Assembly (NCBI RefSeq): GCF_000383235.1
Contig: NZ_KB910928.1
Span: forward strand, 1-64,000
Direction of reading: 5' to 3'
Length of the DNA: 64,000 nt
Source: Bacillus sp. 123MFChir2
Lineage (GTDB): Bacteria > Bacillota > Bacilli > Bacillales > Bacillaceae_G
Shown: in pieces, positions 1 to 64,000 of the stretch
How the letters are laid out: every line of letters starts with the position of its first letter
Numbering within the stretch: the first letter of the stretch is position 1
Notes under the pieces: generated by a model
What the model saw: only the letters and a program-made list of their open reading frames with translations
Database searches by the model: none
Told to the model about the DNA's origin: nothing
Program-made: the position numbers and the translations under genes

Positions 1-288
1 TGGCATCATATTTGGCATTTGATTGTTTTCCATCATTGGCATCATATTTGGCATTTGATTATTTTCCATCATCGGCATCATATTTGGCATTTGATCGCTT
101 TCCATAATTGGCATCATGCTTGGCATTTGATTATTTTCCATTATCGGCATTATATTTGGTATTTGACTATTTTCCATCATTGGCATTATATTTGGCGGTT
201 GATTACTTTCCATCATCGACATTACATTCTGTATTTGACTGTTTTCCATAATTGGCATCACGTTTGGCATTTGGCTATTTTCCATCAT
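1..288 (-). repeat. 36-bp tandem repeat in safA, eight copies
   Basis: Eight consecutive 36-bp units encode 12-residue Met/Asn/Pro-rich repeats. The first two units (1-72) are almost identical and later ones diverge progressively. The array continues off the left edge, so the real copy number is unknown. Confidence 0.9.
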
Positions 289-1242
289 TGGCACCGTAAT
301 ATTAGGCGGGAGTACTTGCGGGATTTCTTTTGTGACATCGTGCATAACAACATTACTTACATTTTCTTTCTTCACTTCTGGGGCAACGACATTACTTACA
401 TTCTCTTTCTTTACTTCCGGGGCAATAATTTTACTTACATTTTCTTTCTTTACTTCCGGGGCAACAATTTTACTTACATTTTCTTTCTTTACTTCCGGGG
501 CAACGACATTACTTCCTTTCATTTTATTTACTTGCGGAGCAATTAAGTCGTTCCCTTTTTTAATAATATCTGCAATTTTATATCCTTTCGCAGGTTTAAC
601 CGGCGCTTGCGGCGGCTGTGGTAAAATGTTTACGGAAAATTTTGTGCTCTCTTTTTGTTTTTCCACTTTACTAGCAGTCGGTTGCTTTTCAATAATAGGT
701 TGTTTTTCCACTGGTTTCTCTTTTTGGATAGGTTGCTCCTTTTGCACTTCTTTTTGTATAGGCTGCTCCTTTTGCACTTCTTTTTGTATAGGCTGCTCCT
801 TTTGCACTTCTTTTTGTATAGGCTGCTCCTTTTGCACTTCTTTTTGTATAGGCTGCTCCTTTTGCACTTCTTTTTGTATAGGCTGTTCCTTTTGCGCTTT
901 TACTTGCATTTCCTTCTGCACTTTTTGTACTGCCGGCTGTTCTGTAATCGGCCCAGCTTGCGGAGTCATTTCTTCCTCTTCTTCTATACCAAGCGTTTTC
1001 GGTGCTACTGGAAATTCTTTTTGCTGTACTTCTTTTACATATTCTTTTGGAGGGACTGAACCCGCACCTGGATTTTTTTTAATTGAAACGCCGTTAGATG
1101 GTACTTTAATTTTCATGCCCGGCATAATTAAATCGGGATTACTAAGCTGTGTATTCGCTTGTTTCAATACGTCAAAATCCACCCCGTACTTTTTCGCAAT
1201 TTTCCAAAGGGTATCCCCTTTTTGCACGATATGAATTTTCAA
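1..1242 (-). CDS. safA: SafA/ExsA spore coat morphogenetic protein, 5' part (runs off the window)
   Basis: Spore morphogenetic protein that sits at the cortex-coat interface and directs coat assembly with SpoVID; the B. cereus homologue ExsA is also needed for exosporium attachment (family knowledge). Only the first 414 codons are present and the frame stays open to base 1. The start is a TTG at 1242, chosen because GGAGGGGG lies just upstream and the LysM domain begins immediately (HIVQKGDTLWKIAKKYGV to about residue 47, ending IMPGMKIKVP). After a linker with an EEEEE run come three blocks of tandem repeats: 10-residue units rich in K, Q, E and P, 13-residue units containing VAPEVKKENVS, and 12-residue units of the type MPNMMPMMENNQ. 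B. subtilis SafA is shorter and lacks such extensive repeats. It lies downstream of nadA, as in B. subtilis. The encoded partner SpoVID is also in this window. Confidence 0.9.
   Translation of the reverse strand, partial: MKIHIVQKGDTLWKIAKKYGVDFDVLKQANTQLSNPDLIMPGMKIKVPSNGVSIKKNPGAGSVPPKEYVKEVQQKEFPVAPKTLGIEEEEEMTPQAGPITEQPAVQKVQKEMQVKAQKEQPIQKEVQKEQPIQKEVQKEQPIQKEVQKEQPIQKEVQKEQPIQKEVQKEQPIQKEKPVEKQPIIEKQPTASKVEKQKESTKFSVNILPQPPQAPVKPAKGYKIADIIKKGNDLIAPQVNKMKGSNVVAPEVKKENVSKIVAPEVKKENVSKIIAPEVKKENVSNVVAPEVKKENVSNVVMHDVTKEIPQVLPPNITVPMMENSQMPNVMPIMENSQIQNVMSMMESNQPPNIMPMMENSQIPNIMPIMENNQMPSMMPIMESDQMPNMMPMMENNQMPNMMPMMENNQMPNMMP
350..505 (-). repeat. 39-bp tandem repeat in safA, four copies
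   Basis: Four consecutive 39-bp units encode 13-residue repeats with the core VAPEVKKENVS. They differ by a few substitutions and stay in frame with the LysM start at 1242. Confidence 0.88.
721..900 (-). repeat. 30-bp tandem repeat in safA, six copies, four of them identical
   Basis: Units of 30 bp encode QKEQPIQKEV. The four units from 751 to 870 are identical base for base, and the flanking units at 721-750 and 871-900 are diverged. This is the pattern of recent expansion by slippage or unequal recombination, so copy number may vary between strains. Confidence 0.92.
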
Positions 1243-1344
1243 TTTTTCCCCCTCCTGTATAACTTATCTATAATAAAAACGAGTATAAACACAATGATTG
1301 CTTCACCACAATGTATGCTCATAAAAACAAAATTATGTACAAAA

Positions 1345-1370
1345 GAAAAAGCAACGAAAATCCGTTGCTT
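1345..1370 (-). terminator. Intrinsic terminator after nadA
   Basis: On the minus strand AAGCAACG and CGTTGCTT form a hairpin around ATTTT, followed by a T-rich tract. It directly follows the nadA stop codon and separates nadA from safA. Confidence 0.8.
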
Positions 1371-2477
1371 TTATACTCGTTCTAACATTCTGTTTAATGC
1401 AAGTACCGCTTCTGCCGTTATTTTTTTATCTACTTCAATTACATTTACATGTTCGCCGCGCAAGATTGCCTCCAGTACCCATAGTAAATGTGGTAAATCG
1501 ATACGATTCATCGTTAAGCATGGACACATAAATGGATTTAATGAAATAATTTCTTTATCCGGATGCTGCTGAATAATACGATTGACTAAGTTCATTTCTG
1601 TACCGATTGCCCACTTGCTTCCAGTCGGAGCTTTTTCAATCATATCAATAATATATTTTGTTGAGCCTGCATAATCAGAAGCTGCAACAACTTCATAACA
1701 ACATTCCGGATGAACAATAATATTCATATCCGGATGGGTTTTTCTTACATTTTCAATATTTTTCACAGTAAAATTTTGATGGACGGAACAATGCCCTTTC
1801 CACAAAATGACTTGAATATCTTCCATATTCCCATCATATTCTAATGAATCTGTATGCGGGTCCCAAACTGCCATGTTTTCTAGTGGTACACCAAGGTCAT
1901 ATGCTGTATTACGTCCCAAATGCTGATCAGGTAAGAATAAAATTCGCTCTTTTTGTGTAAACGCCCATTTTACCATCTCTTTCGCATTAGAAGATGTAAC
2001 TGTTGCGCCGTCATTTCGGCCGCAAAATGCTTTAATTGCAGCAGTTGAATTTACATAAGTTAATGGAAGTATTGTATCTCCAAATAGTTGCTGCAATTCT
2101 TTCCAAGCCCGCTCTGTTTGTTCAATATCAGCCATATCAGCCATCGAACAACCTGCTCGCATATCAGGAAGAATAACAATTTGATCATCTGTTGTTAGCA
2201 TATCAGCTGTCTCTGCCATAAAGTGAACACCGCAAAATACAATATACTTTGCCTCTTTATTACGCGCTGCTAATTGGGCAAGCTGCAAAGAATCTCCTGC
2301 CCCGTCTGAAAACTGAACAACCTCATCTTTTTGATAATGATGCCCTGGTATGAAAAGCTTTTTCCCCATCTTTTCTTTAATTTCACGCACACGCACTTCC
2401 ATCTCTTCGATTGACATTGTTCTATAACGATCTGGTAATATCGTTTCAATCGGTTGCACTGTTTCTAAAATATCCAT
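1371..2477 (-). CDS. nadA: Quinolinate synthase NadA
   Basis: Condenses iminoaspartate (from NadB) with dihydroxyacetone phosphate to quinolinate in de novo NAD synthesis; cytosolic and dependent on a [4Fe-4S] cluster. The 368-residue protein has cysteines at 110 (MRAGCSMAD), 230 (WKGHCSVHQ) and 320 (MCPC), the three cluster ligands known from B. subtilis NadA. It is last in the nadB-nadC-nadA operon, 25 bp after nadC, with GAGGGGG upstream of the ATG. The divergent iscS gene probably supplies sulfur for this cluster. Full length, nothing unusual. Confidence 0.97.
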
Positions 2478-2502
2478 CAGCGAAGTCCCCCTCTTCCCTC
2501 AA

Positions 2503-3336
2503 TCACACTTCTATATTAAAACTAATATCTAACGCTTTAACAGAATGCGTTAAGAGCCCTAACGAAATGTAATCCACACCTGTTTGGCCATACTTCGCTA
2601 CATTTTCCATCGTAATCCCACCTGAGGCCTCTGTAACAATTGCGCTTGGAACGAGCTTACAATATTCACGTACTTCTTCTGGTGTACGATTATCAAACAT
2701 AATAATGTCTGCCCCAGCAGAAACTGCTTCTAATACTTGTTCTTCCGTCTCTGTTTCTACTTCTACTTTCACCATATGTCCCAGCTGTTCTTTCACCGCT
2801 ATTACCGCTTTTATAATCGATCCAGCAAATGCAATATGATTATCTTTAATCATGACACCATCGTATAATCCGAAACGATGATTATAACCGCCACCGCAGA
2901 CAACGGCATATTTATCAAACATACGAAGCCCTGGCATCGTTTTTCTCGTATCGCAAATGCGCGTATAATTGCTTCCTAGTGCAGTAACCGCTTTTCTTGT
3001 CATCGTCGCTATACCGCTCATACGCTGAATAACATTTAACACAACGCGCTCAGCTGTTAACAAAGAAGCAATCGGCCCTTGTACAGTAGCAAGAATTTCT
3101 CCGTTTGTTACCAAGTCCCCGTCTTTTTTATGAAGTATAACTTCAATTCGATGATCTAATAATAAAAAACCTTCCTTAATTACATCAGCTCCGGCAAACA
3201 CACCTGTATCTTTGACAAGAAACATTCCCTTTGCTTGCAGATCGTTTGGAAAAATAAGCTGCGATGTTACGTCTCGCTCCCCGATATCTTCTAGAAAAAA
3301 TTGTTTTAATGCCTCTTTTACTTTTAATGCATTCAT
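2503..3336 (-). CDS. nadC: Nicotinate-nucleotide pyrophosphorylase NadC
   Basis: Quinolinate phosphoribosyltransferase: converts quinolinate and PRPP to nicotinate mononucleotide, CO2 and PPi. The 277 residues cover the whole family fold: N-terminal open-face sandwich domain (residues about 1-110) and alpha/beta barrel with the RKTMPGLR motif and the EVETETEEQ and MFDNRTPEE segments that line the active site. The ATG follows GAGGGG by five bases, and the gene starts 15 bp after nadB. It is the middle gene of the nadBCA operon. Confidence 0.97.
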   Translation of the reverse strand: MNALKVKEALKQFFLEDIGERDVTSQLIFPNDLQAKGMFLVKDTGVFAGADVIKEGFLLLDHRIEVILHKKDGDLVTNGEILATVQGPIASLLTAERVVLNVIQRMSGIATMTRKAVTALGSNYTRICDTRKTMPGLRMFDKYAVVCGGGYNHRFGLYDGVMIKDNHIAFAGSIIKAVIAVKEQLGHMVKVEVETETEEQVLEAVSAGADIIMFDNRTPEEVREYCKLVPSAIVTEASGGITMENVAKYGQTGVDYISLGLLTHSVKALDISFNIEV

Positions 3337-3351
3337 AGTACCCCTCTTTTC

Positions 3352-4878
3352 TTAAGCAAATTGCAACATACTTCTTCTCATCACAATTTCGTGCGTCTTA
3401 TCACTACGATTCGGAAAGTCACTGCGATAATGACCGCCGATACTCTCTTTTCTTTGCAGTGCAGCTTTTGTTAGTAACTGACAAACTGTTAACATATTGA
3501 TAATTGTTATTTCCTCATTTGTAAGAGTTTCATATGGAAGCATTTTATTATAGGTTCCATACTGTTCTAACCATTGCTTCGCATACAATAAGCCTTCTTC
3601 TGTGCGAACAATTCCAACGTATTTCATCATTGTCTCTTGTATCTCTTCTTTTTTTGGTAATTGTATTTGTTGTAAATCACCTTTCACTATTTCATTGTTA
3701 CCCACGATTTGCGGCCTGCTATTTTCTAAAATGTGTTCTCCGACACGTTTTCCAAATACAAGACCTTCTAATAATGAATTACTTGCAAGACGATTGGCAC
3801 CATGTACACCATTACATGCCACTTCACCGACTGCATATAAACGATTAATCGACGTTTCCCCGTTACAATTTGTTTTTACACCGCCCATATGAAAATGAGC
3901 GCCTGGCACTACTGGAATGCACTTACTTTCTACGTTAACGCCACTTTTTTCACATAAAAAAGAGACTGTTGGAAACCGTTCTTCAAAATTTGCAATAGAT
4001 GATATATCTAAACGCACCGTTTCACCTGCTAACATTTGTTCATGAATAGCACGCGCAACTACATCACGCGGCGCGAGGTCTTGTTGTTCATGAACATTCT
4101 TCATAAAGCGCTCTCCTTTTCTATTTCGAAGAATTGCTCCTTCTCCGCGCACCGCTTCTGATACAAGGCCACAGCAAGTATCATTTACATACAACATCGT
4201 TGGGTGAAACTGTACAAATTCTAAATCAACGAGCTCTCCACCAGCTCGATATATCATTGCTAAGCCATCACCTGTAACAGTACGATCATTAGAGGTAAAC
4301 GCATACAGTCCTCCAATACCGCCTGTTGCCAGTACAACACACTGCGCGTCATACTTTTGTACATTCCCTTCACTATCACGTGCTATAACACCGTGACAAG
4401 TTTGATTTTCTATTATGAAATCCAAAACCATTACGTGTTCAACAACCGTTACATATGGAAGTACTCGCTCTGCAAGATGTGCTAATAAATTTTTCCCAGT
4501 TGCATCCCCGCCCGCATGTAAAATACGGCGTTTTCGATGCGCTCCTTCTTTTCCAAGATGCAGCCCTCGTTCATCACCGTCAAAGCGCATCCCGCTATCT
4601 AATAATGTTTGCATTTCTCGCGGCCCATGCTCTACTAAATAGCGCACCGCTTCGGTATTGTTATAATGGCAACCTGCTGTAAGCGTATCTTCATAGTGAT
4701 CGTCTGGATGATCAGATGAAGATACTACTGCTGCAATCCCGCCTTGTGCTAAATTTGTATTGTTGTTTCGCCCTGTTTTCTTTGTGATAATCATCACATT
4801 CTTTTCGTGGCAAATGGTTTGTGCAACGCGCAGCGCTGCAACCCCGCTCCCAATAATTAAGACATCTGCGTTTGGCAT
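3352..4878 (-). CDS. nadB: L-aspartate oxidase NadB
   Basis: FAD flavoprotein that oxidises L-aspartate to iminoaspartate, the first step of de novo NAD synthesis. The N-terminal dinucleotide-binding motif VLIIGSGVAALRVA, the NLAQGGIAAV segment and the GGDATGK and GANRLASNSLLEG motifs mark the aspartate oxidase/succinate dehydrogenase flavoprotein family. An ATG at 4884 is only two bases from the GGGGG ribosome-binding site, so I prefer the ATG at 4878, which gives 508 residues starting MPNADVLIIG. First gene of the operon; an operator-like palindrome lies about 30 bp upstream. Confidence 0.96.
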   Translation of the reverse strand: MPNADVLIIGSGVAALRVAQTICHEKNVMIITKKTGRNNNTNLAQGGIAAVVSSSDHPDDHYEDTLTAGCHYNNTEAVRYLVEHGPREMQTLLDSGMRFDGDERGLHLGKEGAHRKRRILHAGGDATGKNLLAHLAERVLPYVTVVEHVMVLDFIIENQTCHGVIARDSEGNVQKYDAQCVVLATGGIGGLYAFTSNDRTVTGDGLAMIYRAGGELVDLEFVQFHPTMLYVNDTCCGLVSEAVRGEGAILRNRKGERFMKNVHEQQDLAPRDVVARAIHEQMLAGETVRLDISSIANFEERFPTVSFLCEKSGVNVESKCIPVVPGAHFHMGGVKTNCNGETSINRLYAVGEVACNGVHGANRLASNSLLEGLVFGKRVGEHILENSRPQIVGNNEIVKGDLQQIQLPKKEEIQETMMKYVGIVRTEEGLLYAKQWLEQYGTYNKMLPYETLTNEEITIINMLTVCQLLTKAALQRKESIGGHYRSDFPNRSDKTHEIVMRRSMLQFA

Positions 4879-4909
4879 TTTCATTGCCCCCTACTTTACA
4901 CTTTTCAAC

Positions 4910-4919
4910 TGTCTTGACA
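4910..4919. promoter_or_regulatory. Putative NiaR (NadR/YrxA) operator between nadB and iscS
   Basis: TGTCTTGACA is a palindrome apart from its centre, placed in the 124-bp divergent region between nadB and the iscS-nadR pair. NiaR repressors control these genes in Bacillus in response to nicotinate, and their reported boxes share this TGTC/GACA symmetry (recalled, not searched). Its right half doubles as a TTGACA -35 for iscS, with TAAAAT 18 bases further on, so binding would block that promoter. Confidence 0.55.
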
Positions 4920-5002
4920 CCTATATTTACATATAATTAAAATAATAACAAGAACTTTTTAGAAACCGACAAAAAAATCTAATACAGAAAGGGCTATGCT
5001 CT

Positions 5003-6145
5003 ATGATATATATGGATTATGCTGCAACAACACCTATGAGTAAAAAAGCGTTAGAGACGTACACAAAAGCTGCTGAATGTTATTTTGGAAACGAACAAAG
5101 CTTACACGATATTGGCGGAACCGCCTCCTCTTTGTTGCAATCTTGTCGCCAAACATTGGCGACGATGATCGGCGGGAAAGAACAAGGTGTTTTTTTTACG
5201 AGCGGCGGATCTGAATCGAACTATCTTGCGATTCAATCGTTACTAAATACCCACAGCGGCACTCATATTATCACAACACCTATTGAACATGCATCAATCC
5301 GAAATTATTTTCACATTCTCCAAAAGCAGGGCTATGAAATTACTGAAATTCCGGTGGATTGCTTTGGCATGATTCAACTTGACGAACTCGAGCGTGCGAT
5401 TACAGAACAAACCGTGCTTGCAAGTATTCAACATGGAAACTCTGAAATCGGCACACTGCAACCAATTACTGAAATTGGAGCCATTCTTAAAAAGCATAAC
5501 GTCTTATTTCATACAGATTGTGTGCAAACATTTGGGAAAATACCAATCAATGTGACTAAGATGAATATTGATAGTCTCTCTGTTTCAGCTCATAAAATTT
5601 ACGGTCCAAAAGGGGTGGGAGCATGCTATATAAACCCGCAAGTACGCTTTGGGCACGTGTTTCCTGGTACCTCTCATGAAAAAGGATTTCGTCCCGGCAC
5701 CGTGAATGTTCCTGGCATCGCTTCGTTTATTGCAGCAACGCAGCACATATTAAAGAATCAACAAGTGGAAGTTACTCGTTTACAAGAATTACGAACATCC
5801 TTTATCCAGCAATTACAAGCTCTATCACCCGAAATACAAGTTGAAGGTCATTCTACTTCTTGTTTACCGCATATCATTGGGGTTACAATAAAAGGAATAG
5901 AAGGTCAGTATACGATGCTAGAATGCAATCGCCGCGGCATTGCGATTTCAACAGGAAGCGCTTGTCAAATCGGAAAACAAGAGCCTTCTAAAACGATGCT
6001 TGCGATTGGTAAAGAACATGATGAGGCAAAGCAATATGTCCGTTTTTCATTCGGACAGCAGACAACAACAGAACACATCGATGCAGCGATTCATGCAATT
6101 ACAGAAGTTAGAAATCAATTCAATAGAGGGGTTAACAGAAAATGA
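5003..6145 (+). CDS. iscS: Cysteine desulfurase dedicated to NAD synthesis (NifS/IscS type)
   Basis: PLP enzyme that releases sulfur from cysteine; in B. subtilis the homologue beside nadB (NifS) matures the NadA iron-sulfur cluster. The N-terminal MDYAATTPM motif, the PLP-lysine segment SVSAHKIYGPKGVGA (about residue 199) and the catalytic-cysteine loop STGSACQ are all present in 380 residues. The ATG follows GAAAGGG by about ten bases. Transcribed away from nadB and overlapping nadR by 4 bp, so the two are translationally coupled. Confidence 0.95.
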   Translation: MIYMDYAATTPMSKKALETYTKAAECYFGNEQSLHDIGGTASSLLQSCRQTLATMIGGKEQGVFFTSGGSESNYLAIQSLLNTHSGTHIITTPIEHASIRNYFHILQKQGYEITEIPVDCFGMIQLDELERAITEQTVLASIQHGNSEIGTLQPITEIGAILKKHNVLFHTDCVQTFGKIPINVTKMNIDSLSVSAHKIYGPKGVGACYINPQVRFGHVFPGTSHEKGFRPGTVNVPGIASFIAATQHILKNQQVEVTRLQELRTSFIQQLQALSPEIQVEGHSTSCLPHIIGVTIKGIEGQYTMLECNRRGIAISTGSACQIGKQEPSKTMLAIGKEHDEAKQYVRFSFGQQTTTEHIDAAIHAITEVRNQFNRGVNRK

Positions 6146-6687
6146 ATCAAAATAACCAAAAAAAAATTTTAGGCGAGGAAAGAAGACAGCTCATTTTAGA
6201 ATGGCTCCTCGCTGCAAATAGACCATTGTCCGGCAGTGAATTATCAAAGAAAACAAACGTAAGCCGTCAAGTTATCGTACAAGATATTTCTTTATTAAAA
6301 GCACGAAACGAACCGATTATTGCAACAGCGCAAGGATATTTATATTTGAAACCGACAGAAAAACAACATACTACATTCGAGCGTATTATCGTTTCCAATC
6401 ATCTACCATCACAAGTACGCCAAGAGCTTACAATACTTGTTGATCATGGAGTTACAATTAAAGATGTAAAAGTGGAACATCCAGTGTACGGAGATTTAAC
6501 TGCTTTAATTCTGGTAAGTAACCGATTTGAACTTGAACAGTATTTAAAAAAGATTGAAGAAACAAAAGCGACTTATCTATCTCAGCTTACAGATGGAATT
6601 CATTTGCACACAATTGAAGCAGATTCGCTTGAAAGGTTAAATGCTGCTTGCGAGGCATTAGACCGGGCTGGATTTCTTGTTCAGTGA
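6142..6687 (+). CDS. nadR: NAD biosynthesis transcriptional repressor NiaR (NadR/YrxA)
   Basis: Niacin-responsive repressor of the nad genes. Residues about 10-65 form a winged helix of the HTH_11 type (ERRQLILEWLLAANRPLSGSE, then NVSRQVIVQDIS). The rest is a 3H domain with conserved histidines in DHGV, VEHPVYGDL and GIHLHTIE, which binds metal and nicotinate in this family. 181 residues, normal size. Its ATG overlaps the iscS stop, and it presumably acts on the operator-like site in the nadB-iscS gap, giving autoregulation. Confidence 0.93.
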   Translation: MNQNNQKKILGEERRQLILEWLLAANRPLSGSELSKKTNVSRQVIVQDISLLKARNEPIIATAQGYLYLKPTEKQHTTFERIIVSNHLPSQVRQELTILVDHGVTIKDVKVEHPVYGDLTALILVSNRFELEQYLKKIEETKATYLSQLTDGIHLHTIEADSLERLNAACEALDRAGFLVQ

Positions 6688-6768
6688 ATAATCCCTCCTT
6701 ATCCACCTTGAGCAAGGGGAATTCTTTTGGAAATATGTTAAGACATAATCTTTTTTCAACAAAGCGAA

Positions 6769-6806
6769 AAGGCACAGCGAATGATTCTCTGTGCCTTTTT
6801 TTATTT
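6769..6806 (+). terminator. Intrinsic terminator after nadR
   Basis: AAAAGGCACAG and CTGTGCCTTTTTTT form a GC-rich stem with a T-run about 80 bp after the nadR stop. Confidence 0.8.
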
Positions 6807-6849
6807 TCAACATGCTACAATAGAAAAATAGCGGGAAGGGAGAGAATAT

Positions 6850-7497
6850 ATGGGAATCGAACTCATTCACTTTAGCATCGGAAAACCAAAAACAATTCAA
6901 CATGCAGAAAATAAAGAAATGACAAGCGGCATATGTAAACAGCTTGTGGAAGATGCCTTTTTATCAACAGATGGATTTCGAGGAGACGGTGTTGCAGACT
7001 TACGCTTTCACGGAGGGCCTGATCGTGCTGTTTGTATGTATCCTTATGAACATTATGATTTGTGGGAAAACGAGTTCCATACATCCCTTCCTTCATCTGC
7101 ATTTGGAGAAAATGTAACAGTTACACATATGTTAGAGCAAGATGTTTGTATTGGCGACATTTATCAGCTCGGAGATGCAATTGTTCAAGTGACGCAAGGA
7201 CGAATTCCATGCAGTACAATTTCGAAACGACTCGGTATTCCTGGCATGTTACCTCGTATTGTTGAAACTGGCTATACAGGATATTTATGCCGCGTTCTGC
7301 AAGAAGGAACAGTTCGTAAAGACTCACAAATTACATTACTCGAACGTCATCCGCACCAAGTTTCCATTTTATTTGCAAATGAAATCTATTTCCGGGGACA
7401 AAAAGATATAGAAGGAATGAAAAAAATTATTGCCGTTCCTGAACTCGCAGAAGATTGGCGAAAATCATTAACCGCACGGCTTAAAAAATTAACATGA
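6850..7497 (+). CDS. MOSC domain protein (YiiM-like)
   Basis: MOSC domains, as in molybdenum cofactor sulfurase C-termini and YiiM, bind molybdenum cofactor and are linked to reduction of N-hydroxylated compounds; the substrate here is unknown. The 215-residue protein shows GDGVADLRFHGGPDRAVCMY, FGENVTV, IGDIYQLG and VTQGRIPCSTISKRLG, the last carrying the conserved MOSC cysteine. GGGAAGGGAG precedes the ATG. It has its own unit: terminators flank it on both sides, and its neighbours (nadR, pheA) are functionally unrelated. Confidence 0.85.
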   Translation: MGIELIHFSIGKPKTIQHAENKEMTSGICKQLVEDAFLSTDGFRGDGVADLRFHGGPDRAVCMYPYEHYDLWENEFHTSLPSSAFGENVTVTHMLEQDVCIGDIYQLGDAIVQVTQGRIPCSTISKRLGIPGMLPRIVETGYTGYLCRVLQEGTVRKDSQITLLERHPHQVSILFANEIYFRGQKDIEGMKKIIAVPELAEDWRKSLTARLKKLT

Positions 7498-7535
7498 AGA
7501 ATCCCAATGCATACGCACTGGGATTCTTTTTTTCA
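7498..7535. terminator. Bidirectional terminator between the MOSC gene and pheA
   Basis: AGAATCCCA and TGGGATTCT pair across a short loop with a T-run on the plus side and an A-rich start on the other. The two genes converge here and the hairpin touches the pheA stop codon. Confidence 0.8.
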
Positions 7536-8387
7536 CACCCAATAAGAAAAATAACTTCCAAGTAGCGTAACTGAAAAACCAAGTGCTTCTAATTCCATTC
7601 TCACTCCTGGAAGCAGAACATCATCATACTCTTTCTCCACATCAATTAAGAAAAAATAATTACCAAGACCTGTTTTCATTGGACGAGACTCAATTTTGGA
7701 AAGGTTTAGTTTCCTCCATGCAAATGCGGATAATACTTGATATAACGCTCCTGCATAGTCTGAAGGTAACGTTACCATAAGCGTTGTTTTCTTTTTGCGG
7801 CGCTCTCCATTTCTCGGTAAATTCACTTGTTCATGCTTATGCAATACGAGAAAACGTGTATGATTATTTTTATGCGTATGAATATCACGCTGAACAATCG
7901 ATAATCCATACTTTTCTGCCGCAGCCTCATTAGCAATTGCCGCAATTTTTTCTTCTGGATGTTCCATCACAAACTGCGCGGCAGCACTCGTTGATGTCAT
8001 GTCACGCACCGTTACACCTTTTAATTCTTGATTCAAAAACTTATGACACTGCGCAATCGCATGCGGATGAGAATGCACCGCATATACATCTTGCCAATGC
8101 TTTGCATGCTGCGAATGAACAAGAAAATGTTGCTGGACAGGTACTGTAATTTCCCCAACGATCGGCAGCGTTTGCTCATGCACAAGATAGTCAATCGTAA
8201 TATTTACCGAGCCTTCAATCGCATTTTCAAGCGGGACAACTGCAAAATCAACAACCTCATTTGCTGCTGCATCTATACACTCTGGAATCGTTCGATACGG
8301 TACATGTTCAGCCTCAGGAAAGAAGCGACTCACCGCCATATTTGTAAATGTTGCTTCCGGTCCTAAATAGCCAACTCGAATCGTCAT
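7533..8387 (-). CDS. pheA: Prephenate dehydratase PheA
   Basis: Converts prephenate to phenylpyruvate in phenylalanine synthesis. The catalytic domain occupies about residues 1-180 (GYLGPEATFTNMA, TSTSAAAQF, and NNHTRFLVL with the TRF motif). A C-terminal ACT regulatory domain follows, with ESRP (part of the phenylalanine-binding motif) near residue 245. 284 residues, normal length. GAGGG precedes the ATG. In B. subtilis the ACT-domain gene pheB lies next to pheA and obg; here that interval holds a repeat and the Bce-type module and no pheB. Confidence 0.96.
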   Translation of the reverse strand: MTIRVGYLGPEATFTNMAVSRFFPEAEHVPYRTIPECIDAAANEVVDFAVVPLENAIEGSVNITIDYLVHEQTLPIVGEITVPVQQHFLVHSQHAKHWQDVYAVHSHPHAIAQCHKFLNQELKGVTVRDMTSTSAAAQFVMEHPEEKIAAIANEAAAEKYGLSIVQRDIHTHKNNHTRFLVLHKHEQVNLPRNGERRKKKTTLMVTLPSDYAGALYQVLSAFAWRKLNLSKIESRPMKTGLGNYFFLIDVEKEYDDVLLPGVRMELEALGFSVTLLGSYFSYWV

Positions 8388-8474
8388 CTCGTTCCCTCTT
8401 TTTCGTTTTCTTACTGTTATACCATAAACAATTCTATTCTTCTACTTGTTTTTTGAAAATTGAAACAAACGCTA

Positions 8475-8588
8475 TATACAAGTAAAAAACACTTTTCTTT
8501 TAGGGCGACGAGAACATCTGGCCGTGCATAGAAGCGGTCAGGGCCTTTTTCTGCCACATGCGAAGTTTAAAACAAAGGGAACAGGCAA
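8475..8588 (+). repeat. bcr-type interspersed repeat, copy 1 (shortened)
   Basis: Carries the family core AGCGGTCAGGGCCTTTTT and the following CTGCCACATGCGAAG, with a partial left end (AAGTAAAAAACAC). The right end stops just before the permease stop codon at 8592, so this copy looks truncated. Family name assigned from memory of B. cereus-group bcr elements. Confidence 0.75.
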
Positions 8589-8591
8589 GAG

Positions 8592-10502
8592 CTAGCCGAT
8601 ATGTTTCATATATTCTTTTTGCGCAAAGAAGAAATAGAGTGTACATGCGATGAGATAAATAGCAATGACCTCTAAAACGCCCCAAGGTAATTTCATAGAA
8701 AAGGCCTTTTGGCATGTATGTAAAGCAACTGCACTATGTGCGCTGCCTAATAAAACTGGAAAAAAGAAAAGAATCCCTAATTGCCAACGTGAAATCCTAT
8801 TTATTTCTTGCTTTGTCATTCCGATTTTCAAAAGAGCTTGATATTGCAGACGGTCATATTCAATATTATGAAACCATTTAAAATAAACTGTGCTACATGA
8901 CGCTAGAAGAAAGAGAACACTAATGAACGAACCGACAAATAATATTAGATTCCCTCCGTCTTTCGTCATCTTATATGTGTACACATTATTACGAGTTATT
9001 TCCTCTTTCCCCTTTAAAATAAGAGATTGTAATTCTTCTCCTAACCTTTCCGCATTGTCCCAATCTCTTACTTCATATCCGTTGTATACAAATTTTTCGT
9101 GATTCGGAACTTGACGAGCAAGCTTCTGAAAATCTCGATTGTTCATAACGAAGAATCTTCCGCTCCGCTGACTTGTATCACTATTAAATGCATTCCCTTC
9201 ATATGCTCCATTATATGTAAAGCGATATGGTTCCCCTAGTACTTTAAAATGTATATATTTCTGAGGATCTTTATAGGGAAGATCATACTTACTATAATAA
9301 ATAAATGTCACTGTTCCCTCTTTCGGATGAATCTGCTCCTTCGACTGCCCTTTTGCTTCTCTATTATATTCATCTTCTCCAATCACAGTTGCATAAGACT
9401 CTTTACCAGAATCCAATTGAAATGTTGCTGGGATTCCAATAAACGTTACGTAACGAAAATCATTGACACCGTGCTTACGAAACAACTTTTCAACCGTTTC
9501 TTTCTCCATTACCTCCCTAGAATCAATTCCTTTTTCAACATAGGAAAAAGCATGCGGCTGTTCATAGCGAAATAGTTCTCTTGTATTGGAAAAAAACAAA
9601 TAAACAGATCCTGTCGCCGTTACTACTATCGTTGTTAACATCGATAAAATAAAGAAAAAGCGCCGATTGTCTTTCACTGTATATAACAACTGATTGATAA
9701 CGAATAAATGCGGATAGCGACACATGACACTCTTTCTATTTTTAATTCCTTGTAATACTTGAATCAGGCCATGTGTACAGACAAAATACGTGCCAACTGT
9801 TGTTAAAATCGTAACAGGTATAAAATAAAGGGCAATGTTCATCATCGTCACTTTTGTTGTTAAACCATAACCGATACTTATACAGACAAACCCGAACCAA
9901 CAAAGCCACTTCTTACTTCTCGTTTCTTTTTTTCCTTCTTGCATTTCTTTTAATAAATGAATAACTTCTATTTTCCATATACGCAGCGCACTAAAAATGG
10001 GTAAAAGAAGAAAGATAACCCCATATGTCATCATCGTTATCACAATCGCTTTTGAACTAAGCACAAACGGCAATTCAGTCGGCATATTAAGTAATAAACT
10101 AAAAATCATAAAAAATAGCTTTAAAAAGAGTATGCCTATCCCAATGCCGAAAAAACTCGCAAGGAAGCCCACTATCATTTGCTCCATGATCATCATCCAG
10201 ATGAGATTTACTTTCGTAGCTCCCATTAATATAAATAGCCCAAATTCTTTCTTTCGAGACTGTATAAAAATTGAACTAGAATACAGAATAAATAGAATTG
10301 AGAAAGCAATTACAATTACATCGCATACAATCAGGCCTGCCTGCACTCCCTCATACAGATTATCCGTCCTCATGTTAGGATGCAAAATAATAGATGTATA
10401 CATAAAAAAGGCAAAAACAGAGAAACAACTACTTAAGAAAAATATTTTGTAGTTGTGCCAATTCCCTCTAACATTTTGAAAAGTAAGCCCATAAAACTTC
10501 AC
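8592..10502 (-). CDS. BceB-type ABC permease (FtsX family), second of a tandem pair
   Basis: Permease of a peptide-antibiotic detoxification ABC transporter. The pattern is that of BceB: one N-terminal membrane helix (about residues 17-39), FtsX-like helix groups, a large extracytoplasmic loop of about 200 residues (about 310-520) and a final cluster of membrane helices. 636 residues. It starts at a GTG preceded by GGAGGGGG. Clearly paralogous to the permease just upstream (similar N-termini GNWHNYK/GNWRNYK and C-termini ending KHIG/KHVKS). A hairpin separates the two genes, which may lower its expression. Substrate unknown; bacitracin-like or lantibiotic peptides are typical for the family. 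Confidence 0.88.
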   Translation of the reverse strand: MKFYGLTFQNVRGNWHNYKIFFLSSCFSVFAFFMYTSIILHPNMRTDNLYEGVQAGLIVCDVIVIAFSILFILYSSSIFIQSRKKEFGLFILMGATKVNLIWMMIMEQMIVGFLASFFGIGIGILFLKLFFMIFSLLLNMPTELPFVLSSKAIVITMMTYGVIFLLLPIFSALRIWKIEVIHLLKEMQEGKKETRSKKWLCWFGFVCISIGYGLTTKVTMMNIALYFIPVTILTTVGTYFVCTHGLIQVLQGIKNRKSVMCRYPHLFVINQLLYTVKDNRRFFFILSMLTTIVVTATGSVYLFFSNTRELFRYEQPHAFSYVEKGIDSREVMEKETVEKLFRKHGVNDFRYVTFIGIPATFQLDSGKESYATVIGEDEYNREAKGQSKEQIHPKEGTVTFIYYSKYDLPYKDPQKYIHFKVLGEPYRFTYNGAYEGNAFNSDTSQRSGRFFVMNNRDFQKLARQVPNHEKFVYNGYEVRDWDNAERLGEELQSLILKGKEEITRNNVYTYKMTKDGGNLILFVGSFISVLFLLASCSTVYFKWFHNIEYDRLQYQALLKIGMTKQEINRISRWQLGILFFFPVLLGSAHSAVALHTCQKAFSMKLPWGVLEVIAIYLIACTLYFFFAQKEYMKHIG

Positions 10503-10528
10503 CTTTCCCCCTCCTAAAACCCATTACA

Positions 10529-10563
10529 TACGTAAAAAGCTAGGAAATCCTAGCTTTTTACGT
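10529..10563 (-). terminator. Hairpin between the two permease genes
   Basis: ACGTAAAAAGCTAGGA and TCCTAGCTTTTTACGT form an almost perfect palindrome. The stop codon of the first permease (TAG at 10550-10552) lies inside the stem. It resembles an attenuator or terminator, though the T-run is only five bases. Confidence 0.6.
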
Positions 10564-12463
10564 GCTTTAAATATCCTCTTTGTGCAATGGCAAAATATAA
10601 TGCGGATGCTAGTACATATGCTGTAATAATAACCGCTCCTGATTTCCATAAGTCTAGATACAACATGTTTCCTAATGTATATAATGCAAATCCACTATGC
10701 AAAACACCTATTAAAATTGGAATAAAGAAAATAGCTCCCATTTGCCGAACTGCAATTTTACGAATCTCTTGATCCGTCATACCAATTCGTTTTAAAGAAT
10801 GAAATTGAATACGGTCTTGTTCTTTATCATTAAACCACTTAAAGTATGTCATGCTGCAAGCAAAGAAGAAGAACAATATTGTTATGAAGAAACCAATAAA
10901 CATCGTAATCGCACCATTTTCTTTTACATTTTGATAAACAAGAATCGAATTATCAAAATTCGCTTTTTTATCATCGGCGATGTGACCTTTTAATTCCTTC
11001 ACGAGAGCCTCCGTATCTTTCCAGTTCTGAATATAATAACCGTAATACATCATCTTTTCTGCATCTGGGACAGCTGCTGCATACTTGGCGTAGTCTTGTT
11101 CATTTACAACAAATAAATTACTCGTATTAAATAACGCTTTTGTATACGGCTTATTTAACTTCAGCTCATACGATTGATTTTGTACTTTAAATGCAAAAGG
11201 CTTCGCTTCATCAAATTTCATGAGTTCATTCATCATATCCAACACAACCATTGTGCCAGTTCCAGGTTTATTATGAATCTCCTGTTCCTGTTGCTTTCGT
11301 GCTTCTGCATTAAATTCTTGCTCAGAGATAATTCTTATATCAAACTCTCGGTTTTCATTCATCCATTTTATATGAAATGTTCCTGGTATTTCTTTTAAGG
11401 TTACTTTTCGTGCCTGTTCAAAATTATGTTTTTTAAGTAGTGATTGCACTGTATCTTCTTTCACCACTTCATGAGAGTTTACCCCTTTTTCTTGAATGGA
11501 AATAGCATGCGGAGAATGTTGCACTACTTTTGCACTCATATCCTCAAAGAAGACGTATAACGTCCCCATTGCCGATGCAACAATTGCTGTGATGATTGAA
11601 ACAACAAATAGAAAACGGGCGTTATCTTTCATCTTATAAACGAGATTACTAATAACAAACAAATTCGGCTGCTTATAAAAAAGCGCCTTTCTCTTTTGCA
11701 ATGCTTTTAATAGAACTACACTTCCTTGTGTGAATAAAAAATATGTTCCGACAATTGTCAAACCAACAATTGGAAGGAAGTACACCGTAAGGTTCATAAA
11801 TGTTACTTGAAAGCAAAGAACGTAAGCAACAATAATACTTAGCAATCCGGCTAAAAATAACCATGTAAACGAAAACGGCTCAACTCTTTGTTTTCTTGCA
11901 TCGCGAAGTAAATCAATAATTTGCAATCTCCATATCGTCCATAATCCAAATAATGATAAAACAAAAAAGAGAATCAAATATACACCAGCAGTAATGGCGA
12001 TTGCTTTTCCATTCCAGACAAATGGCAATGCTTTTTCAATTCCAACCACAGCACTCACTGCTTTAAAAAAGAGCGGTAAACCGAGCATACCAAGAGCAAT
12101 TCCACTGACAATTGAAATGCAGCCAAGAATTATTTGCTCTAGCATGATCATTCTTCCTAACTGTCCTTTTGTCGCACCAATTAAAGTAAATAGTCCTAGC
12201 TCTTTTTTACGAGCCCGTAAAAAGATGGAGTTCGAATATAAAATGAATAACCCCGAAAATAAAATCACAATATAATTACATGTCTCTAATCCTTTGTCAA
12301 TACGCATTTTCATACTAATGTTCCCATTCACGACATCTGGATGATATATAAACGAAGCATACATAAAAAACACAAAAATCGATAAACAGCTACTAATTAA
12401 AAAGGCTTTATAATTACGCCAGTTTCCTTTGACATTACTAAACGCGAGCTGGCGAAAGTTCAT
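10550..12463 (-). CDS. BceB-type ABC permease (FtsX family), first of a tandem pair
   Basis: Membrane part of a Bce-type transporter, 637 residues with the same layout as its paralogue: an N-terminal helix, FtsX core helices, an extracellular domain of about 200 residues (about 310-520) and C-terminal helices. Both proteins carry a GATK segment after the second helix group (LFTLIGATKGQL here). The ATG lies inside the end of the ATPase gene (26-bp overlap) with GGAGGAG upstream, so the two are translationally coupled and this is probably the ATPase's main partner. The external loop is presumed to sense and bind the peptide in concert with the kinase. Confidence 0.9.
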   Translation of the reverse strand: MNFRQLAFSNVKGNWRNYKAFLISSCLSIFVFFMYASFIYHPDVVNGNISMKMRIDKGLETCNYIVILFSGLFILYSNSIFLRARKKELGLFTLIGATKGQLGRMIMLEQIILGCISIVSGIALGMLGLPLFFKAVSAVVGIEKALPFVWNGKAIAITAGVYLILFFVLSLFGLWTIWRLQIIDLLRDARKQRVEPFSFTWLFLAGLLSIIVAYVLCFQVTFMNLTVYFLPIVGLTIVGTYFLFTQGSVVLLKALQKRKALFYKQPNLFVISNLVYKMKDNARFLFVVSIITAIVASAMGTLYVFFEDMSAKVVQHSPHAISIQEKGVNSHEVVKEDTVQSLLKKHNFEQARKVTLKEIPGTFHIKWMNENREFDIRIISEQEFNAEARKQQEQEIHNKPGTGTMVVLDMMNELMKFDEAKPFAFKVQNQSYELKLNKPYTKALFNTSNLFVVNEQDYAKYAAAVPDAEKMMYYGYYIQNWKDTEALVKELKGHIADDKKANFDNSILVYQNVKENGAITMFIGFFITILFFFFACSMTYFKWFNDKEQDRIQFHSLKRIGMTDQEIRKIAVRQMGAIFFIPILIGVLHSGFALYTLGNMLYLDLWKSGAVIITAYVLASALYFAIAQRGYLKHVKS

Positions 12464-13214
12464 GGTATTCTCCTCCTAGCATCGCAAGTACGTCTAATAT
12501 TTCTTGGAAAAAGGCTTGTTTTGTTTCTCCTTTATGAATCTCTGAGAAAATTTCACCGTCACGAATAAATAAAATACGTTCACAATAACTTGCGGCAACA
12601 GGGTCATGTGTTACCATCGCAATTGTCACTTTCTTCTCTTCATGAAGCTCCTGCAAGGCACCCATTAATGATTTTGCTGATTTAGAGTCTAAGTTTCCTG
12701 TCGGTTCATCAGCTAAAATTAACGTCGGCTGATGAATAATTGCTCGTGCTGCTGCTGCACGCTGCTGCTGACCGCCTGACACTTCGTACACTTTTTTATG
12801 TAAAATTTCCTCTATATTTAGAAACTTTGCTATTTCTAATACTTTCGCATCAATTTCTTTCACAGGACGATTTGCCATTACAAGTGGCAAAATGATATTT
12901 TCCTTAATCGATAACGTATCAAGCAAGTTAAAATCTTGGAAAATAAATCCCAAGTGTGTACGACGAAACGCCGCAAGTTTCGCAGCACGCATTTGACTAA
13001 TTTCTTCGCCGTTCATATAAACGTGACCTGATGTCGGTTTATCAATCGTTGCTAATAAATTGAGAAGCGTTGTTTTTCCGCTTCCTGATGGTCCCATAAT
13101 GCCGACAAATTCACCTTCTTCAATTTTAAAGTTAATATTATTTAGCGCTGTCGTTGTTACCGATCCTTTTGATTGATACACCTTTGTCAAACCTTTTACT
13201 TCAAGAACACTCAT
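12438..13214 (-). CDS. ABC transporter ATPase of the Bce type
   Basis: Nucleotide-binding subunit that powers the FtsX-type permeases. Walker A GPSGSGKTT (about residue 40), Q-loop, signature VSGGQQQRAA, Walker B LILADEPTGNLD and the H-loop VTHDP are all intact. 258 residues, the MacB/LolD/BceA size. GGGGG precedes the ATG. It lies 93 bp after the kinase gene and overlaps the first permease. In Bce systems the transporter is both the detoxification pump and the sensor for the kinase. Confidence 0.95.
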   Translation of the reverse strand: MSVLEVKGLTKVYQSKGSVTTTALNNINFKIEEGEFVGIMGPSGSGKTTLLNLLATIDKPTSGHVYMNGEEISQMRAAKLAAFRRTHLGFIFQDFNLLDTLSIKENIILPLVMANRPVKEIDAKVLEIAKFLNIEEILHKKVYEVSGGQQQRAAAARAIIHQPTLILADEPTGNLDSKSAKSLMGALQELHEEKKVTIAMVTHDPVAASYCERILFIRDGEIFSEIHKGETKQAFFQEILDVLAMLGGEYHELSPARV

Positions 13215-13307
13215 TTCGAATCCCCCTATATGTTTTCTTCTTACTTTTACTATAGAAAAAACAAGGGAAAGTAACGAGTGATTTCCCTTACAAAACGGTT
13301 TGTTATC

Positions 13308-14390
13308 TTACAATTTTGTCATTTTTCGCATCATTTGATGATATCCTTTATCTTTTGAGAATTGAAACGTAAATGTTGTTCCTTCCTTCTCTATTGATTG
13401 TACAGAAACCCCATGACTCAGATGATCACAAATTTGCTTTGTAATGTATAACCCCATCCCTGTCGCTTCTCTCGTTTTCCGTCCATTGACACCTGTAAAA
13501 AATGGTTCAAAAATTCGCTTTATATCTTGCTTTGGAATCCCTATTCCGTTGTCACAAATATGCAATGCAATAGAACTTTCTGTTTCTTCGATTTGAAATG
13601 TAATCTCTTTTTTCTCTTTCTCTGTAATTCTTGTATACTTCAAAGCATTCATGACAATTTGATTAATGGCTATACTGAGCCATTTTTGATCCGAAGATAC
13701 CATGTACTGTTCTTTTTCAAACAGAACCTTCGGATACACAGCATACTGAATGAATGTCTTTTTATGCTGATTAATATTGTCACGAACAATGTCCACTACA
13801 TTAACTTCTTCTATTTTATAATCTTTCCCAAACTGTTCGAGGCGTGCCATATGAAGCGCTAAATCTAACCCCTGTAATATGCGATTATTTTCTTCACGAA
13901 TACTTTCAATCGTATCTCTTGCTTCGCGGTGCGTTTGTCCAAGTTTTTGCAATAATAATTCAATGACAGATACAGGCGTTTTCATTTGGTGAATCCATTG
14001 GTTCATAAAGATCGTTTGCTGTTCTCCTTTGGCCTGCCCTTCATGGATTTCATTCATATATTGTTGTCTTAAGAGCGAAAAAGCTTCTACAATTGCTTCT
14101 TGCTCATATGTATAAGATGAACTGACAGATAAAGAATGGTGCAACTCCTGTCCCTCTGCAATATAATGTTCTACCTTTTGTAAAAAGGCTCGTCTTTTCC
14201 GATAATCATGTATCAAAAAGAAAGTAAAAACGACGATTGATAATAAAAATCCATATAGCCATGTACTCCAATTTATAGATTGTTTTTGTAAAAAAGATTG
14301 CAATTGCAAGACAAGACCAAATAGAAGGATACTCATCACGTAAGAAATAAGTAATGCACTGCGGTCCATCACATATTTTTTAAGATTCAT
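13308..14390 (-). CDS. BceS-like sensor histidine kinase
   Basis: Intramembrane-sensing kinase: two closely spaced N-terminal membrane helices (about residues 13-30 and 36-60) with almost no extracellular loop, then a dimerisation/phosphoacceptor region with His in WIHQMKTPVSV and an HATPase domain (INQIVMNALKYT, CDNGIGIP, TGMGLYITKQI). About 360 residues. The frame allows an ATG at 14396, but GGGTG is better spaced from the ATG at 14390. It overlaps the response regulator gene. Such kinases get their signal from the cognate BceAB transporter, consistent with the genes downstream. Confidence 0.9.
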   Translation of the reverse strand: MNLKKYVMDRSALLISYVMSILLFGLVLQLQSFLQKQSINWSTWLYGFLLSIVVFTFFLIHDYRKRRAFLQKVEHYIAEGQELHHSLSVSSSYTYEQEAIVEAFSLLRQQYMNEIHEGQAKGEQQTIFMNQWIHQMKTPVSVIELLLQKLGQTHREARDTIESIREENNRILQGLDLALHMARLEQFGKDYKIEEVNVVDIVRDNINQHKKTFIQYAVYPKVLFEKEQYMVSSDQKWLSIAINQIVMNALKYTRITEKEKKEITFQIEETESSIALHICDNGIGIPKQDIKRIFEPFFTGVNGRKTREATGMGLYITKQICDHLSHGVSVQSIEKEGTTFTFQFSKDKGYHQMMRKMTKL

Positions 14391-15087
14391 GTTCATTCAC
14401 CCAATTCGTTAAGAGCGCATATCCATAGCTCCGTTTCGTCACAATTGCATCCGTAATTCCTATCTCTTCTAACTTTTTACGGACACGCTTTACATTTACA
14501 GTTAACGTATTATCATCAACAAAAGCAATCTCATCCCATAATGCTTCAAGTAACTCTTCTCTCGTTACATATTGATCCGCTTGTTTCATTAAGCATTCTA
14601 ATAAATAATACTCATTTTTTGTAAGTTCTATTTGCTTCCCTTGCCACTCTGCCATGTGCTGCGCAGGATATAAAAGCAACCCATTCACACCAAAATAATC
14701 ACTTTCTGATGACGATGCATATTCGCCATATACACGGCGCAGTGCACTCTTTACTTTTGCCATAACAATATCTAAATGAAACGGCTTCGTTATATAATCG
14801 TCACCGCCATTTTCAATCGCCATTACTTGATCCATCTCTCCCGTACGTGCAGATACAAAAATAATCGGCGCGTTTGAAACAGTACGAATTTGACGGCACC
14901 AATAAAACCCATCAAAATATGGTAAATTAATATCCAGTAAAACTAAATGCGGGTTCACTTTTGCAAATTCATCTTTTATATACCGAAAATCTTGTACACG
15001 AAATGACTGATAACCATATTTATCAAGGTGCCCTTCTAAAATATCACCAATTTTCAAATCGTCTTCTACAATCATTATTTTATACAT
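14380..15087 (-). CDS. BceR-like response regulator (OmpR family)
   Basis: Receiver domain at residues 1-120 with acidic pocket VEDD, phosphoacceptor Asp52 (LVLLDINLPYFDG) and lysine in YITKPFH, followed by a winged-helix DNA-binding domain (about 130-230, ending TKRSYGYAL). 235 residues. GGGAGTGGG precedes the ATG. Together with the overlapping kinase gene and the ABC genes downstream it forms a Bce-type two-component/transporter module; it probably activates the transporter promoter, but I could not locate its binding site with confidence. Confidence 0.93.
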   Translation of the reverse strand: MYKIMIVEDDLKIGDILEGHLDKYGYQSFRVQDFRYIKDEFAKVNPHLVLLDINLPYFDGFYWCRQIRTVSNAPIIFVSARTGEMDQVMAIENGGDDYITKPFHLDIVMAKVKSALRRVYGEYASSSESDYFGVNGLLLYPAQHMAEWQGKQIELTKNEYYLLECLMKQADQYVTREELLEALWDEIAFVDDNTLTVNVKRVRKKLEEIGITDAIVTKRSYGYALLTNWVNEHES

Positions 15088-15130
15088 ATCATTCCCACTC
15101 CCTTATAAGAACCAACATTACTATTTGTTC

Positions 15131-15332
15131 TACATAAATCCAAGTTAAAAAACCGACCCAAAAAACCCTTTCTTTTAGAGGAGAACGAGAGGCTCTGGCC
15201 ATGCGTAGAAGCGGTCAGTTCCTTTTCCTACCACATGCGATGTTTAAAACAAAAGGAGGGGACCAGTAGCGATCATGTTGTATTCTACATAGCAACGATT
15301 TATATGTCGGAAAATTAAAATGGTTTTATATA
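15131..15332 (+). repeat. bcr-type interspersed repeat, copy 2
   Basis: About 200 bp with terminal inverted repeats (ACATAAATCCAAGTTAA at left; the complement of TTAAAATGGTTTTATATA at right). The core has the family's CTGGCCATGCGTAGAAGCGG stem with a T-rich tract after it. It fills most of the gap between the response regulator and the obg terminator; I see no gene in this interval (15088-15417). Confidence 0.82.
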
Positions 15333-15383
15333 CATCTACCCTTTTCCATTATAAGGGTAAATCCCCATTTGAGGATGATTTTT

Positions 15384-15422
15384 CGACAAAAAAAAGACTA
15401 CCGAATTCCGGCAGTCTTTAAT
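15384..15422 (-). terminator. Intrinsic terminator after obg
   Basis: AAAGACTGCCGGAATT and its complement with one mismatch form a stem that begins at the obg stop codon, followed by eight T on the minus strand. Confidence 0.85.
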
Positions 15423-16704
15423 CGATAAATTCAAATTCATATTCAAGAATTTTTACAATATCGCCGTCTTTTGCACCGCGTTGGCGCAGCGCTTCATCAA
15501 TGCCCATACCGCGCATTTGACGAGCAAATCTACGTACAGATTCATCACGAGAGAAGTCTGTCATCTTGAATGTTTTCTCAATATCATAACCAGTAATGAC
15601 AAATGTACCATCGCTTTCACGTGTAATTTCAAATTTAGAGCCTTCACCCTCAAATTTGTACATTACACTCGCTTCAGATTCATCTACAACTTCGTGTATT
15701 GGGAATTCTGGTGTTGTTTCGATCAGATTTGCTACTTCAAATAGTAAATCACGAACACCTTGACGCGTTACTGCAGAAATTGGGAAGATTTTAACGATAT
15801 CGCCCACTTTTTCTTTGAACGCTTGTAAATTTTCTTCTGCATCTGGCATATCCATTTTGTTTGCAACAACAACTTGTGGACGCTCTGTTAAACGCAGATT
15901 GTATTCTTTTAATTCATTATTAATTGTTACGTAATCCTCATATGGATCGCGTCCTTCTAAACCAGACATATCGATCACATGAACGATAACGCGTGTACGC
16001 TCAATATGACGTAAAAATTGATGTCCAAGCCCAACACCTTCGTGTGCCCCTTCAATCAATCCTGGAAGGTCTGCCATAACAAAGCTGCGACCATCACCTG
16101 TTTCAACTACTCCAAGGTTTGGAACAATTGTTGTGAAGTGATATTCAGCAATTTTGGGACGTGCTGATGATACAACAGATAATAATGTTGATTTACCGAC
16201 ACTTGGGAATCCAACAAGACCTACATCAGCTAACACTTTCAATTCTAGAACGACTTCACGTTCTTGACCTGGTTCACCATTCTCAGCAATTTCTGGAGCT
16301 GGATTCGTCGGCGTCGCAAAACGTGAATTACCACGGCCACCACGGCCACCTTTTGCGATAACTGCTGACTGCTCATGCGTTACTAAATCCGCAAGAATTT
16401 GACCAGTAGCTTCATCTTTTACAACCGTTCCCGGCGGAACTTTTACAATTAAATCATCCGCTTTACGGCCATGTTGGCCTTTACTCATTCCATGTTGACC
16501 GCGATCCGCTTTAAAATGACGCTGATAGCGGAAATCCATTAATGTACGTAATCCTTCGTCTACTACGAAAACAACATCGGCACCTTTACCACCATCACCG
16601 CCTGCTGGGCCACCTTTTGGAACATATTTTTCACGACGATATGCAACCATTCCGTTACCGCCGTCGCCGCCTTTTACATATATCTTGACCTGATCTACAA
16701 ACAT
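15418..16704 (-). CDS. obg: GTPase Obg
   Basis: Essential Spo0B-associated GTPase involved in 50S ribosome maturation and the stress/sporulation response. Starts [18 protein letters not shown] with the glycine-rich OBG domain (1-158), then the G domain ([27 protein letters not shown]) and a C-terminal OCT domain. The frame extends 27 codons further upstream, but the family N-terminus and the TAATG overlap with the spo0B stop fix the start at 16704 (428 residues). Co-transcribed with spo0B as in B. subtilis. Confidence 0.97.
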
Positions 16705-17252
16705 TATCTCACCACACTTTTTTCTAGTAGTTGTAATATAATCGAGATTTCTTCCTCTCGCACTGTATAAGAAATGGAACACCATTTATTATGTTGAGAA
16801 GCAAGCCACCCTTGTATCTCTTGTACATTTGTTAGCTTGCCACGAAAATCAAAAAAGAAACGAGCATCCTCACCTTCACATCCAACTGTGATACAAACAT
16901 AATTTTCAACATAAACGTCTAAACTATGCTCAAGTATTTGGAAAAATTGAGCCGTCCATACAGATACTCTTTCATCTAGATGCGATAAGTTATGTATGTC
17001 TCCTAATACTTCATACTCCAACAAGCACGGATGCTGTTTCCAATTATATGTTAAAATCCATTCTGAAAACTTGGGCATAGAAAGCCCGATCAGATTCGAT
17101 TCTTGTCTCGCTTCTTGGACAAAACGATCGATGAGTCCATGAATTTCTTCCACTCTTCCAAGTGAAAGATTTCCTTTAATCATCTGCATACGATTAAGCC
17201 AATCATGTCTTGAATGACGCAACGCATCTATAATTGTCCATTTTTCTTCCAT
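16704..17252 (-). CDS. spo0B: Sporulation initiation phosphotransferase Spo0B
   Basis: Relays phosphate from Spo0F to Spo0A in the sporulation phosphorelay. 182 residues with the phosphoacceptor His16 in [18 protein letters not shown], in the helical hairpin, and a degenerate ATPase-like C-terminal domain. AAAGGGG precedes the ATG. The stop overlaps the obg start by one base (TAATG), the classical spo0B-obg arrangement. Spo0B is poorly conserved at sequence level; identification rests on the RHDWLN motif and on position. Confidence 0.93.
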
Positions 17253-17271
17253 TCATATACCCCTTTAATAT

Positions 17272-17310
17272 AGAAAAACCCTAACCTGCACTCAGGTTAG
17301 AGTTTTCCGT
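17272..17310 (-). terminator. Terminator after rpmA
   Basis: AAAACTCTAACCTGA and CAGGTTAGGGTTTTT pair on the minus strand between rpmA and spo0B. This separates the ribosomal genes from the spo0B-obg unit. Confidence 0.8.
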
Positions 17311-17317
17311 GAGTTTC

Positions 17318-17608
17318 TTATGCTTCTTGAGCAACAGGATATACGCTCACTTGTTTGCGGTCACGGCCAAGACGCTCGAAGCGTACTACGCCGTCAACTT
17401 TCGCGTATAATGTGTCATCGCCACCACGACCAACGTTAACACCTGGATAAATTTTTGTACCGCGTTGACGGTAAAGAATTGAACCACCTGAAACCATTTG
17501 ACCATCTGCACGTTTAGCACCAAGACGTTTTGACTGAGAGTCACGACCGTTCTTAGTACTACCCACACCTTTCTTAGATGCGAAAAACTGAAGATCTAAT
17601 CTTAACAT
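17318..17608 (-). CDS. rpmA: 50S ribosomal protein L27
   Basis: Ribosomal protein near the peptidyl-transferase centre. 96 residues starting [21 protein letters not shown]. The extra N-terminal nonapeptide before ASKKG is the Firmicute form that must be removed by the protease Prp (known from Staphylococcus aureus), whose gene is directly upstream. GGAGGTG precedes the ATG. Third gene of the rplU-prp-rpmA operon. Confidence 0.98.
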
Positions 17609-17611
17609 ACG

Positions 17612-17956
17612 TTACACCTCCTGCACTTTTTCTATTAATCGGATATATTTTCCGTAATCAAGTTCGATCGTTTTAAGCGAAACAACCATGCCCTCTAATA
17701 GGAAAGATGCTTTTTCTTTAGTAGAATTATCTAGATCACTAGGCAATTCATACATTAAGAATCCACCATCTTTTCCAAGTTCAATAGTTGCTTGCACACT
17801 ACAAAGTGATTCCACAGCATTTATTGTACCAAACACAACCGCTGTCGTTCCAGCGCAGACAAGATCTTGTCCATGCGGAGCGAAGTTGGCATGCCCGGTC
17901 ATTTTAAACGATAGAATACTTCCTAATTTCGTGCGGTTAATCGTAAATTTAATCAT
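17612..17956 (-). CDS. prp: Ribosomal-processing cysteine protease Prp (YsxB)
   Basis: Small cysteine protease that cleaves the N-terminal extension of L27. 114 residues with the catalytic pair His22 (TGHANFAPHG) and Cys34 (LVCAGTTAV) at the same positions as in characterised Prp proteins. Sits between rplU and rpmA, 11 bp and 3 bp from its neighbours, so enzyme and substrate are co-produced. The ribosome-binding site is weak (TTTGGG). Confidence 0.95.
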   Translation of the reverse strand: MIKFTINRTKLGSILSFKMTGHANFAPHGQDLVCAGTTAVVFGTINAVESLCSVQATIELGKDGGFLMYELPSDLDNSTKEKASFLLEGMVVSLKTIELDYGKYIRLIEKVQEV

Positions 17957-17967
17957 GACAACCCAAA

Positions 17968-18276
17968 TTAAGCGTTGATTGCTTCAATCACTAATTTCGT
18001 GTATGGTTGACGATGACCTTGTTTTTTACGATTGTTCTTTTTCGCTTTGTATTTGAAAACGATGATTTTCTTAGCGCGACCTTGTTTTTCAACCTTCGCA
18101 GTAACCGTTGCACCTTCTACAACTGGGCTACCAACTTTAACAGTTTCGCCACCAACGAAAAGAACTTTGTCAAAAGTAACAGTTTCACCAGCTTCTACGT
18201 CTAATTTCTCTACGTAGATTGCTTGACCAGCTTCAACTTTAATTTGTTTTCCACCTGTTTCGATAATTGCGTACAT
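17968..18276 (-). CDS. rplU: 50S ribosomal protein L21
   Basis: Ribosomal protein of 102 residues, [18 protein letters not shown] at the start and [17 protein letters not shown] at the end, as expected for L21. GAGGAGGTG precedes the ATG. First gene of rplU-prp-rpmA, behind a structured leader. Confidence 0.98.
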
Positions 18277-18282
18277 AATTGC

Positions 18283-18405
18283 ACCTCCTCATAATTACTA
18301 AGACTCGCCAAAACGAGGTAGACATACAATGTCTTTTAGGAACCTGTCCTGCGCGGTTGTAGTATATAGCAGTTTAGGTGCTATAAACTATAACATAGAG
18401 ATGTT
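18283..18405 (-). promoter_or_regulatory. L21 leader (probable autoregulatory mRNA structure)
   Basis: The 5' untranslated region of rplU carries paired segments, for example GACATTGTATGTC and further stems around CAGGACAGGTTCC. Bacillus rplU genes have a conserved L21 leader RNA at this place (family knowledge). I infer the type from position and hairpins and did not fold it. Confidence 0.55.
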
Positions 18406-18439
18406 ATCATGAAACATAGACTATTGTCAATGAATCTTA

Positions 18440-18635
18440 TATATAAATCCAAATTAAAAAACTGACATACAACCCTTTTTTTGGTGGGCGAGGGCATCTG
18501 GCCATGCATAGAAGCGGTCAGGCCCTTTTTCTACCACATGCGATATTAAAACAAAGAAAACAAGAAAGTAACAGGTTACTTTTTGCTTTACATAGAGGCG
18601 AATTGTGTGTTGAAAAATCAAATTGAATTTATATA
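18440..18635 (+). repeat. bcr-type interspersed repeat, copy 3
   Basis: About 196 bp bounded by inverted ends (TATATAAATCCAAATTAA at left; TTGAATTTATATA at right). Contains CTGGCCATGCATAGAAGCGG followed by CAGGCCCTTTTT. It lies between the rplU leader and the rng stop codon (five bases away); no gene is visible in 18410-18639. Confidence 0.85.
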
Positions 18636-18639
18636 ATAA

Positions 18640-20022
18640 CTATTTTTTTCGCGCGCGTATCTCTTCCTTCGTTCCAAAGCGCTCAATTGTATAGCGCGCT
18701 GTTTCATCATCAGTAAAATAAATTTGAAAAGATATATTGCGCTGCAGTTCTTTCTCAAAAAAGATTTGCTGTACATTCGAATGAGCAGCGATTAGAACAG
18801 CTTCGTCATCTGTTCCATTATAGGCAATGAGTTCTCTCTCTAACTCATATGCTACCGTTTCATGCGATAACATATAACCGCTGCCTTGACACATTCTGCA
18901 ATCTGTTAATAGCATATCACGAAGCGATTGTTTTTTACGTTTTCTTGTTATTTCTAAAATACCAAGCTCTGTAAATCCTAATACTCTTGTATAAGTATGG
19001 TCTTTTTCTAAGTGTGACTTTACGATTTCTCTTATTTTTTCCTTTTCCTCGTGGCGCTTCATATTAATAAAATCAATTAAAATCATCCCGCCAATGTCAC
19101 GAAGTCGTAACTGCCGTGCAATTTCTTTTGCCGCTATTTCATTTGTGCGCAGTACTGTATCTTGTAAATTTTGTTTCCCGGTAAATTTACCAGTGTTTAC
19201 ATCGATTACCGTCATCGTTTCCATTTGTTCAATGAGTAAATTCGCTCCATTTGGAAGCCACACTACTTTTTTCAATGCTTTTTCAATTTCCCGATCAATT
19301 CCATAGCGAGCAAATAACGGCGTCTTTTCATGAAAGAAAGTAACTTTTTCTGCACCTATTTTTTCTTCTAATTCTTGTATCATACTGCGCTGATCTACCA
19401 TCACTTCCGAAATCGTATGTACTGGTATTTCTTGAAAGACTCGATCTAAAAAACTAGATGGAGAATACACGAGAAGCGGTGCCTTTCCTCGCTGTTCTTG
19501 TTTTTTCACAAGCTCAAATTGAGATTGAAGGCGTTGCATCTCCGCTTGTACTTCTTGTATTTCTACTCTTTCACACGCAGAACGAAAAATAAATCCTCCT
19601 GTTTTTTCTAGGGTAAGAAGTTGTTCTCTCTTTTTCTCATCTTTTATTTTCCGGGAAACGGCAAAAACCGTGTCATAGGGCATATATACAACATATTTCC
19701 CGGTGAATTCTATGTTTGCTGTAATTTTTGGACCTTTTGTATCAATCGCTTCTTTCACAACTTGTACGAGAAGCGATTGCCCTTCATGTACCCGCATAGA
19801 TGGTGGCACGTTTTCATATGACAAGTAAGCATGCTTCTCCAAGCCAATATTGACAAAAGCAGCATTCATTCCTGCGATTGTTCGCATGACGCGACCAATG
19901 TATATATTTCCAACAATTTGTTCTTGTTCATTTCGTTGCCAGAAGAGTTCTACAACTTCTTTCTCTTCTTCAACAGCAACTCGCTTTTCCGAACCGATGT
20001 AATTTATGTATAGCTTCTTCAA
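18640..20022 (-). CDS. rng: Ribonuclease E/G family protein
   Basis: Endoribonuclease of the RNase E/G catalytic core type. N-terminal S1 RNA-binding domain (about residues 30-120, GNIYIGRVMRTIAGMNAAFV), then the catalytic core with metal-binding Asp in VIDVNTGKF and ILIDFINM, and a Zn-link CRMC near residue 390. It lacks the long C-terminal degradosome tail of E. coli RNase E. B. subtilis has no such enzyme, while many other Bacilli do. The TTG at 20028 is two bases from the AGAGG site, so I prefer the TTG at 20022 (460 residues, MKKLYINYIG). Confidence 0.92.
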   Translation of the reverse strand: MKKLYINYIGSEKRVAVEEEKEVVELFWQRNEQEQIVGNIYIGRVMRTIAGMNAAFVNIGLEKHAYLSYENVPPSMRVHEGQSLLVQVVKEAIDTKGPKITANIEFTGKYVVYMPYDTVFAVSRKIKDEKKREQLLTLEKTGGFIFRSACERVEIQEVQAEMQRLQSQFELVKKQEQRGKAPLLVYSPSSFLDRVFQEIPVHTISEVMVDQRSMIQELEEKIGAEKVTFFHEKTPLFARYGIDREIEKALKKVVWLPNGANLLIEQMETMTVIDVNTGKFTGKQNLQDTVLRTNEIAAKEIARQLRLRDIGGMILIDFINMKRHEEKEKIREIVKSHLEKDHTYTRVLGFTELGILEITRKRKKQSLRDMLLTDCRMCQGSGYMLSHETVAYELERELIAYNGTDDEAVLIAAHSNVQQIFFEKELQRNISFQIYFTDDETARYTIERFGTKEEIRARKK

Positions 20023-20061
20023 AGTCAATTCCTCTCTTTTATCCTTTTTTTATACCATATA

Positions 20062-20093
20062 AAAGGTTAGTGTTATCGTCAACACTAACCAAT
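20062..20093 (-). terminator. Terminator after spoIVFB
   Basis: GGTTAGTGTTGACGATAACACTAACC is a strong hairpin followed by TTTTAT on the minus strand; it starts at the spoIVFB stop. Confidence 0.78.
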
Positions 20094-20945
20094 TAACTCT
20101 TCTACAGATGATGCTGTTCTTTTTTCTGTAAAATATGCGTAAAGCAATTCATTTTCATCTAACATGTATTGATTTTTATGATCTCCATTTATAATAATTG
20201 AATGCTTATATCCCCTTCGAAACTGTGTAAAAATGTGATACAAACTCGTTTCCCGTTGAACTGTAATTGCTGTAACCTTGGCAATTTCTCGTTTCTTTCC
20301 GTAATACCGCTCTAATAAAAAACGCATAAATGCATAACGACGTTGCTTCCACTCTTGAAATAAAGAAAATGCTAAATAAAGAAGTAACGCCCACATCATT
20401 GCATTCTTTCCATTCCAAAAGAGCTGTAGCCCTAATATAGCACTAAAACATACAATTGAAATTCTCATCATAATATTGTGCGCTTGTAAAAATGGAAAGC
20501 GATGCGATAATACGTTTAGTACAATTTTCCCTCCATCTAGAGGCCAAATCGGTAATAAATTAAAAAATAAGATGGTCATATTGTTCCACAGAAAAAAATT
20601 GTAAAAGGTTTCTCCTATCCAGCCTACCGTGTACAATAAATAGGCGGCCCCTACCATCCATACATGTTGAACAGGCCCTGCTATAATAACAATCATTTCT
20701 TCTTTTAACGGCTTATTCCCATGCTCATCAAGTTCAGCTACCCCGCCAAATGGCAAGAGCTGAATTTGTTTAATGCGCCATTTAAAATGAGCGGCTGCTA
20801 TCGCATGACCTAATTCATGAATAAAGACAATGAAAAATAAAATAAGCACCTCTTTAAAACGAGCTGTAAAAACCGCAATTGCTATAACTCCCCAAAACAG
20901 CGGATGAATGGTAATCTTTGAAAAAATCTCACTATATTTATTCAA
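20085..20945 (-). CDS. spoIVFB: Intramembrane zinc metalloprotease SpoIVFB
   Basis: Site-2 protease that cleaves pro-sigmaK in the mother cell during sporulation. Several membrane helices; the zinc site is FIHELGHAIAA (about residues 42-52) plus the second motif WPLDGGK (about 137). The C-terminal third is cytoplasmic and CBS-like (ITVQRETSLYHIF). 286 residues. The start is a TTG embedded in the spoIVFA stop region (8-bp overlap), indicating coupled translation with its inhibitor SpoIVFA. Confidence 0.95.
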   Translation of the reverse strand: MNKYSEIFSKITIHPLFWGVIAIAVFTARFKEVLILFFIVFIHELGHAIAAAHFKWRIKQIQLLPFGGVAELDEHGNKPLKEEMIVIIAGPVQHVWMVGAAYLLYTVGWIGETFYNFFLWNNMTILFFNLLPIWPLDGGKIVLNVLSHRFPFLQAHNIMMRISIVCFSAILGLQLFWNGKNAMMWALLLYLAFSLFQEWKQRRYAFMRFLLERYYGKKREIAKVTAITVQRETSLYHIFTQFRRGYKHSIIINGDHKNQYMLDENELLYAYFTEKRTASSVEELIG

Positions 20946-21654
20946 ATGAAATCACCTGAATTGGATCAATAAATTTTTCATTCTTTTTGAACGCAAAATA
21001 AAATTTCCCATTTGCAACTGTTCCAACTTTTTGCTTTTTTGCTACATAATCATATAGCTTAACTGATGTTTCTCTTAAATTTCCGTACCAAGATTCCGTA
21101 CCATCTGCATGTTGGATTTCAACTATATTTCCAAACTCCTCTTTTTGACCAATCGAGACAACAACGCCCTCATTAACTGATTCCACAACAGCATTCGCGT
21201 CTGTTTGTACAAACACACCTTGTCCGTTTGCCTGAAAACTTTGCGTTACTTTTCCTGAAGCAGGAACAGCGTAATTCTTTTCTTTCTGGGGCGTTTTCTT
21301 TTCACTAGAAGGTAAAAAAGATAGCGGTTTTCCAAACTTTGATTCGTACCACTTCGACACAGATGCAAATTGAAATTCTTCTTTCATCACTTGTTTAACC
21401 ACTGTACGTGAGCCTTCAAAAGAATTTGTTGTGTTTTTAAATAAGATGGCTACGACAAGAACAAGAATAGCAGATAGCAGCAGCTTAAAGAGAAATATTT
21501 CTTTTCGGAAGATAGGCTTTGTCTTTTCTCCTTCCTCAACAAGAAGCGGTATATAGTCTTGTTCTTCATATAAAAACACTTCATCCTCTCTTTCCTGCTG
21601 CGCTTTTCTCTTCTCAATACGCTTTTTAATTTCTTCTACTCGTTTATTTCTCAT
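20938..21654 (-). CDS. spoIVFA: Stage IV sporulation protein FA
   Basis: Anchors and restrains SpoIVFB in the outer forespore membrane with BofA; relieved by SpoIVB cleavage. 238 residues: a charged N-terminus, one membrane helix (about residues 54-72, FKLLLSAILVLVVAIL), then a linker and an M23/LytM-like domain (about 130-238; VTQSFQANGQGV, GNIVEIQHADGTESWYGNL). The LytM zinc ligands are largely lost, consistent with a structural role. GGAAGGGG precedes the ATG. Confidence 0.93.
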   Translation of the reverse strand: MRNKRVEEIKKRIEKRKAQQEREDEVFLYEEQDYIPLLVEEGEKTKPIFRKEIFLFKLLLSAILVLVVAILFKNTTNSFEGSRTVVKQVMKEEFQFASVSKWYESKFGKPLSFLPSSEKKTPQKEKNYAVPASGKVTQSFQANGQGVFVQTDANAVVESVNEGVVVSIGQKEEFGNIVEIQHADGTESWYGNLRETSVKLYDYVAKKQKVGTVANGKFYFAFKKNEKFIDPIQVISFE

Positions 21655-21771
21655 CCTGACCCCTTCCTCTTTCCATCAGTTTGTACATATGTATGAGTTG
21701 TCCGGGAAAGATATTCATGGGAATGCTTTTCTCCTAGAAGGTCAGATCGTATACGGGCAGCTACCCTTAAA

Positions 21772-21808
21772 ACAAAAAAAAGCACTCCACATATATGCGA
21801 AGTGCTCT
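21772..21808 (-). terminator. Terminator after minD
   Basis: AGAGCACTTCGCATATATGTGGAGTGCTTTTTTTT (positions 21772-21808) folds as GCACTTC/GGAGTGC with an eight-T tail. Confidence 0.85.
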
Positions 21809-22605
21809 TAACGTATTCCGAAGAATTTTTTCATTTTCGTAAATACTGATTTTTTTTCATTTTCAAGCGGTTGCAATGGCACATTTTCTCCAAGCAAACG
21901 TCTTGCTATATTTCGATAAGCAATGGATGCCTTTCCACTCGGCTGCAATGCTACAGGCTCTCCTGTATTTGTTGCTCGAATCACCGCATCATCATCTTCA
22001 ACGATCCCAAGTAATTCAATAGACAAGGTACGTACAATTTCATCTACATCCAACATATCTTGCTCATGTAGCATATGACTGCGGACACGATTGATAATTA
22101 ACTTAGGCGGCTCGATATCTTCTTTTTCCAATAGTCCGATAATCCGATCAGCATCACGCATTGAAGATACTTCTGGCGTTGTCACAACAATTGCTTTATC
22201 AGCACCTGCCACAGCGTTTTTAAAACCTTGTTCAATACCGGCTGGGCAATCAATTAATATATAATCATAATCTTGACGTAATTGTTGTATTAATTCTTCC
22301 ATTTGTTCGGGTGTTACTGCCGACTTGTCACTCGTTTGTGCTGCAGGTAATAAATAAAGTTCATCAAAGCGCTTATCTCGAATAAGAGCTTGAGGTAAAC
22401 GACAACGTCCTTCAACAACATCAACAAGATCATATACAATACGGTTTTCTAATCCCATTACTACGTCTAAATTTCGCAGGCCAATATCTGTATCAATTAA
22501 ACATATTTTTTTCCCAGATAACGCCAAGGCTGTACCAATATTTGCAGACGTTGTAGTTTTACCTACTCCGCCTTTTCCAGATGTAATAACTATTGCCTCT
22601 CCCAC
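21808..22605 (-). CDS. minD: Septum site-determining ATPase MinD
   Basis: Membrane-associated ATPase that places the MinC division inhibitor at poles. Deviant Walker A GKGGVGKTTTSANIG at the N-terminus, Walker B-like YILIDCPAG, and a C-terminal amphipathic membrane-targeting helix (SVFTKMKKFFGIR). 265 residues. Starts with GTG two bases after the minC stop. Part of the mreBCD-minCD cluster. Confidence 0.97.
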   Translation of the reverse strand: MGEAIVITSGKGGVGKTTTSANIGTALALSGKKICLIDTDIGLRNLDVVMGLENRIVYDLVDVVEGRCRLPQALIRDKRFDELYLLPAAQTSDKSAVTPEQMEELIQQLRQDYDYILIDCPAGIEQGFKNAVAGADKAIVVTTPEVSSMRDADRIIGLLEKEDIEPPKLIINRVRSHMLHEQDMLDVDEIVRTLSIELLGIVEDDDAVIRATNTGEPVALQPSGKASIAYRNIARRLLGENVPLQPLENEKKSVFTKMKKFFGIR

Positions 22606-22607
22606 AG

Positions 22608-23294
22608 CTATACAATTCCCCTTTCTAACCTTGTTAAATTAGGTCTAAGATGAGTGAGAAGTTGAATGCGATCGACAACAATGTGATTGTTCTCATTAAT
22701 GTAGGCACATTCTGCCCCTTCCGCCCCGTCTTCTTTCTCCTCAGGAGCGCGCGTTGTCACATCGCTAATCCGAAGCTGCATTGGATTCATAACAGAAGCT
22801 GCTATAACAGCTTCTGCATCCCCATAATATCCAGCATGTGCAATTCCTCGTAATGCTCCAATAATAAAAATATTTCCTCCAGCGATAACCGTACCGCCTG
22901 GATTCACATCTCCAATCAATAATAAATCGCCTTTTACATGCAATATTTGACCTGAGCGAACAATTTTTGAAACAGAAACAACTTCTGTTTCTTCTTTCCA
23001 TGCCAACGCTTGTTCTTTCGTTATAACATCGCTCTCAATAGAATCTACGACTAAATTCTTTTTATTCCGAATTAACGATCGCAACTCTTCTTGTTGGACC
23101 TCTGTTACATAACGATTTCCAACCTTAACCTGCACTTCAATTAAAGAGCGGCCATCCCCCTCGTAATAATGAGTGGAAAGCTTTTCGTCAAGTTCTTGCA
23201 GCAATTCACGAAATGAACAGGAATCATCCAGATGTAATGCTAAACCATCTTTCGTTCCTTTTATAGTCACATTTTGTTGCTTTTTTTCTGTCAC
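22608..23294 (-). CDS. minC: Septum site-determining protein MinC
   Basis: FtsZ polymerisation inhibitor. N-terminal domain (about 1-100) and a C-terminal beta-helix domain ([23 protein letters not shown] in two parts, [11 protein letters not shown]) that binds MinD. A TTG at 23297 and a GTG at 23294 both fit GGGGTG; the GTG gives 228 residues, the usual B. cereus-group length as I recall it. 33 bp after mreD. Confidence 0.95.
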
Positions 23295-23329
23295 CAATGC
23301 TCACCCCACCGATTTAATTCGACATAAAA

Positions 23330-23872
23330 TCAGAAAATCCTTTTTTCTTTTTCTTCCATAGCGTCTGAAAGACGTAAAAGATATCGTTGCAGTGGGAAGC
23401 AAAACAGCAGTAAAAAAATTCCGTTCAACAACAGCGTCGGAAGAAGACGATCTGTAAAAAAGATATGCGTTGACATATGAACACGACCAATTAACGTCAA
23501 AAATCCATACACATAATACTCTAGTGCAGCAATGCTCGCTAATACAATAAAGAACACGATAAAAAGGTTCACTTGTAGAATTCGCATTGCCTGATAAACA
23601 AGATACACTAAAATTGGATAAGCAAATATATACACACCAACTAATTCTGTATGTACGATATCAAACAAAAAACCAAATAATAATCCATAGTAAATACCAT
23701 GTACAGAATTAAAGTAAATTGCAATAAAGCATAAAACAATCATTAAAAAATGCGGTGCTACAATTGTGTTCTTCCAAAAAAGACCAGTTGGAACAATAGT
23801 AGAAAACATATTCTCCAATACAAATACAAAAAGAAGTAGAAGAGGAAGAATCGCTTTTTTTAAAATCTCCAT
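23330..23872 (-). CDS. mreD: Rod shape-determining protein MreD
   Basis: Integral membrane partner of MreC in the elongasome. 180 residues of predominantly hydrophobic sequence with about five membrane helices and a basic/acidic C-terminal tail (EEKEKRIF). Sequence conservation is low in this family; the call rests on hydrophobicity profile, length and position between mreC and minC. GAGGGGG precedes the ATG, 12 bp after mreC. Confidence 0.92.
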   Translation of the reverse strand: MEILKKAILPLLLLFVFVLENMFSTIVPTGLFWKNTIVAPHFLMIVLCFIAIYFNSVHGIYYGLLFGFLFDIVHTELVGVYIFAYPILVYLVYQAMRILQVNLFIVFFIVLASIAALEYYVYGFLTLIGRVHMSTHIFFTDRLLPTLLLNGIFLLLFCFPLQRYLLRLSDAMEEKEKRIF

Positions 23873-23884
23873 CTCTTCCCCCTC

Positions 23885-24739
23885 CTATTTCCCTAAATCT
23901 ACTGTCGACATAGTCCGTTTGGCAACCATAACATTGCTAACATCACTTAAGTCTGCTGCTGGCTTAATATAAGCTGTTTGTGTTAGTCCGTACTCATCCG
24001 CTGTTACCTCAACGATTTGTCCAATAACCAATCCATCTGGGAACACACCGCCAAGACCAGAAGTTACAACTGTTTGATCCTTCTCTACTTTCACACCAGA
24101 TGGGATTTTTGTGAAAACAAGTTGCTGCTTCTCTTTATCATACCCTTCAATTAATCCGAAAATATTACTATCTCCTCGGACAACAGCTGAAATACGATTT
24201 GTTCGGTTTAATGAGCTGATTAACTCAACTGTTGAAGTAAACTGTGAAACACTTTTCACTTTTCCAATTAAACCTTTTGATGTAATAACAGCCGCATCTT
24301 TTTGAATACCTTGTTGTGCACCTTTATCAATCCCGATTAAATCATTCCATTTATCTGGATTGCGAGCAATAACAGTTGCTTGAATCGGTTTAAAGTCACT
24401 AAGTGTATCTTTTTTTCCAAGAATATCACGAAGTTCTTCATTTGTTTTTTCTAATTCTTTTACTTTTACGGACAGCTCTGCATACTTGTCCAATTTTGAT
24501 TTTAATTCTTTATTTTCTTCATACGTGCGCTTTACATCTTCTACGTTCTCAAAGAATCCGGCAACATAATTCGCTGGCTTTTGAAATACACGTTCTACAA
24601 CTCCCACGGTATCCTTTACAAACTGCTCTGGCCACGTTAGATTTTTCCGTTCTTTCAATGAGATTCCGATCAATGCCACGAGAAGAATAATACTAACTAA
24701 TAAAACAATTAATCTTTTGTTTAAGAAAAACTGTGGCAC
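23885..24739 (-). CDS. mreC: Rod shape-determining protein MreC
   Basis: Bitopic elongasome scaffold. One N-terminal membrane helix (about residues 11-28), a coiled coil (about 65-105, EENKELKSKLDKYAELSVKV) and the beta-barrel MreC domain (ATVIARNPDKWND, VTSKGLIGKV, TSGLGGVFPDGLVIG). A GTG at 24745 abuts the GAGGG site; the GTG at 24739 is better spaced and gives 284 residues starting MPQFFLNKR. Confidence 0.95.
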   Translation of the reverse strand: MPQFFLNKRLIVLLVSIILLVALIGISLKERKNLTWPEQFVKDTVGVVERVFQKPANYVAGFFENVEDVKRTYEENKELKSKLDKYAELSVKVKELEKTNEELRDILGKKDTLSDFKPIQATVIARNPDKWNDLIGIDKGAQQGIQKDAAVITSKGLIGKVKSVSQFTSTVELISSLNRTNRISAVVRGDSNIFGLIEGYDKEKQQLVFTKIPSGVKVEKDQTVVTSGLGGVFPDGLVIGQIVEVTADEYGLTQTAYIKPAADLSDVSNVMVAKRTMSTVDLGK

Positions 24740-24788
24740 GTTCACACCCTCTTAAATTCACTAATTTTTTATGTCGAAGTAATGGATT

Positions 24789-25805
24789 TTATCGAGCATT
24801 TTTGAAAAGGTCGATGTTATCTAACGCTTTACCTGTTCCAATTGCTACGCAATCTAATGGGTTTTCTGCAACAAGAACTGGCATATTTGTTTCTTCGCTA
24901 ATTACTTTATCTAAATTACGAAGCAATGCACCGCCACCTGTTAAAACAATACCACGATCCATAATATCCGCCGCTAATTCTGGCGGAGTTTTTTCTAATG
25001 TATTTTTTACAGACTCAACAATTGCATCTACAGTATCTTTTAACGCTGATGCAATTTCTTCTGGGCGAATTGATACTGTTTTTGGTAATCCAGTTACTAA
25101 GTCACGACCACGAATATCCATTGGCTCAACACCGTCTGGCTCACCAGCAGAACCGATTTCTAATTTTAATGCTTCTGAAGTTCGTTCCCCAATCATTAAA
25201 TTGTAACTTTTCTTAATGTACTGAATAATCGCATCGTCCATCTCATCACCAGCAACACGAACTGATTGGCTTGTTACAATACCGCCAAGAGAAATAATCG
25301 CTACTTCTGTTGTACCACCGCCGATATCTACAACCATACTTCCTGTTGGTTCCCAAACAGGTAGGTTTGCACCAATTGCTGCTGCAAATGGTTCTTCAAT
25401 TGGGTATGCATCACGTGCACCTGCTTGACGAGTTGCATCGATTACCGCACGTTTTTCAACAGCTGTAATACCAGATGGCACACATACCATTACATATGGC
25501 TTACGAGAGAAGAAACCATTTGATTTCTGTGCTTGTTGAATATAATATTTCATCATTGTTGCTGTTGTTTCATAATCAGCGATAACACCGTCTTTCATCG
25601 GACGAAGTGCCACAACATTTCCAGGTGTACGACCAATCATTTGTTTTGCATCGTTACCAACTGCAACAATTTGCTTTGTGTCTGTTTGCAATGCCACAAC
25701 AGATGGCTCGCGTACAACGACACCTTTCCCTTTTACGTATACAAGCGTATTCGCTGTTCCTAAGTCTATCCCAAGGTCACGAGTAAAACCACCAAATCCA
25801 AACAT
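24789..25805 (-). CDS. mreB: Rod shape-determining protein MreB
   Basis: Bacterial actin that organises lateral wall synthesis. 338 residues with actin-fold phosphate and connect motifs ([37 protein letters not shown]). GAAAGGAAG precedes the ATG. First gene of the mreBCD-minCD string; 168 bp separate it from the end of radC on the same strand. Confidence 0.98.
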
Positions 25806-25973
25806 ATTCTATATCTTCCTTTCTAATTTTGACAAATTGCTCATTTTTCTTTTAACATTATTATATTTATATAAAACATAACGTTTTTACATGTTCTTTG
25901 TTATAGTGTAGACGAAAGCCTACAAAAAACTCATAACTCACATTATAAAACAAAATAAAGAAAAAAAATAGTC

Positions 25974-26026
25974 TTAAATATGACCTTTATCTTTTAAACT
26001 GACGAATTTATGGTCACCAATAATAA
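25974..26026 (-). CDS. radC: radC, third exon (C-terminus)
   Basis: 53 bp that complete RadC after the second intron. Joined to the A left at the end of exon 2 the sequence reads IIIGDHKFVSLKDKGHI and stops with TAA at 25974, matching the conserved RadC C-terminus. It begins directly after the CACTAT end of the group II intron, which fits the family rule that introns end in A-pyrimidine. The exon boundary was placed by requiring GUGYG at the intron start, AY at the end, and an open frame. Confidence 0.9.
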
Positions 26027-26086
26027 ATAGTGATAGGTAAGAAAAAACCACGACTTTACTCGTTTGGACTTCTTTTCCCCCACTTC

Positions 26087-26120
26087 ACACCGTACGTGAG
26101 ACTTTCACCTCATACGGCGT
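26087..26120 (-). other. Group II intron domain V (RI-B)
   Basis: The 34-nt hairpin starts ACGCCGTATG, has a GAAA loop, and ends ACGTACGGTGT. This is the catalytic heart of the ribozyme; the triad is CGC. It lies 17 bp after the maturase stop. Confidence 0.9.
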
Positions 26121-26137
26121 TCCATCAATTCAATTAT

Positions 26138-28009
26138 TTACGTTAATCCCAATTTTTCTCTAAAACCTAGAACCTTTTCCCAAGTTACTTTTCCGACCAT
26201 GGAATAATCTTTTGAACTGTGAATCATTTGATGGCAATGTTCATGCATGGATGCAAGGTTAGGAACTCGATTTACTTCTTCTATGGGGAGTTTTGGGTTG
26301 ACATGGTGTATGTGTACATCATCCCCCTGAAGTAACTCTTTACATACTCGACATCTTCCTTTATCACGGTTAAAGGCATAGGCTCGATTCATAAAATATT
26401 CAAAGTTGTACAATTTCCCTTTATGTCCGATTTTGATAATCTTGGACCAATTCAAGCTGAGGAGCTCATCCGCTCTTACTTTAACAGGCTTTTTATTAGT
26501 TCGGCTCATATAAATTTGTCTACCCCGTTCGGTGTACGGTGTTTCGCTAGGACTTTTATTTTTAGGCTTTTTCCACCTACAAAAATCTAGCCTTGTGACA
26601 CCTATTTTCAATTCGTTGTATTCAACCATTGGTATTTTGGTTTCGTACTTTTCGTGGGCTGACCGTAGATTGTCCACTTGTTTTGCAGGTATTTTATAAC
26701 CTCCATGCCTTCGGAGTTTTAAATATGCCGCATAGTGGAGTTTATCAACATACTTTTTCATGTACACATTCACTTTCGTTGTACATTCGTAATATTGAAT
26801 TAGCCCTCTAATCTTAGAGTTGATGAGATTAATCCAGTGAATCAGGTCTTCTTTCCGTGTTGCTTTTTTGATTTTCTTAATCGTTTTATGAATCTCATTT
26901 ACCTTATCTTTTAACCGTTGTTGATTTGGCTTACTGACGAGAATATGTCCATTTTTCGCCTTGCCCTTGATTGCCTTGATTTCAAAGCCAAGAAATTTAA
27001 TTGGTCGTCTTCGTATATCTGTTATGAGCGTCTTTTCTTCTGACAATGTCAATTTCAACCGCTCTTTTAGATATTTTGTTATTCTGTACTTCCATTTCTC
27101 CGCATTCCATTTAGAGTTCGTTATGAGTACCCAATCGTCTGCATATCTTACCAAATAAGTTTCTTTTAAGCGTGTTGTTTTCCGTAATCTTTCGAACTGT
27201 TTGGACTTTTGTGCATACGGATAGTTTGTTTTCTTATTTTCCCATTCTCTTGTTACCCATTGGTCAAATGTGTGTAGATAAGCATTTGCGAGTAGCGGAG
27301 AGATGATTCCTCCTTGAGGTGTACCAATTGGGTTCTCTTTTAATTCATCCATGATCCCAGCTTTCAACATTGCTTTAATTATCATGAGGACTCGTCTATC
27401 CCTAATTCCCATATTCCATAATTTCTTAATGAGAATCGTATGGTTAACACAATCGAAGAATTTGCTAATATCTCCTTCGATAATCCAATAGTGTCCCGTG
27501 ATATGAACGATGTCAGTTGTTCGAACTAATGCCATACTGGAATCTCTCATCGGTCTGAATCCATATGAATGATGGAAAAACTGTGCCTCAAGAATTGGTT
27601 CAATAATTAAACGAACACACTCCTGTATAACTCGGTCGATAACACTTGGTATTCCTAATGGGCGTAACTCTTTGGAATTTGATTTTGGAATGTACTTTCT
27701 TTTAATAGGTTCTGGACGATAATTCCGAAAGCTTTCTTGTACGAGTTGTACGACTTTTGGGTAATCTTTTTGAAGAATGTCTGGTTTCATTAATTTGTGG
27801 TCACTTCCAGCCGTACGACTTCCCTTATTCGCTTTAATACGATGGATAGCCGTTAGTATCGTGACTTCACTTGTCATTAGTTCCAATAAATTTTTGTGTC
27901 CAGACGATTGTCCCTTTTGTTTTATACTTTCGAAACTTTTATTATATAATTCGTCCTGTTTATCTTTTAATTCTTGTTCAGATTTTAGATAGTTAGATTC
28001 TTGTTCCAT
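26138..28009 (-). CDS. Group II intron maturase/reverse transcriptase with HNH endonuclease (RI-B)
   Basis: Multifunctional intron-encoded protein that assists splicing and mobilises the intron by target-primed reverse transcription. 623 residues: RT domain (about 45-385) with catalytic Asp180 (EGDISKFFD), [13 protein letters not shown] and the YADD box at 289-292; a maturase/X domain (about 400-480); and a C-terminal HNH endonuclease (about 550-610, CRVC...HIHHVNP...MHEHC). No frameshift or stop is seen, so the element looks competent. AAGGAGG precedes the ATG. Confidence 0.95.
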   Translation of the reverse strand: MEQESNYLKSEQELKDKQDELYNKSFESIKQKGQSSGHKNLLELMTSEVTILTAIHRIKANKGSRTAGSDHKLMKPDILQKDYPKVVQLVQESFRNYRPEPIKRKYIPKSNSKELRPLGIPSVIDRVIQECVRLIIEPILEAQFFHHSYGFRPMRDSSMALVRTTDIVHITGHYWIIEGDISKFFDCVNHTILIKKLWNMGIRDRRVLMIIKAMLKAGIMDELKENPIGTPQGGIISPLLANAYLHTFDQWVTREWENKKTNYPYAQKSKQFERLRKTTRLKETYLVRYADDWVLITNSKWNAEKWKYRITKYLKERLKLTLSEEKTLITDIRRRPIKFLGFEIKAIKGKAKNGHILVSKPNQQRLKDKVNEIHKTIKKIKKATRKEDLIHWINLINSKIRGLIQYYECTTKVNVYMKKYVDKLHYAAYLKLRRHGGYKIPAKQVDNLRSAHEKYETKIPMVEYNELKIGVTRLDFCRWKKPKNKSPSETPYTERGRQIYMSRTNKKPVKVRADELLSLNWSKIIKIGHKGKLYNFEYFMNRAYAFNRDKGRCRVCKELLQGDDVHIHHVNPKLPIEEVNRVPNLASMHEHCHQMIHSSKDYSMVGKVTWEKVLGFREKLGLT

Positions 28010-28726
28010 TGCGATTCCTCCTTATTGGGAGAATGCAAGGTTTTAATCAGGTGTGCTCAAACGGCTTCCCTAACAAATTGGTTTAACTTTATAATTGGAC
28101 TGACTATGCCCCTTCGCTCCATTCCCATTACAGAAATTTCGTCACTACTACGGGCTGCTGTCCCATAGATTCAATTGTCATTTCCTCCAATTTAGATGCA
28201 TTGAGTTTAACTCCCCTTATCATCATCCTCTATGGTTCCGCTGTTCCTTACGCTTTAGCTTTCCGTTACCATTTTAGCTGTCCTCTTTGACCCGTTAACC
28301 ATCTTTTTGCCCGCTGTTGGTAGGACGCAAGACACTATTCCATTATTGGATTAGTATAGATTTTGCAACCACAAATACAAAACCCACGATTAAACTTCTT
28401 TTACAGAAGCAAGAAACTTCAATTCGTTTCCTTCTACCTTTACGAGCCGTACATACGAGGATTCCTGGCGAGTCAGCATGATGGTCTTATAGCCTCCCGC
28501 TTACTTCACTAACCACTTCTCAGGTCTGTTTTTCAGCGCCTTTACCGAGCTTCGTACACAAATGTAGTTAACCATTTATGCACGTCGGAGTTTCAGAGCA
28601 TTGTCACCAACATTTAACAATGAGTTGGAATTTCACCAACCTATTCAAGCGTAAAGTTCAAAGGTAAGTACCTTTGCCTAGCTTTGTTGCGTATTTCTAC
28701 GCAGATTGTCTAGGAACAACGCACAC

Positions 28727-28814
28727 TATGATCGAGAATTTCAATCCCAATAATTTTCCCGCATTCTACAAGTCTTTTCGTGACTTCAATATCTTCTCTG
28801 CTTGGCGTGGGGTC
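28727..28814 (-). CDS. radC: radC, second exon (88 bp between two introns)
   Basis: 88 bp between the two group II introns. Joined to exon 1 it reads [15 protein letters not shown], then [14 protein letters not shown], which is the RadC sequence following HPSG. It supplies the Ser and Asp of the JAMM motif. On its own it has no start or stop. The two boundaries leave 29 codons plus one base, completed by TT of exon 3. Confidence 0.92.
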
Positions 28815-28874
28815 GTAGGATAGAGAGCATGCGCCTTATTTGGTTACCCAAATAGGTCTCACAGTCCCCTCCTC

Positions 28875-28908
28875 AGAACCGTACGTACAGCTTTCACTGT
28901 ATACGGCT
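28875..28908 (-). other. Group II intron domain V (RI-A)
   Basis: The 34-nt hairpin starts GAGCCGTATAC, has a GAAA loop and ends GTACGTACGGTTC, a canonical domain V. The stop codon of the intron's own ORF (28894-28896) falls inside it. Confidence 0.92.
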
Positions 28909-30783
28909 CGCCAGTTGACTAATCGAAATTTGCTTCTCATGATGGTCATGATGGCATTTAAAGCATAGGACGATCGTTTTCCTTTGTCGTTCAATCATAA
29001 TCTTGTCCAAATACTTTAAATTTCGTTTCTTTTTCAAGTCCTTTAGTTTTCTAATGTGATGAACTTCCATCTGACCTTCTGTTGCACCGCACGCTTCACA
29101 TTTATTAGCCAACAAACGCTTTTCAAATTCTGTTCGCCTAGAATATTTCATCGTATTCACGTATGAGTCTATTTCTGGTGTATCAGCTTTAATCGCACCT
29201 TTATGTTTCGGCAGGTCTTTTAATTTCACAAACTGATGAAGTCTTTCATTACCTTGTTTATCTTTTCTTGCTAAACAAAGTACTCCTTGTTTGTGGGTTC
29301 TCATGCTTGTAGCCACTTTCATTGAGGTGCTTCTACGTTTATTAGCTATGGTTTTAATGAAACTACTCTCTGCTAAATAAAACATCTTATCTAAATGATG
29401 ATAATTATTCGCTAGCTTGTAGTAGTTTGCGATTCCTCGTAGTTCAGCGTTATACGTGTGCAAAATTTCCAATTCCGAGTTATTTATTAATTTTGTCCGA
29501 TGTACAATTTTGAAGTTATCTAAGTTTCCATATCCGTTTTTGACAGCAAATTCATTGATTTTCTTCTCTGGGATCTCTAGCTTTATTGCACCTGAGAGTG
29601 TTCTCTTCTTCAATGGGTGGTTTTGATTCTTATACGTAACCCTTTTGACCTTCACTTCATTCCATCTGCGAAATTCGTAACCTAAGAAAGATATTGGATT
29701 CTCAAGATATGTTATGAGTGTTTTTTCTTCACTTAGATCAAGGCGGAGTTCCTCTTTAAGAAAATGTTTAATCCTTTCCTTAACATTCCATGCACTTTGT
29801 TTAGAACCAGCTATCCCAATTACGAAATCATCAGCGTAACGAACATATTTCATTCTTTGATAATTATTATCCATAGGGTCTATTGATGAAATTTTTATTT
29901 GCTTCGATTTCAGTTCTTGAATGTTGTTTACAAGGTCTGCTCGCCCTATCCACAATTCATGTCCGTTTCTTTCATCAAGTTTCTTAACCTTTTGTGAAAG
30001 GGTTCTGATATCTGAACGAATCGCAACGTATTCTTTATTTCTCGCCCTAATATTTCCTTTTTCGAAATTCTTCATTTGTTTTCCCATGAACAAATCAAAC
30101 TCATGAAGATAAATGTTAGCTAATAAGGGAGAAATAATACCGCCTTGTGGTGTACCGCTATATGTCTTATGGTAAATCCAATTTTCCATTACGCCACAAG
30201 TAAGTGCATTATGAATAAGGAGCAGGAAACGGCGATCATTTATTTTCTTTGAGATAAGATTTACTAGTACGGTATGGTCAATATGGTCGAAGAAGCCTTT
30301 AATATCTCCTTCAATGCACCATGTTAACCCTTTCCACGTATTCTTGATTTGAGACAGTGCTGTATGACAGCTTCTCCCTTCTCTAAACCCGTGAGAGTTA
30401 TCAGAGAATGTCGGTTCATAAACATTTTCTAAAATCATTCTCATTACTTCCTGTACCAACTTATCTTTAAAGTTAGGAACTCCTAGAGGCCTCTTTTTGC
30501 CATTTGCTTTTGGAATATAAACTCTTCTTACAGGTGCAAAACGAAATGCTCCATTCTTGAGTTGGTCAATGATTTCATCAATCTTTTGTAAGCTAAAACC
30601 ATCGATTGTTTCTTCAGATGTTCCTTTTGTTAGGTTCCCAGCATTCGGATATAGCTTTGCATATGCTTCAATCCATAGTTCTTTTTTATACATGAGACGG
30701 TAACAATCCGTTATTGGTTTACCATTTTGAGAAGCTTTCCTTATAACGTCCAACTGATGAAATGGATTTGTTGCCATATTCAT
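28894..30783 (-). CDS. Group II intron maturase/reverse transcriptase with HNH endonuclease (RI-A)
   Basis: Intron-encoded protein of 629 residues. RT domain with [20 protein letters not shown] (about 91-110), catalytic Asp160 (EGDIKGFFD), [15 protein letters not shown] and YADD at 316-319; a long insertion (about 235-300) precedes YADD. A maturase domain and a C-terminal HNH endonuclease (CEAC...EVHHIRKL...CFKCHHDHH, about 560-615) follow. Open throughout. AAAGGAG lies close to the first ATG; an in-frame ATG two codons on is equally possible. Its last codons overlap domain V, which is unusual because the ORF normally lies within domain IV. Confidence 0.95.
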
Positions 30784-31348
30784 GACTCCTTTATCATTGA
30801 CGTTAACATCAACCTGTCCCCCTTCCCCCTGCTAAACTCATTACAAGCAAACGTTGGGTACTACGAGGACTCCGTTACCATATGCAATTTTCATAGACCT
30901 ATGTCTAATAGCCAATTGGCGCTTGCACTTAGATAATCCCTGCATTATGACATAATTTTAGATACGTGATGGTTAGGTATCCCTTTCGACGGTTTCCTCT
31001 AGTGGAGGATTGAAGGACAAACCTTACTATGGACAGGGCTCTGGCGATACCCAGCAGACATAGCGGAGATATGTCTCCCATTTTGTCCTCATTGCCTGTT
31101 AACTATCGTAGACAACGGCGCACCCATCGCTCATTCGTCTAGGATTCAAGCAGTGTAGCTTTTACCATACATCACTTGGTCTGAAGAACTGACTCGACAT
31201 TAGATAGTTTTGTCGTCTTTTCTCCTTTTCACATCATGCTATGTTCCCTCTATAGGTTTCCCCTCAAGGTAAGATGCTGACCATAGAACATTGTAAGGAG
31301 TCCTAGTTTTCTAAGAAAACGCTAAAATTACGCACCTTGCAGGCGCAC

Positions 31349-31885
31349 GCCCGAAGGATGATTATGAAGACAAATAATAGAGGCAGCAGCGCGGCGAAAT
31401 GCTTCCTTGAAGATCTCGCGCGGATGCACAATCGAGGCATTCAAACTTCCAATAAATACTGTTTGTCGATGCATCACTTGATTTTTCGTATTTAAATATA
31501 AACATACAAAATGTTCCTGCTGTAAAAAGCGCATCTCTTCCATCATATAACGTGCGCAATCTTCTGGATTACGAATACTATATCTATTTTGATACTCTAA
31601 GCGTACCATTCTTCGTCCAAGTTCAAAAGCAGCAATAAGTTGGGAGGCTTTTGCCACCCCAACGCCATGAATGCTTGTCATCTCTTCAATTGTTGCATCC
31701 TTTAACATTCGTAATCCATCAAAATAATGCAAAATTCGGTTTGCTAATGTTAAGACCGACTCCTCTTTTGAACCTGTTCGAAGTAATATAGCGAGAAGTT
31801 CTGTGTTTGATAAGCTGCTTGCTCCTTCTAGCAATAAACGCTCCCGTGGTTGATCTTCTTTCACAACATCACGAATGCAGCTCAT
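31349..31885 (-). CDS. radC: radC, first exon (179 codons)
   Basis: RadC/UPF0758 protein, JAMM/MPN metalloprotease-like fold, historically called a DNA repair protein with unclear function. Residues 1-80 hold a helix-hairpin-helix-like region (TIEEMTSIHGVGVAKASQL). The MPN domain then runs up to HNHPSG, where the first group II intron interrupts it. Read without splicing, translation would end six codons into the intron (VRLQGA, 185 residues). Spliced exons total 678 bp, giving 225 residues, the normal length. AAAGGAGG precedes the ATG; maf lies 13 bp upstream. Confidence 0.95.
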
Positions 31886-31898
31886 ATTCTAGCCTCCT

Positions 31899-32459
31899 TT
31901 ACATATTAAATTGTTTCAACTCGCGCACAACACGTGCGATCGGCAAGCCAACAATCGCATAATAATCACCTTGTATATGCTGAACAAAAATTGCACCTTT
32001 TCCCTGTATCCCATAGCTACCTGCTTTATCAAGCGGTTCTTTCGTTTGCACATATGCATGAATTTCTTCTTCAGTTAATTCCCAAAACGTTACTTCTGCA
32101 CGCTCATAAAATGTCACTGTTTTTTCTTTTGAAATAAGAGCAACTCCTGTATACACCTCATGAGTTTTTCCTGATAAGAACCGTAACATTTCTTTCGCTT
32201 CACTCTCATCCTCTGGTTTTCCTAGAATACGCGATTCGAAAGTAACAATTGTATCAGCCCCAAGCACAACACAATCTTCGTAATCCTTTGCTACGGCAGA
32301 TGCTTTTTGCAACGCAAGTGACATTACGATATCATGCGGTGATGAATATGCACCAATCGTTTCTTCTACATCGCTAACTACAACCTCAAATGGCATCTCC
32401 ACAAGCTCAAGTAATTCTTTACGTCTTGGTGAACCAGACGCTAAAATAAGTTTTTTCAT
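31899..32459 (-). CDS. maf: Maf nucleotide pyrophosphatase
   Basis: House-cleaning nucleoside triphosphate pyrophosphatase (dTTP/UTP type) also linked to septum control in B. subtilis. 186 residues with [17 protein letters not shown] and [12 protein letters not shown] motifs. The frame extends five codons upstream, but AAAGGAG sits immediately before the ATG at 32459 that begins [13 protein letters not shown]. Probably first gene of a maf-radC transcript. Confidence 0.95.
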
Positions 32460-32555
32460 ACGTTCTCCTTTCACTTTTAAAATTAGCAGGAAGATACATC
32501 ATAACCATACTAAATGTATAGATTCTCCTCAAATTTTAAAAATATCATTTTTCTT

Positions 32556-32610
32556 TAAAAAAAATACAAAAGAAAGGCAAAAGCACAACCTTGCTTTTCC
32601 TTTCTTCCAT
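32556..32610 (-). terminator. Terminator after spoIIB
   Basis: AAGAAAGGAAAAGCAAGG and its imperfect complement GCTTTTGCCTTTCTT form a stem followed by a T-rich tract on the minus strand, downstream of spoIIB. Confidence 0.65.
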
Positions 32611-32670
32611 ACGAGTAAATATTAGAAAAAAGCACCACGTACTGATGGTGATTTAAATCTCATCTAATTA

Positions 32671-33615
32671 TTATACGTTTTTGTTTTTTTGTGAAACTAT
32701 TTTTTCATAAGAAAGGAAGCTATCCACTAACACTTGCTGTAATTTCGTCATCGTTTCCATATCTTGTTTTCCCTCTTGTAGTGTTTGCACAGCTACTGAT
32801 GCATATGTAAACAATTTTTTTATGTCATCCTGCTTTAGTGCTGCCTCTTCCTTTTTTATTGCTTTCCATTCATTTTCAATTTGTTCTATATCTGTTTTAC
32901 TTATTTTATTCCCGGACTGCAATGTAGCGGTTTGTTGCAATAGTTTTCCAAACAACGATTGCAGCTTTTCCAAAAGCGCTCCATACTCTTGATCCTGTTT
33001 TAAAAGCGCTTGATCTGTAATCTCCCATTTCTTTTTCACAACTGACATATCTTTTTGTTTATATTGCGTAATTAGCTGCATAACAGATTGCTCATCATGT
33101 GCCATCCCAAGAACGAGTAAATATTTATCCCCTGACTGCATAACTGCTCCAGGGACTCCATTTTCTTGTAACTCCTTTAATGATGCCTGTCCCTTTTCTT
33201 TCGAAGAAAAGACCCCGCCCTGCACAAAATAAATCGTCAGCGGCGCTAAAGCCTGTGGTGCTGGTTTCTCATTTGTCGGTTTTTTTGTTTCTTTTTTCTC
33301 TGTAACATTTGCTGCTGGTGCTGTTGTTTCGCGAACCGCTTCTTGTCCCGTTAGTAAGTGTAGCATTCCCATTCCAAACCCTGTCCCAATTACAATCGCC
33401 GTAGATACAGTGAAAACAAGCCTATTACTCCATCCTTTTTTTCCTTTACGTATAGATGCTGGATGTTTTTGAAACGACACAACATTATTTGTCACCGTAT
33501 TCTCCGGGAGCATCCAATCAAATTCTTCTTTTTTTGTTTCATCTTCCTTCTTCTCTATATAATTTGCTTCCGTTCCATTCACTTTAATTGAAATTGGTCG
33601 CGATTGTTTGTCCAT
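32671..33615 (-). CDS. spoIIB: Stage II sporulation protein B (SPOR domain)
   Basis: Localises to the sporulation septum and helps engulfment. 314 residues: cytoplasmic N-terminus, a membrane helix (about 86-106, LVFTVSTAIVIGTGFGMGM), a linker rich in Ala, Lys and Pro, and a SPOR peptidoglycan-binding domain (about 128-200, YFVQGGVFSSKEKGQASLKE). The C-terminal 110 residues look helical. Family conservation is weak outside SPOR; the call relies on this layout and on the maf-spoIIB-folC order. In B. subtilis comC lies between spoIIB and folC; it is absent here. Confidence 0.85.
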   Translation of the reverse strand: MDKQSRPISIKVNGTEANYIEKKEDETKKEEFDWMLPENTVTNNVVSFQKHPASIRKGKKGWSNRLVFTVSTAIVIGTGFGMGMLHLLTGQEAVRETTAPAANVTEKKETKKPTNEKPAPQALAPLTIYFVQGGVFSSKEKGQASLKELQENGVPGAVMQSGDKYLLVLGMAHDEQSVMQLITQYKQKDMSVVKKKWEITDQALLKQDQEYGALLEKLQSLFGKLLQQTATLQSGNKISKTDIEQIENEWKAIKKEEAALKQDDIKKLFTYASVAVQTLQEGKQDMETMTKLQQVLVDSFLSYEKIVSQKNKNV

Positions 33616-33770
33616 ACCCCCACTCCTTACTTCTTATCATTGCCAGCATCGTATCATACTCGTTTCAAAAAAAAACGAGATACTTGTCAAAGAGATTCGC
33701 CAAATTATCCTATATTGTTATCTTATATGTATGCTTACGTCTTTATTTGTAGAACAAAAAACTAGACAGC

Positions 33771-35081
33771 TTATTTCTGTCTAGTTTTTTGAACCACATA
33801 TTTACGAGCGAATGATATGAAGTAAAGAGAACCTGTTAATAAGAAAACATCCTCTTCTTGTAAAGAATCCATTGCCCTACTAATCGCTTCCTGCCAATTT
33901 TCAAAAATATGTTTTGATTCTCGCTTTGAATGGGCAGCAAGAGCCTCGGCAGAGATAGCACGATCAAACTGGAACGTTGTAAAAATCATTTCATCCGCAA
34001 TTGTTTCTAATTGTCCAACCATTTCATCTAGCTGCTTGTCCCCAAGTGCTGTAAATAAAATAATAATTCGTTTGTCACTATAATGTGCACGAACAGTTTC
34101 TACAAGGCTATGTATGCCTTCTGGATTGTGTGCTCCATCAATAATGACATGCGGGTGAGTAGAAATTTGCTCAAAACGTCCAATCCAATACGCTTCAGCT
34201 AATCCTTTTCGAATATGCTCTTCATCAATTAAAAATGCTTGATATACGTTTAAGTATGACATCGCCATAAGTGCCAGCGCAGCATTATTCACTTGGTGCT
34301 GGCCTTTCATGGAAATGAAAAGATCTTCGTAAGTATGGAATGGAGACGTGAATGTAAATCGTTCTCCTTCTTTCTCTGAAGAATGATGTTCTACTTGAAT
34401 TTGCTTTCCTAATTCATATAAGTTAGAACGTTTTCTATTAGCAGCTGTACGGATGACTTCTAACGCTTCGTTTTGCTGTACACCAGTTAGAATAGGAACA
34501 CCTGATTTTATTATTCCCGCCTTTTCAAATGCAATCGCTTCTAATGTATCTCCTAAAATATGCATATGATCGCGTCCAATATTTGTAATAATTGTTAGCA
34601 CAGGGTGAATGACATTCGTCGAATCGAATCGCCCTCCAAGCCCTGTCTCAAATAAGACGATGTCACACATATTCATCTTTCCAAAATAATAAAGAGACAT
34701 AACAGTAATAATTTCAAATTCTGTCGCTTCACCTAAATTTGTTTCATCTAACTTTTCCACAACAGGTTTGACCACATTTACAAGATTTGCAATTTCTTGA
34801 TCTGCAATCGGTACACCATTCACACTAATCCGTTCATTAAATGTTTCAATGTACGGAGAAGTAAATGTCCCTACTTTGTACTCTGCCGCCTGTAACATAT
34901 AACGCATATATGTGAGCGTAGAACCTTTTCCATTCGTTCCCGCAAGATGAACACATTTTATATGACGCTCCGGATTTCCAAGTTCCTCTAACATCCACTC
35001 CATGCGCTCTAAACCTGGTTTTATACCAAATTTCAAACGGCTATGAATCCAGCCGATTGCCTCTTCATATGTCTGTATCAC
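33771..35081 (-). CDS. folC: Folylpolyglutamate/dihydrofolate synthase FolC
   Basis: Adds glutamate to (dihydro)folates. P-loop GTNGKGSTLTYMRYML (about residue 48), FTSPYIETFNERI, FETGLGGRFDSTNV and the C-terminal domain motif DGAHNPEG are intact. The frame extends to 35159, but the family N-terminus matches a start at the GTG at 35081 (MIQTYEEAIGWIH, 436 residues), nine bases after GGGGA; an ATG at 35090 is only one base from that site. Confidence 0.94.
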   Translation of the reverse strand: MIQTYEEAIGWIHSRLKFGIKPGLERMEWMLEELGNPERHIKCVHLAGTNGKGSTLTYMRYMLQAAEYKVGTFTSPYIETFNERISVNGVPIADQEIANLVNVVKPVVEKLDETNLGEATEFEIITVMSLYYFGKMNMCDIVLFETGLGGRFDSTNVIHPVLTIITNIGRDHMHILGDTLEAIAFEKAGIIKSGVPILTGVQQNEALEVIRTAANRKRSNLYELGKQIQVEHHSSEKEGERFTFTSPFHTYEDLFISMKGQHQVNNAALALMAMSYLNVYQAFLIDEEHIRKGLAEAYWIGRFEQISTHPHVIIDGAHNPEGIHSLVETVRAHYSDKRIIILFTALGDKQLDEMVGQLETIADEMIFTTFQFDRAISAEALAAHSKRESKHIFENWQEAISRAMDSLQEEDVFLLTGSLYFISFARKYVVQKTRQK

Positions 35082-35185
35082 GTATGCCATTCCCCTTTCC
35101 ATCAAAAAACGAACCAAAGCAAAAGATTGCTTTAGCCCTATTATACTCAAATAGGACAATCTTTGCCGTGGTTCGTTATTTAAAA

Positions 35186-35257
35186 TAATTTACCCCGATT
35201 GGTGAGGGCTAATAATCAGTGGGGGATGAAGCTCCCCACTGATTAAAGTTTCACTTT
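35186..35257 (-). repeat. Hairpin repeat overlapping the valS stop codon
   Basis: Starts AATAAAGTGAAACTT, which contains the valS TAA, followed by a stem AATCAGTGGGG / CCCCCACTGATT. The same 15-base opening and hairpin plan recur at the rdgB stop. No long T-run, so it may be a processed or terminator-like RNA element. Confidence 0.7.
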
Positions 35258-37901
35258 ATTTTTGCAGATCTGCTAGACGTTGGCGAACTGCTTCGCGTTT
35301 TTCTAAGTAATCTTGCTCTTTCGCGCGTTCTCCTTCAATAACTGCCGCCGGAGCTTTTGCTACGAATCCTTGATTGGAAAGTTTCTTCTGTACACGTTCT
35401 ACTTCTTTATCGAACTTCTCAAGTTCTTTTTCAAGACGTGCTTTTTCTTCATCAAGGTTGATCAGATCAGCTAGTGGTAAAAATAGCTCTGCACCTGATA
35501 CAATTGCTGTCATCGCTTTTTCCGGCGCTTGTAAATTCGTTTGAATTGTTAATTCACTTGGATTACAGAAGCGCTCAATGTAAGAGCTGTTTTTCGTAAG
35601 CTGAGCTAGTACTATTTCGTCTTTTGCTTTGATTTGCATTTGAACTTTTTTGCTCATTGGTGTATTTACTTCAGCACGAATGTTACGAACAGAGCGAATG
35701 ATATCAACAAGAAGGTGCATTTCTGCCGCTGCTTCTTTGTCTTGTAAATCTTCGCGAACTGTTGGCCACGCTGCTACTGTAATAGATTCACCTTCATGAG
35801 GTAAATGTTGCCAAATCTTCTCTGTTACGAATGGCATGAACGGATGTAACAGGCGCATTGTTTGATCTAGTACGTATGCTAAAACAGAACGAGTTGTTTT
35901 CTTCGCTGCTTCATCTTCGCCATATAGCGGAAGCTTCGCCATTTCAATGTACCAGTCACAGAAATCATCCCAAATGAAGTTGTATAATGCACGGCCAACT
36001 TCACCTAGTTCATATTTATCCATGTTACGTGTCACACTTTCAATCGTTTCGTTTAAACGAGTTAAAATCCATTTATCTGCAACTGATTTTTCACCAGTTA
36101 AATCAATATCTTCATATTTCATGTCATCCATGTTCATTAATACGAAACGAGATGCGTTCCAAATTTTATTAATGAAGTTCCAAGTAGATTCTACCTTCTC
36201 CATGCTAAAGCGTAAATCTTGGCCCGGCGCACTTCCTGTTGATAAGAAGAAGCGCATTGCATCTGCACCGTACTTCTCAATAACTTCCATTGGATCAATA
36301 CCGTTACCAAGAGATTTACTCATTTTACGTCCTTGCTCATCGCGAACAAGACCGTGAATCAATACGTCTTTAAATGGACGCTGTTCTGTAAACTCTAACC
36401 CTTGGAAAATCATACGAGATACCCAGAAGAAGATGATATCATAACCAGTTACAAGAGCGTCTGTTGAATAATAACGCTTGAAATCCGCTGCATCTTCGTT
36501 TGGCCAACCTAGTGTAGAGAATGGCCATAACGCTGAACTAAACCATGTATCAAGTACATCATTATCTTGATTCCAATTTTCAATATCCGCTGGCGCTTCT
36601 GTACCTACGTATACTTCACCAGTTTCTTTATGATACCAAGCTGGGATGCGGTGTCCCCACCATAATTGACGAGAAATACACCAGTCATGAATGTTTTCCA
36701 TCCAGCGTAAATATGTGTTTTCAAAACGCTCTGGTACGAACGTTACTTTTTCCTCTTCTTTTTGTTGAAGCTCAATTGCCTTTTCAGCAAGTGGTGCCAT
36801 TTTTACGAACCATTGTGTTGATAAGTAAGGTTCAACAACGGCTCCGCTACGCTCACTATGACCAACCGCATGCATATGCGGCTCAATTTCTACTAATACA
36901 CCTGCTTCTTGCAAGTCGTTTACTAATTGCTTACGGCATTCAAAACGGTCCATACCGTTATACTTACCAGCTTTTTCGTTCATTGTGCCGTCATCGTTCA
37001 TTACAAGAATGCGTGGTAAGTCATGGCGGTTACCTACTTCGAAGTCATTCGGATCGTGAGCTGGTGTAATTTTCACAACACCTGTACCGAAATCTTTTTC
37101 TACGTACTCGTCAGCGATAATCGGAATCTCACGGCCTACGATTGGAAGTGTAACTGTTTTACCGATTAAATGTTTGTAACGATCATCTTCTGGATGAACT
37201 GCTACTGCTGTATCACCAAGCATTGTTTCCGGACGAGTTGTTGCAAGGCGAATGTGACCAGAACCGTCTGTTAATGGATAGTTCATATGGTAGAATGCAC
37301 CTTGCACATCTTTATGAATTACTTCAATATCAGAAAGGGCAGTGCGCGCTGCTGGATCCCAGTTAATAATATATTCTCCGCGATAAATTAAGCCTTTTTC
37401 GTATAATTGAACGAATACTTTATTAACCGCATCAGATAAACCTTCGTCTAATGTAAAGCGCTCACGAGAGTAATCTAATCCTAAACCAACTTTTCCCCAT
37501 TGCTCGCGAATGTGATTCGCGTATTCTTCTTTCCATTCCCATGCTTTTTCAAGGAATTTCTCACGGCCAAGATCGTAACGTGAAATACCTTCTTCACGAA
37601 GTTTCCCTTCTACTTTCGCTTGCGTTGCGATACCCGCATGGTCCATACCAGGAAGCCATAATACATCGTATCCTTGCATACGCTTTGTACGTGTTAAAAT
37701 ATCTTGAAGTGTTGTATCCCATGCATGACCTAAATGCAGTTTACCTGTTACGTTTGGAGGCGGGATTACAATTGTATACGGCTGTTTTTCCGCATCTCCT
37801 TTTGCTTCGAAATATTTGCCTTCAAGCCACCATTTATAACGGCCTTCTTCAACGGACATATGATCATATTTAGTTGGTAAATTTTTTTCCGTGTTTGACA
37901 T
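35256..37901 (-). CDS. valS: Valyl-tRNA synthetase
   Basis: Class I synthetase charging tRNA-Val. 881 residues with the HIGH-type motif [15 protein letters not shown] (about 48-62), the editing CP1 domain, KMSKSLGNG (about 527), the anticodon-binding domain and a C-terminal coiled-coil arm ([19 protein letters not shown]). A T-box leader precedes it, so expression should respond to uncharged tRNA-Val. folC follows after about 170 bp. Confidence 0.98.
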
Positions 37902-37924
37902 ATTTTTCCCTCCTCAAAAAAATA

Positions 37925-38178
37925 AAAAACTCCCTCATCCAAAAGGACGACGGAGATCGTGGTACCACCTTTTTTTACAGGCGTAAATAGATACACTACA
38001 CCTGTACACTTAACATCTGTAACGGGTTACCCGGTTTCTCCTACTTTCACTGCGAGTTCAAAGAAACTGCTCAAGGGCGACCTTCCAACACTACCATCTA
38101 AGAAATCTCACAGCAATTGATTTCCCTCTCTGAAGATGTAGGACGTTGTACTCTTCCCTATCAACGCATTTATATATA
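37925..38178 (-). promoter_or_regulatory. T-box riboswitch upstream of valS
   Basis: The T-box sequence AAGGTGGTACCACG is at 37958-37971, followed by a terminator stem (CTCCGTC ... GAGGGAG, then a T-run) at about 37925-37956. The upstream 200 nt contain stem I features, including GTGAAAGTAGGAGAAA in which GUA (Val) is a candidate specifier. Uncharged tRNA would stabilise the antiterminator and allow valS transcription. A TATAAT at 38188-38193 is the likely -10. Confidence 0.9.
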
Positions 38179-38384
38179 CGTTTTAAAATTATAATATACC
38201 TTATAGTCTAAAAAAGAAATGCGCAATCGTCAATAAGCTTAACCAAGTTTTTTATAACATATGCAAAGAAAATAAAAAAAGTGCAGCACAAGCACATTAG
38301 ATGCCCATCCTACATATTGTAATATCACATTTCCACTTCTCTTATGATTCCATTCTAGAGAAGGTTGTAATACGGAGGACAATT

Positions 38385-38579
38385 ATGCGACGCTATAGAC
38401 GCACGTACAACTTCTCATCCCCTTCTTGGATGAGAAATTTACAAACGATGTTTTCAGATTTTGCAATTCCGCTTACGATTTTCCAAGGCATTCGTACTTT
38501 GCTGCTTCCTACGTTTTTAGATTTTGTTATTCTTGCTATTTTTATCGCGGCAACGATTCGTTTTCATCATCAGCCGTAA
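38385..38579 (+). CDS. Small hydrophobic protein of unknown function
   Basis: 64 codons beginning MRRYRRTYNFSS with GGAGG well spaced upstream of the ATG, and a rho-independent terminator after the stop, so it looks like a real monocistronic gene. The N-terminus is strongly basic; two hydrophobic stretches follow (about residues 27-39 and 45-59), ending in RFHHQP. I do not recognise a family. It is on the opposite strand to its neighbours, valS and ysxE. A small membrane protein is the most that can be said. Confidence 0.65.
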   Translation: MRRYRRTYNFSSPSWMRNLQTMFSDFAIPLTIFQGIRTLLLPTFLDFVILAIFIAATIRFHHQP

Positions 38580-38612
38580 CCTCTTCCCTGAGGCTACGGC
38601 TATTTTTTTACT
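38574..38612. terminator. Bidirectional terminator between the small gene and ysxE
   Basis: AGCCGTAACCTC and GAGGCTACGGCT form the stem, followed by seven T on the plus strand. It begins at the stop of the small gene and ends at the ysxE stop. Confidence 0.82.
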
Positions 38613-39633
38613 GTTCTTTATGCTCAGCAGCTTGAAGCTGTGCCACGAAATATTCAATATTGCTTATAAGCCAATGTGATTGCTGGAGCATTTTGACATC
38701 ATGTAACTCCTTTGTTTTATTACGAGTATTTCGGGCATTTGCATAGGCATTCACTTGTTTAATAAATGGTTTGGGATACGCTAAATATGCAAGCATAAGC
38801 AGCTTTTCTTCTTTCGTAAACGCAAAATTCTTTTGGTATATTTGGTACCATTCATATCGATCATTTCTTGCAATTGGATACGTGTTAAAGGAGCGCGAGT
38901 AAAATTGAACAATATCTTGAACCGGGGTAGCAAACTGCGCATCTTCTAAACTAATAAAATAACCGTTCCGCTGATAATCGAATAGAAAATGATTCATGGA
39001 AACATTGCCATGAGTAAATGAAATACGTGTTTTTTCTTTTTCTTTCATCGCTTCATGCCATTCTGTAAATTGTTTCTTTGCAAATTCATGAGCACGCATC
39101 ACTTGATGAAAGTAAGTACAATATTGCAATTCAAACGGAGACATATACCACTTCGCTTCTGATTCAACTAAAAACTCTTCTAGTAACACGCTGTCTTGTT
39201 CCCAGCGATTTGAAATCGTATCAAAATGTCCTTGAATCGCTTCTTCTGTCACGTCTTCTTCTCGCACTGTTTTTTTATGCATCATAGCAAGTGTTTGAAA
39301 CATTTTATGATACTGATCATTCTCTTCTCCTTGACTCTCTGCACTTCCAAGCCAAGGCATTAAATAATAACTATGCTCACCATCATTTAAAACGTGCCTT
39401 CCATCTTTCGTATGATAAATTGGGACAAAATCCGTAAATCCTTTTTCTCGTAAAAACTGAACATAATACATAAGATTGCTTCGTTCTAATTTTTGAGGAG
39501 GTAATTTTTTTAACGCATATGGACCTTGGTTCGTATAAATTTTGGTTACATTCCCATATTCCTCAATATGCTCAGGATCTAATTGATATAGCTGCAAAAT
39601 AGACGCATAGCGCTCTCGTAATTCCATGCCCAT
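38608..39633 (-). CDS. ysxE: Spore coat kinase-like protein YsxE
   Basis: CotS/YsxE family, distantly related to aminoglycoside phosphotransferase/choline kinase folds and found in spore coats. 341 residues with a kinase-like lysine (YALKKLPPQ) near residue 39 and a catalytic-loop-like segment FTHGNVSMNHFLFD (about 220), in place of the usual HGDxxxxN. Start uncertain between two ATGs two codons apart; AAAGGG is about 11 bases upstream of the first. Located just downstream of spoVID, as in B. subtilis, suggesting mother-cell expression. Confidence 0.88.
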   Translation of the reverse strand: MGMELRERYASILQLYQLDPEHIEEYGNVTKIYTNQGPYALKKLPPQKLERSNLMYYVQFLREKGFTDFVPIYHTKDGRHVLNDGEHSYYLMPWLGSAESQGEENDQYHKMFQTLAMMHKKTVREEDVTEEAIQGHFDTISNRWEQDSVLLEEFLVESEAKWYMSPFELQYCTYFHQVMRAHEFAKKQFTEWHEAMKEKEKTRISFTHGNVSMNHFLFDYQRNGYFISLEDAQFATPVQDIVQFYSRSFNTYPIARNDRYEWYQIYQKNFAFTKEEKLLMLAYLAYPKPFIKQVNAYANARNTRNKTKELHDVKMLQQSHWLISNIEYFVAQLQAAEHKEQ

Positions 39634-39697
39634 ACGAACAACGACCCTTTCTACAGGAGCGTGAAACAGAAAAGAGGTGAGGAAGATTTCTCTTCAC

Positions 39698-40642
39698 TCA
39701 CTTTGCTTTTACCTTTGAGACTGGTATATATAAAATTTGTCCTGCTGTTAAATACAAATCATCAGTTTGATTGATACGATGTAAATGTTGCACGGAAGTA
39801 TCATAACGCTCTGCAACAGATTCAATCGTGTCACCTTCTTGCACAAAATATAGTCGTAGTTTTGTAAATTCATCTTGTGGTTGCTTTGAAAATAATTTTG
39901 TTAAATATAGCGCGTTTTCATCCCGCTGCGAATATAGAACTTCTTCTTGCTCTTCCTCATCAATATGTTGTATTTTCGCTCCTTTGTGCCCAAAGACCAA
40001 TTGCGGCGCAGCAACTTCTTCATGTCTTTGTTCTTCCGGTTGTCTTTGTTCCACTTCTTCGCTTTCTTCCTCCTGATCTAATTCAAGCTCCGGTTCTTGA
40101 CGTGCTTCTAGCTGAAATGGCTCAAAAGCATAATCTTCCCATTCATCAGTCTCTACCACTTCTTCTAGTATCTCTTCTTCTACTGTTTCTACTGCTTCTT
40201 CCATTTCACGCTCTTCGTCACGCAATCCATGAATTGAAATATCTGCTAAAAGCTGCAAACAACCATTTTCTAACAGTTCATAATCAAATTCTTCAATATC
40301 TACATACAAATCTTCAGCTTGCTTCACGCGACCACGTGGAATAGAAATCTCCAATGGAAATGAATGCACTAATTCATTTACCCCATCATCGCGCGTTTCC
40401 ACATAATCTATCGTACGTGCTGGTGATAATTCTCGTAATGAAAACGCCTCTGTTTCTTCTTTCGGGATATATTCTCCTGTCAAATCTAGCTGTCCAAATA
40501 CAACAATTTCATATTCACGCTCTTCTATAGCAACATCAGGATCTAATGAAATCGAAAGTAATTCACTGACTTCCTGTCCTTTTTGGAACCATACAGATTC
40601 TTTCAACGAAAACCGCAATGAAGTTTGTTGATCTGCTGCCAC
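39698..40642 (-). CDS. spoVID: Stage VI sporulation protein D (SpoVID), short form with C-terminal LysM
   Basis: Coat encasement protein that recruits SafA. N-terminal domain (about 1-120; RFSLKESVWFQKGQEVSELLSISLDPD) typical of SpoVID, a very acidic middle (many E/Q residues, about 130-240), and a LysM domain at about 265-310 (YFVQEGDTIESVAERYDTS). Chosen start is the GTG at 40642, seven bases after GAGGGGG; the frame extends ten codons further but without a site. 314 residues against about 575 in B. subtilis, mainly from a shorter middle. Confidence 0.92.
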   Translation of the reverse strand: MAADQQTSLRFSLKESVWFQKGQEVSELLSISLDPDVAIEEREYEIVVFGQLDLTGEYIPKEETEAFSLRELSPARTIDYVETRDDGVNELVHSFPLEISIPRGRVKQAEDLYVDIEEFDYELLENGCLQLLADISIHGLRDEEREMEEAVETVEEEILEEVVETDEWEDYAFEPFQLEARQEPELELDQEEESEEVEQRQPEEQRHEEVAAPQLVFGHKGAKIQHIDEEEQEEVLYSQRDENALYLTKLFSKQPQDEFTKLRLYFVQEGDTIESVAERYDTSVQHLHRINQTDDLYLTAGQILYIPVSKVKAK

Positions 40643-40710
40643 TTCGTATCCCCCTCTCAAACTATATGTCATTACAGGTTTATGTGGGGAATAAAGACTT
40701 TATGAATAAA

Positions 40711-40992
40711 AAATTACAACTACTCAGTCACTTTCTGAAAAAAGGGCAGAAAAGCATTTTTTTAAATGGGCGAGAGGGACTGGCTATTTATAGGAGCCGT
40801 CAGGACCTTTTCCTGCCACGCGCAAAGCTTTAAAACACAGAAAGGTAGCAAGGTGTAAGTCCATTTTTCTCTTCATGACAGCGATCTATATGCTGCAAAA
40901 TGAAAATAACTTGCTATAGGTAATAAAGAGTGTATTTTCGCTGGAATCATACTCCTTACCAAACTTCTAAATAAAATATATGATTGAGTTAC
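40711..40992 (+). repeat. bcr-type interspersed repeat, copy 4 (CTACTCAGTCA-ended subtype)
   Basis: Ends are inverted (ACTACTCAGTCA at left, TGATTGAGTTAC at right) and unlike those of copies 2, 3, 5 and 7, but the core GCCGTCAGGACCTTTTCCTGCC is shared (given here only in part of its length: CGTCAGGACCTTTTCC). About 282 bp, some 50 bp longer than its closest relative at 63319. With copy 5 it fills the gap upstream of spoVID; I see no gene in 40643-41165. Confidence 0.78.
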
Positions 40993-40996
40993 GCTA

Positions 40997-41165
40997 TTTA
41001 TATAAATCCAGTTTGTTTTTCCAACTGACAAACTACTGCCCTCCACAATAAAATATCCCCCCACTCGCCCCCTCCCTTTGTTTTCACAACGGACGTGGCA
41101 AAAAAAGGCCCTGACCGCATCTACACGCGACCAGGACCTCTCATCTCCCCTAAAGAAAAAGCTTT
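40997..41165 (-). repeat. bcr-type interspersed repeat, copy 5 (inverted)
   Basis: Same family as copies 2, 3 and 7, in the opposite orientation, with the end TTTATATAAATCCAGTTTG. Read on the minus strand it carries GGTCCTGGTCGC paired with GCGGTCAGGGCC followed by seven T. Placed directly at the hemL stop, that hairpin would serve as hemL's terminator. Confidence 0.82.
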
Positions 41166-42455
41166 TTACCCTTTTAATTTCGACATCGCAACGATTGCTG
41201 CAGCAATCGTTGCTTCAATATCAGCGTCGCTATGTGCTGTTGATAAGAACAAGCCTTCAAACTGAGAAGGTGGTAAGAATACACCTTGTTCTACCATTTC
41301 ACGATAATACGCCGCAAAATATTCTAAATTGGACGCTTTTGCTGTTTCATAATTGATAACTTTTTCATCTGTAAAGAAAATACCCACCATAGAACCAGCG
41401 CGATTAATACAATGTGGAACACCATATTTGATCGCTACTTCATGTAAACCTTTTTCAAGAATTTCAGCTTTACGCTCAAATTCTTTATAGCTTTCTGGTG
41501 TTAACTGGACAAGCGTTTCATATCCTGCAGTCATCGCTAATGGATTACCAGATAATGTACCAGCTTGATAAATTGGTCCGCTCGGTGCTACTTGCTTCAT
41601 AATTTCAGCTTTACCACCATATGCTCCGACCGGAAGGCCGCCGCCAATTACTTTCCCTAAACATGTTAAATCAGGTGTTACTCCAAAATATCCTTGTCCG
41701 CAATCATAAGCTACACGGAAGCCCGTCATCACTTCATCAAAAATAAGAAGTGCCCCGTATTCTGTTGTCACATCACGAAGACCTTGTAAAAATCCTGGAA
41801 GTGGTGGTACAACACCCATATTTCCAGCTACTGGCTCTACAATGATACACGCAATATCATCACCAAACTGTTCAAATGCATATTTCACGCTTTCTAAGTC
41901 GTTATACGCAACAGTAATCGTATTTTTCGCAACGCCTTCTGGCACACCAGGGCTATCAGGTAAACCAAGCGTAGCCACACCAGAACCAGCTTTAATTAAA
42001 AGGGAATCACCATGTCCGTGATAGCAGCCTTCAAATTTTAAAATTTTATTACGCCCTGTATAACCGCGCGCTAAACGAAGTGCACTCATTGTCGCCTCTG
42101 TCCCAGAGTTCACCATGCGTACAATCTCAATAGACGGTACGCGGTCGATTACAAGCTGAGCTAATTTATTTTCAATTTCCGTCGGCGCTCCGAAGCTTGT
42201 TCCTTTTTCTACTACTGCTTTTAACGCTTCCACAACCTGGTCGTTGGAATGACCGTGAATAAGCGGCCCCCATGATAGTACATAATCAATATATTCATTT
42301 CCATCAATATCATAAACTTTAGAGCCTTTTCCACGCTCCATAAATAACGGATTCATACCAACAGATTTAAAAGCACGCACTGGGCTATTTACACCGCCCG
42401 GCATTAAATCTTTTGCTGTTTCAAATGCTTCAATCGATTTCTCAAAACTTTTCAT
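41166..42455 (-). CDS. hemL: Glutamate-1-semialdehyde aminotransferase HemL
   Basis: PLP enzyme forming 5-aminolevulinate from glutamate-1-semialdehyde. 429 residues from [15 protein letters not shown], with [16 protein letters not shown] and the PLP lysine in [11 protein letters not shown]. The frame runs nine codons further upstream, but GAAGGGGG and the TAATG junction with the hemB stop fix the start at 42455. Last gene of the hem operon. Confidence 0.97.
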
Positions 42456-43444
42456 TATCGCGCGCCCCCTTCTTGTAACCATCTCGCTGCGTCTTTTGCA
42501 TGATACGTGATAATTAAATCTGCTCCCGCACGCTTCATGCTTAATAATTTTTCAAGAACAATGTCTTGTTCATTAATCCAACCATTTTGCGCTGCAGCCT
42601 TAATCATTGAGTATTCACCGCTCACGTTATATGCAACAACTGGGAAGTTAAAGTTATTTTTCACATCACGAATAATATCTAAATAAGAAAGCGCTGGCTT
42701 TACAATCAAGAAGTCTGCTCCTTCCATCAGATCAGATTCGGCTTCACGAATAGCTTCTAGGCGATTTGCCGAGTCCATTTGATATGTTTTACGATCACCA
42801 AATTGCGGTGCACCATGTGCAGCATCGCGAAACGGTCCGTAAAAGGCAGACGCATATTTCACTGCGTATGACATAACTGGTACATGCGTAAAACCATTTT
42901 CATCTAACTCATGACGAATAGCTGCTACAAACCCATCCATCATATTAGATGGTGCAATAATATCCGCTCCGGCTCTCGCTTGACTTACTGCTGTTTTCGC
43001 AAGCAATTCAAGTGATGCATCGTTTACAATCGTTCCGTCTTCAATTACACCGCAATGTCCGTGACTTGTATATTGACATAAACATGTATCCGCAACAACA
43101 ACTAGCTCTGGAAACTGCTCTTTAATTTGTGAAATGGCACGTTGTACAATTCCGCGCTCACAATAAGCGGAAGAACCAACTTCATCTTTTTCAGCAGGTA
43201 AACCGAACACAATAACAGAGCGAATGCCTAAATCAACAACTTCTTGCATTTCTGCTTGCAGATAATCTAGTGAAATTTGATATACACCTGGCATAGAAGG
43301 AACTTCATTACGCTTATTTTCTCCTTCTAGAACAAAAATCGGATAAATGAAATCTTCTGTATGTAAATGTGTTTCACGCACAAGGGCACGCATATTTGCA
43401 CTTTGTCTTAAACGACGATGACGGTTAAATTGTAAAGGATTCAT
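42455..43444 (-). CDS. hemB: Porphobilinogen synthase HemB
   Basis: Condenses two 5-aminolevulinates to porphobilinogen. 329 residues; zinc-binding cysteines in [14 protein letters not shown] (about 118-131), Schiff-base lysines in [14 protein letters not shown] (about 195) and [11 protein letters not shown] (about 248). The stop overlaps the hemL start by one base. Upstream it is separated from hemD by an inserted repeat. Confidence 0.97.
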
Positions 43445-43482
43445 AGCTTTTCCATCTCCAATTCTTAAAGTTTCATTTTATT

Positions 43483-43687
43483 ATATATAAATACAAGTTG
43501 AAAAACAGACATAAAAAACCCTTTTCTTTTTAGGAGTGGACGAGAGAGTCTGACCATACATAGAAGCGGTCAGGGCCTTTTTCTGCCACGTGCATTGGTA
43601 AAACAAAGAGAGAAAGCAAGTAGCAGTCACTTTTTGTTTTATATAACAACAACTTATATGTTGAAAAATCAAAATGGATTTATATAT
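43483..43687 (+). repeat. bcr-type interspersed repeat, copy 7, inside the hem operon
   Basis: About 205 bp with inverted ends (TATATAAATACAAGTTGAAAA; right end complement TATATAAATCCATTTTG) and the core AGCGGTCAGGGCCTTTTT. It separates hemD from hemB, and its right end supplies the hemD stop codon. The T-run faces the plus strand, so it should not terminate the hem transcript. Confidence 0.85.
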
Positions 43688-44429
43688 TTTCTGAAATGCA
43701 TTGTAACATAGCTTCAATTGTATATTCTGTCGGAACGAGAAGATTTTGAAAATACTTCCGAGCTTCTCGTTCTGTAACAGGACCTATACAAGCAATTGTA
43801 CATCCTTTTACCCATTCCCTCCAGTTTTTACCTTCAAGCAATGCAAGAAAACTTTGTACAGTTGACGGGCTCGTAAAAGTAATCACATCAATTTCTCTCG
43901 ATTGCAGAGCATCGATAAGTTGTTCGCGCATTTGCAGATGGACTGTTGTTTCATAGACAACAAGCTCACGGACAATTGCACCGTGATTTCGCAGCGCTTC
44001 TCGTATTACATCTCTCGCTAAGTTTCCTTTTGGCAGTAATATCCGAGTCCCACTTCGTATATGATTCACAAATTCCGTTGCAAAAGCTTCAGCTACAAAT
44101 GTAGTTGGTACAAAATGAACATCGTAGCCGCGGCGCTCTAATTCTTGCTTTGTCTTCACGCCAACTGCGGCAATTTTCATAGTATGCGGTAACGGTTGCC
44201 CCGCACCATCTAAAAAGAAATTCACACCATTTTTACTTGTGAAAACAATCCAATCATATGTGCTTAATTCTTCGCACACTTGTTGAATTTGCTCATAGGC
44301 AGTTGCTGTTATATGTAAAAGCGGAATTTCCACTGGAATTCCGCCATGTTTTTGCACTGCTACACTCATTTCCTTCACTTGTTGTCTAGCTCTTGTAATT
44401 AGCACTGTTTTTCCGCAAAGAGAGGTCAT
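43680..44429 (-). CDS. hemD: Uroporphyrinogen-III synthase HemD
   Basis: Closes and inverts ring D of hydroxymethylbilane to give uroporphyrinogen III. About 249 residues from MTSLCGKTVLITRARQQ; weakly conserved family, recognised by TRARQQ, DWIVFTSKNGVNFF and ITFTSPSTVQSFL. An upstream in-frame ATG at 44462 would overlap hemC; the ATG at 44429 lies four bases after the hemC stop. The final TAA lies in the end of the inserted repeat, so the extreme C-terminus may have been altered by that insertion. Confidence 0.93.
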   Translation of the reverse strand: MTSLCGKTVLITRARQQVKEMSVAVQKHGGIPVEIPLLHITATAYEQIQQVCEELSTYDWIVFTSKNGVNFFLDGAGQPLPHTMKIAAVGVKTKQELERRGYDVHFVPTTFVAEAFATEFVNHIRSGTRILLPKGNLARDVIREALRNHGAIVRELVVYETTVHLQMREQLIDALQSREIDVITFTSPSTVQSFLALLEGKNWREWVKGCTIACIGPVTEREARKYFQNLLVPTEYTIEAMLQCISENI

Positions 44430-44433
44430 ATTA

Positions 44434-45363
44434 CTAATTTTTCTCCTGATTCGCTGCGGCAATCAGTTCTTTTGCCCCTTGCGCGATTAACAAGTCTGCT
44501 ACTCGCTCTCCAACTTCCCCTGCATGTTTACCAACAACAACTTCTTTCAATAAGACAGTGCCATCTGTCGATCCAACAAGAGCTGTTAATTCAATTTGGT
44601 CATCTTCTATGAGCGTTGCATATCCAGCAATCGGAACTTGGCAGCCTCCTTCTAACTTATGTAGAAATACACGCTCTGCTTCTACTGTTCTCGCTGTTAC
44701 ATGATCATTTAAATGACTTAATAATTGTAATAAATCCGCATCATCCTCGCGGCATTCAATAGATAGCGCACCTTGACCAACAGCTGGTACACATACCGTT
44801 TCTTCTAAATACCCTGTAATCACATCATCTGCCCAGCCCATTCGCTTTAGTCCTGCAGCAGCTAAAATGATTGCATCGTAATCTTCCTCTTTTAGCTTTC
44901 GTAATCTCGTATCAATATTTCCACGAATCCATTTCACTTGTAAATCCGGACGAACAGCTAACAACTGTGCACTGCGGCGTAAACTACTTGTACCAATTAC
45001 TGCTCCTTCTGGTAACCCATCAAACAATTCCCCATTTTTAGAAATAAACGCATCACGCGGATCCACACGTTTTGGAATACATCCAATTGTTAATCCCTCA
45101 GGAAGTACCGCCGGCATATCCTTCATGCTATGAACAGCCATATCAATTTCCTTTGTTAAGAGCGCATGTTCAATCTCTTTTACGAACAAGCCTTTTCCGC
45201 CTACTTTCGAAAGTGTCACATCTAAAATAACGTCACCTTTTGTTACAATTTCTTTCACTTCAAATTCATATGGCAATCCTAGCGCCTTTAATTGATCGAT
45301 AAACCAATTTGTTTGCGTTAATGCCAATTTACTTTTTCTTGATCCTACAATAATTTTGCGCAT
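44434..45363 (-). CDS. hemC: Hydroxymethylbilane synthase HemC
   Basis: Porphobilinogen deaminase polymerising four porphobilinogens on a dipyrromethane cofactor. 309 residues; [15 protein letters not shown] at the N-terminus, [30 protein letters not shown], and the cofactor cysteine in [12 protein letters not shown] (about 241). 15 bp after hemX, GGAGAG before the ATG. Confidence 0.97.
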
Positions 45364-45378
45364 ATTTTTCTCTCCTCA

Positions 45379-46212
45379 TTATAAGTACCAAAAATGGAAG
45401 TTCGATAAACTACTAAATAAGAAAATATTAATTAACATAATAAGAAATGCTCCAATATTCCAGCTCGCAATTTTCTTTCCTTGTAAAGTATCTGATCCGC
45501 GTAAATAAATACCTGCACAGTATACAAACAAGACGATGAAAGATCCAATTACTTTTGTGTCATACCAGTGAAAATTATCTAACTTCGTATATCCCCACAT
45601 ACACCCAAGTAAAATAGCCAATAAAAAGAACGGTACAGAAAATAAATTTAAACCGTATGACATAGAATCCAGCTTCGGTAAATCCCCTAACCGTCTTAAT
45701 CTTGCATTCCATTTTTTTTGTTTTAATAAACGATATTGAATTAAATACATAATGGAAAAAATAAAAGAAACTGTAAATGTCGCATAAGAAACAATCGCCA
45801 TACCAACGTGCACATAAACAAGGCCCGAAACTAATTGATTGGCTAACACCGGCGACATTTTTCCAAGTGGCGTAAAAATAGAAAAAGCGCTTACGCCAAA
45901 CGCAATCATATTTGTGAAAAAGACTAAAAAGTCAATGCGCATAAATCGGTTAATCATTAATGATAATGTAATTAATAGCCATACATAAAAATAAATACCT
46001 GATAATAATGTTAAAATTGGATTAATTTCTGCTTCTGTTGCTCGAAGTAACATAAATATTGAATAGAGTACCCATACAACAGAAAGTAACCAAAAGGCAA
46101 TTCGATTTGCCTTTCGGTTACTTTGAAAATAATCTATGAAATATAAACTAACGCTGCAGGCATATAAAAGAATGGCAATATGATAAATAATGCTATTGTT
46201 TAAAACACCCAT
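45379..46212 (-). CDS. hemX: HemX membrane protein (cytochrome c assembly-like)
   Basis: Integral membrane protein of the CcsA/ResC-like family that lowers glutamyl-tRNA reductase (HemA) level in B. subtilis. 277 residues with about eight membrane helices; the tryptophan-rich segment WGYTKLDNFHWYDTKVIGSF resembles the WWD region. The frame runs to 46281, but GAAAGGA and the family N-terminus favour the ATG at 46212 (MGVLNNSIIYHIAI), 16 bp after hemA. Confidence 0.92.
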   Translation of the reverse strand: MGVLNNSIIYHIAILLYACSVSLYFIDYFQSNRKANRIAFWLLSVVWVLYSIFMLLRATEAEINPILTLLSGIYFYVWLLITLSLMINRFMRIDFLVFFTNMIAFGVSAFSIFTPLGKMSPVLANQLVSGLVYVHVGMAIVSYATFTVSFIFSIMYLIQYRLLKQKKWNARLRRLGDLPKLDSMSYGLNLFSVPFFLLAILLGCMWGYTKLDNFHWYDTKVIGSFIVLFVYCAGIYLRGSDTLQGKKIASWNIGAFLIMLINIFLFSSLSNFHFWYL

Positions 46213-46228
46213 CCGTTTATCCTTTCCA

Positions 46229-47566
46229 TTACAAAGATGGAGCGGATACTGTCCACTTCTCAGCTTGCTTCCATTCTGCAACGCTCTCTTCCACTACTTC
46301 TTTCGAATTTAAATCGAAAATTTTCGCAAATAGAGCAAGTTTCTCTTTCGCATCTTCTTGGACCGCTAACTCTTTCGCAATTAAAATCGGATCTTTTAAC
46401 AATTGATTAATAATACTTTTCGTGTGTTTACTAATCACTTTTCGTTCCCGCTCTGTTAACGTTGGAATTTTCCGTTCAATACTTTGCATTGTTTCACTTT
46501 GAATCGCTAATGCTTTATCGCGAAGTTCCGAAATTAACGGTACAACCCCAAGCGTATTCAACCATGACTTAAATAGAATCATTTCTTCTTCAATCATAAT
46601 TTGAATTTTCTCTGCTTCCTTTAAGCGCGCAGCACGATTCGCTTCCACAACACCTTGTAAATCATCAATATCATATAAGAAAATACTTTCTAACGTATTA
46701 ATTGCTGGATCAATATCACGAGGTACTGCAATATCTACCATAAAGAGCGGACGACCACAACGCATACTTTCTACTTTGGACATCATTTCTTTCGTAATCA
46801 CATATTCAGTCGCCCCTGTTGAGCTAATTACAATATCAGCTTCTAACAGCGCGCATTGCAACTGATCTAATGACTTTGCAAGTCCCATATATTTTTCTGC
46901 CATCGTTTCTGCTTTTGCAAACGTACGATTCATAACAGTTACTTTACGAGCACCGCTCCCGTATAAGTTCTGCAGTGCTAATTCGCCCATTTTTCCCGCA
47001 CCAAGAATAAGAACATGGCAATTTTTTAAATCACCAAAAATTTTCTTTCCAAGTTCTACAGCTGCATAACTGACCGACATTGCATTGCCACCAATTGTCG
47101 TTTCAGAATGTGCACGTTTCGCTAATGTAACAACTTGTTTAAACAACTCATTAAATATTGTTCCTGTCGTTTTTAGTTCTTGCGCAAGTAAGAAGCTATT
47201 ACGAATTTGTCCTAAAATTTGCGTTTCTCCAACTACCATTGAATCTAATCCACATGTTACGCGGAATAAATGATCTGTCGCACCGTCTCGTTCATATAGA
47301 GATAGGTATGGTGCAATTTCTTCTATTTCAAGCTGAAACCAATCAGCCATAAATTTCTTAATATAATAGCGTCCTGTGTGTAACTGGTCTACTACAGCAT
47401 AGATTTCCGTTCGATTGCACGTTGATACAATAACATTTTCTAATACACTTTTTTGTTTTTGCAACGTTGTCATTGCTTTCTCTAACTCTGCTGCCTGAAA
47501 CGTTAATTTCTCACGAATTTCTACAGGGGCTGTTCGATAGTTAACACCAATAACAAGAATATGCAC
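46229..47566 (-). CDS. hemA: Glutamyl-tRNA reductase HemA
   Basis: NADPH-dependent reduction of glutamyl-tRNA to glutamate-1-semialdehyde, the committed step of heme synthesis. 445 residues; catalytic Cys in [12 protein letters not shown] (about residue 50), NADP-binding [13 protein letters not shown], and a C-terminal dimerisation helix. First gene of the hemAXCDBL operon, with a Per box about 230 bp upstream. Confidence 0.97.
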
Positions 47567-47797
47567 GCCGCCTGTCCCCCTTCAACCGATTTTTCATCTT
47601 ATTTACTATAATAATACAACTTTCCTCTTATAAATCTGACAATCATGTGAACACCGTCTCTTTTTCTCCCTTACCTATCTGACAATAAGCCATCTCCCGT
47701 GATAAGTAAAGAATGAAAGGTGAGGAAAACTTTTCATAAAAAAGAATGATTTTCGTTTCTTCGCGTAACTAACCTTTTCTGAAAAGGAAACTTCACT

Positions 47798-47812
47798 TTA
47801 TAATAATTATAA
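47798..47812. promoter_or_regulatory. Per box upstream of hemA
   Basis: TTATAATAATTATAA is a perfect 7-1-7 palindrome identical to the Bacillus Per box consensus. PerR represses hemAXCDBL in B. subtilis until peroxide or iron limitation. The rest of 47567-47973 shows no gene, only the hemA leader and AT-rich promoter sequence. Confidence 0.82.
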
Positions 47813-47952
47813 AATAATAACTCTATCTGTACGTTACCAAAAAAAAATGTCAGAATCAAGTAATGAAAACTATTCCATCTATGTTAAAAAACGATCTTTT
47901 ATTAGCTTCTTTCAATCGAAAGAAAATATGTATGATTATACCAAACAATCAT

Positions 47953-47988
47953 AAAAAAAACGTGTGACAATCGTCACACGTTTTTTGT
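47953..47988 (-). terminator. Terminator after ysxC
   Basis: AAAACGTGTGACGATTG paired with its complement GTCACACGTTTT gives a strong stem followed by eight T on the minus strand, beginning within the last codons of ysxC. Confidence 0.85.
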
Positions 47989-48570
47989 TTTTGTAAACTT
48001 ATGAATGGCTTTCCACGCTTCTTCTTTCCCAAGACCTGTTTCTGAAGAAAATAATACGACTTCATCTCCTGGTTCTACATCGAGCGTTTCTTTCACAACT
48101 TTTAAATGCTTTTGCCATTTTCCTTTTGGAATTTTATCAGCTTTTGTTGCAATAATGATTGTTGGAATTTCATAATGTTTTAAGAAATCATACATCATCA
48201 CATCGTCGTTCGTTGGCTTATGACGTAAATCAATAACGAGAACAGCTGCATCTAACTGCTGTCTTGTTGTGAAATACGTTTCAATCATCTTGCCCCATGC
48301 TGCTCGTTCTGATTTAGATACTTTCGCGTAACCATAACCTGGTACATCCACAAAATGCATCATATCATTAATGATGAAAAAATTTAGTGTTTGCGTTTTT
48401 CCTGGTTTAGAAGAAATACGTACTAATTTTTTTCGATTTAATATTTTATTAATAAAAGATGATTTTCCAACATTGGAACGGCCCGCTAATGCGATTTCTG
48501 GTAAATCGCCCTCAGGATATTGCTCTGGTTTGACTGCACTAATAACAATCTCAGCTTTTGTTACTTTCAT
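47974..48570 (-). CDS. ysxC: Ribosome biogenesis GTPase YsxC (EngB/YihA)
   Basis: Essential GTPase of 50S assembly. 198 residues with [11 protein letters not shown] (G1, about 30), the GKTQTLNFF segment carrying the G2 threonine, [10 protein letters not shown] (G3), ATKADKIP (G4) and FSSETGLG (G5). The start overlaps the lonA stop by 4 bp, so it is coupled to lonA as in B. subtilis. Confidence 0.96.
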
Positions 48571-50897
48571 TTTTTCACTCCTACTAATGCGTGCTCTAGT
48601 ACCTCATCTAAATGAGAGACTGGCACAAACGTAAGGTTTTCCTTTACGCTTTCTGGAATATCTTCTAAATCTCTTTCATTTTCTGCCGGTAAAATAATTT
48701 TCCTTAAACCTGCACGATGTGCGCTCAACGTTTTTTCTTTCAATCCACCAATCGGTAACACGCGACCACGAAGTGTAATTTCACCCGTCATCCCCACTTC
48801 TTTACTAACAGGAATACCTGTTAATGCTGAAATAAGAGCCGTTGCCATCGTAATCCCTGCTGACGGTCCATCTTTTGGTACCGCACCTTCAGGAACATGA
48901 ATATGAATATCATGTTTTTCATGGAAGTCAGGGGCAATATGTAGTTCTTCTGCACGAGAACGAATATAACTAAATGCCGCTTGTGCAGATTCTTTCATCA
49001 CATCTCCAAGTTTTCCTGTTAAAATCAATTTTCCTTTACCCGGGGATACAGATACCTCAATCGCAAGCGTATCTCCGCCAGCTGAAGTATACGCTAAACC
49101 TGTTGCCATCCCTACTTGATCTTTCGTTTCAGCTTGACCATAACGGTATATACGTTTTCCAAGTAATTCGGTAATATTCTTCTCCGTTACAACGACGCGC
49201 TTACGTTCTTCCGTTACAATTATCTTCGCTGTTTTCCGGCAAATCTTCGCAAGCTGACGTTCTAACGTACGAACACCCGCTTCACGCGTATAGTAACGGA
49301 TGATTTCAAGAAGCGCTTCATCGCGCACTTGTAAATTCCCTTTTTTCAATCCATGTTCCTTCAATTGTTTGGACAATAAATGTTCACGGGCAATATGTAC
49401 TTTTTCAAGTTCTGTATAGCCAGCAATAGAAATAATCTCCATGCGGTCAAGAAGCGGACCTGGAATGCTAGCAAGCGTATTAGCAGTTGCAACAAACATC
49501 ACTTTTGATAAATCATACGGCTCTTCAATGTAATGATCACTAAAATTATGATTTTGTTCTGGATCTAATACTTCTAATAATGCCGCTGAAGGATCACCTC
49601 GGAAATCATTGGACATTTTATCAATCTCATCTAATAAAAAGACTGGATTAATTGTTTTTGCCTTTTTCATCCCTTGAATAATGCGGCCTGGCATCGCACC
49701 GACATACGTACGACGATGACCACGAATTTCTGATTCATCACGTACACCGCCAAGTGATACACGAACAAAATTACGATTCACTGATGTCGCAATTGAACGA
49801 GCTAACGATGTTTTCCCAACCCCAGGAGGACCAACTAAACAAAGAATAGGCCCTTTTAACGAATTAGTAAGCTTTTGCACTGCTAAATATTCAAGCACAC
49901 GCTCTTTTACTTTTTCAAGCCCATAATGATCTTCATTTAAAATATTTTCAGCACGTGCAAGATCGATACGATCTTCCGTTGCCTCCGTCCAAGGAAGAGA
50001 TAATAACCAATCAATATAATTACGAATAACACCGCTCTCCGCTGAACTTACCGGCAATTTCTCATAACGATCTAGCTCTTTTAATGCTGCCTTCATCGTT
50101 TCTTCTGGCATTCCTGATTCTTCAATCTTTTCGCGAAGCTCTTCTACTTCGCCGCCTTTTCCTTCTTTATCACCAAGCTCTTTTTGAATAGCTTTCATTT
50201 GTTCACGTAAGAAGTACTCTTTTTGTGTACGTTCCATAGAACGTTTTACTTGTTGACCAATTTTCTTTTCTAAGTTTAATAACTCTTTTTCATCTTGAAT
50301 AAAAGAAATAAGTGTATGTAATCGTTCTTTCGCTGCTGTGATTTCTAAAATTTGTTGCTTTTGCTTCATTTTGAGCGGCAAATGAGATGATACGAGATCA
50401 GCTAATCGGCCCGGCTCCTCAACATCAACAACTGTCGCAAACGTTTCACTTGAAATTTTCTTAGACAGCTTAATATACTGCTCAAAATACTCAATTAATG
50501 TACGCATAAGCGCCTTTTCTTCTAAATCGCCTTCTTCTTCTTCACTTAACATGTGGACATTAGCTGTAATTACATCATCTTCTTCAATGAACTCTGTCAT
50601 TTCTACTCTATGTAAACCTTCAACAAGGATACGCATCGTCCCATTTGGCAATTTAAGCATTTGTTTCACTTTTGCTAACGTACCTACTTTATAAACATCA
50701 TCTTCTTTTGGATCATCGATATTCACGTCTTTTTGCATTGCTAAAAAAATTACATTTTCATCCATAGCCGCCTGCTCAAGTGCTTTAATCGATTTATCAC
50801 GTCCTACATCAAGATGCAGAACCATCGTCGGATATACGAGAACGCCTCTTAATGGTAGGAGGGGCACGATTCTTTCGTTTACATTCATATTAGACAT
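48567..50897 (-). CDS. lonA: ATP-dependent protease LonA
   Basis: Cytosolic AAA+ serine protease degrading damaged and regulatory proteins. 776 residues: N-terminal substrate domain (1-200) and coiled coil, AAA+ domain ([12 protein letters not shown] about 355, sensor motifs) and C-terminal protease with Ser in [15 protein letters not shown] and Lys in [11 protein letters not shown] (catalytic dyad). 203 bp separate it from lonB upstream; a terminator lies in that gap, so it probably has its own promoter. Confidence 0.97.
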
Positions 50898-50989
50898 AGC
50901 ACCTCCATAAATATCTTTGTTTCCCTATTTTATATTACAATAAAGCCTTATGCAATCGCAGAGACTTAATACATTGTTTCCCGTTCAAG

Positions 50990-51033
50990 AAAAAGGACTT
51001 CGCTTAAGCATATAACGACTTTAGCGAAGTCTA
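50990..51033 (-). terminator. Terminator after lonB
   Basis: GACTTCGCTAAAG and CTTAAGCGAAGTC form an interrupted stem ending in five T on the minus strand, in the lonB-lonA gap. Confidence 0.75.
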
Positions 51034-51100
51034 AAATATTCGAGTGATTTAACTTTCTTCTTAACGAAAACTGCTCCATTTAATCTGCTAACACTTTTCT

Positions 51101-52777
51101 TCAAACCGATTGTGCATCATCTTCCTCGAAAGAAAGCAGCGTATCGTCTGTTCGCTCTATTTTCTCTTGTATACACGCTAATGCAAATACTTCTTTTAAT
51201 TTTCGGACAGGAACAATTTCAATACCTTTAATTGTGTAAAGAAGAGGCTGCATATTTTCTGCTGGGATAAGCACTTTCTTTGCCCCAGCCTTTTTTGCTG
51301 CTTTTACTTTCGCATAAACGCCGCCGACTGGTTTTATTTCCCCGTGAATACTAATTTCACCGGTCATCGCTACTTCGTTATTGACATACATGCGATGAAC
51401 AGCAGAATATACACCTGTTGCAATTGCGATGCCAGCAGATGGACCATCAATTGGAACACCACCTGGAAAGTTAATATGTATATCATATCCTTCTGGTAAT
51501 AAATCCAAGGAACGAAGGACAGTCACAACATTATCAACAGAACCTTTCGCCATACTTTTACGGCGAATCGATTTTGATTGATTGCCGATACTCTCCTCTT
51601 CAACAATCCCTGTTACCAAAACAGAACCTTTTTCTTTTGCCGGAATTGCTGTTACTTCCATTTCGAGTAGCGCTCCTGTATTTGGCCCATATACAGCCAG
51701 TCCATTTACAAGACCAATTCTCGGAATTGGATATATATGTTTTTCGTATTTGGGCGTCAGTTGACTTGAATGAATCACCCATTCAATATCTTCATCTTTT
51801 ATAGAAGAGCGCCCTTCGTTAATCGCCATTCCAGCAGAGATTTGTACAAGGTTAATGGCTTCTCTTCCATTTCGTGCGTACATTCCAATCATTTCTACGC
51901 CTTGTTTCCCAATCTCCATACCTACCTTTTCAGCCGCATTTTTAGCTACCTCTTCAATCTCTTCTGTATCTAACTCACGAAAAAAGACTTCTAAACAACG
52001 TGAGCGAATTGCTGGAGGAATTTCCTCCGGTGAACGTGTTGTTGCGCCAACAAGACGGAAATCAGCTGGTAAGCCCTTTTGGAAAATATCGTGTATATAC
52101 GTTGGAATAAAGGAATTTTCCTCACTATAATATGCACTTTCCAAAAACACTTTGCGGTCCTCCAGCACTTTTAACATTTTATTCATTTGAATTGGATGAA
52201 GCTCTCCAATCTCATCAATAAATAAAATACCTCCATGTGCATCTGTGACCGCTCCTTTTTTCGGTTGAGGGATACCTGCCTGTCCCATCGCACCGGCCCC
52301 TTGATAAATCGGGTCATGAACAGAACCAATTAACGGATCAGCAATCCCTCGTTCATCAAACCGAGCTGTTGTAGCATCAAGTTCAATAAATGTTGCATTC
52401 ATACGAAACGGAGACTTCATATTTTTCTTTGCTTCTTCTAATACGAGCCGAGCTGCTGCTGTTTTTCCAACTCCTGGCGGACCATATATAATAACATGCT
52501 GTGGATTTGGTCCACATAAAGCTGCCTTTAATGATTTAATACCATCTTCTTGCCCAACAATATCGGCAAATGACGCCGGACGAACCTTTTCAGCCAGCGG
52601 TTCTGTTAAAGAAATTTCCCGCATTTTTCGAAGTTGCTCTAGCTCTTTCTTTGATTCTCTATCGATCGAAACTTTTTGCGTTCGCTGGTTTCGAAGTAAA
52701 TGCCAAAAATATAATCCGACAATTACACCAAAGACTAGTTGAACGATTAAAAAAATATTTGTCCAGCTCATATTCAT
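51101..52777 (-). CDS. lonB: Lon-like protease LonB (sporulation-associated)
   Basis: Membrane-linked Lon paralogue active in the forespore in B. subtilis. 558 residues: one N-terminal membrane helix (about 6-25), then AAA+ ([29 protein letters not shown]) and the Lon protease domain with Ser in PIDGPSAGIAIATG and Lys in VGGVYAKVKAAKK. It lacks the long LonA N-domain. TTTCCTCCC on the plus strand shows a GGGAGGAAA site before the ATG. Confidence 0.95.
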   Translation of the reverse strand: MNMSWTNIFLIVQLVFGVIVGLYFWHLLRNQRTQKVSIDRESKKELEQLRKMREISLTEPLAEKVRPASFADIVGQEDGIKSLKAALCGPNPQHVIIYGPPGVGKTAAARLVLEEAKKNMKSPFRMNATFIELDATTARFDERGIADPLIGSVHDPIYQGAGAMGQAGIPQPKKGAVTDAHGGILFIDEIGELHPIQMNKMLKVLEDRKVFLESAYYSEENSFIPTYIHDIFQKGLPADFRLVGATTRSPEEIPPAIRSRCLEVFFRELDTEEIEEVAKNAAEKVGMEIGKQGVEMIGMYARNGREAINLVQISAGMAINEGRSSIKDEDIEWVIHSSQLTPKYEKHIYPIPRIGLVNGLAVYGPNTGALLEMEVTAIPAKEKGSVLVTGIVEEESIGNQSKSIRRKSMAKGSVDNVVTVLRSLDLLPEGYDIHINFPGGVPIDGPSAGIAIATGVYSAVHRMYVNNEVAMTGEISIHGEIKPVGGVYAKVKAAKKAGAKKVLIPAENMQPLLYTIKGIEIVPVRKLKEVFALACIQEKIERTDDTLLSFEEDDAQSV

Positions 52778-52839
52778 TTCCTCCCGCTATGTTTTACTCT
52801 TCAGTATCCCCTGGGAAGAAACACGCTAAACATAAGAAG

Positions 52840-52921
52840 AAACAGCAATTATATAATTGCTGTTTCTATCGTTTATATTCCACTTCATAAATAATGGGGG
52901 CCAAAGCCCCCATTATTCAAA
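52840..52921 (-). terminator. Two hairpins after clpX
   Basis: AATAATGGGGGC/GCCCCCATTATT lies next to the clpX stop and AGAAACAGCAATTA/TAATTGCTGTTTCT is about 30 bp further on. The second ends in a T-rich tract and is the likely terminator. Confidence 0.75.
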
Positions 52922-52926
52922 ACACT

Positions 52927-54192
52927 TTATGCGGATGTTTTTGTATCTTGCTCAAGTACAGTACCATCTTGCAGCACTAATTTTGGCGCAGCATTTTCTG
53001 CTACTGTTTCTTTTGAAATCACACATTTTTCAATGTCTTTACGAGATGGAAGTTCGAACATCACATCTAGCATTAAACCTTCAATGATAGAACGAAGTCC
53101 ACGTGCACCTGTTTTACGTTCAATTGCTTTTTTAGCAATTTCAACAAGTGCTTCGTCTTCAAACTCTAATTGAACATCATCAAGCTCCAATAACTTTTGG
53201 AATTGCTTCACAAGCGCATTTTTCGGCTTTGTTAAGATGTCAACAAGAGCACCTTCATCAAGTGGCTCTAAGTTCGCAATAACTGGAAGACGACCAATAA
53301 ATTCTGGAATTAATCCGAATTTCAATAAATCTTCTGGCAATACATGCGATAAAACATGCTTTTCTGTTACATCAGCATTTTTCTTCTCAGAACCGAAACC
53401 AATCACTTTTTCACCAAGACGGCGTTTAATGATTGGTTCAATACCATCAAATGCACCACCGCAAATGAATAAAATGTTTGTTGTATCAATTTGAATAAAC
53501 TCTTGATGTGGATGCTTACGACCACCTTGTGGCGGAACGCTCGCTACAGTTCCTTCTAAAATTTTAAGAAGTGCCTGTTGCACACCCTCACCAGATACAT
53601 CACGCGTAATTGACGGATTTTCTGACTTACGAGCCACTTTATCAATCTCGTCAATATAAATGATTCCTTTTTCTGCTTTCTCTACATCATAATCAGCTGC
53701 TTGAATAAGTTTTAATAAGATGTTTTCTACATCTTCACCTACATATCCAGCTTCCGTTAAAGATGTTGCATCAGCAATTGCAAATGGAACATTTAAAATA
53801 CGCGCTAATGTTTGAGCTAATAACGTTTTACCGCTACCTGTTGGCCCAATTAAAGAAATATTACTTTTCGCTAATTCTACATCATCAATTTTGCTGCTAG
53901 AATTAATGCGCTTGTAATGATTATATACCGCTACCGCTAATGCTTTCTTCGCTTGATCTTGTCCGATTACGTATTCATCTAAAATTTCACGAATTTCTAC
54001 CGGCTTCGGTACATCTTTGAATTCTACTTCTTCATCTTTTGCAAGCTCCTCTTGCACGATTTCTGTGCAAAGTTCTATACACTCATCACAAATGTATACC
54101 CCAGGACCTGCCACAAGTTTTCGAACTTGCGTTTGTGTTTTACCACAGAAAGAACATTTTAATTGTCCTTTTTCATCATTAAATTTAAACAT
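52927..54192 (-). CDS. clpX: ClpX ATPase subunit of ClpXP
   Basis: AAA+ unfoldase feeding ClpP. Zinc-binding N-domain with four cysteines (CSFCG at 12-16 and CDECIELC at about 35-42), Walker [13 protein letters not shown], Walker [11 protein letters not shown], and the IGF loop (VIGFGSEKK) that docks to ClpP. The frame extends 25 codons upstream, but the family starts [17 protein letters not shown], which places the ATG at 54192 (421 residues) after AAGGGG. Confidence 0.97.
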
Positions 54193-54417
54193 ATTTTCAC
54201 ACCCCTTACAAAGTGCTAAAACCTTGCCTTCGTATGTACACGATAAATGTATCGTATGTAAATACATATTATGTCACTACGTGGCGAGAAATACAAATAA
54301 TATGGTTAGTTATGTACAAATAAAAAATTTTTAAAACTTTTGAAATATGTATATTCGACTTTCGAAGAATCATTTCCTTCTTCATAACAAAATGTTTTAC
54401 AAATATATTTATATTTA

Positions 54418-54456
54418 TAAAACAAGGCACGAGCAATGTCGTGCCTTGTTATTTTA
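54418..54456 (-). terminator. Terminator after tig
   Basis: ACAAGGCACGACATTGCTCGTGCCTTGT (54424-54451) is a strong hairpin with a T-rich end, next to the tig stop. Confidence 0.85.
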
Positions 54457-55740
54457 TTATGCAGTCTTGCTGTTATCTACTAAGAAATCTACTGCTTTAC
54501 GAACTTGAAGTTCTTCTTTTACACCTTCAACATTACCAAGAGCTTGTTTCACAGCGTCTACTGGCATGTTGTACATTTCAGCCATTTTTTCAACTTCTGC
54601 ATTTACTTCTTCATCTGTTGCTTCAATTTTTTCAGCTTCGATGATAGCTTCAAGAACAAGGTTAGTTGTTACGCGTTTTGCAGCGTCTTCTTTCATTTGT
54701 CCTTTTAATTTCTCTTCATCAGTACCTGTGAATTGGTAGTAAAGTTCTAAGTTCATACCTTGGTAGCTTAAGCGTTGCTCGAATTCACGAACCATACGAT
54801 CTAACTCAGTTTCGATCATAGCTTCTGGAATGTCAATTTCTGCATTTGCAGCAGCTTTTTCTACTACTTCGTCACGAACTTTGTGTTCAGCTTCTTGCTT
54901 TTTGCTTACTTCTAAGTTTTCACGAATTTTTGCTTTTAACTCATCAAGAGTTGCAACTTCTTCGTTTGCATCTTTCGCGAACTCGTCATCTAAAGCAGGA
55001 AGTTCTTTCACTTTAATTTCATGAACTGTTACTTTAAATGTTGCTGGTTTACCAGCTAGTTCAGCTGCATGGTATTCTTCTGGGAATGATACTTCCACTT
55101 CTTTTTGTTCGCCAGCTTTTAGACCAACTAATTGCTCTTCAAATCCTGGGATGAATGTGTTAGAACCGATTGCTAAAGAGTAGTTTTCGCCTTTTCCACC
55201 TTCGAATGCTTCTCCATCAACGAAACCTTCGAAGTCGATTACAGCTGTATCACCGTTTTCAACAGTGCCATCTTCTTTCACTACAAGCTCAGCTTGACGC
55301 TCTTGTAAAGATGTTAATTCGTTCTCTACATCTTCGTCAGTTACAGTAGCATCTTCTTTTTCTACTGTTAAGCCTTTGTATTCGCCTAATTTCACTTCAG
55401 GTTTTACAGTAACTTTTGCAGTGAAAATTAAGTTTTGACCTTTTTCGAATTTCTCGATGTCGATTTCAGGATGAGCAACTGGGAAGATACCAGTTTCATC
55501 GATTGCTTCTCCGTATGCTTTTGGTAAGATGATATCTAAAGCATCTTGGTATAAAGATTCTACACCGAAACGTTGTTCGAATAGAGGACGAGGCATTTTT
55601 CCTTTACGGAAGCCCGGTACGTTAATCGTTTGTACTACTTTTTTGAACGCAGCGTCTAAAGAGTTGTTTACTTCTTTCACATCAACTTCGATTGTTAAAA
55701 CGCCAACGTTACCTTCTAATTTTTCCCATTTTGCAGTCAT
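54457..55740 (-). CDS. tig: Trigger factor
   Basis: Ribosome-associated chaperone and peptidyl-prolyl isomerase. 427 residues: N-terminal ribosome-binding domain with the GFRKGKMPR signature (about 43-51), an FKBP-type PPIase domain (about 150-245, [19 protein letters not shown]) and a C-terminal helical chaperone domain. First of the tig gene region; clpX follows, separated by a terminator. Confidence 0.98.
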
Positions 55741-55989
55741 TTATTCTTTCCCTCCAACTGTAATAATGTATGCACATACCTTTAGAGATTGAGGCTTTGG
55801 ACACACTTCTCAATCTACTATTTGTCGAAAAGACAAATGCGGTATATTTTGTTCGAGAATAATATGAAACATATAAGTAAGAGAATATTTGTTTCTATTC
55901 TCTTATAACAAGGCAGATTTAAGCCTTTTGCAACCCTTACATTATAACATAGAATACTCTCGTTTCAATAACTGAAACATTCTTTTTCA

Positions 55990-56997
55990 TTATACTGGCA
56001 TAAATCCTTCTTTCTCAATACGTAAAAACCACTGATATGCAATATGATATTCTTCCAGGGTAATACCATACTCACGAAGAAGTTCCTCTTCATGAATTGA
56101 CATTCCAAAGCGTTTCCTTCCAACTCTCTCTAAAACAGCTGCCCATAATTCATCTTTGTCTGTTAATAGAGGAAACGGGAAAAGACTTGCCTGCATTTCT
56201 TTCCAATATGTAATAATTGCCCCATACATCGATGGATTATCATGTTCTAATCTCTCAGACAATATATGTAACACTTTTCCTGTATCATATTGATTATAAG
56301 CCAAATTAGCCGGTATAACTGTTATTGTCTCACCAAACTTTTCTATATCTACCTTCTCTTGTATTCCAAAGTCCATTAATATGTATAAGATAGAAGTTTT
56401 AATATACGGGTGTTTCGTTTCATCTACTAAAAATGTACGCAAAGTCGGCAACGCCTTCTCGACATGTTTAGTGGCAAGACGATTCACCGCGCGCAGTTGC
56501 TCCCCGTAGTCACCAGTCAGCAAAGCATCCGCAAACGCAGGTTCATCAAAAGATAAACTGTCATCTATCTCCACTACTGCTTCTTCACTCTCGAGCATAC
56601 CCTTTGCAAACAAGGCAAGTTGTGCTAATTTTTCCTTTTGTTCTACTGTTATTTCTTTCGTTTGCAAAACAGACTGAACCGTTTCAATAATATCTTCATA
56701 ATCATTTGTTTGTACTAAAATCGTAATATATGTTTCAAGAATATCTTGAAATAAAAACTCCCCTGTTTCAAGCAATTGCTCACATCGCTCTTTCGCTTCT
56801 TTCATTTCCTTTAATTCTAGCAAACAAATAACTGAAGCTAACTCTGATTGCTCTGTCTGTGCTCCGTATTGGCGCAACATTTCGAAGTTTTTTAACGCAT
56901 CTTCAAACCGACGCTCACGCAATGCAATAAATCCTTCATCGGTAAATCGCACTGACAATTGCGGAAACAATACGACCGTACTTTCTTTTTTATCCAT
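55990..56997 (-). CDS. ysoA: TPR-repeat protein YsoA
   Basis: 335-residue soluble protein of unknown function. N-terminal TPR-like repeats (about 25-140; FIALRERRFEDALKNFEMLR, ELKEMKEAKERCEQLLETG) and a more HEAT-like middle (about 180-260). Same position (beside tig) and length as B. subtilis YsoA. The alpha-solenoid layout suggests protein binding. No promoter identified. Confidence 0.87.
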   Translation of the reverse strand: MDKKESTVVLFPQLSVRFTDEGFIALRERRFEDALKNFEMLRQYGAQTEQSELASVICLLELKEMKEAKERCEQLLETGEFLFQDILETYITILVQTNDYEDIIETVQSVLQTKEITVEQKEKLAQLALFAKGMLESEEAVVEIDDSLSFDEPAFADALLTGDYGEQLRAVNRLATKHVEKALPTLRTFLVDETKHPYIKTSILYILMDFGIQEKVDIEKFGETITVIPANLAYNQYDTGKVLHILSERLEHDNPSMYGAIITYWKEMQASLFPFPLLTDKDELWAAVLERVGRKRFGMSIHEEELLREYGITLEEYHIAYQWFLRIEKEGFMPV

Positions 56998-57173
56998 ACG
57001 CTCGCCTCTTTTTTTAGATTTTCAATACACTTTAAAGTTAATATAACAAATGACTGTTCGGAACACAATAATTGCAATCTGTTCATTCTTATTGTGAAAA
57101 TCTCAATTTCTGTTATACAAAAATCAAATACATCAGCGGAAAATACGAAAGTAGAAATTCCATGAAGAAATAA

Positions 57174-57210
57174 AATAAAAAACTCTCTGCTGCCGATGCG
57201 GAGAGTCTAC
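57174..57210 (-). terminator. Terminator after the small membrane-protein gene
   Basis: GACTCTCCGCATCGGCAGCAGAGAGTTTTTT at 57178-57208 folds as ACTCTC..GC / GC..GAGAGT with six T following. It belongs to the minus-strand pair at 57207-57583. Confidence 0.8.
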
Positions 57211-57455
57211 TGGAAAGCTTTTATAATAGTAGGATATATAAAGAGGGTTATAATTTGAAGAACAATAAACGTCATCACAATAATGCTAAAAAAGAACATA
57301 AGCTTACTACGTTTCATCAACAACATAATAATGATGATTGTCCCGATGATTAAACAGATGAAAAGTATACTTACACTCGAGCTTAATAATCCACTTGGAA
57401 ACATGAATAATAAGATTACACTACAAACGCCAATCATTCCTAATAGCCATTCCAT
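57207..57455 (-). CDS. Small membrane protein of unknown function (82 aa)
   Basis: Very hydrophobic: about three membrane helices (residues 3-20, 26-47 and 53-75) joined by a short basic turn (MKRSKL). AAGGGG precedes the ATG and a terminator follows the stop. It lies 23 bp after a 34-codon gene on the same strand, so the two probably share a transcript. I do not recognise the family. Confidence 0.65.
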   Translation of the reverse strand: MEWLLGMIGVCSVILLFMFPSGLLSSSVSILFICLIIGTIIIIMLLMKRSKLMFFFSIIVMTFIVLQIITLFIYPTIIKAFQ

Positions 57456-57478
57456 TCTCTGTCCCCTTAAATCTTTAT

Positions 57479-57583
57479 TTATGCGATTAACTGTTTTACA
57501 ACCTCGATCATATCAGTCAATTTGTCATACGCAACAACTCCAAAAGCAATTGTTAATGCCGCTACAGCTAATCCTTTCATCAT
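57479..57583 (-). CDS. Very small hydrophobic peptide (34 aa)
   Basis: Begins MMKGLAVAALTIAFGVVAY, one membrane-spanning or signal-like segment, then a short amphipathic tail (DKLTDMIEVVKQLIA). GAGGAGGAAAAA upstream is a near-optimal ribosome-binding site. Stop is TAA at 57479. Below usual annotation length, so easily missed. With the 82-codon gene it forms a two-gene unit ending in a terminator. Function unknown; a membrane microprotein is an inference from composition. Confidence 0.65.
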   Translation of the reverse strand: MMKGLAVAALTIAFGVVAYDKLTDMIEVVKQLIA

Positions 57584-57702
57584 TTTTTCCTCCTCGATTC
57601 GTCTTTGTTACCTTTATTATAAAATATTTAGAAATAGTTAACATCGAACAACCTTACATGTACCTTACAGAATTGTAAGATATCTCAAAAATTATTTCTC
57701 TC

Positions 57703-57708
57703 ATGTTA
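57703..57708 (+). promoter_or_regulatory. Extended -10 promoter of yvbH
   Basis: A TATAAT sits in the context TGTTATAATAC about 55 bp before the yvbH start. The TG is directly adjacent to the TTATAAT stretch. The -35 (TTGTAAGAT region) is weak. Confidence 0.45.
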
Positions 57709-57759
57709 TAATACTTTTGAAATAATTTAGAAATTTCAAAACGAAAGAAGGATGATATT

Positions 57760-58374
57760 ATGTTCAAAAAAGTCGCAGCTGACATGCTTGGTTTAAGTGA
57801 TATTGGATCCGTTATTACTCCTGCCGATTACGATAAAGTAGATGCCGACGATTATGTCATGCATGAAGAAAATGAAAAAATTTATTTTTTAATCAAATCA
57901 AAAACAGACGAGTATTGCTTTACAAATACCGCCCTTATTCACGTTGACGGCACGAGTGCAGTAAGCAAGAAACGTACACTTCGCCGTTATAATTACAACA
58001 CACATAAACTTTCTAATGTCCTGCTTGAAACAGCTGGAACCGTCGATTTGGATGTTGAAATCAAATTTACTATGGGCGGGGAGCATTACTCCATTGATAT
58101 ACATAAAAAACATATTGAAGAAGTGAAAGATTTATATAAAGCACTTCTAAAAATCGCTGAAATTACTCACGAAAATGACATCGCGACGCAATACGCTCAT
58201 AAAAGCCTAGAAATGGCATCTTCTACATTAAGTAATGTAAGAAATGCCGAAGTAGATCTTGCAGCACAGTTTAAAGAAATGAATCAAATTGCGTTCAACT
58301 GGCTTGTTGATACAAAGAAACAATACAATATAAAAGATTTTGGGTTTGTGTTTGAGAAGTTTATTAACAACTAA
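57760..58374 (+). CDS. yvbH: PH-domain protein YvbH
   Basis: 204 residues closely resembling B. subtilis YvbH in length and sequence as I remember it. N-terminal bacterial PH domain (about 1-130; DADDYVMHEENEKIYFLIKSKTDEYCFTN, given as two joined segments around DEYCF) and a C-terminal helical YvbH-type oligomerisation segment (about 140-204, ending DFGFVFEKFINN). GAAAGAAGGATG precedes the ATG. Own promoter and terminator. Cellular role unknown; PH folds of this type may mediate oligomerisation or membrane association. Confidence 0.88.
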   Translation: MFKKVAADMLGLSDIGSVITPADYDKVDADDYVMHEENEKIYFLIKSKTDEYCFTNTALIHVDGTSAVSKKRTLRRYNYNTHKLSNVLLETAGTVDLDVEIKFTMGGEHYSIDIHKKHIEEVKDLYKALLKIAEITHENDIATQYAHKSLEMASSTLSNVRNAEVDLAAQFKEMNQIAFNWLVDTKKQYNIKDFGFVFEKFINN

Positions 58375-58383
58375 TGTAGCATT

Positions 58384-58425
58384 CCAAAAAAAGAAAGTAT
58401 CCTTTAAGGACACTTTCTTTTTTTG
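58384..58425 (+). terminator. Terminator after yvbH
   Basis: AAAGAAAGT and ACTTTCTTTTTTT pair across TCCTT/AAGGA, ending in seven T. Confidence 0.85.
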
Positions 58426-58524
58426 CTCTATATCTTTTTGAAGGAAAATCACATGAAACTTAACATATCGATAATCCCTCTATTTATTTACTAGCTATAA
58501 TCATCCTTTATACATTTTGGGTAT

Positions 58525-58704
58525 ATGTTTCAAATTAGTTGGCTTATGTACCAAAATACACTTTACTTCTCTGACGGTTCTTTGAAACAAACAACGCAAT
58601 CTACCCTGCCGTTCTTTCTAGCATTGCCGTTCTATTGGCTGATGCAAAAAAGAATACGTTCAAGAAACAAATAAAAACCTTAGTACCAAAAAATAACTTT
58701 TAAT
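58525..58704 (+). other. Weak 59-codon ORF, possible gene remnant
   Basis: An open frame beginning MFQISWLMYQNTLYFS and ending KTLVPKNNF, with no convincing ribosome-binding site. The second half (SIAVLLADAKKNTFKKQIK) looks protein-like, so this may be a decayed fragment. Apart from it and the GC-rich repeat, I see no gene in 58426-58934. Confidence 0.25.
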
Positions 58705-58751
58705 GAAGAATTGCGGTTCATCACCAAAAGACAGGGGTGACATATAGATAG

Positions 58752-58872
58752 ATGTACACTCCACTCCGAGTGGACGCTTTCCGCGGGCGAGAGCGAGCCT
58801 CCTCGGCAAGCCTGCGGGGTCTCACTTTCCTCGCTATTCCCGCAGGAGTCGCCACTCTCCGTTCCATGTATT
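58752..58872. repeat. GC-rich Bacillaceae interspersed repeat
   Basis: About 120 bp containing CACTCCGAGTGGACGCTTTC and CGCGGGCGAG, then GCCTGCGGGGTCTCA and TCCCGCAGGAGTCGCCACTC. Base composition is far more GC-rich than the flanks and several arms are mutually complementary (CCTGCGGG/CCCGCAGG, GAGTGG/CCACTC). I recall this motif as common in intergenic regions across Bacillaceae. It is distinct from the bcr-type family elsewhere in the window. Confidence 0.65.
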
Positions 58873-58934
58873 GAAAATGATTCACTTTCAAAAAATCAAC
58901 CCCATGTTACGGTGATGAACCAAATTTGCACATT

Positions 58935-59345
58935 TTAATACAAAGATGTATTTTCTTTAATTTCTATATCAAGTTTTCCATTATCATCAATAGATTTTAT
59001 AGTTATTACAGCATTTCCAGAATAACCTTTTTCAAAATATCCAATCACATATTCTGTGTGTAAAATTCCTTTGTTATCTTTATATTGAAGTTTCATTGCA
59101 CCCTCGTCAAAATCCTTATTCGAATTCTCGGTTGGATTTACATTGAGTTTATAAATTTCACCTGCTGCAATTAAGGGTATCTTAATATCCGATTTAATAT
59201 TATCATAAGTCAAATATAAACCCGACACTTCTTTATTTGTTTGATTTTTCACCTTAATATCAAATCCATCTTGCACAAGAACATAGCCCACAAGCCCTAC
59301 AATCCCTATGACCATAACCGTTATTACAACTAAAATTTTTTTCAC
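58935..59345 (-). CDS. Small exported protein of unknown function
   Basis: 136 residues. N-terminal basic start plus one hydrophobic segment (KKILVVITVMVIGIVGLVGYVL), so it is either secreted or anchored with the rest outside; no lipobox cysteine. The remainder looks like a beta-rich domain (FDIKVKNQTNKEVSGLYLTY...) with several DN/DDNGK turns. No family recognised. It stands alone between a GC-rich repeat and the tRNA pair, in a stretch that looks accessory. The codon frame is intact. Confidence 0.7.
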   Translation of the reverse strand: MKKILVVITVMVIGIVGLVGYVLVQDGFDIKVKNQTNKEVSGLYLTYDNIKSDIKIPLIAAGEIYKLNVNPTENSNKDFDEGAMKLQYKDNKGILHTEYVIGYFEKGYSGNAVITIKSIDDNGKLDIEIKENTSLY

Positions 59346-59547
59346 TTATTTATCCCCTCGCGAACTACAAATCTTCCCATTCGATATTTCTACTACTAAA
59401 ATAAATATTCTGTTCATTATTCAAATAACCTGCTTTAATTTTTAACATAATCAAAAGTTAAAGCAGATTACAGATTCCTTTACTACCTTTTCTTTTAACC
59501 AAAATAAAAAAAACTCTCACACCGTTTAAACAAACGATATAAGAGGT

Positions 59548-59578
59548 ATAAAAAAAGAAGTGCACTCATGCACTTCTC
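59548..59578 (-). terminator. Terminator after tRNA-Arg
   Basis: GAAGTGCATGAGTGCACTTC is a perfect hairpin followed by seven T on the minus strand, ten bases after the tRNA-Arg 3' end. Confidence 0.88.
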
Positions 59579-59583
59579 TGTAG

Positions 59584-59944
59584 CGTCCCAGGAGAGATTC
59601 GAACTCCCGACCGACGGCTTAGCTTACCACCATAGCTTTCGCTACCAGCAAATACTGTTTGTAGTCTGGACTATATCTTCACCATTTCAGGTGCGACACG
59701 TGTAGTCTCTACGGAACCTCACGATGATTTTCATCATACTTTAGAGTTTTTACCATTAAGGTGTTTCCTTAATCATTCAAAACTCCTCAATCTCCTTAGA
59801 AGATCGTAAGTTTCCTCGGTATTACCATCAGCCGTACTGTTAAGGCTTCACCGATATAGTGTCGTCCACTTTATAGGTTCTTGTTTCCCTATAAAGGCTC
59901 CTATTCTTGAAGGCCGTTGCTCTATCCTGCTGAGCTACTGGGAC
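59584..59944 (-). tRNA. tRNA-Arg(UCU), interrupted by a group I intron
   Basis: The 5' half is 59910-59944 and the 3' half 59584-59622; together they give a 74-nt cloverleaf with acceptor GTCCCAG/CTGGGAC, anticodon stem ACGGC/GCCGT, loop CTTCTAA (anticodon UCU, decoding AGA) and T-arm GGGAG/CTCTC. The 3' end is followed by CTA instead of CCA, so the CCA end must be added or repaired enzymatically. One base separates it from the upstream tRNA-Gly, so they are co-transcribed. Confidence 0.93.
59623..59909 (-). ncRNA. Group I self-splicing intron in the tRNA-Arg anticodon loop, 287 nt
   Basis: The 5' exon ends in U (CTT) and the intron ends in G, as group I introns require. The exon end GGCCUU can pair with intron AGGAGCC, placing a U-G pair at the splice site. 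Conserved core elements are visible: GUAGAGACUACACG at 59699-59712 and AAGAUAUAGUCC at 59668-59679 (P7/R-S region), a P2-like hairpin CTTTATAGG/CCTATAAAG, and a 3' hairpin TAGCGAAAGCTA. No ORF, so it cannot encode a homing enzyme. It lies between anticodon bases 34 and 35. Confidence 0.9.
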
Positions 59945-59945
59945 A

Positions 59946-60019
59946 TGGAGCGGGTGAAGAGAATCGAACTCTCGACCAGAGCTTGGAAGGCTCTTGTTTT
60001 ACCACTAAACTACACCCGC
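59946..60019 (-). tRNA. tRNA-Gly(UCC)
   Basis: Acceptor GCGGGTG/CACCCGC, anticodon stem AGAGC/GCTCT with loop CTTCCAA (anticodon UCC), T-loop TTCGATT and encoded CCA. First of a two-tRNA transcript. Confidence 0.96.
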
Positions 60020-60094
60020 ATAATATGTTTTTTTCTAATCGCCTTATCGACAGTTTTCATTATATTACCGATACCAATGAAAGTCAACACCATT

Positions 60095-60131
60095 TTTAAA
60101 AAATAGGGCGAAGAATTTTTCACCCTATTTT
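60095..60131 (-). terminator. Terminator after ysnB
   Basis: AAATAGGGTGAAAAATTC...CGCCCTATTT hairpin with six T; the ysnB TGA stop is part of the stem. Confidence 0.8.
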
Positions 60132-60626
60132 AAATGTTTTTTGTGCTACGATTGTTCCTTCTAAAGTTAGAAAGTGAATGTCCATTATATCCTCTTCTAT
60201 TTTAAGTAAGGCAAATGTTTTTTCTCTTCGCGAACGCGGCAAGAGGATGCTTCCTGGATTGACAAACAAAATATCGTCTATGATTTCTGCTCCTAATATA
60301 TGTGAATGACCAAAGCAAACGACATTTGCCTCTGCTTCTTTCGCACGATATAAAAGTGTTTGCAGCGTCATTTTAATATTGTATAAATGTCCATGCGTGA
60401 TAAGAAAACGTGTATTTTGTACTTCTGTGATAATATCATTTGGAAAATCTCCAGCATAATCACAGTTTCCTTTCACTACATGAAATCCTTCTAGTTCAGC
60501 ATGCTGCGCCGTTAATTCCGAATCACCGCAATGAATCATCACATTGACGCTTCCCTCATACTGTTCTTTTAATTGCTTTAGCTCTTTCACAGAACCGTGA
60601 CTGTCGCTCACAATTAACGCCTTCAT
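60120..60626 (-). CDS. ysnB: Metallophosphoesterase YsnB (YfcE family)
   Basis: Calcineurin-like phosphodiesterase of 168 residues with SDSHGS (8-13), HCGDSE, VKGNCDYAGD, ITHGHLYN and FGHSH metal-binding motifs in order. Known relatives hydrolyse model phosphodiesters; the physiological substrate is unknown. AAGGGAG precedes the ATG. Last gene of gerM-rph-rdgB-ysnB, the same order as in B. subtilis. Confidence 0.93.
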   Translation of the reverse strand: MKALIVSDSHGSVKELKQLKEQYEGSVNVMIHCGDSELTAQHAELEGFHVVKGNCDYAGDFPNDIITEVQNTRFLITHGHLYNIKMTLQTLLYRAKEAEANVVCFGHSHILGAEIIDDILFVNPGSILLPRSRREKTFALLKIEEDIMDIHFLTLEGTIVAQKTFKIG

Positions 60627-60627
60627 C

Positions 60628-60694
60628 GGTTTAGCTCCCTTATTATCCCGCTATTCGCGGGGGATGCCCCCCACGAATGGAAGTTTCACTTTAT
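60628..60694 (-). repeat. Hairpin repeat overlapping the rdgB stop codon
   Basis: Opens with AATAAAGTGAAACTT, including the rdgB TAA, then CATTCGTGGGGGGC / CCCCCGCGAATAG. Same opening sequence and plan as the element at the valS stop. It occupies the whole rdgB-ysnB gap and may modulate readthrough. Confidence 0.7.
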
Positions 60695-61302
60695 TCTTCT
60701 CCTAAAAACCAGACTGGAATTTTTTCTTCTAATTTACGAAGTGCACGTCCGCGGTGACTAATTTTATTTTTCTCATCCGACGACAATTCTGCCATCGCGC
60801 TTTTGTATTCTTCTACATAAAAAATGGGATCATACCCAAAACCATTTTCCCCGCGCTGCTGTTCTAAAATCTTTCCTTCACAAGTTCCGTTTACAATCAA
60901 TGGTTCTTTATCTTGTTGCGGGAAGGCTACAGCTAATGCGCAGTAAAAGCGTGCTGTACGTTTCTCCATTGGAATATCCTTTAATCCGTCTAACACCTTT
61001 TGAATGTTGGCTTGATCATCCTTTTCCTCACCTGCATAACGAGCAGAGTGGACTCCTGGTTTCCCTTGCAACGCATCTACAATTAAACCAGAGTCATCAG
61101 CAATGACGATCTCATTTAGCTCTTTACACAGATGCTTCGCCTTTAAAATAGCGTTTTCTTCAAACGTTTCACCAGTTTCCTCTACTTCTTCAAGATGAGG
61201 AAAATCATAAAGGGATTTTACTTCTAAATCAAACTTTTCAAATAGCTCCGCAAATTCACGTACTTTCCCAGCATTCTTTGTTGCTACGACAACTTGTTTC
61301 AT
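60691..61302 (-). CDS. rdgB: dITP/XTP pyrophosphatase (RdgB/YsnA)
   Basis: Removes non-canonical purine nucleoside triphosphates. 203 residues with [41 protein letters not shown] and the C-terminal SHRGRAL motif. 10 bp after rph with GAGGTGGAA before the ATG. Confidence 0.96.
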
Positions 61303-61312
61303 ATTTCCACCT

Positions 61313-62050
61313 CTATTCCATATGAGTTACAATATCACCTAATGCTTCTTTTTGCATTTCAACAAGCTGCAAAATCCCTTGTTCTGCTACATCAAGCAAC
61401 TCATTCAATTCACCGCGGCTAAATGTTGCTTCTTCTCCTGTACCTTGCACTTCAACAAAGTGTCCTTTTCCTGTCATAATGACATTCATATCAACATTCG
61501 CCTTCGAATCTTCTGCATAATTTAAATCTAATACAACACCATGCTCATCAACGATTCCAACAGACGTTGCCGCCAAGAAATCTTTCACTGGAAGTTTTGA
61601 AACTTTCCCTGCTTCCACAAGCTTCTCAAATGCTAACACCATCGCTACATACGCACCAGTAATAGAAGCTGTTCGCGTTCCTCCGTCAGCTTGAATGACA
61701 TCACAGTCAATCCAAATTGTTTTTTCACCAAGCGCTTCTAAATCAACAACCGCACGCAATGCCCGTCCAATTAAACGTTGAATTTCCATTGTACGCCCTG
61801 TTACTTTTCCTTTACTTGATTCACGAATCGTACGCTGTTCTGTTGCACGAGGGAGCATCGAATACTCTGCTGTGACCCACCCTTTTCCTTCCCCTCTCAT
61901 AAACGGAGGAACTCGATCTTCAATCGTTGCTGTACAAATCACCTTTGTATCACCAACTTCAATTAGTACTGACCCTTCTGGATGTTTTAAATAATTCGTT
62001 TGAATATGTATACGGCGCAGCTCTGATGCTTGTCTACCATCTACTCGCAT
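61313..62050 (-). CDS. rph: Ribonuclease PH
   Basis: Phosphorolytic 3' exoribonuclease trimming tRNA ends. 245 residues with [19 protein letters not shown] (N-terminus), [29 protein letters not shown] and the C-terminal [14 protein letters not shown] region. Relevant here because the tRNA-Arg in this window needs 3'-end maturation. AAGGGGG before the ATG. Confidence 0.97.
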
Positions 62051-62118
62051 AAAAATAACCCCCTTGTAACTACTACTTGTTAGTATAGCCCATTCAAAAT
62101 TTATGTTATGTATTGAAA

Positions 62119-62155
62119 TAAAAGAAGGGGAATTAGCTGCATTCCCCTTCTCTTC
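62119..62155 (-). terminator. Hairpin after gerM
   Basis: GAAGGGGAAT and ATTCCCCTTC pair across GCAGCTA on the minus strand, followed by TTTTATTTC. It separates gerM from rph. Confidence 0.82.
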
Positions 62156-62184
62156 CTACATTCAGTATATCAAATTATTTCCGT

Positions 62185-63225
62185 TTAAAAACTACCTGTA
62201 TTCACGTTTTTCGGACGATCCACTGGTTTTATTAATTTATCGCCCTTTTCTGTAACGAGATTCGCCTTTCCATTCACTTGAATAGATACATTTTCCACAC
62301 CTTGTTTTTCCGTTAAAGATAATACAAGCGACTGCAATACATAGTTGGAAATTGCACTTTTATCTTTATTCACATAAATATTTTCATTAAAGTTCAATGT
62401 CACGGTCCCTTTTTCAAGTTTTGGTTCATTGATTAATCTCACATCTGGATTAAAATCATATGTTAACGCCGACTTTTGCGACGGTCCTTTCACGAGTTCT
62501 TTTACAATTGTCGCAGCTTCATTTTCCTTTCCTTCAGCAACGCGGCGTGTTACCGGCACATAATATGTTTGCTTATTATTTTGCGCTAAGAAATACAGCG
62601 TAATTGGTTTTGTATTTGCAAGATCCGCAACTTGCTCATCGTCAAAGTTAATACCATTCGCTCGGCTGAATCCATTACCAATCGGTGTACCAGCAACAGG
62701 CATTTTCGCTAAATCTTGCCCATTCATACTAAACTTCACATTCTTTACTTCTTTAAACTGTGTTAATGTCCAAGTAACCGCTTCTACAATGCGGCGTTCT
62801 TCTTCTTTTTTATAGTTTTTCAGTTCTTTTGAAAAATCAACAACTGCAGTCCCATCTTTTTTCACATCAACTGTCATTTCTGTATCCGCTGGGAGCACAG
62901 CTTGAAATCCATTTGGCAATACATTTGTTACCGGTCCGTCTTTCACTAAGTATTGTAATGACTGCTTAATTACCGCGTTATCTTTTGGAGCAGGTAACTG
63001 CACCGTTTGCGGCACAACATAACCATTTTTATCTACAAGATATAAATCTAATTTTTTCGTTTCCCCTTGTTTTGCAGTTTCTTTCTTCTCACCATCCGTA
63101 TACGTTACTTTCTTAGGCGGATCAATTTGCTCTGTTGCTTTTTCCTTACTAAACAAACCGCATCCTGCTAATAAAACTGTACTTAATGTAGCACAAACAA
63201 TCCATTTGAAAGTCGATCTAGGCAT
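62185..63225 (-). CDS. gerM: Germination (cortex hydrolysis) protein GerM
   Basis: Spore lipoprotein needed for normal sporulation and germination. 346 residues: signal peptide with lipobox LAGC (Cys22 becoming the lipidated N-terminus), then two GerMN domains (about 75-185, KLDLYLVDKNGYVVPQ; and about 210-325, ITLYFLAQNNKQTYYVPVTR). GGGGGAAAG precedes the ATG. Upstream of rph as in B. subtilis. Confidence 0.95.
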   Translation of the reverse strand: MPRSTFKWIVCATLSTVLLAGCGLFSKEKATEQIDPPKKVTYTDGEKKETAKQGETKKLDLYLVDKNGYVVPQTVQLPAPKDNAVIKQSLQYLVKDGPVTNVLPNGFQAVLPADTEMTVDVKKDGTAVVDFSKELKNYKKEEERRIVEAVTWTLTQFKEVKNVKFSMNGQDLAKMPVAGTPIGNGFSRANGINFDDEQVADLANTKPITLYFLAQNNKQTYYVPVTRRVAEGKENEAATIVKELVKGPSQKSALTYDFNPDVRLINEPKLEKGTVTLNFNENIYVNKDKSAISNYVLQSLVLSLTEKQGVENVSIQVNGKANLVTEKGDKLIKPVDRPKNVNTGSF

Positions 63226-63318
63226 ATGCTTTCCCCCTAAAAAATCTAAGTTTGTACTATATGTATACGAGCCCGAGTTTCACTTTAGAACAAGCAATGA
63301 CAACTTATCTAAAAAAAC

Positions 63319-63546
63319 GTATCTACTCAGTCACTCTAAAAAAAAGGCAGAACCACCCTTTTCTTTTTAGGTTGGCGAGTGCAACTGGCCGCGTGTTAGA
63401 GCGGTCAGGGCCTTTTCTTGCCACGTGCAACGTTTTAAGACAAAGAAAGGTAGCGAGGTGGATGTCCATTTTTATCTTCGTAACCGCAATCTAGATGATG
63501 AAACATGAAAATAACTTTCTAATGAAATGTATGACTGAGTAGTTAC
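63319..63546 (+). repeat. bcr-type interspersed repeat, copy 6 (CTACTCAGTCA-ended subtype)
   Basis: 228 bp with inverted ends (GTATCTACTCAGTCA at left, TGACTGAGTAGTTAC at right) and the core AGCGGTCAGGGCCTTTTC. Closest to copy 4. It lies between gerM and the nirB promoter; no gene is visible in 63226-63687. Confidence 0.85.
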
Positions 63547-63593
63547 AAAATAAATTACAGACATTTTTGAACAATTTATGAATCCCTCAAAAT

Positions 63594-63609
63594 TGTGATA
63601 AATATCACA
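63594..63609. promoter_or_regulatory. Fnr/Crp-type box upstream of nirB
   Basis: TGTGATAAATATCACA is a perfect 5-6-5 palindrome matching the Fnr/Crp family consensus. A TATAAT at 63632-63637 places the box centre at about -42 from the expected transcription start, the class II activator position, suggesting anaerobic induction. Confidence 0.8.
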
Positions 63610-63687
63610 TCTCCTTATTCTTCAAAACTTTTATAATACAAGCATAAAAGATTGTTAAACATTTCACATAAAAGAAGGGAAATGAAT

Positions 63688-64000
63688 ATGAAAACACGTT
63701 TAGTCATGATCGGAAATGGTATGGCGGGAATACGCTGCATCGAAGAAATTTTAAAACAAAACGATACCTTATATGACATTACCATTTTCGGAGATGAACC
63801 GCACCCAAACTACAATCGCATTATGCTCTCCCACGTCCTACAAGGAAAGACAAACATGCAAGATATCATTATGAACGAATATAGTTGGTACAAAGAAAAT
63901 GATATTACGTTGTATACAAATGAAAAAGTGCTGAAAATTGATCGAGAAGAACAAGTCATTGTTACAGACACGAATCGTCTTGTTATGTACGACAAACTCA
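63688..64000 (+). CDS. nirB: Nitrite reductase (NAD(P)H) large subunit, 5' part
   Basis: First 104 codons of an FAD-dependent NirB/NasD-type protein: LVMIGNGMAGIRCIEEIL is the FAD-binding beta-alpha-beta motif, followed by YDITIFGDEPHPNYNRIMLS, typical of nitrite reductase large subunits. The frame runs off the right edge. GAAGGGAA is better spaced from the ATG at 63688 than from one at 63682. The Fnr-type box upstream fits a role in nitrite/nitrate ammonification without oxygen. Other pyridine nucleotide-disulfide oxidoreductases are possible but less likely. Confidence 0.85.
   Translation, partial: MKTRLVMIGNGMAGIRCIEEILKQNDTLYDITIFGDEPHPNYNRIMLSHVLQGKTNMQDIIMNEYSWYKENDITLYTNEKVLKIDREEQVIVTDTNRLVMYDKL

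Follow-up and report, generated by a model that had tools for sequence, protein, structure and literature searches.

The window, a stretch of 64,000 nucleotides from Bacillus sp. 123MFChir2 (contig NZ_KB910928.1, positions 1 to 64,000), carries a radC gene that is interrupted twice, which raises the question of whether this is still one gene or what is left of one. On the minus strand, where all window features described below lie, and in the order maf-radC-mreB, three radC exons (537, 88 and 53 nt) are separated by two complete group II introns, here called A and B. Exon 1 (31349..31885) covers codons 1-179, ends with the motif HNHPSG and scores above the cut-offs of the RadC models of Pfam and NCBIfam, its end being placed by the empty site of four relatives; exon 2 (28727..28814), from codon 180 to the first base of codon 209, and exon 3 (25974..26026), which includes the stop codon, are delimited by the joined frame and the empty sites. 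A preliminary description of this DNA had given these exon and intron coordinates, and they are right to the base: the Rfam matches to domains 5 and 6 independently end at both 3' splice sites. Its sum of 678 bp in a single frame holds as well, the joined exons encoding 225 residues and a stop with no internal stop codon, and the alignment to relatives that it proposed gives a full-length match to the RadC of all four (83-86% identity). We consider it probable that the window radC is one three-exon gene and that its two introns, which appear to belong to separate lineages, are most likely spliced out to leave a normal RadC.

Both insertions have the hallmarks of complete introns. Intron A (28815..31348, 2534 nt, GTGCG...CCTAC) follows codon 179, at what we call site 2, and intron B (26027..28726, 2700 nt, GTGTG...CTAT) follows the first base of codon 209, at site 3. 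The ends of both fit the consensus of bacterial group II introns (5' GUGYG, 3' AY), and Rfam model RF00029 (domains 5 and 6) scores above its gathering score in both, directly before the 3' splice sites (intron A, 28815..28911, 62.6 bits, fold z -5.0; intron B, 26027..26122, 57.7 bits, fold z -3.0). Intron B also matches RF02004, and its D1-D4-5 match in Rfam (28486..28629) reaches 55.3 bits. A 5' end of intron B at 28724 (GTGCG) was rejected: it would give D-H-(S/R) in the window and in locus L110, whereas the end at 28726 (GTGTG) yields a conserved D-H-(I/L)-I-I-G in the window, L110 and L114. The two intron proteins both retain YADD, score above cut-off with TIGR04416 and contain RVT_1. That of intron A (28894..30783, 629 aa) has reverse transcriptase, maturase and HNH domains; that of intron B (26138..28009, 623 aa) is a reverse transcriptase with an HNH match slightly under the Pfam cut-off, the Intron_maturas2 match being found in the intron A protein only. 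LtrA, the closest among solved structures to the intron A protein, matches it strongly over the whole length (E 1.5e-137) and matches the intron B protein partially and more weakly (E 3.3e-48), so we take A and B to be of different classes; the two proteins are also widely separated in the protein tree. We take LtrA itself to be an ML-type intron protein. Searches of plasmid records gave 0 matches for intron A and 10 records for intron B, each over ~50-75 nt near the intron 3' end.

An assembly artefact, in which the introns were wrongly joined to radC, is hardly credible: the identical insertion bases are filled in 16 other loci at site 2 and in L110 and L114 at site 3, and the introns found there are 83% (L035), 86% (L114) and 88% (L110) identical in DNA to those of the window and are not copies. 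In the mechanism that we propose, an LtrA-like intron A would have homed between radC codons 179 and 180, and intron B, of a different class, into codon 209 behind its first base, each presumably arriving by RNA-mediated retrohoming from other Bacillales; ribozyme splicing, aided by the introns' own maturases, would then remove both from the radC transcript and give the 225-residue RadC.

The relatives show what the gene looks like when it is empty. Among the best 80 of 411 loci of the exon-1 search, the closest is that of Ectobacillus funiculus (L001 = G001; 87% over exon 1), and 74 of these 80 are uninterrupted from HNHPSG to the stop codon, the exceptions being L035 (site 2 filled), L069 (another intron) and L008, L047, L056 and L057 (other elements). 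The four relatives aligned above (G001, G131, G069, G378) read through both insertion points without interruption, and the maf-radC-mreB order is common to the window and the intron-free relatives; both introns were therefore gained in the window lineage, or lost in all four others.

A plain disruption, meaning that recent introns sit in a dispensable gene, splice poorly or not at all and leave radC beginning to decay, is the main rival, and we judge it unlikely, if worth keeping in mind. The radC frame is predicted to stop after 185 residues in the unspliced product and at 213 if intron A alone is removed; according to the Tn6188 paper (PMC3788773), radC is not essential in either B. subtilis or S. 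pneumoniae. Intron A also pairs weakly with its exon: its candidate EBS1 (CTCCGC, 31063..31068), chosen by alignment and scoring, pairs at 3.5 of 6 with the terminal hexamer of exon 1 and is among the three weakest of 16 site-2 introns. The candidate EBS2 of intron A (GGGTG, 31121..31125), chosen in the same way, makes 4.5 of 5 pairs with the exon bases CATCC, and the candidate EBS1 of intron B (TGTGGT, 28368..28373) pairs with the exon 2 terminus at 5.0 of 6, the latter from three sequences whose shuffles are not significant. Finally, exons 2 and 3 carry a slight surplus of amino-acid changes, with pN of 0.105-0.132 between the window and its relatives and of 0-0.096 among the relatives (~110 sites), a small excess that gives a hint of decay only. 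Yet the changes in these exons are mostly silent (pS 0.69-0.73), although an insertion too young to have left a trace would look alike, the three exons remain open and can be joined in one frame, and the intron family covaries with its host exons.

This last point comes from the wider set of radC introns. Joining the exons gives an open RadC in 28/28 loci, 26 of them complete; L102 and L114 were recovered only in part, beyond another large insertion, and stay open over that part. The mean pairing of EBS1 with IBS1 of the own host was equalled by 0/1000 shuffles at site 2 (17 introns) and by 2/1000 at site 1, in a test that re-chose the best column in every shuffle and ignored relatedness; all 17 site-2 introns entered the test, and per-intron scores cover 16 of them, L093 having no base in the column. 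Covariation of EBS2 with IBS2 across the site-2 family was not significant (reached by 126/1000 shuffles), nor were the EBS1 shuffles at site 3 and at a further position, site 2b (three sequences each). Of 35 introns, A and B of the window included, six lack a protein, and the exons around them are open; hosts of ORF-less radC introns include L098, L099, L103 and L113. L098 and L099, which share an ORF-less site-2b intron, differ in the downstream exon with pS 0.53 and pN 0.015. From the in-frame joins, the covariation of EBS1 with the host exon, the open exons around protein-less introns and the pS and pN of this downstream exon, we infer that the radC introns as a family splice. Splicing could conceivably act as a switch, one or both introns being retained or removed according to conditions so that RadC is made only at times. 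The presence in one short gene of two introns that each encode a protein, one of them (A) inside the HNHPSG...D region, would allow such control as a possibility only, but the sequence bears no sign of regulation and the gene order is the same in intron-free relatives, and we regard a switch as very improbable.

How often radC is colonised was surveyed by searching the joined RadC against 397 Bacillales genomes. Group II introns interrupt radC in 27 of them: site 1, which follows codon 158, is filled in 11, the site-2 region in 19 and site 3 in 2. Five genomes have two introns, combining site 1 with the site-2 region (G140, G203, G275, G364) or with site 3 (G386), which puts figures on the word "rare" of the preliminary description. 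Its central claim, two frame-preserving group II introns in one conserved chromosomal gene, is borne out by the Rfam matches, the intact intron proteins, the four empty-site relatives and 33 further radC introns. The window's own combination, sites 2 and 3, was not found among the 397 surveyed Bacillales genomes. Junctions divide the site-2 region into site 2 proper (HNHPSG|DP, the site of intron A), filled in 16 genomes, and site 2b, 8 nt upstream, filled in three (G152, G314 and, as its second intron, G275). A domain 5/6 match is present in 33/33 introns of 28 loci, that is, the 27 genomes and L069, which is from another order. When 261 genomes of that order were searched with the intron A protein, 24 had a match at E <= 1e-100, and 10/19 further loci lay in radC, eight of them at site 1 and two at site 2, with domain 5/6 in 10/10; these counts are a lower bound, the query finding relatives of the intron A protein only. 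One locus of this order, L180, has an additional RT-bearing intron at site 2b. Among the 27 intron-bearing Bacillales genomes, eight have a further RadC-domain gene (G062, G076, G140, G213, G248, G312, G314, G389), and radC may be less needed there; two have a RadC-domain fragment only, and 17 no further RadC.

At three of the four positions, the introns appear to have a common origin. In a tree of 50 intron proteins, those from site 1 (10), site 2 (12) and site 3 (2) each form one clade (100/100), and all sampled intron proteins from outside radC fall outside these clades. The tree was built from open frames of >=400 aa, 50 of 62 after removal of 12 same-locus duplicates; site 2b has no protein in the main set, and four site-2 introns whose frames are too short (L089, L092, L097, L113) are absent, as is L114, whose site-3 protein is broken. 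Long branches among the degenerate site-2 proteins, of which the program warned, leave the inner order and the number of decays unsure. Synonymous differences are lower in the intron proteins than in radC for 73/74 same-site pairs (frames >500 aa only); between the window and L110, for example, they amount to 0.48 for the intron B protein and 0.84 for radC. Because the intron proteins are less diverged at synonymous sites than the gene that houses them, this suggests that introns moved between hosts after the hosts had diverged.

Some of these introns seem to have lost the means to move. YADD is kept by seven of the 17 introns at site 2, intron A of the window among them; nine have an intron-A-like open frame without YADD and one has no protein; the YADD-less site-2 frame of L091 is otherwise near full length, but frameshifted. 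Of eight YADD-less frames scanned, four have a maturase domain (one of these also the RT model) and four have neither. No protein is found in 3/3 site-2b introns of the main set and in 2/12 site-1 introns, so that YADD or the whole protein has been lost at three of four radC sites. Some radC introns thus seem, from their frames, to be no longer mobile and to have turned resident, and the site-2 introns without YADD or without protein resemble organelle introns. Taken as a whole, radC is rather likely to be a long-term nursery of group II introns in Bacillales, with introns at four sites (a single clade at each of three), apparent spread from host to host, and YADD-less or protein-less introns at 3/4 sites where RadC stays open. 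If so, radC would repeat in bacteria the path by which the introns of organelles became permanent, with the window as an early stage in which two mobile introns of different classes share one gene. For testing, the radC genes of Bacillales provide introns in intact, YADD-less and ORF-less form at shared sites together with empty-site relatives, a series that would open the transition from mobile to splicing-only introns to direct experiment in bacteria.

Several parts of this picture have precedents. A 2015 review (PMC4424553) states that group II introns of bacteria mostly reside outside housekeeping genes and that ORF-less ones are rare in bacteria; it lists O.i.I2 of Oceanobacillus iheyensis as a group II intron in radC, which was thus already a known host, and presents it as the sole bacterial intron known to have a degenerate protein. 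Intron A shares its gene with O.i.I2, an intron of the ML class, and is itself closest to LtrA. However, the O.i.I2 protein is described there as lacking YADD, whereas both window proteins have it and hence are not of the degenerate, splicing-only type, and the window radC has a second intron of another class. A conserved repair gene is also the host of the recA group II introns of Geobacillus kaustophilus, cited in that text (PMC4424553). The intron B protein has relatives at 88-90% identity only in radC among the 397 genomes; those ranking next share 49-58% identity and are located elsewhere, several of them in recA (49-52%), a different gene and site. As a separate observation, recA of G127 (L168; C2:65000-75000) appears to be split by two group II introns, whose proteins are ~50% identical to that of intron B. 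Several group II introns per bacterial gene, some ORF-less, as in radC, are reported in work on Trichodesmium (PMC4649490); there, in a cyanobacterium, splicing was shown in vivo, whereas for radC it is deduced from sequence. A search of the open-licence PubMed Central literature found no description of the recurrent radC pattern. It is this wider pattern (four sites, apparently one lineage at each of the three tested, decay at three of four) that would be the part surprising to specialists.

Introns are not the only elements to enter radC at this place. L008, L047 and L057 each have an element in radC, from ~8534 and two codons beyond the site of intron A; it combines a pair of tyrosine-recombinase-like genes with a small third one, and by this gene set we take it to be a Tn554-family transposon. 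A Tn554-type insertion in the window itself was rejected: the only long proteins of the insertions are the two RTs, group II domains are present and tnpABC is not. According to the Tn6188 paper, Tn554-family transposons strongly prefer a conserved radC site in many Firmicutes, so that they and the radC introns target the same few codons; yet the former are DNA transposons with tnpABC that interrupt radC, while the window elements are introns (PMC3788773). A strongly conserved motif in a dispensable gene would presumably be a stable and forgiving target for elements of either kind, and introns would be able to persist in radC because splicing restores the RadC protein.

Other interruptions were seen along the way. 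In L056 (from ~8520) and in L177 (after a site-1 intron), a tyrosine-recombinase element lies directly after HNH, at or adjoining site 2b, and the two elements have near-identical starting bases. The radC pieces are ~18-60 kb apart in G012, G059, G082, G114, G126, G225 and G062 (at ~residues 131-156) and in G033, G078 and G398 (at ~residues 171-174), which suggests large integrated elements in radC. Counting the in-frame stops where large elements break radC was dropped as a control, as such stops may stem from alignment overhang. A number of genomes (e.g. G001 C35:53409-53789) have a second, shorter RadC-domain gene that often matches ~residues 96-225, and in G358 (C1:3521243-3521908) radC matches over its full length, lacks an intron and contains a single in-frame TAA. 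Elsewhere in the window, also on the minus strand, Rfam gives three ordinary matches: a T-box leader (37940-38173) upstream of the gene for valyl-tRNA synthetase, an L21 leader (18291-18368) and a tRNA (59949-60019).
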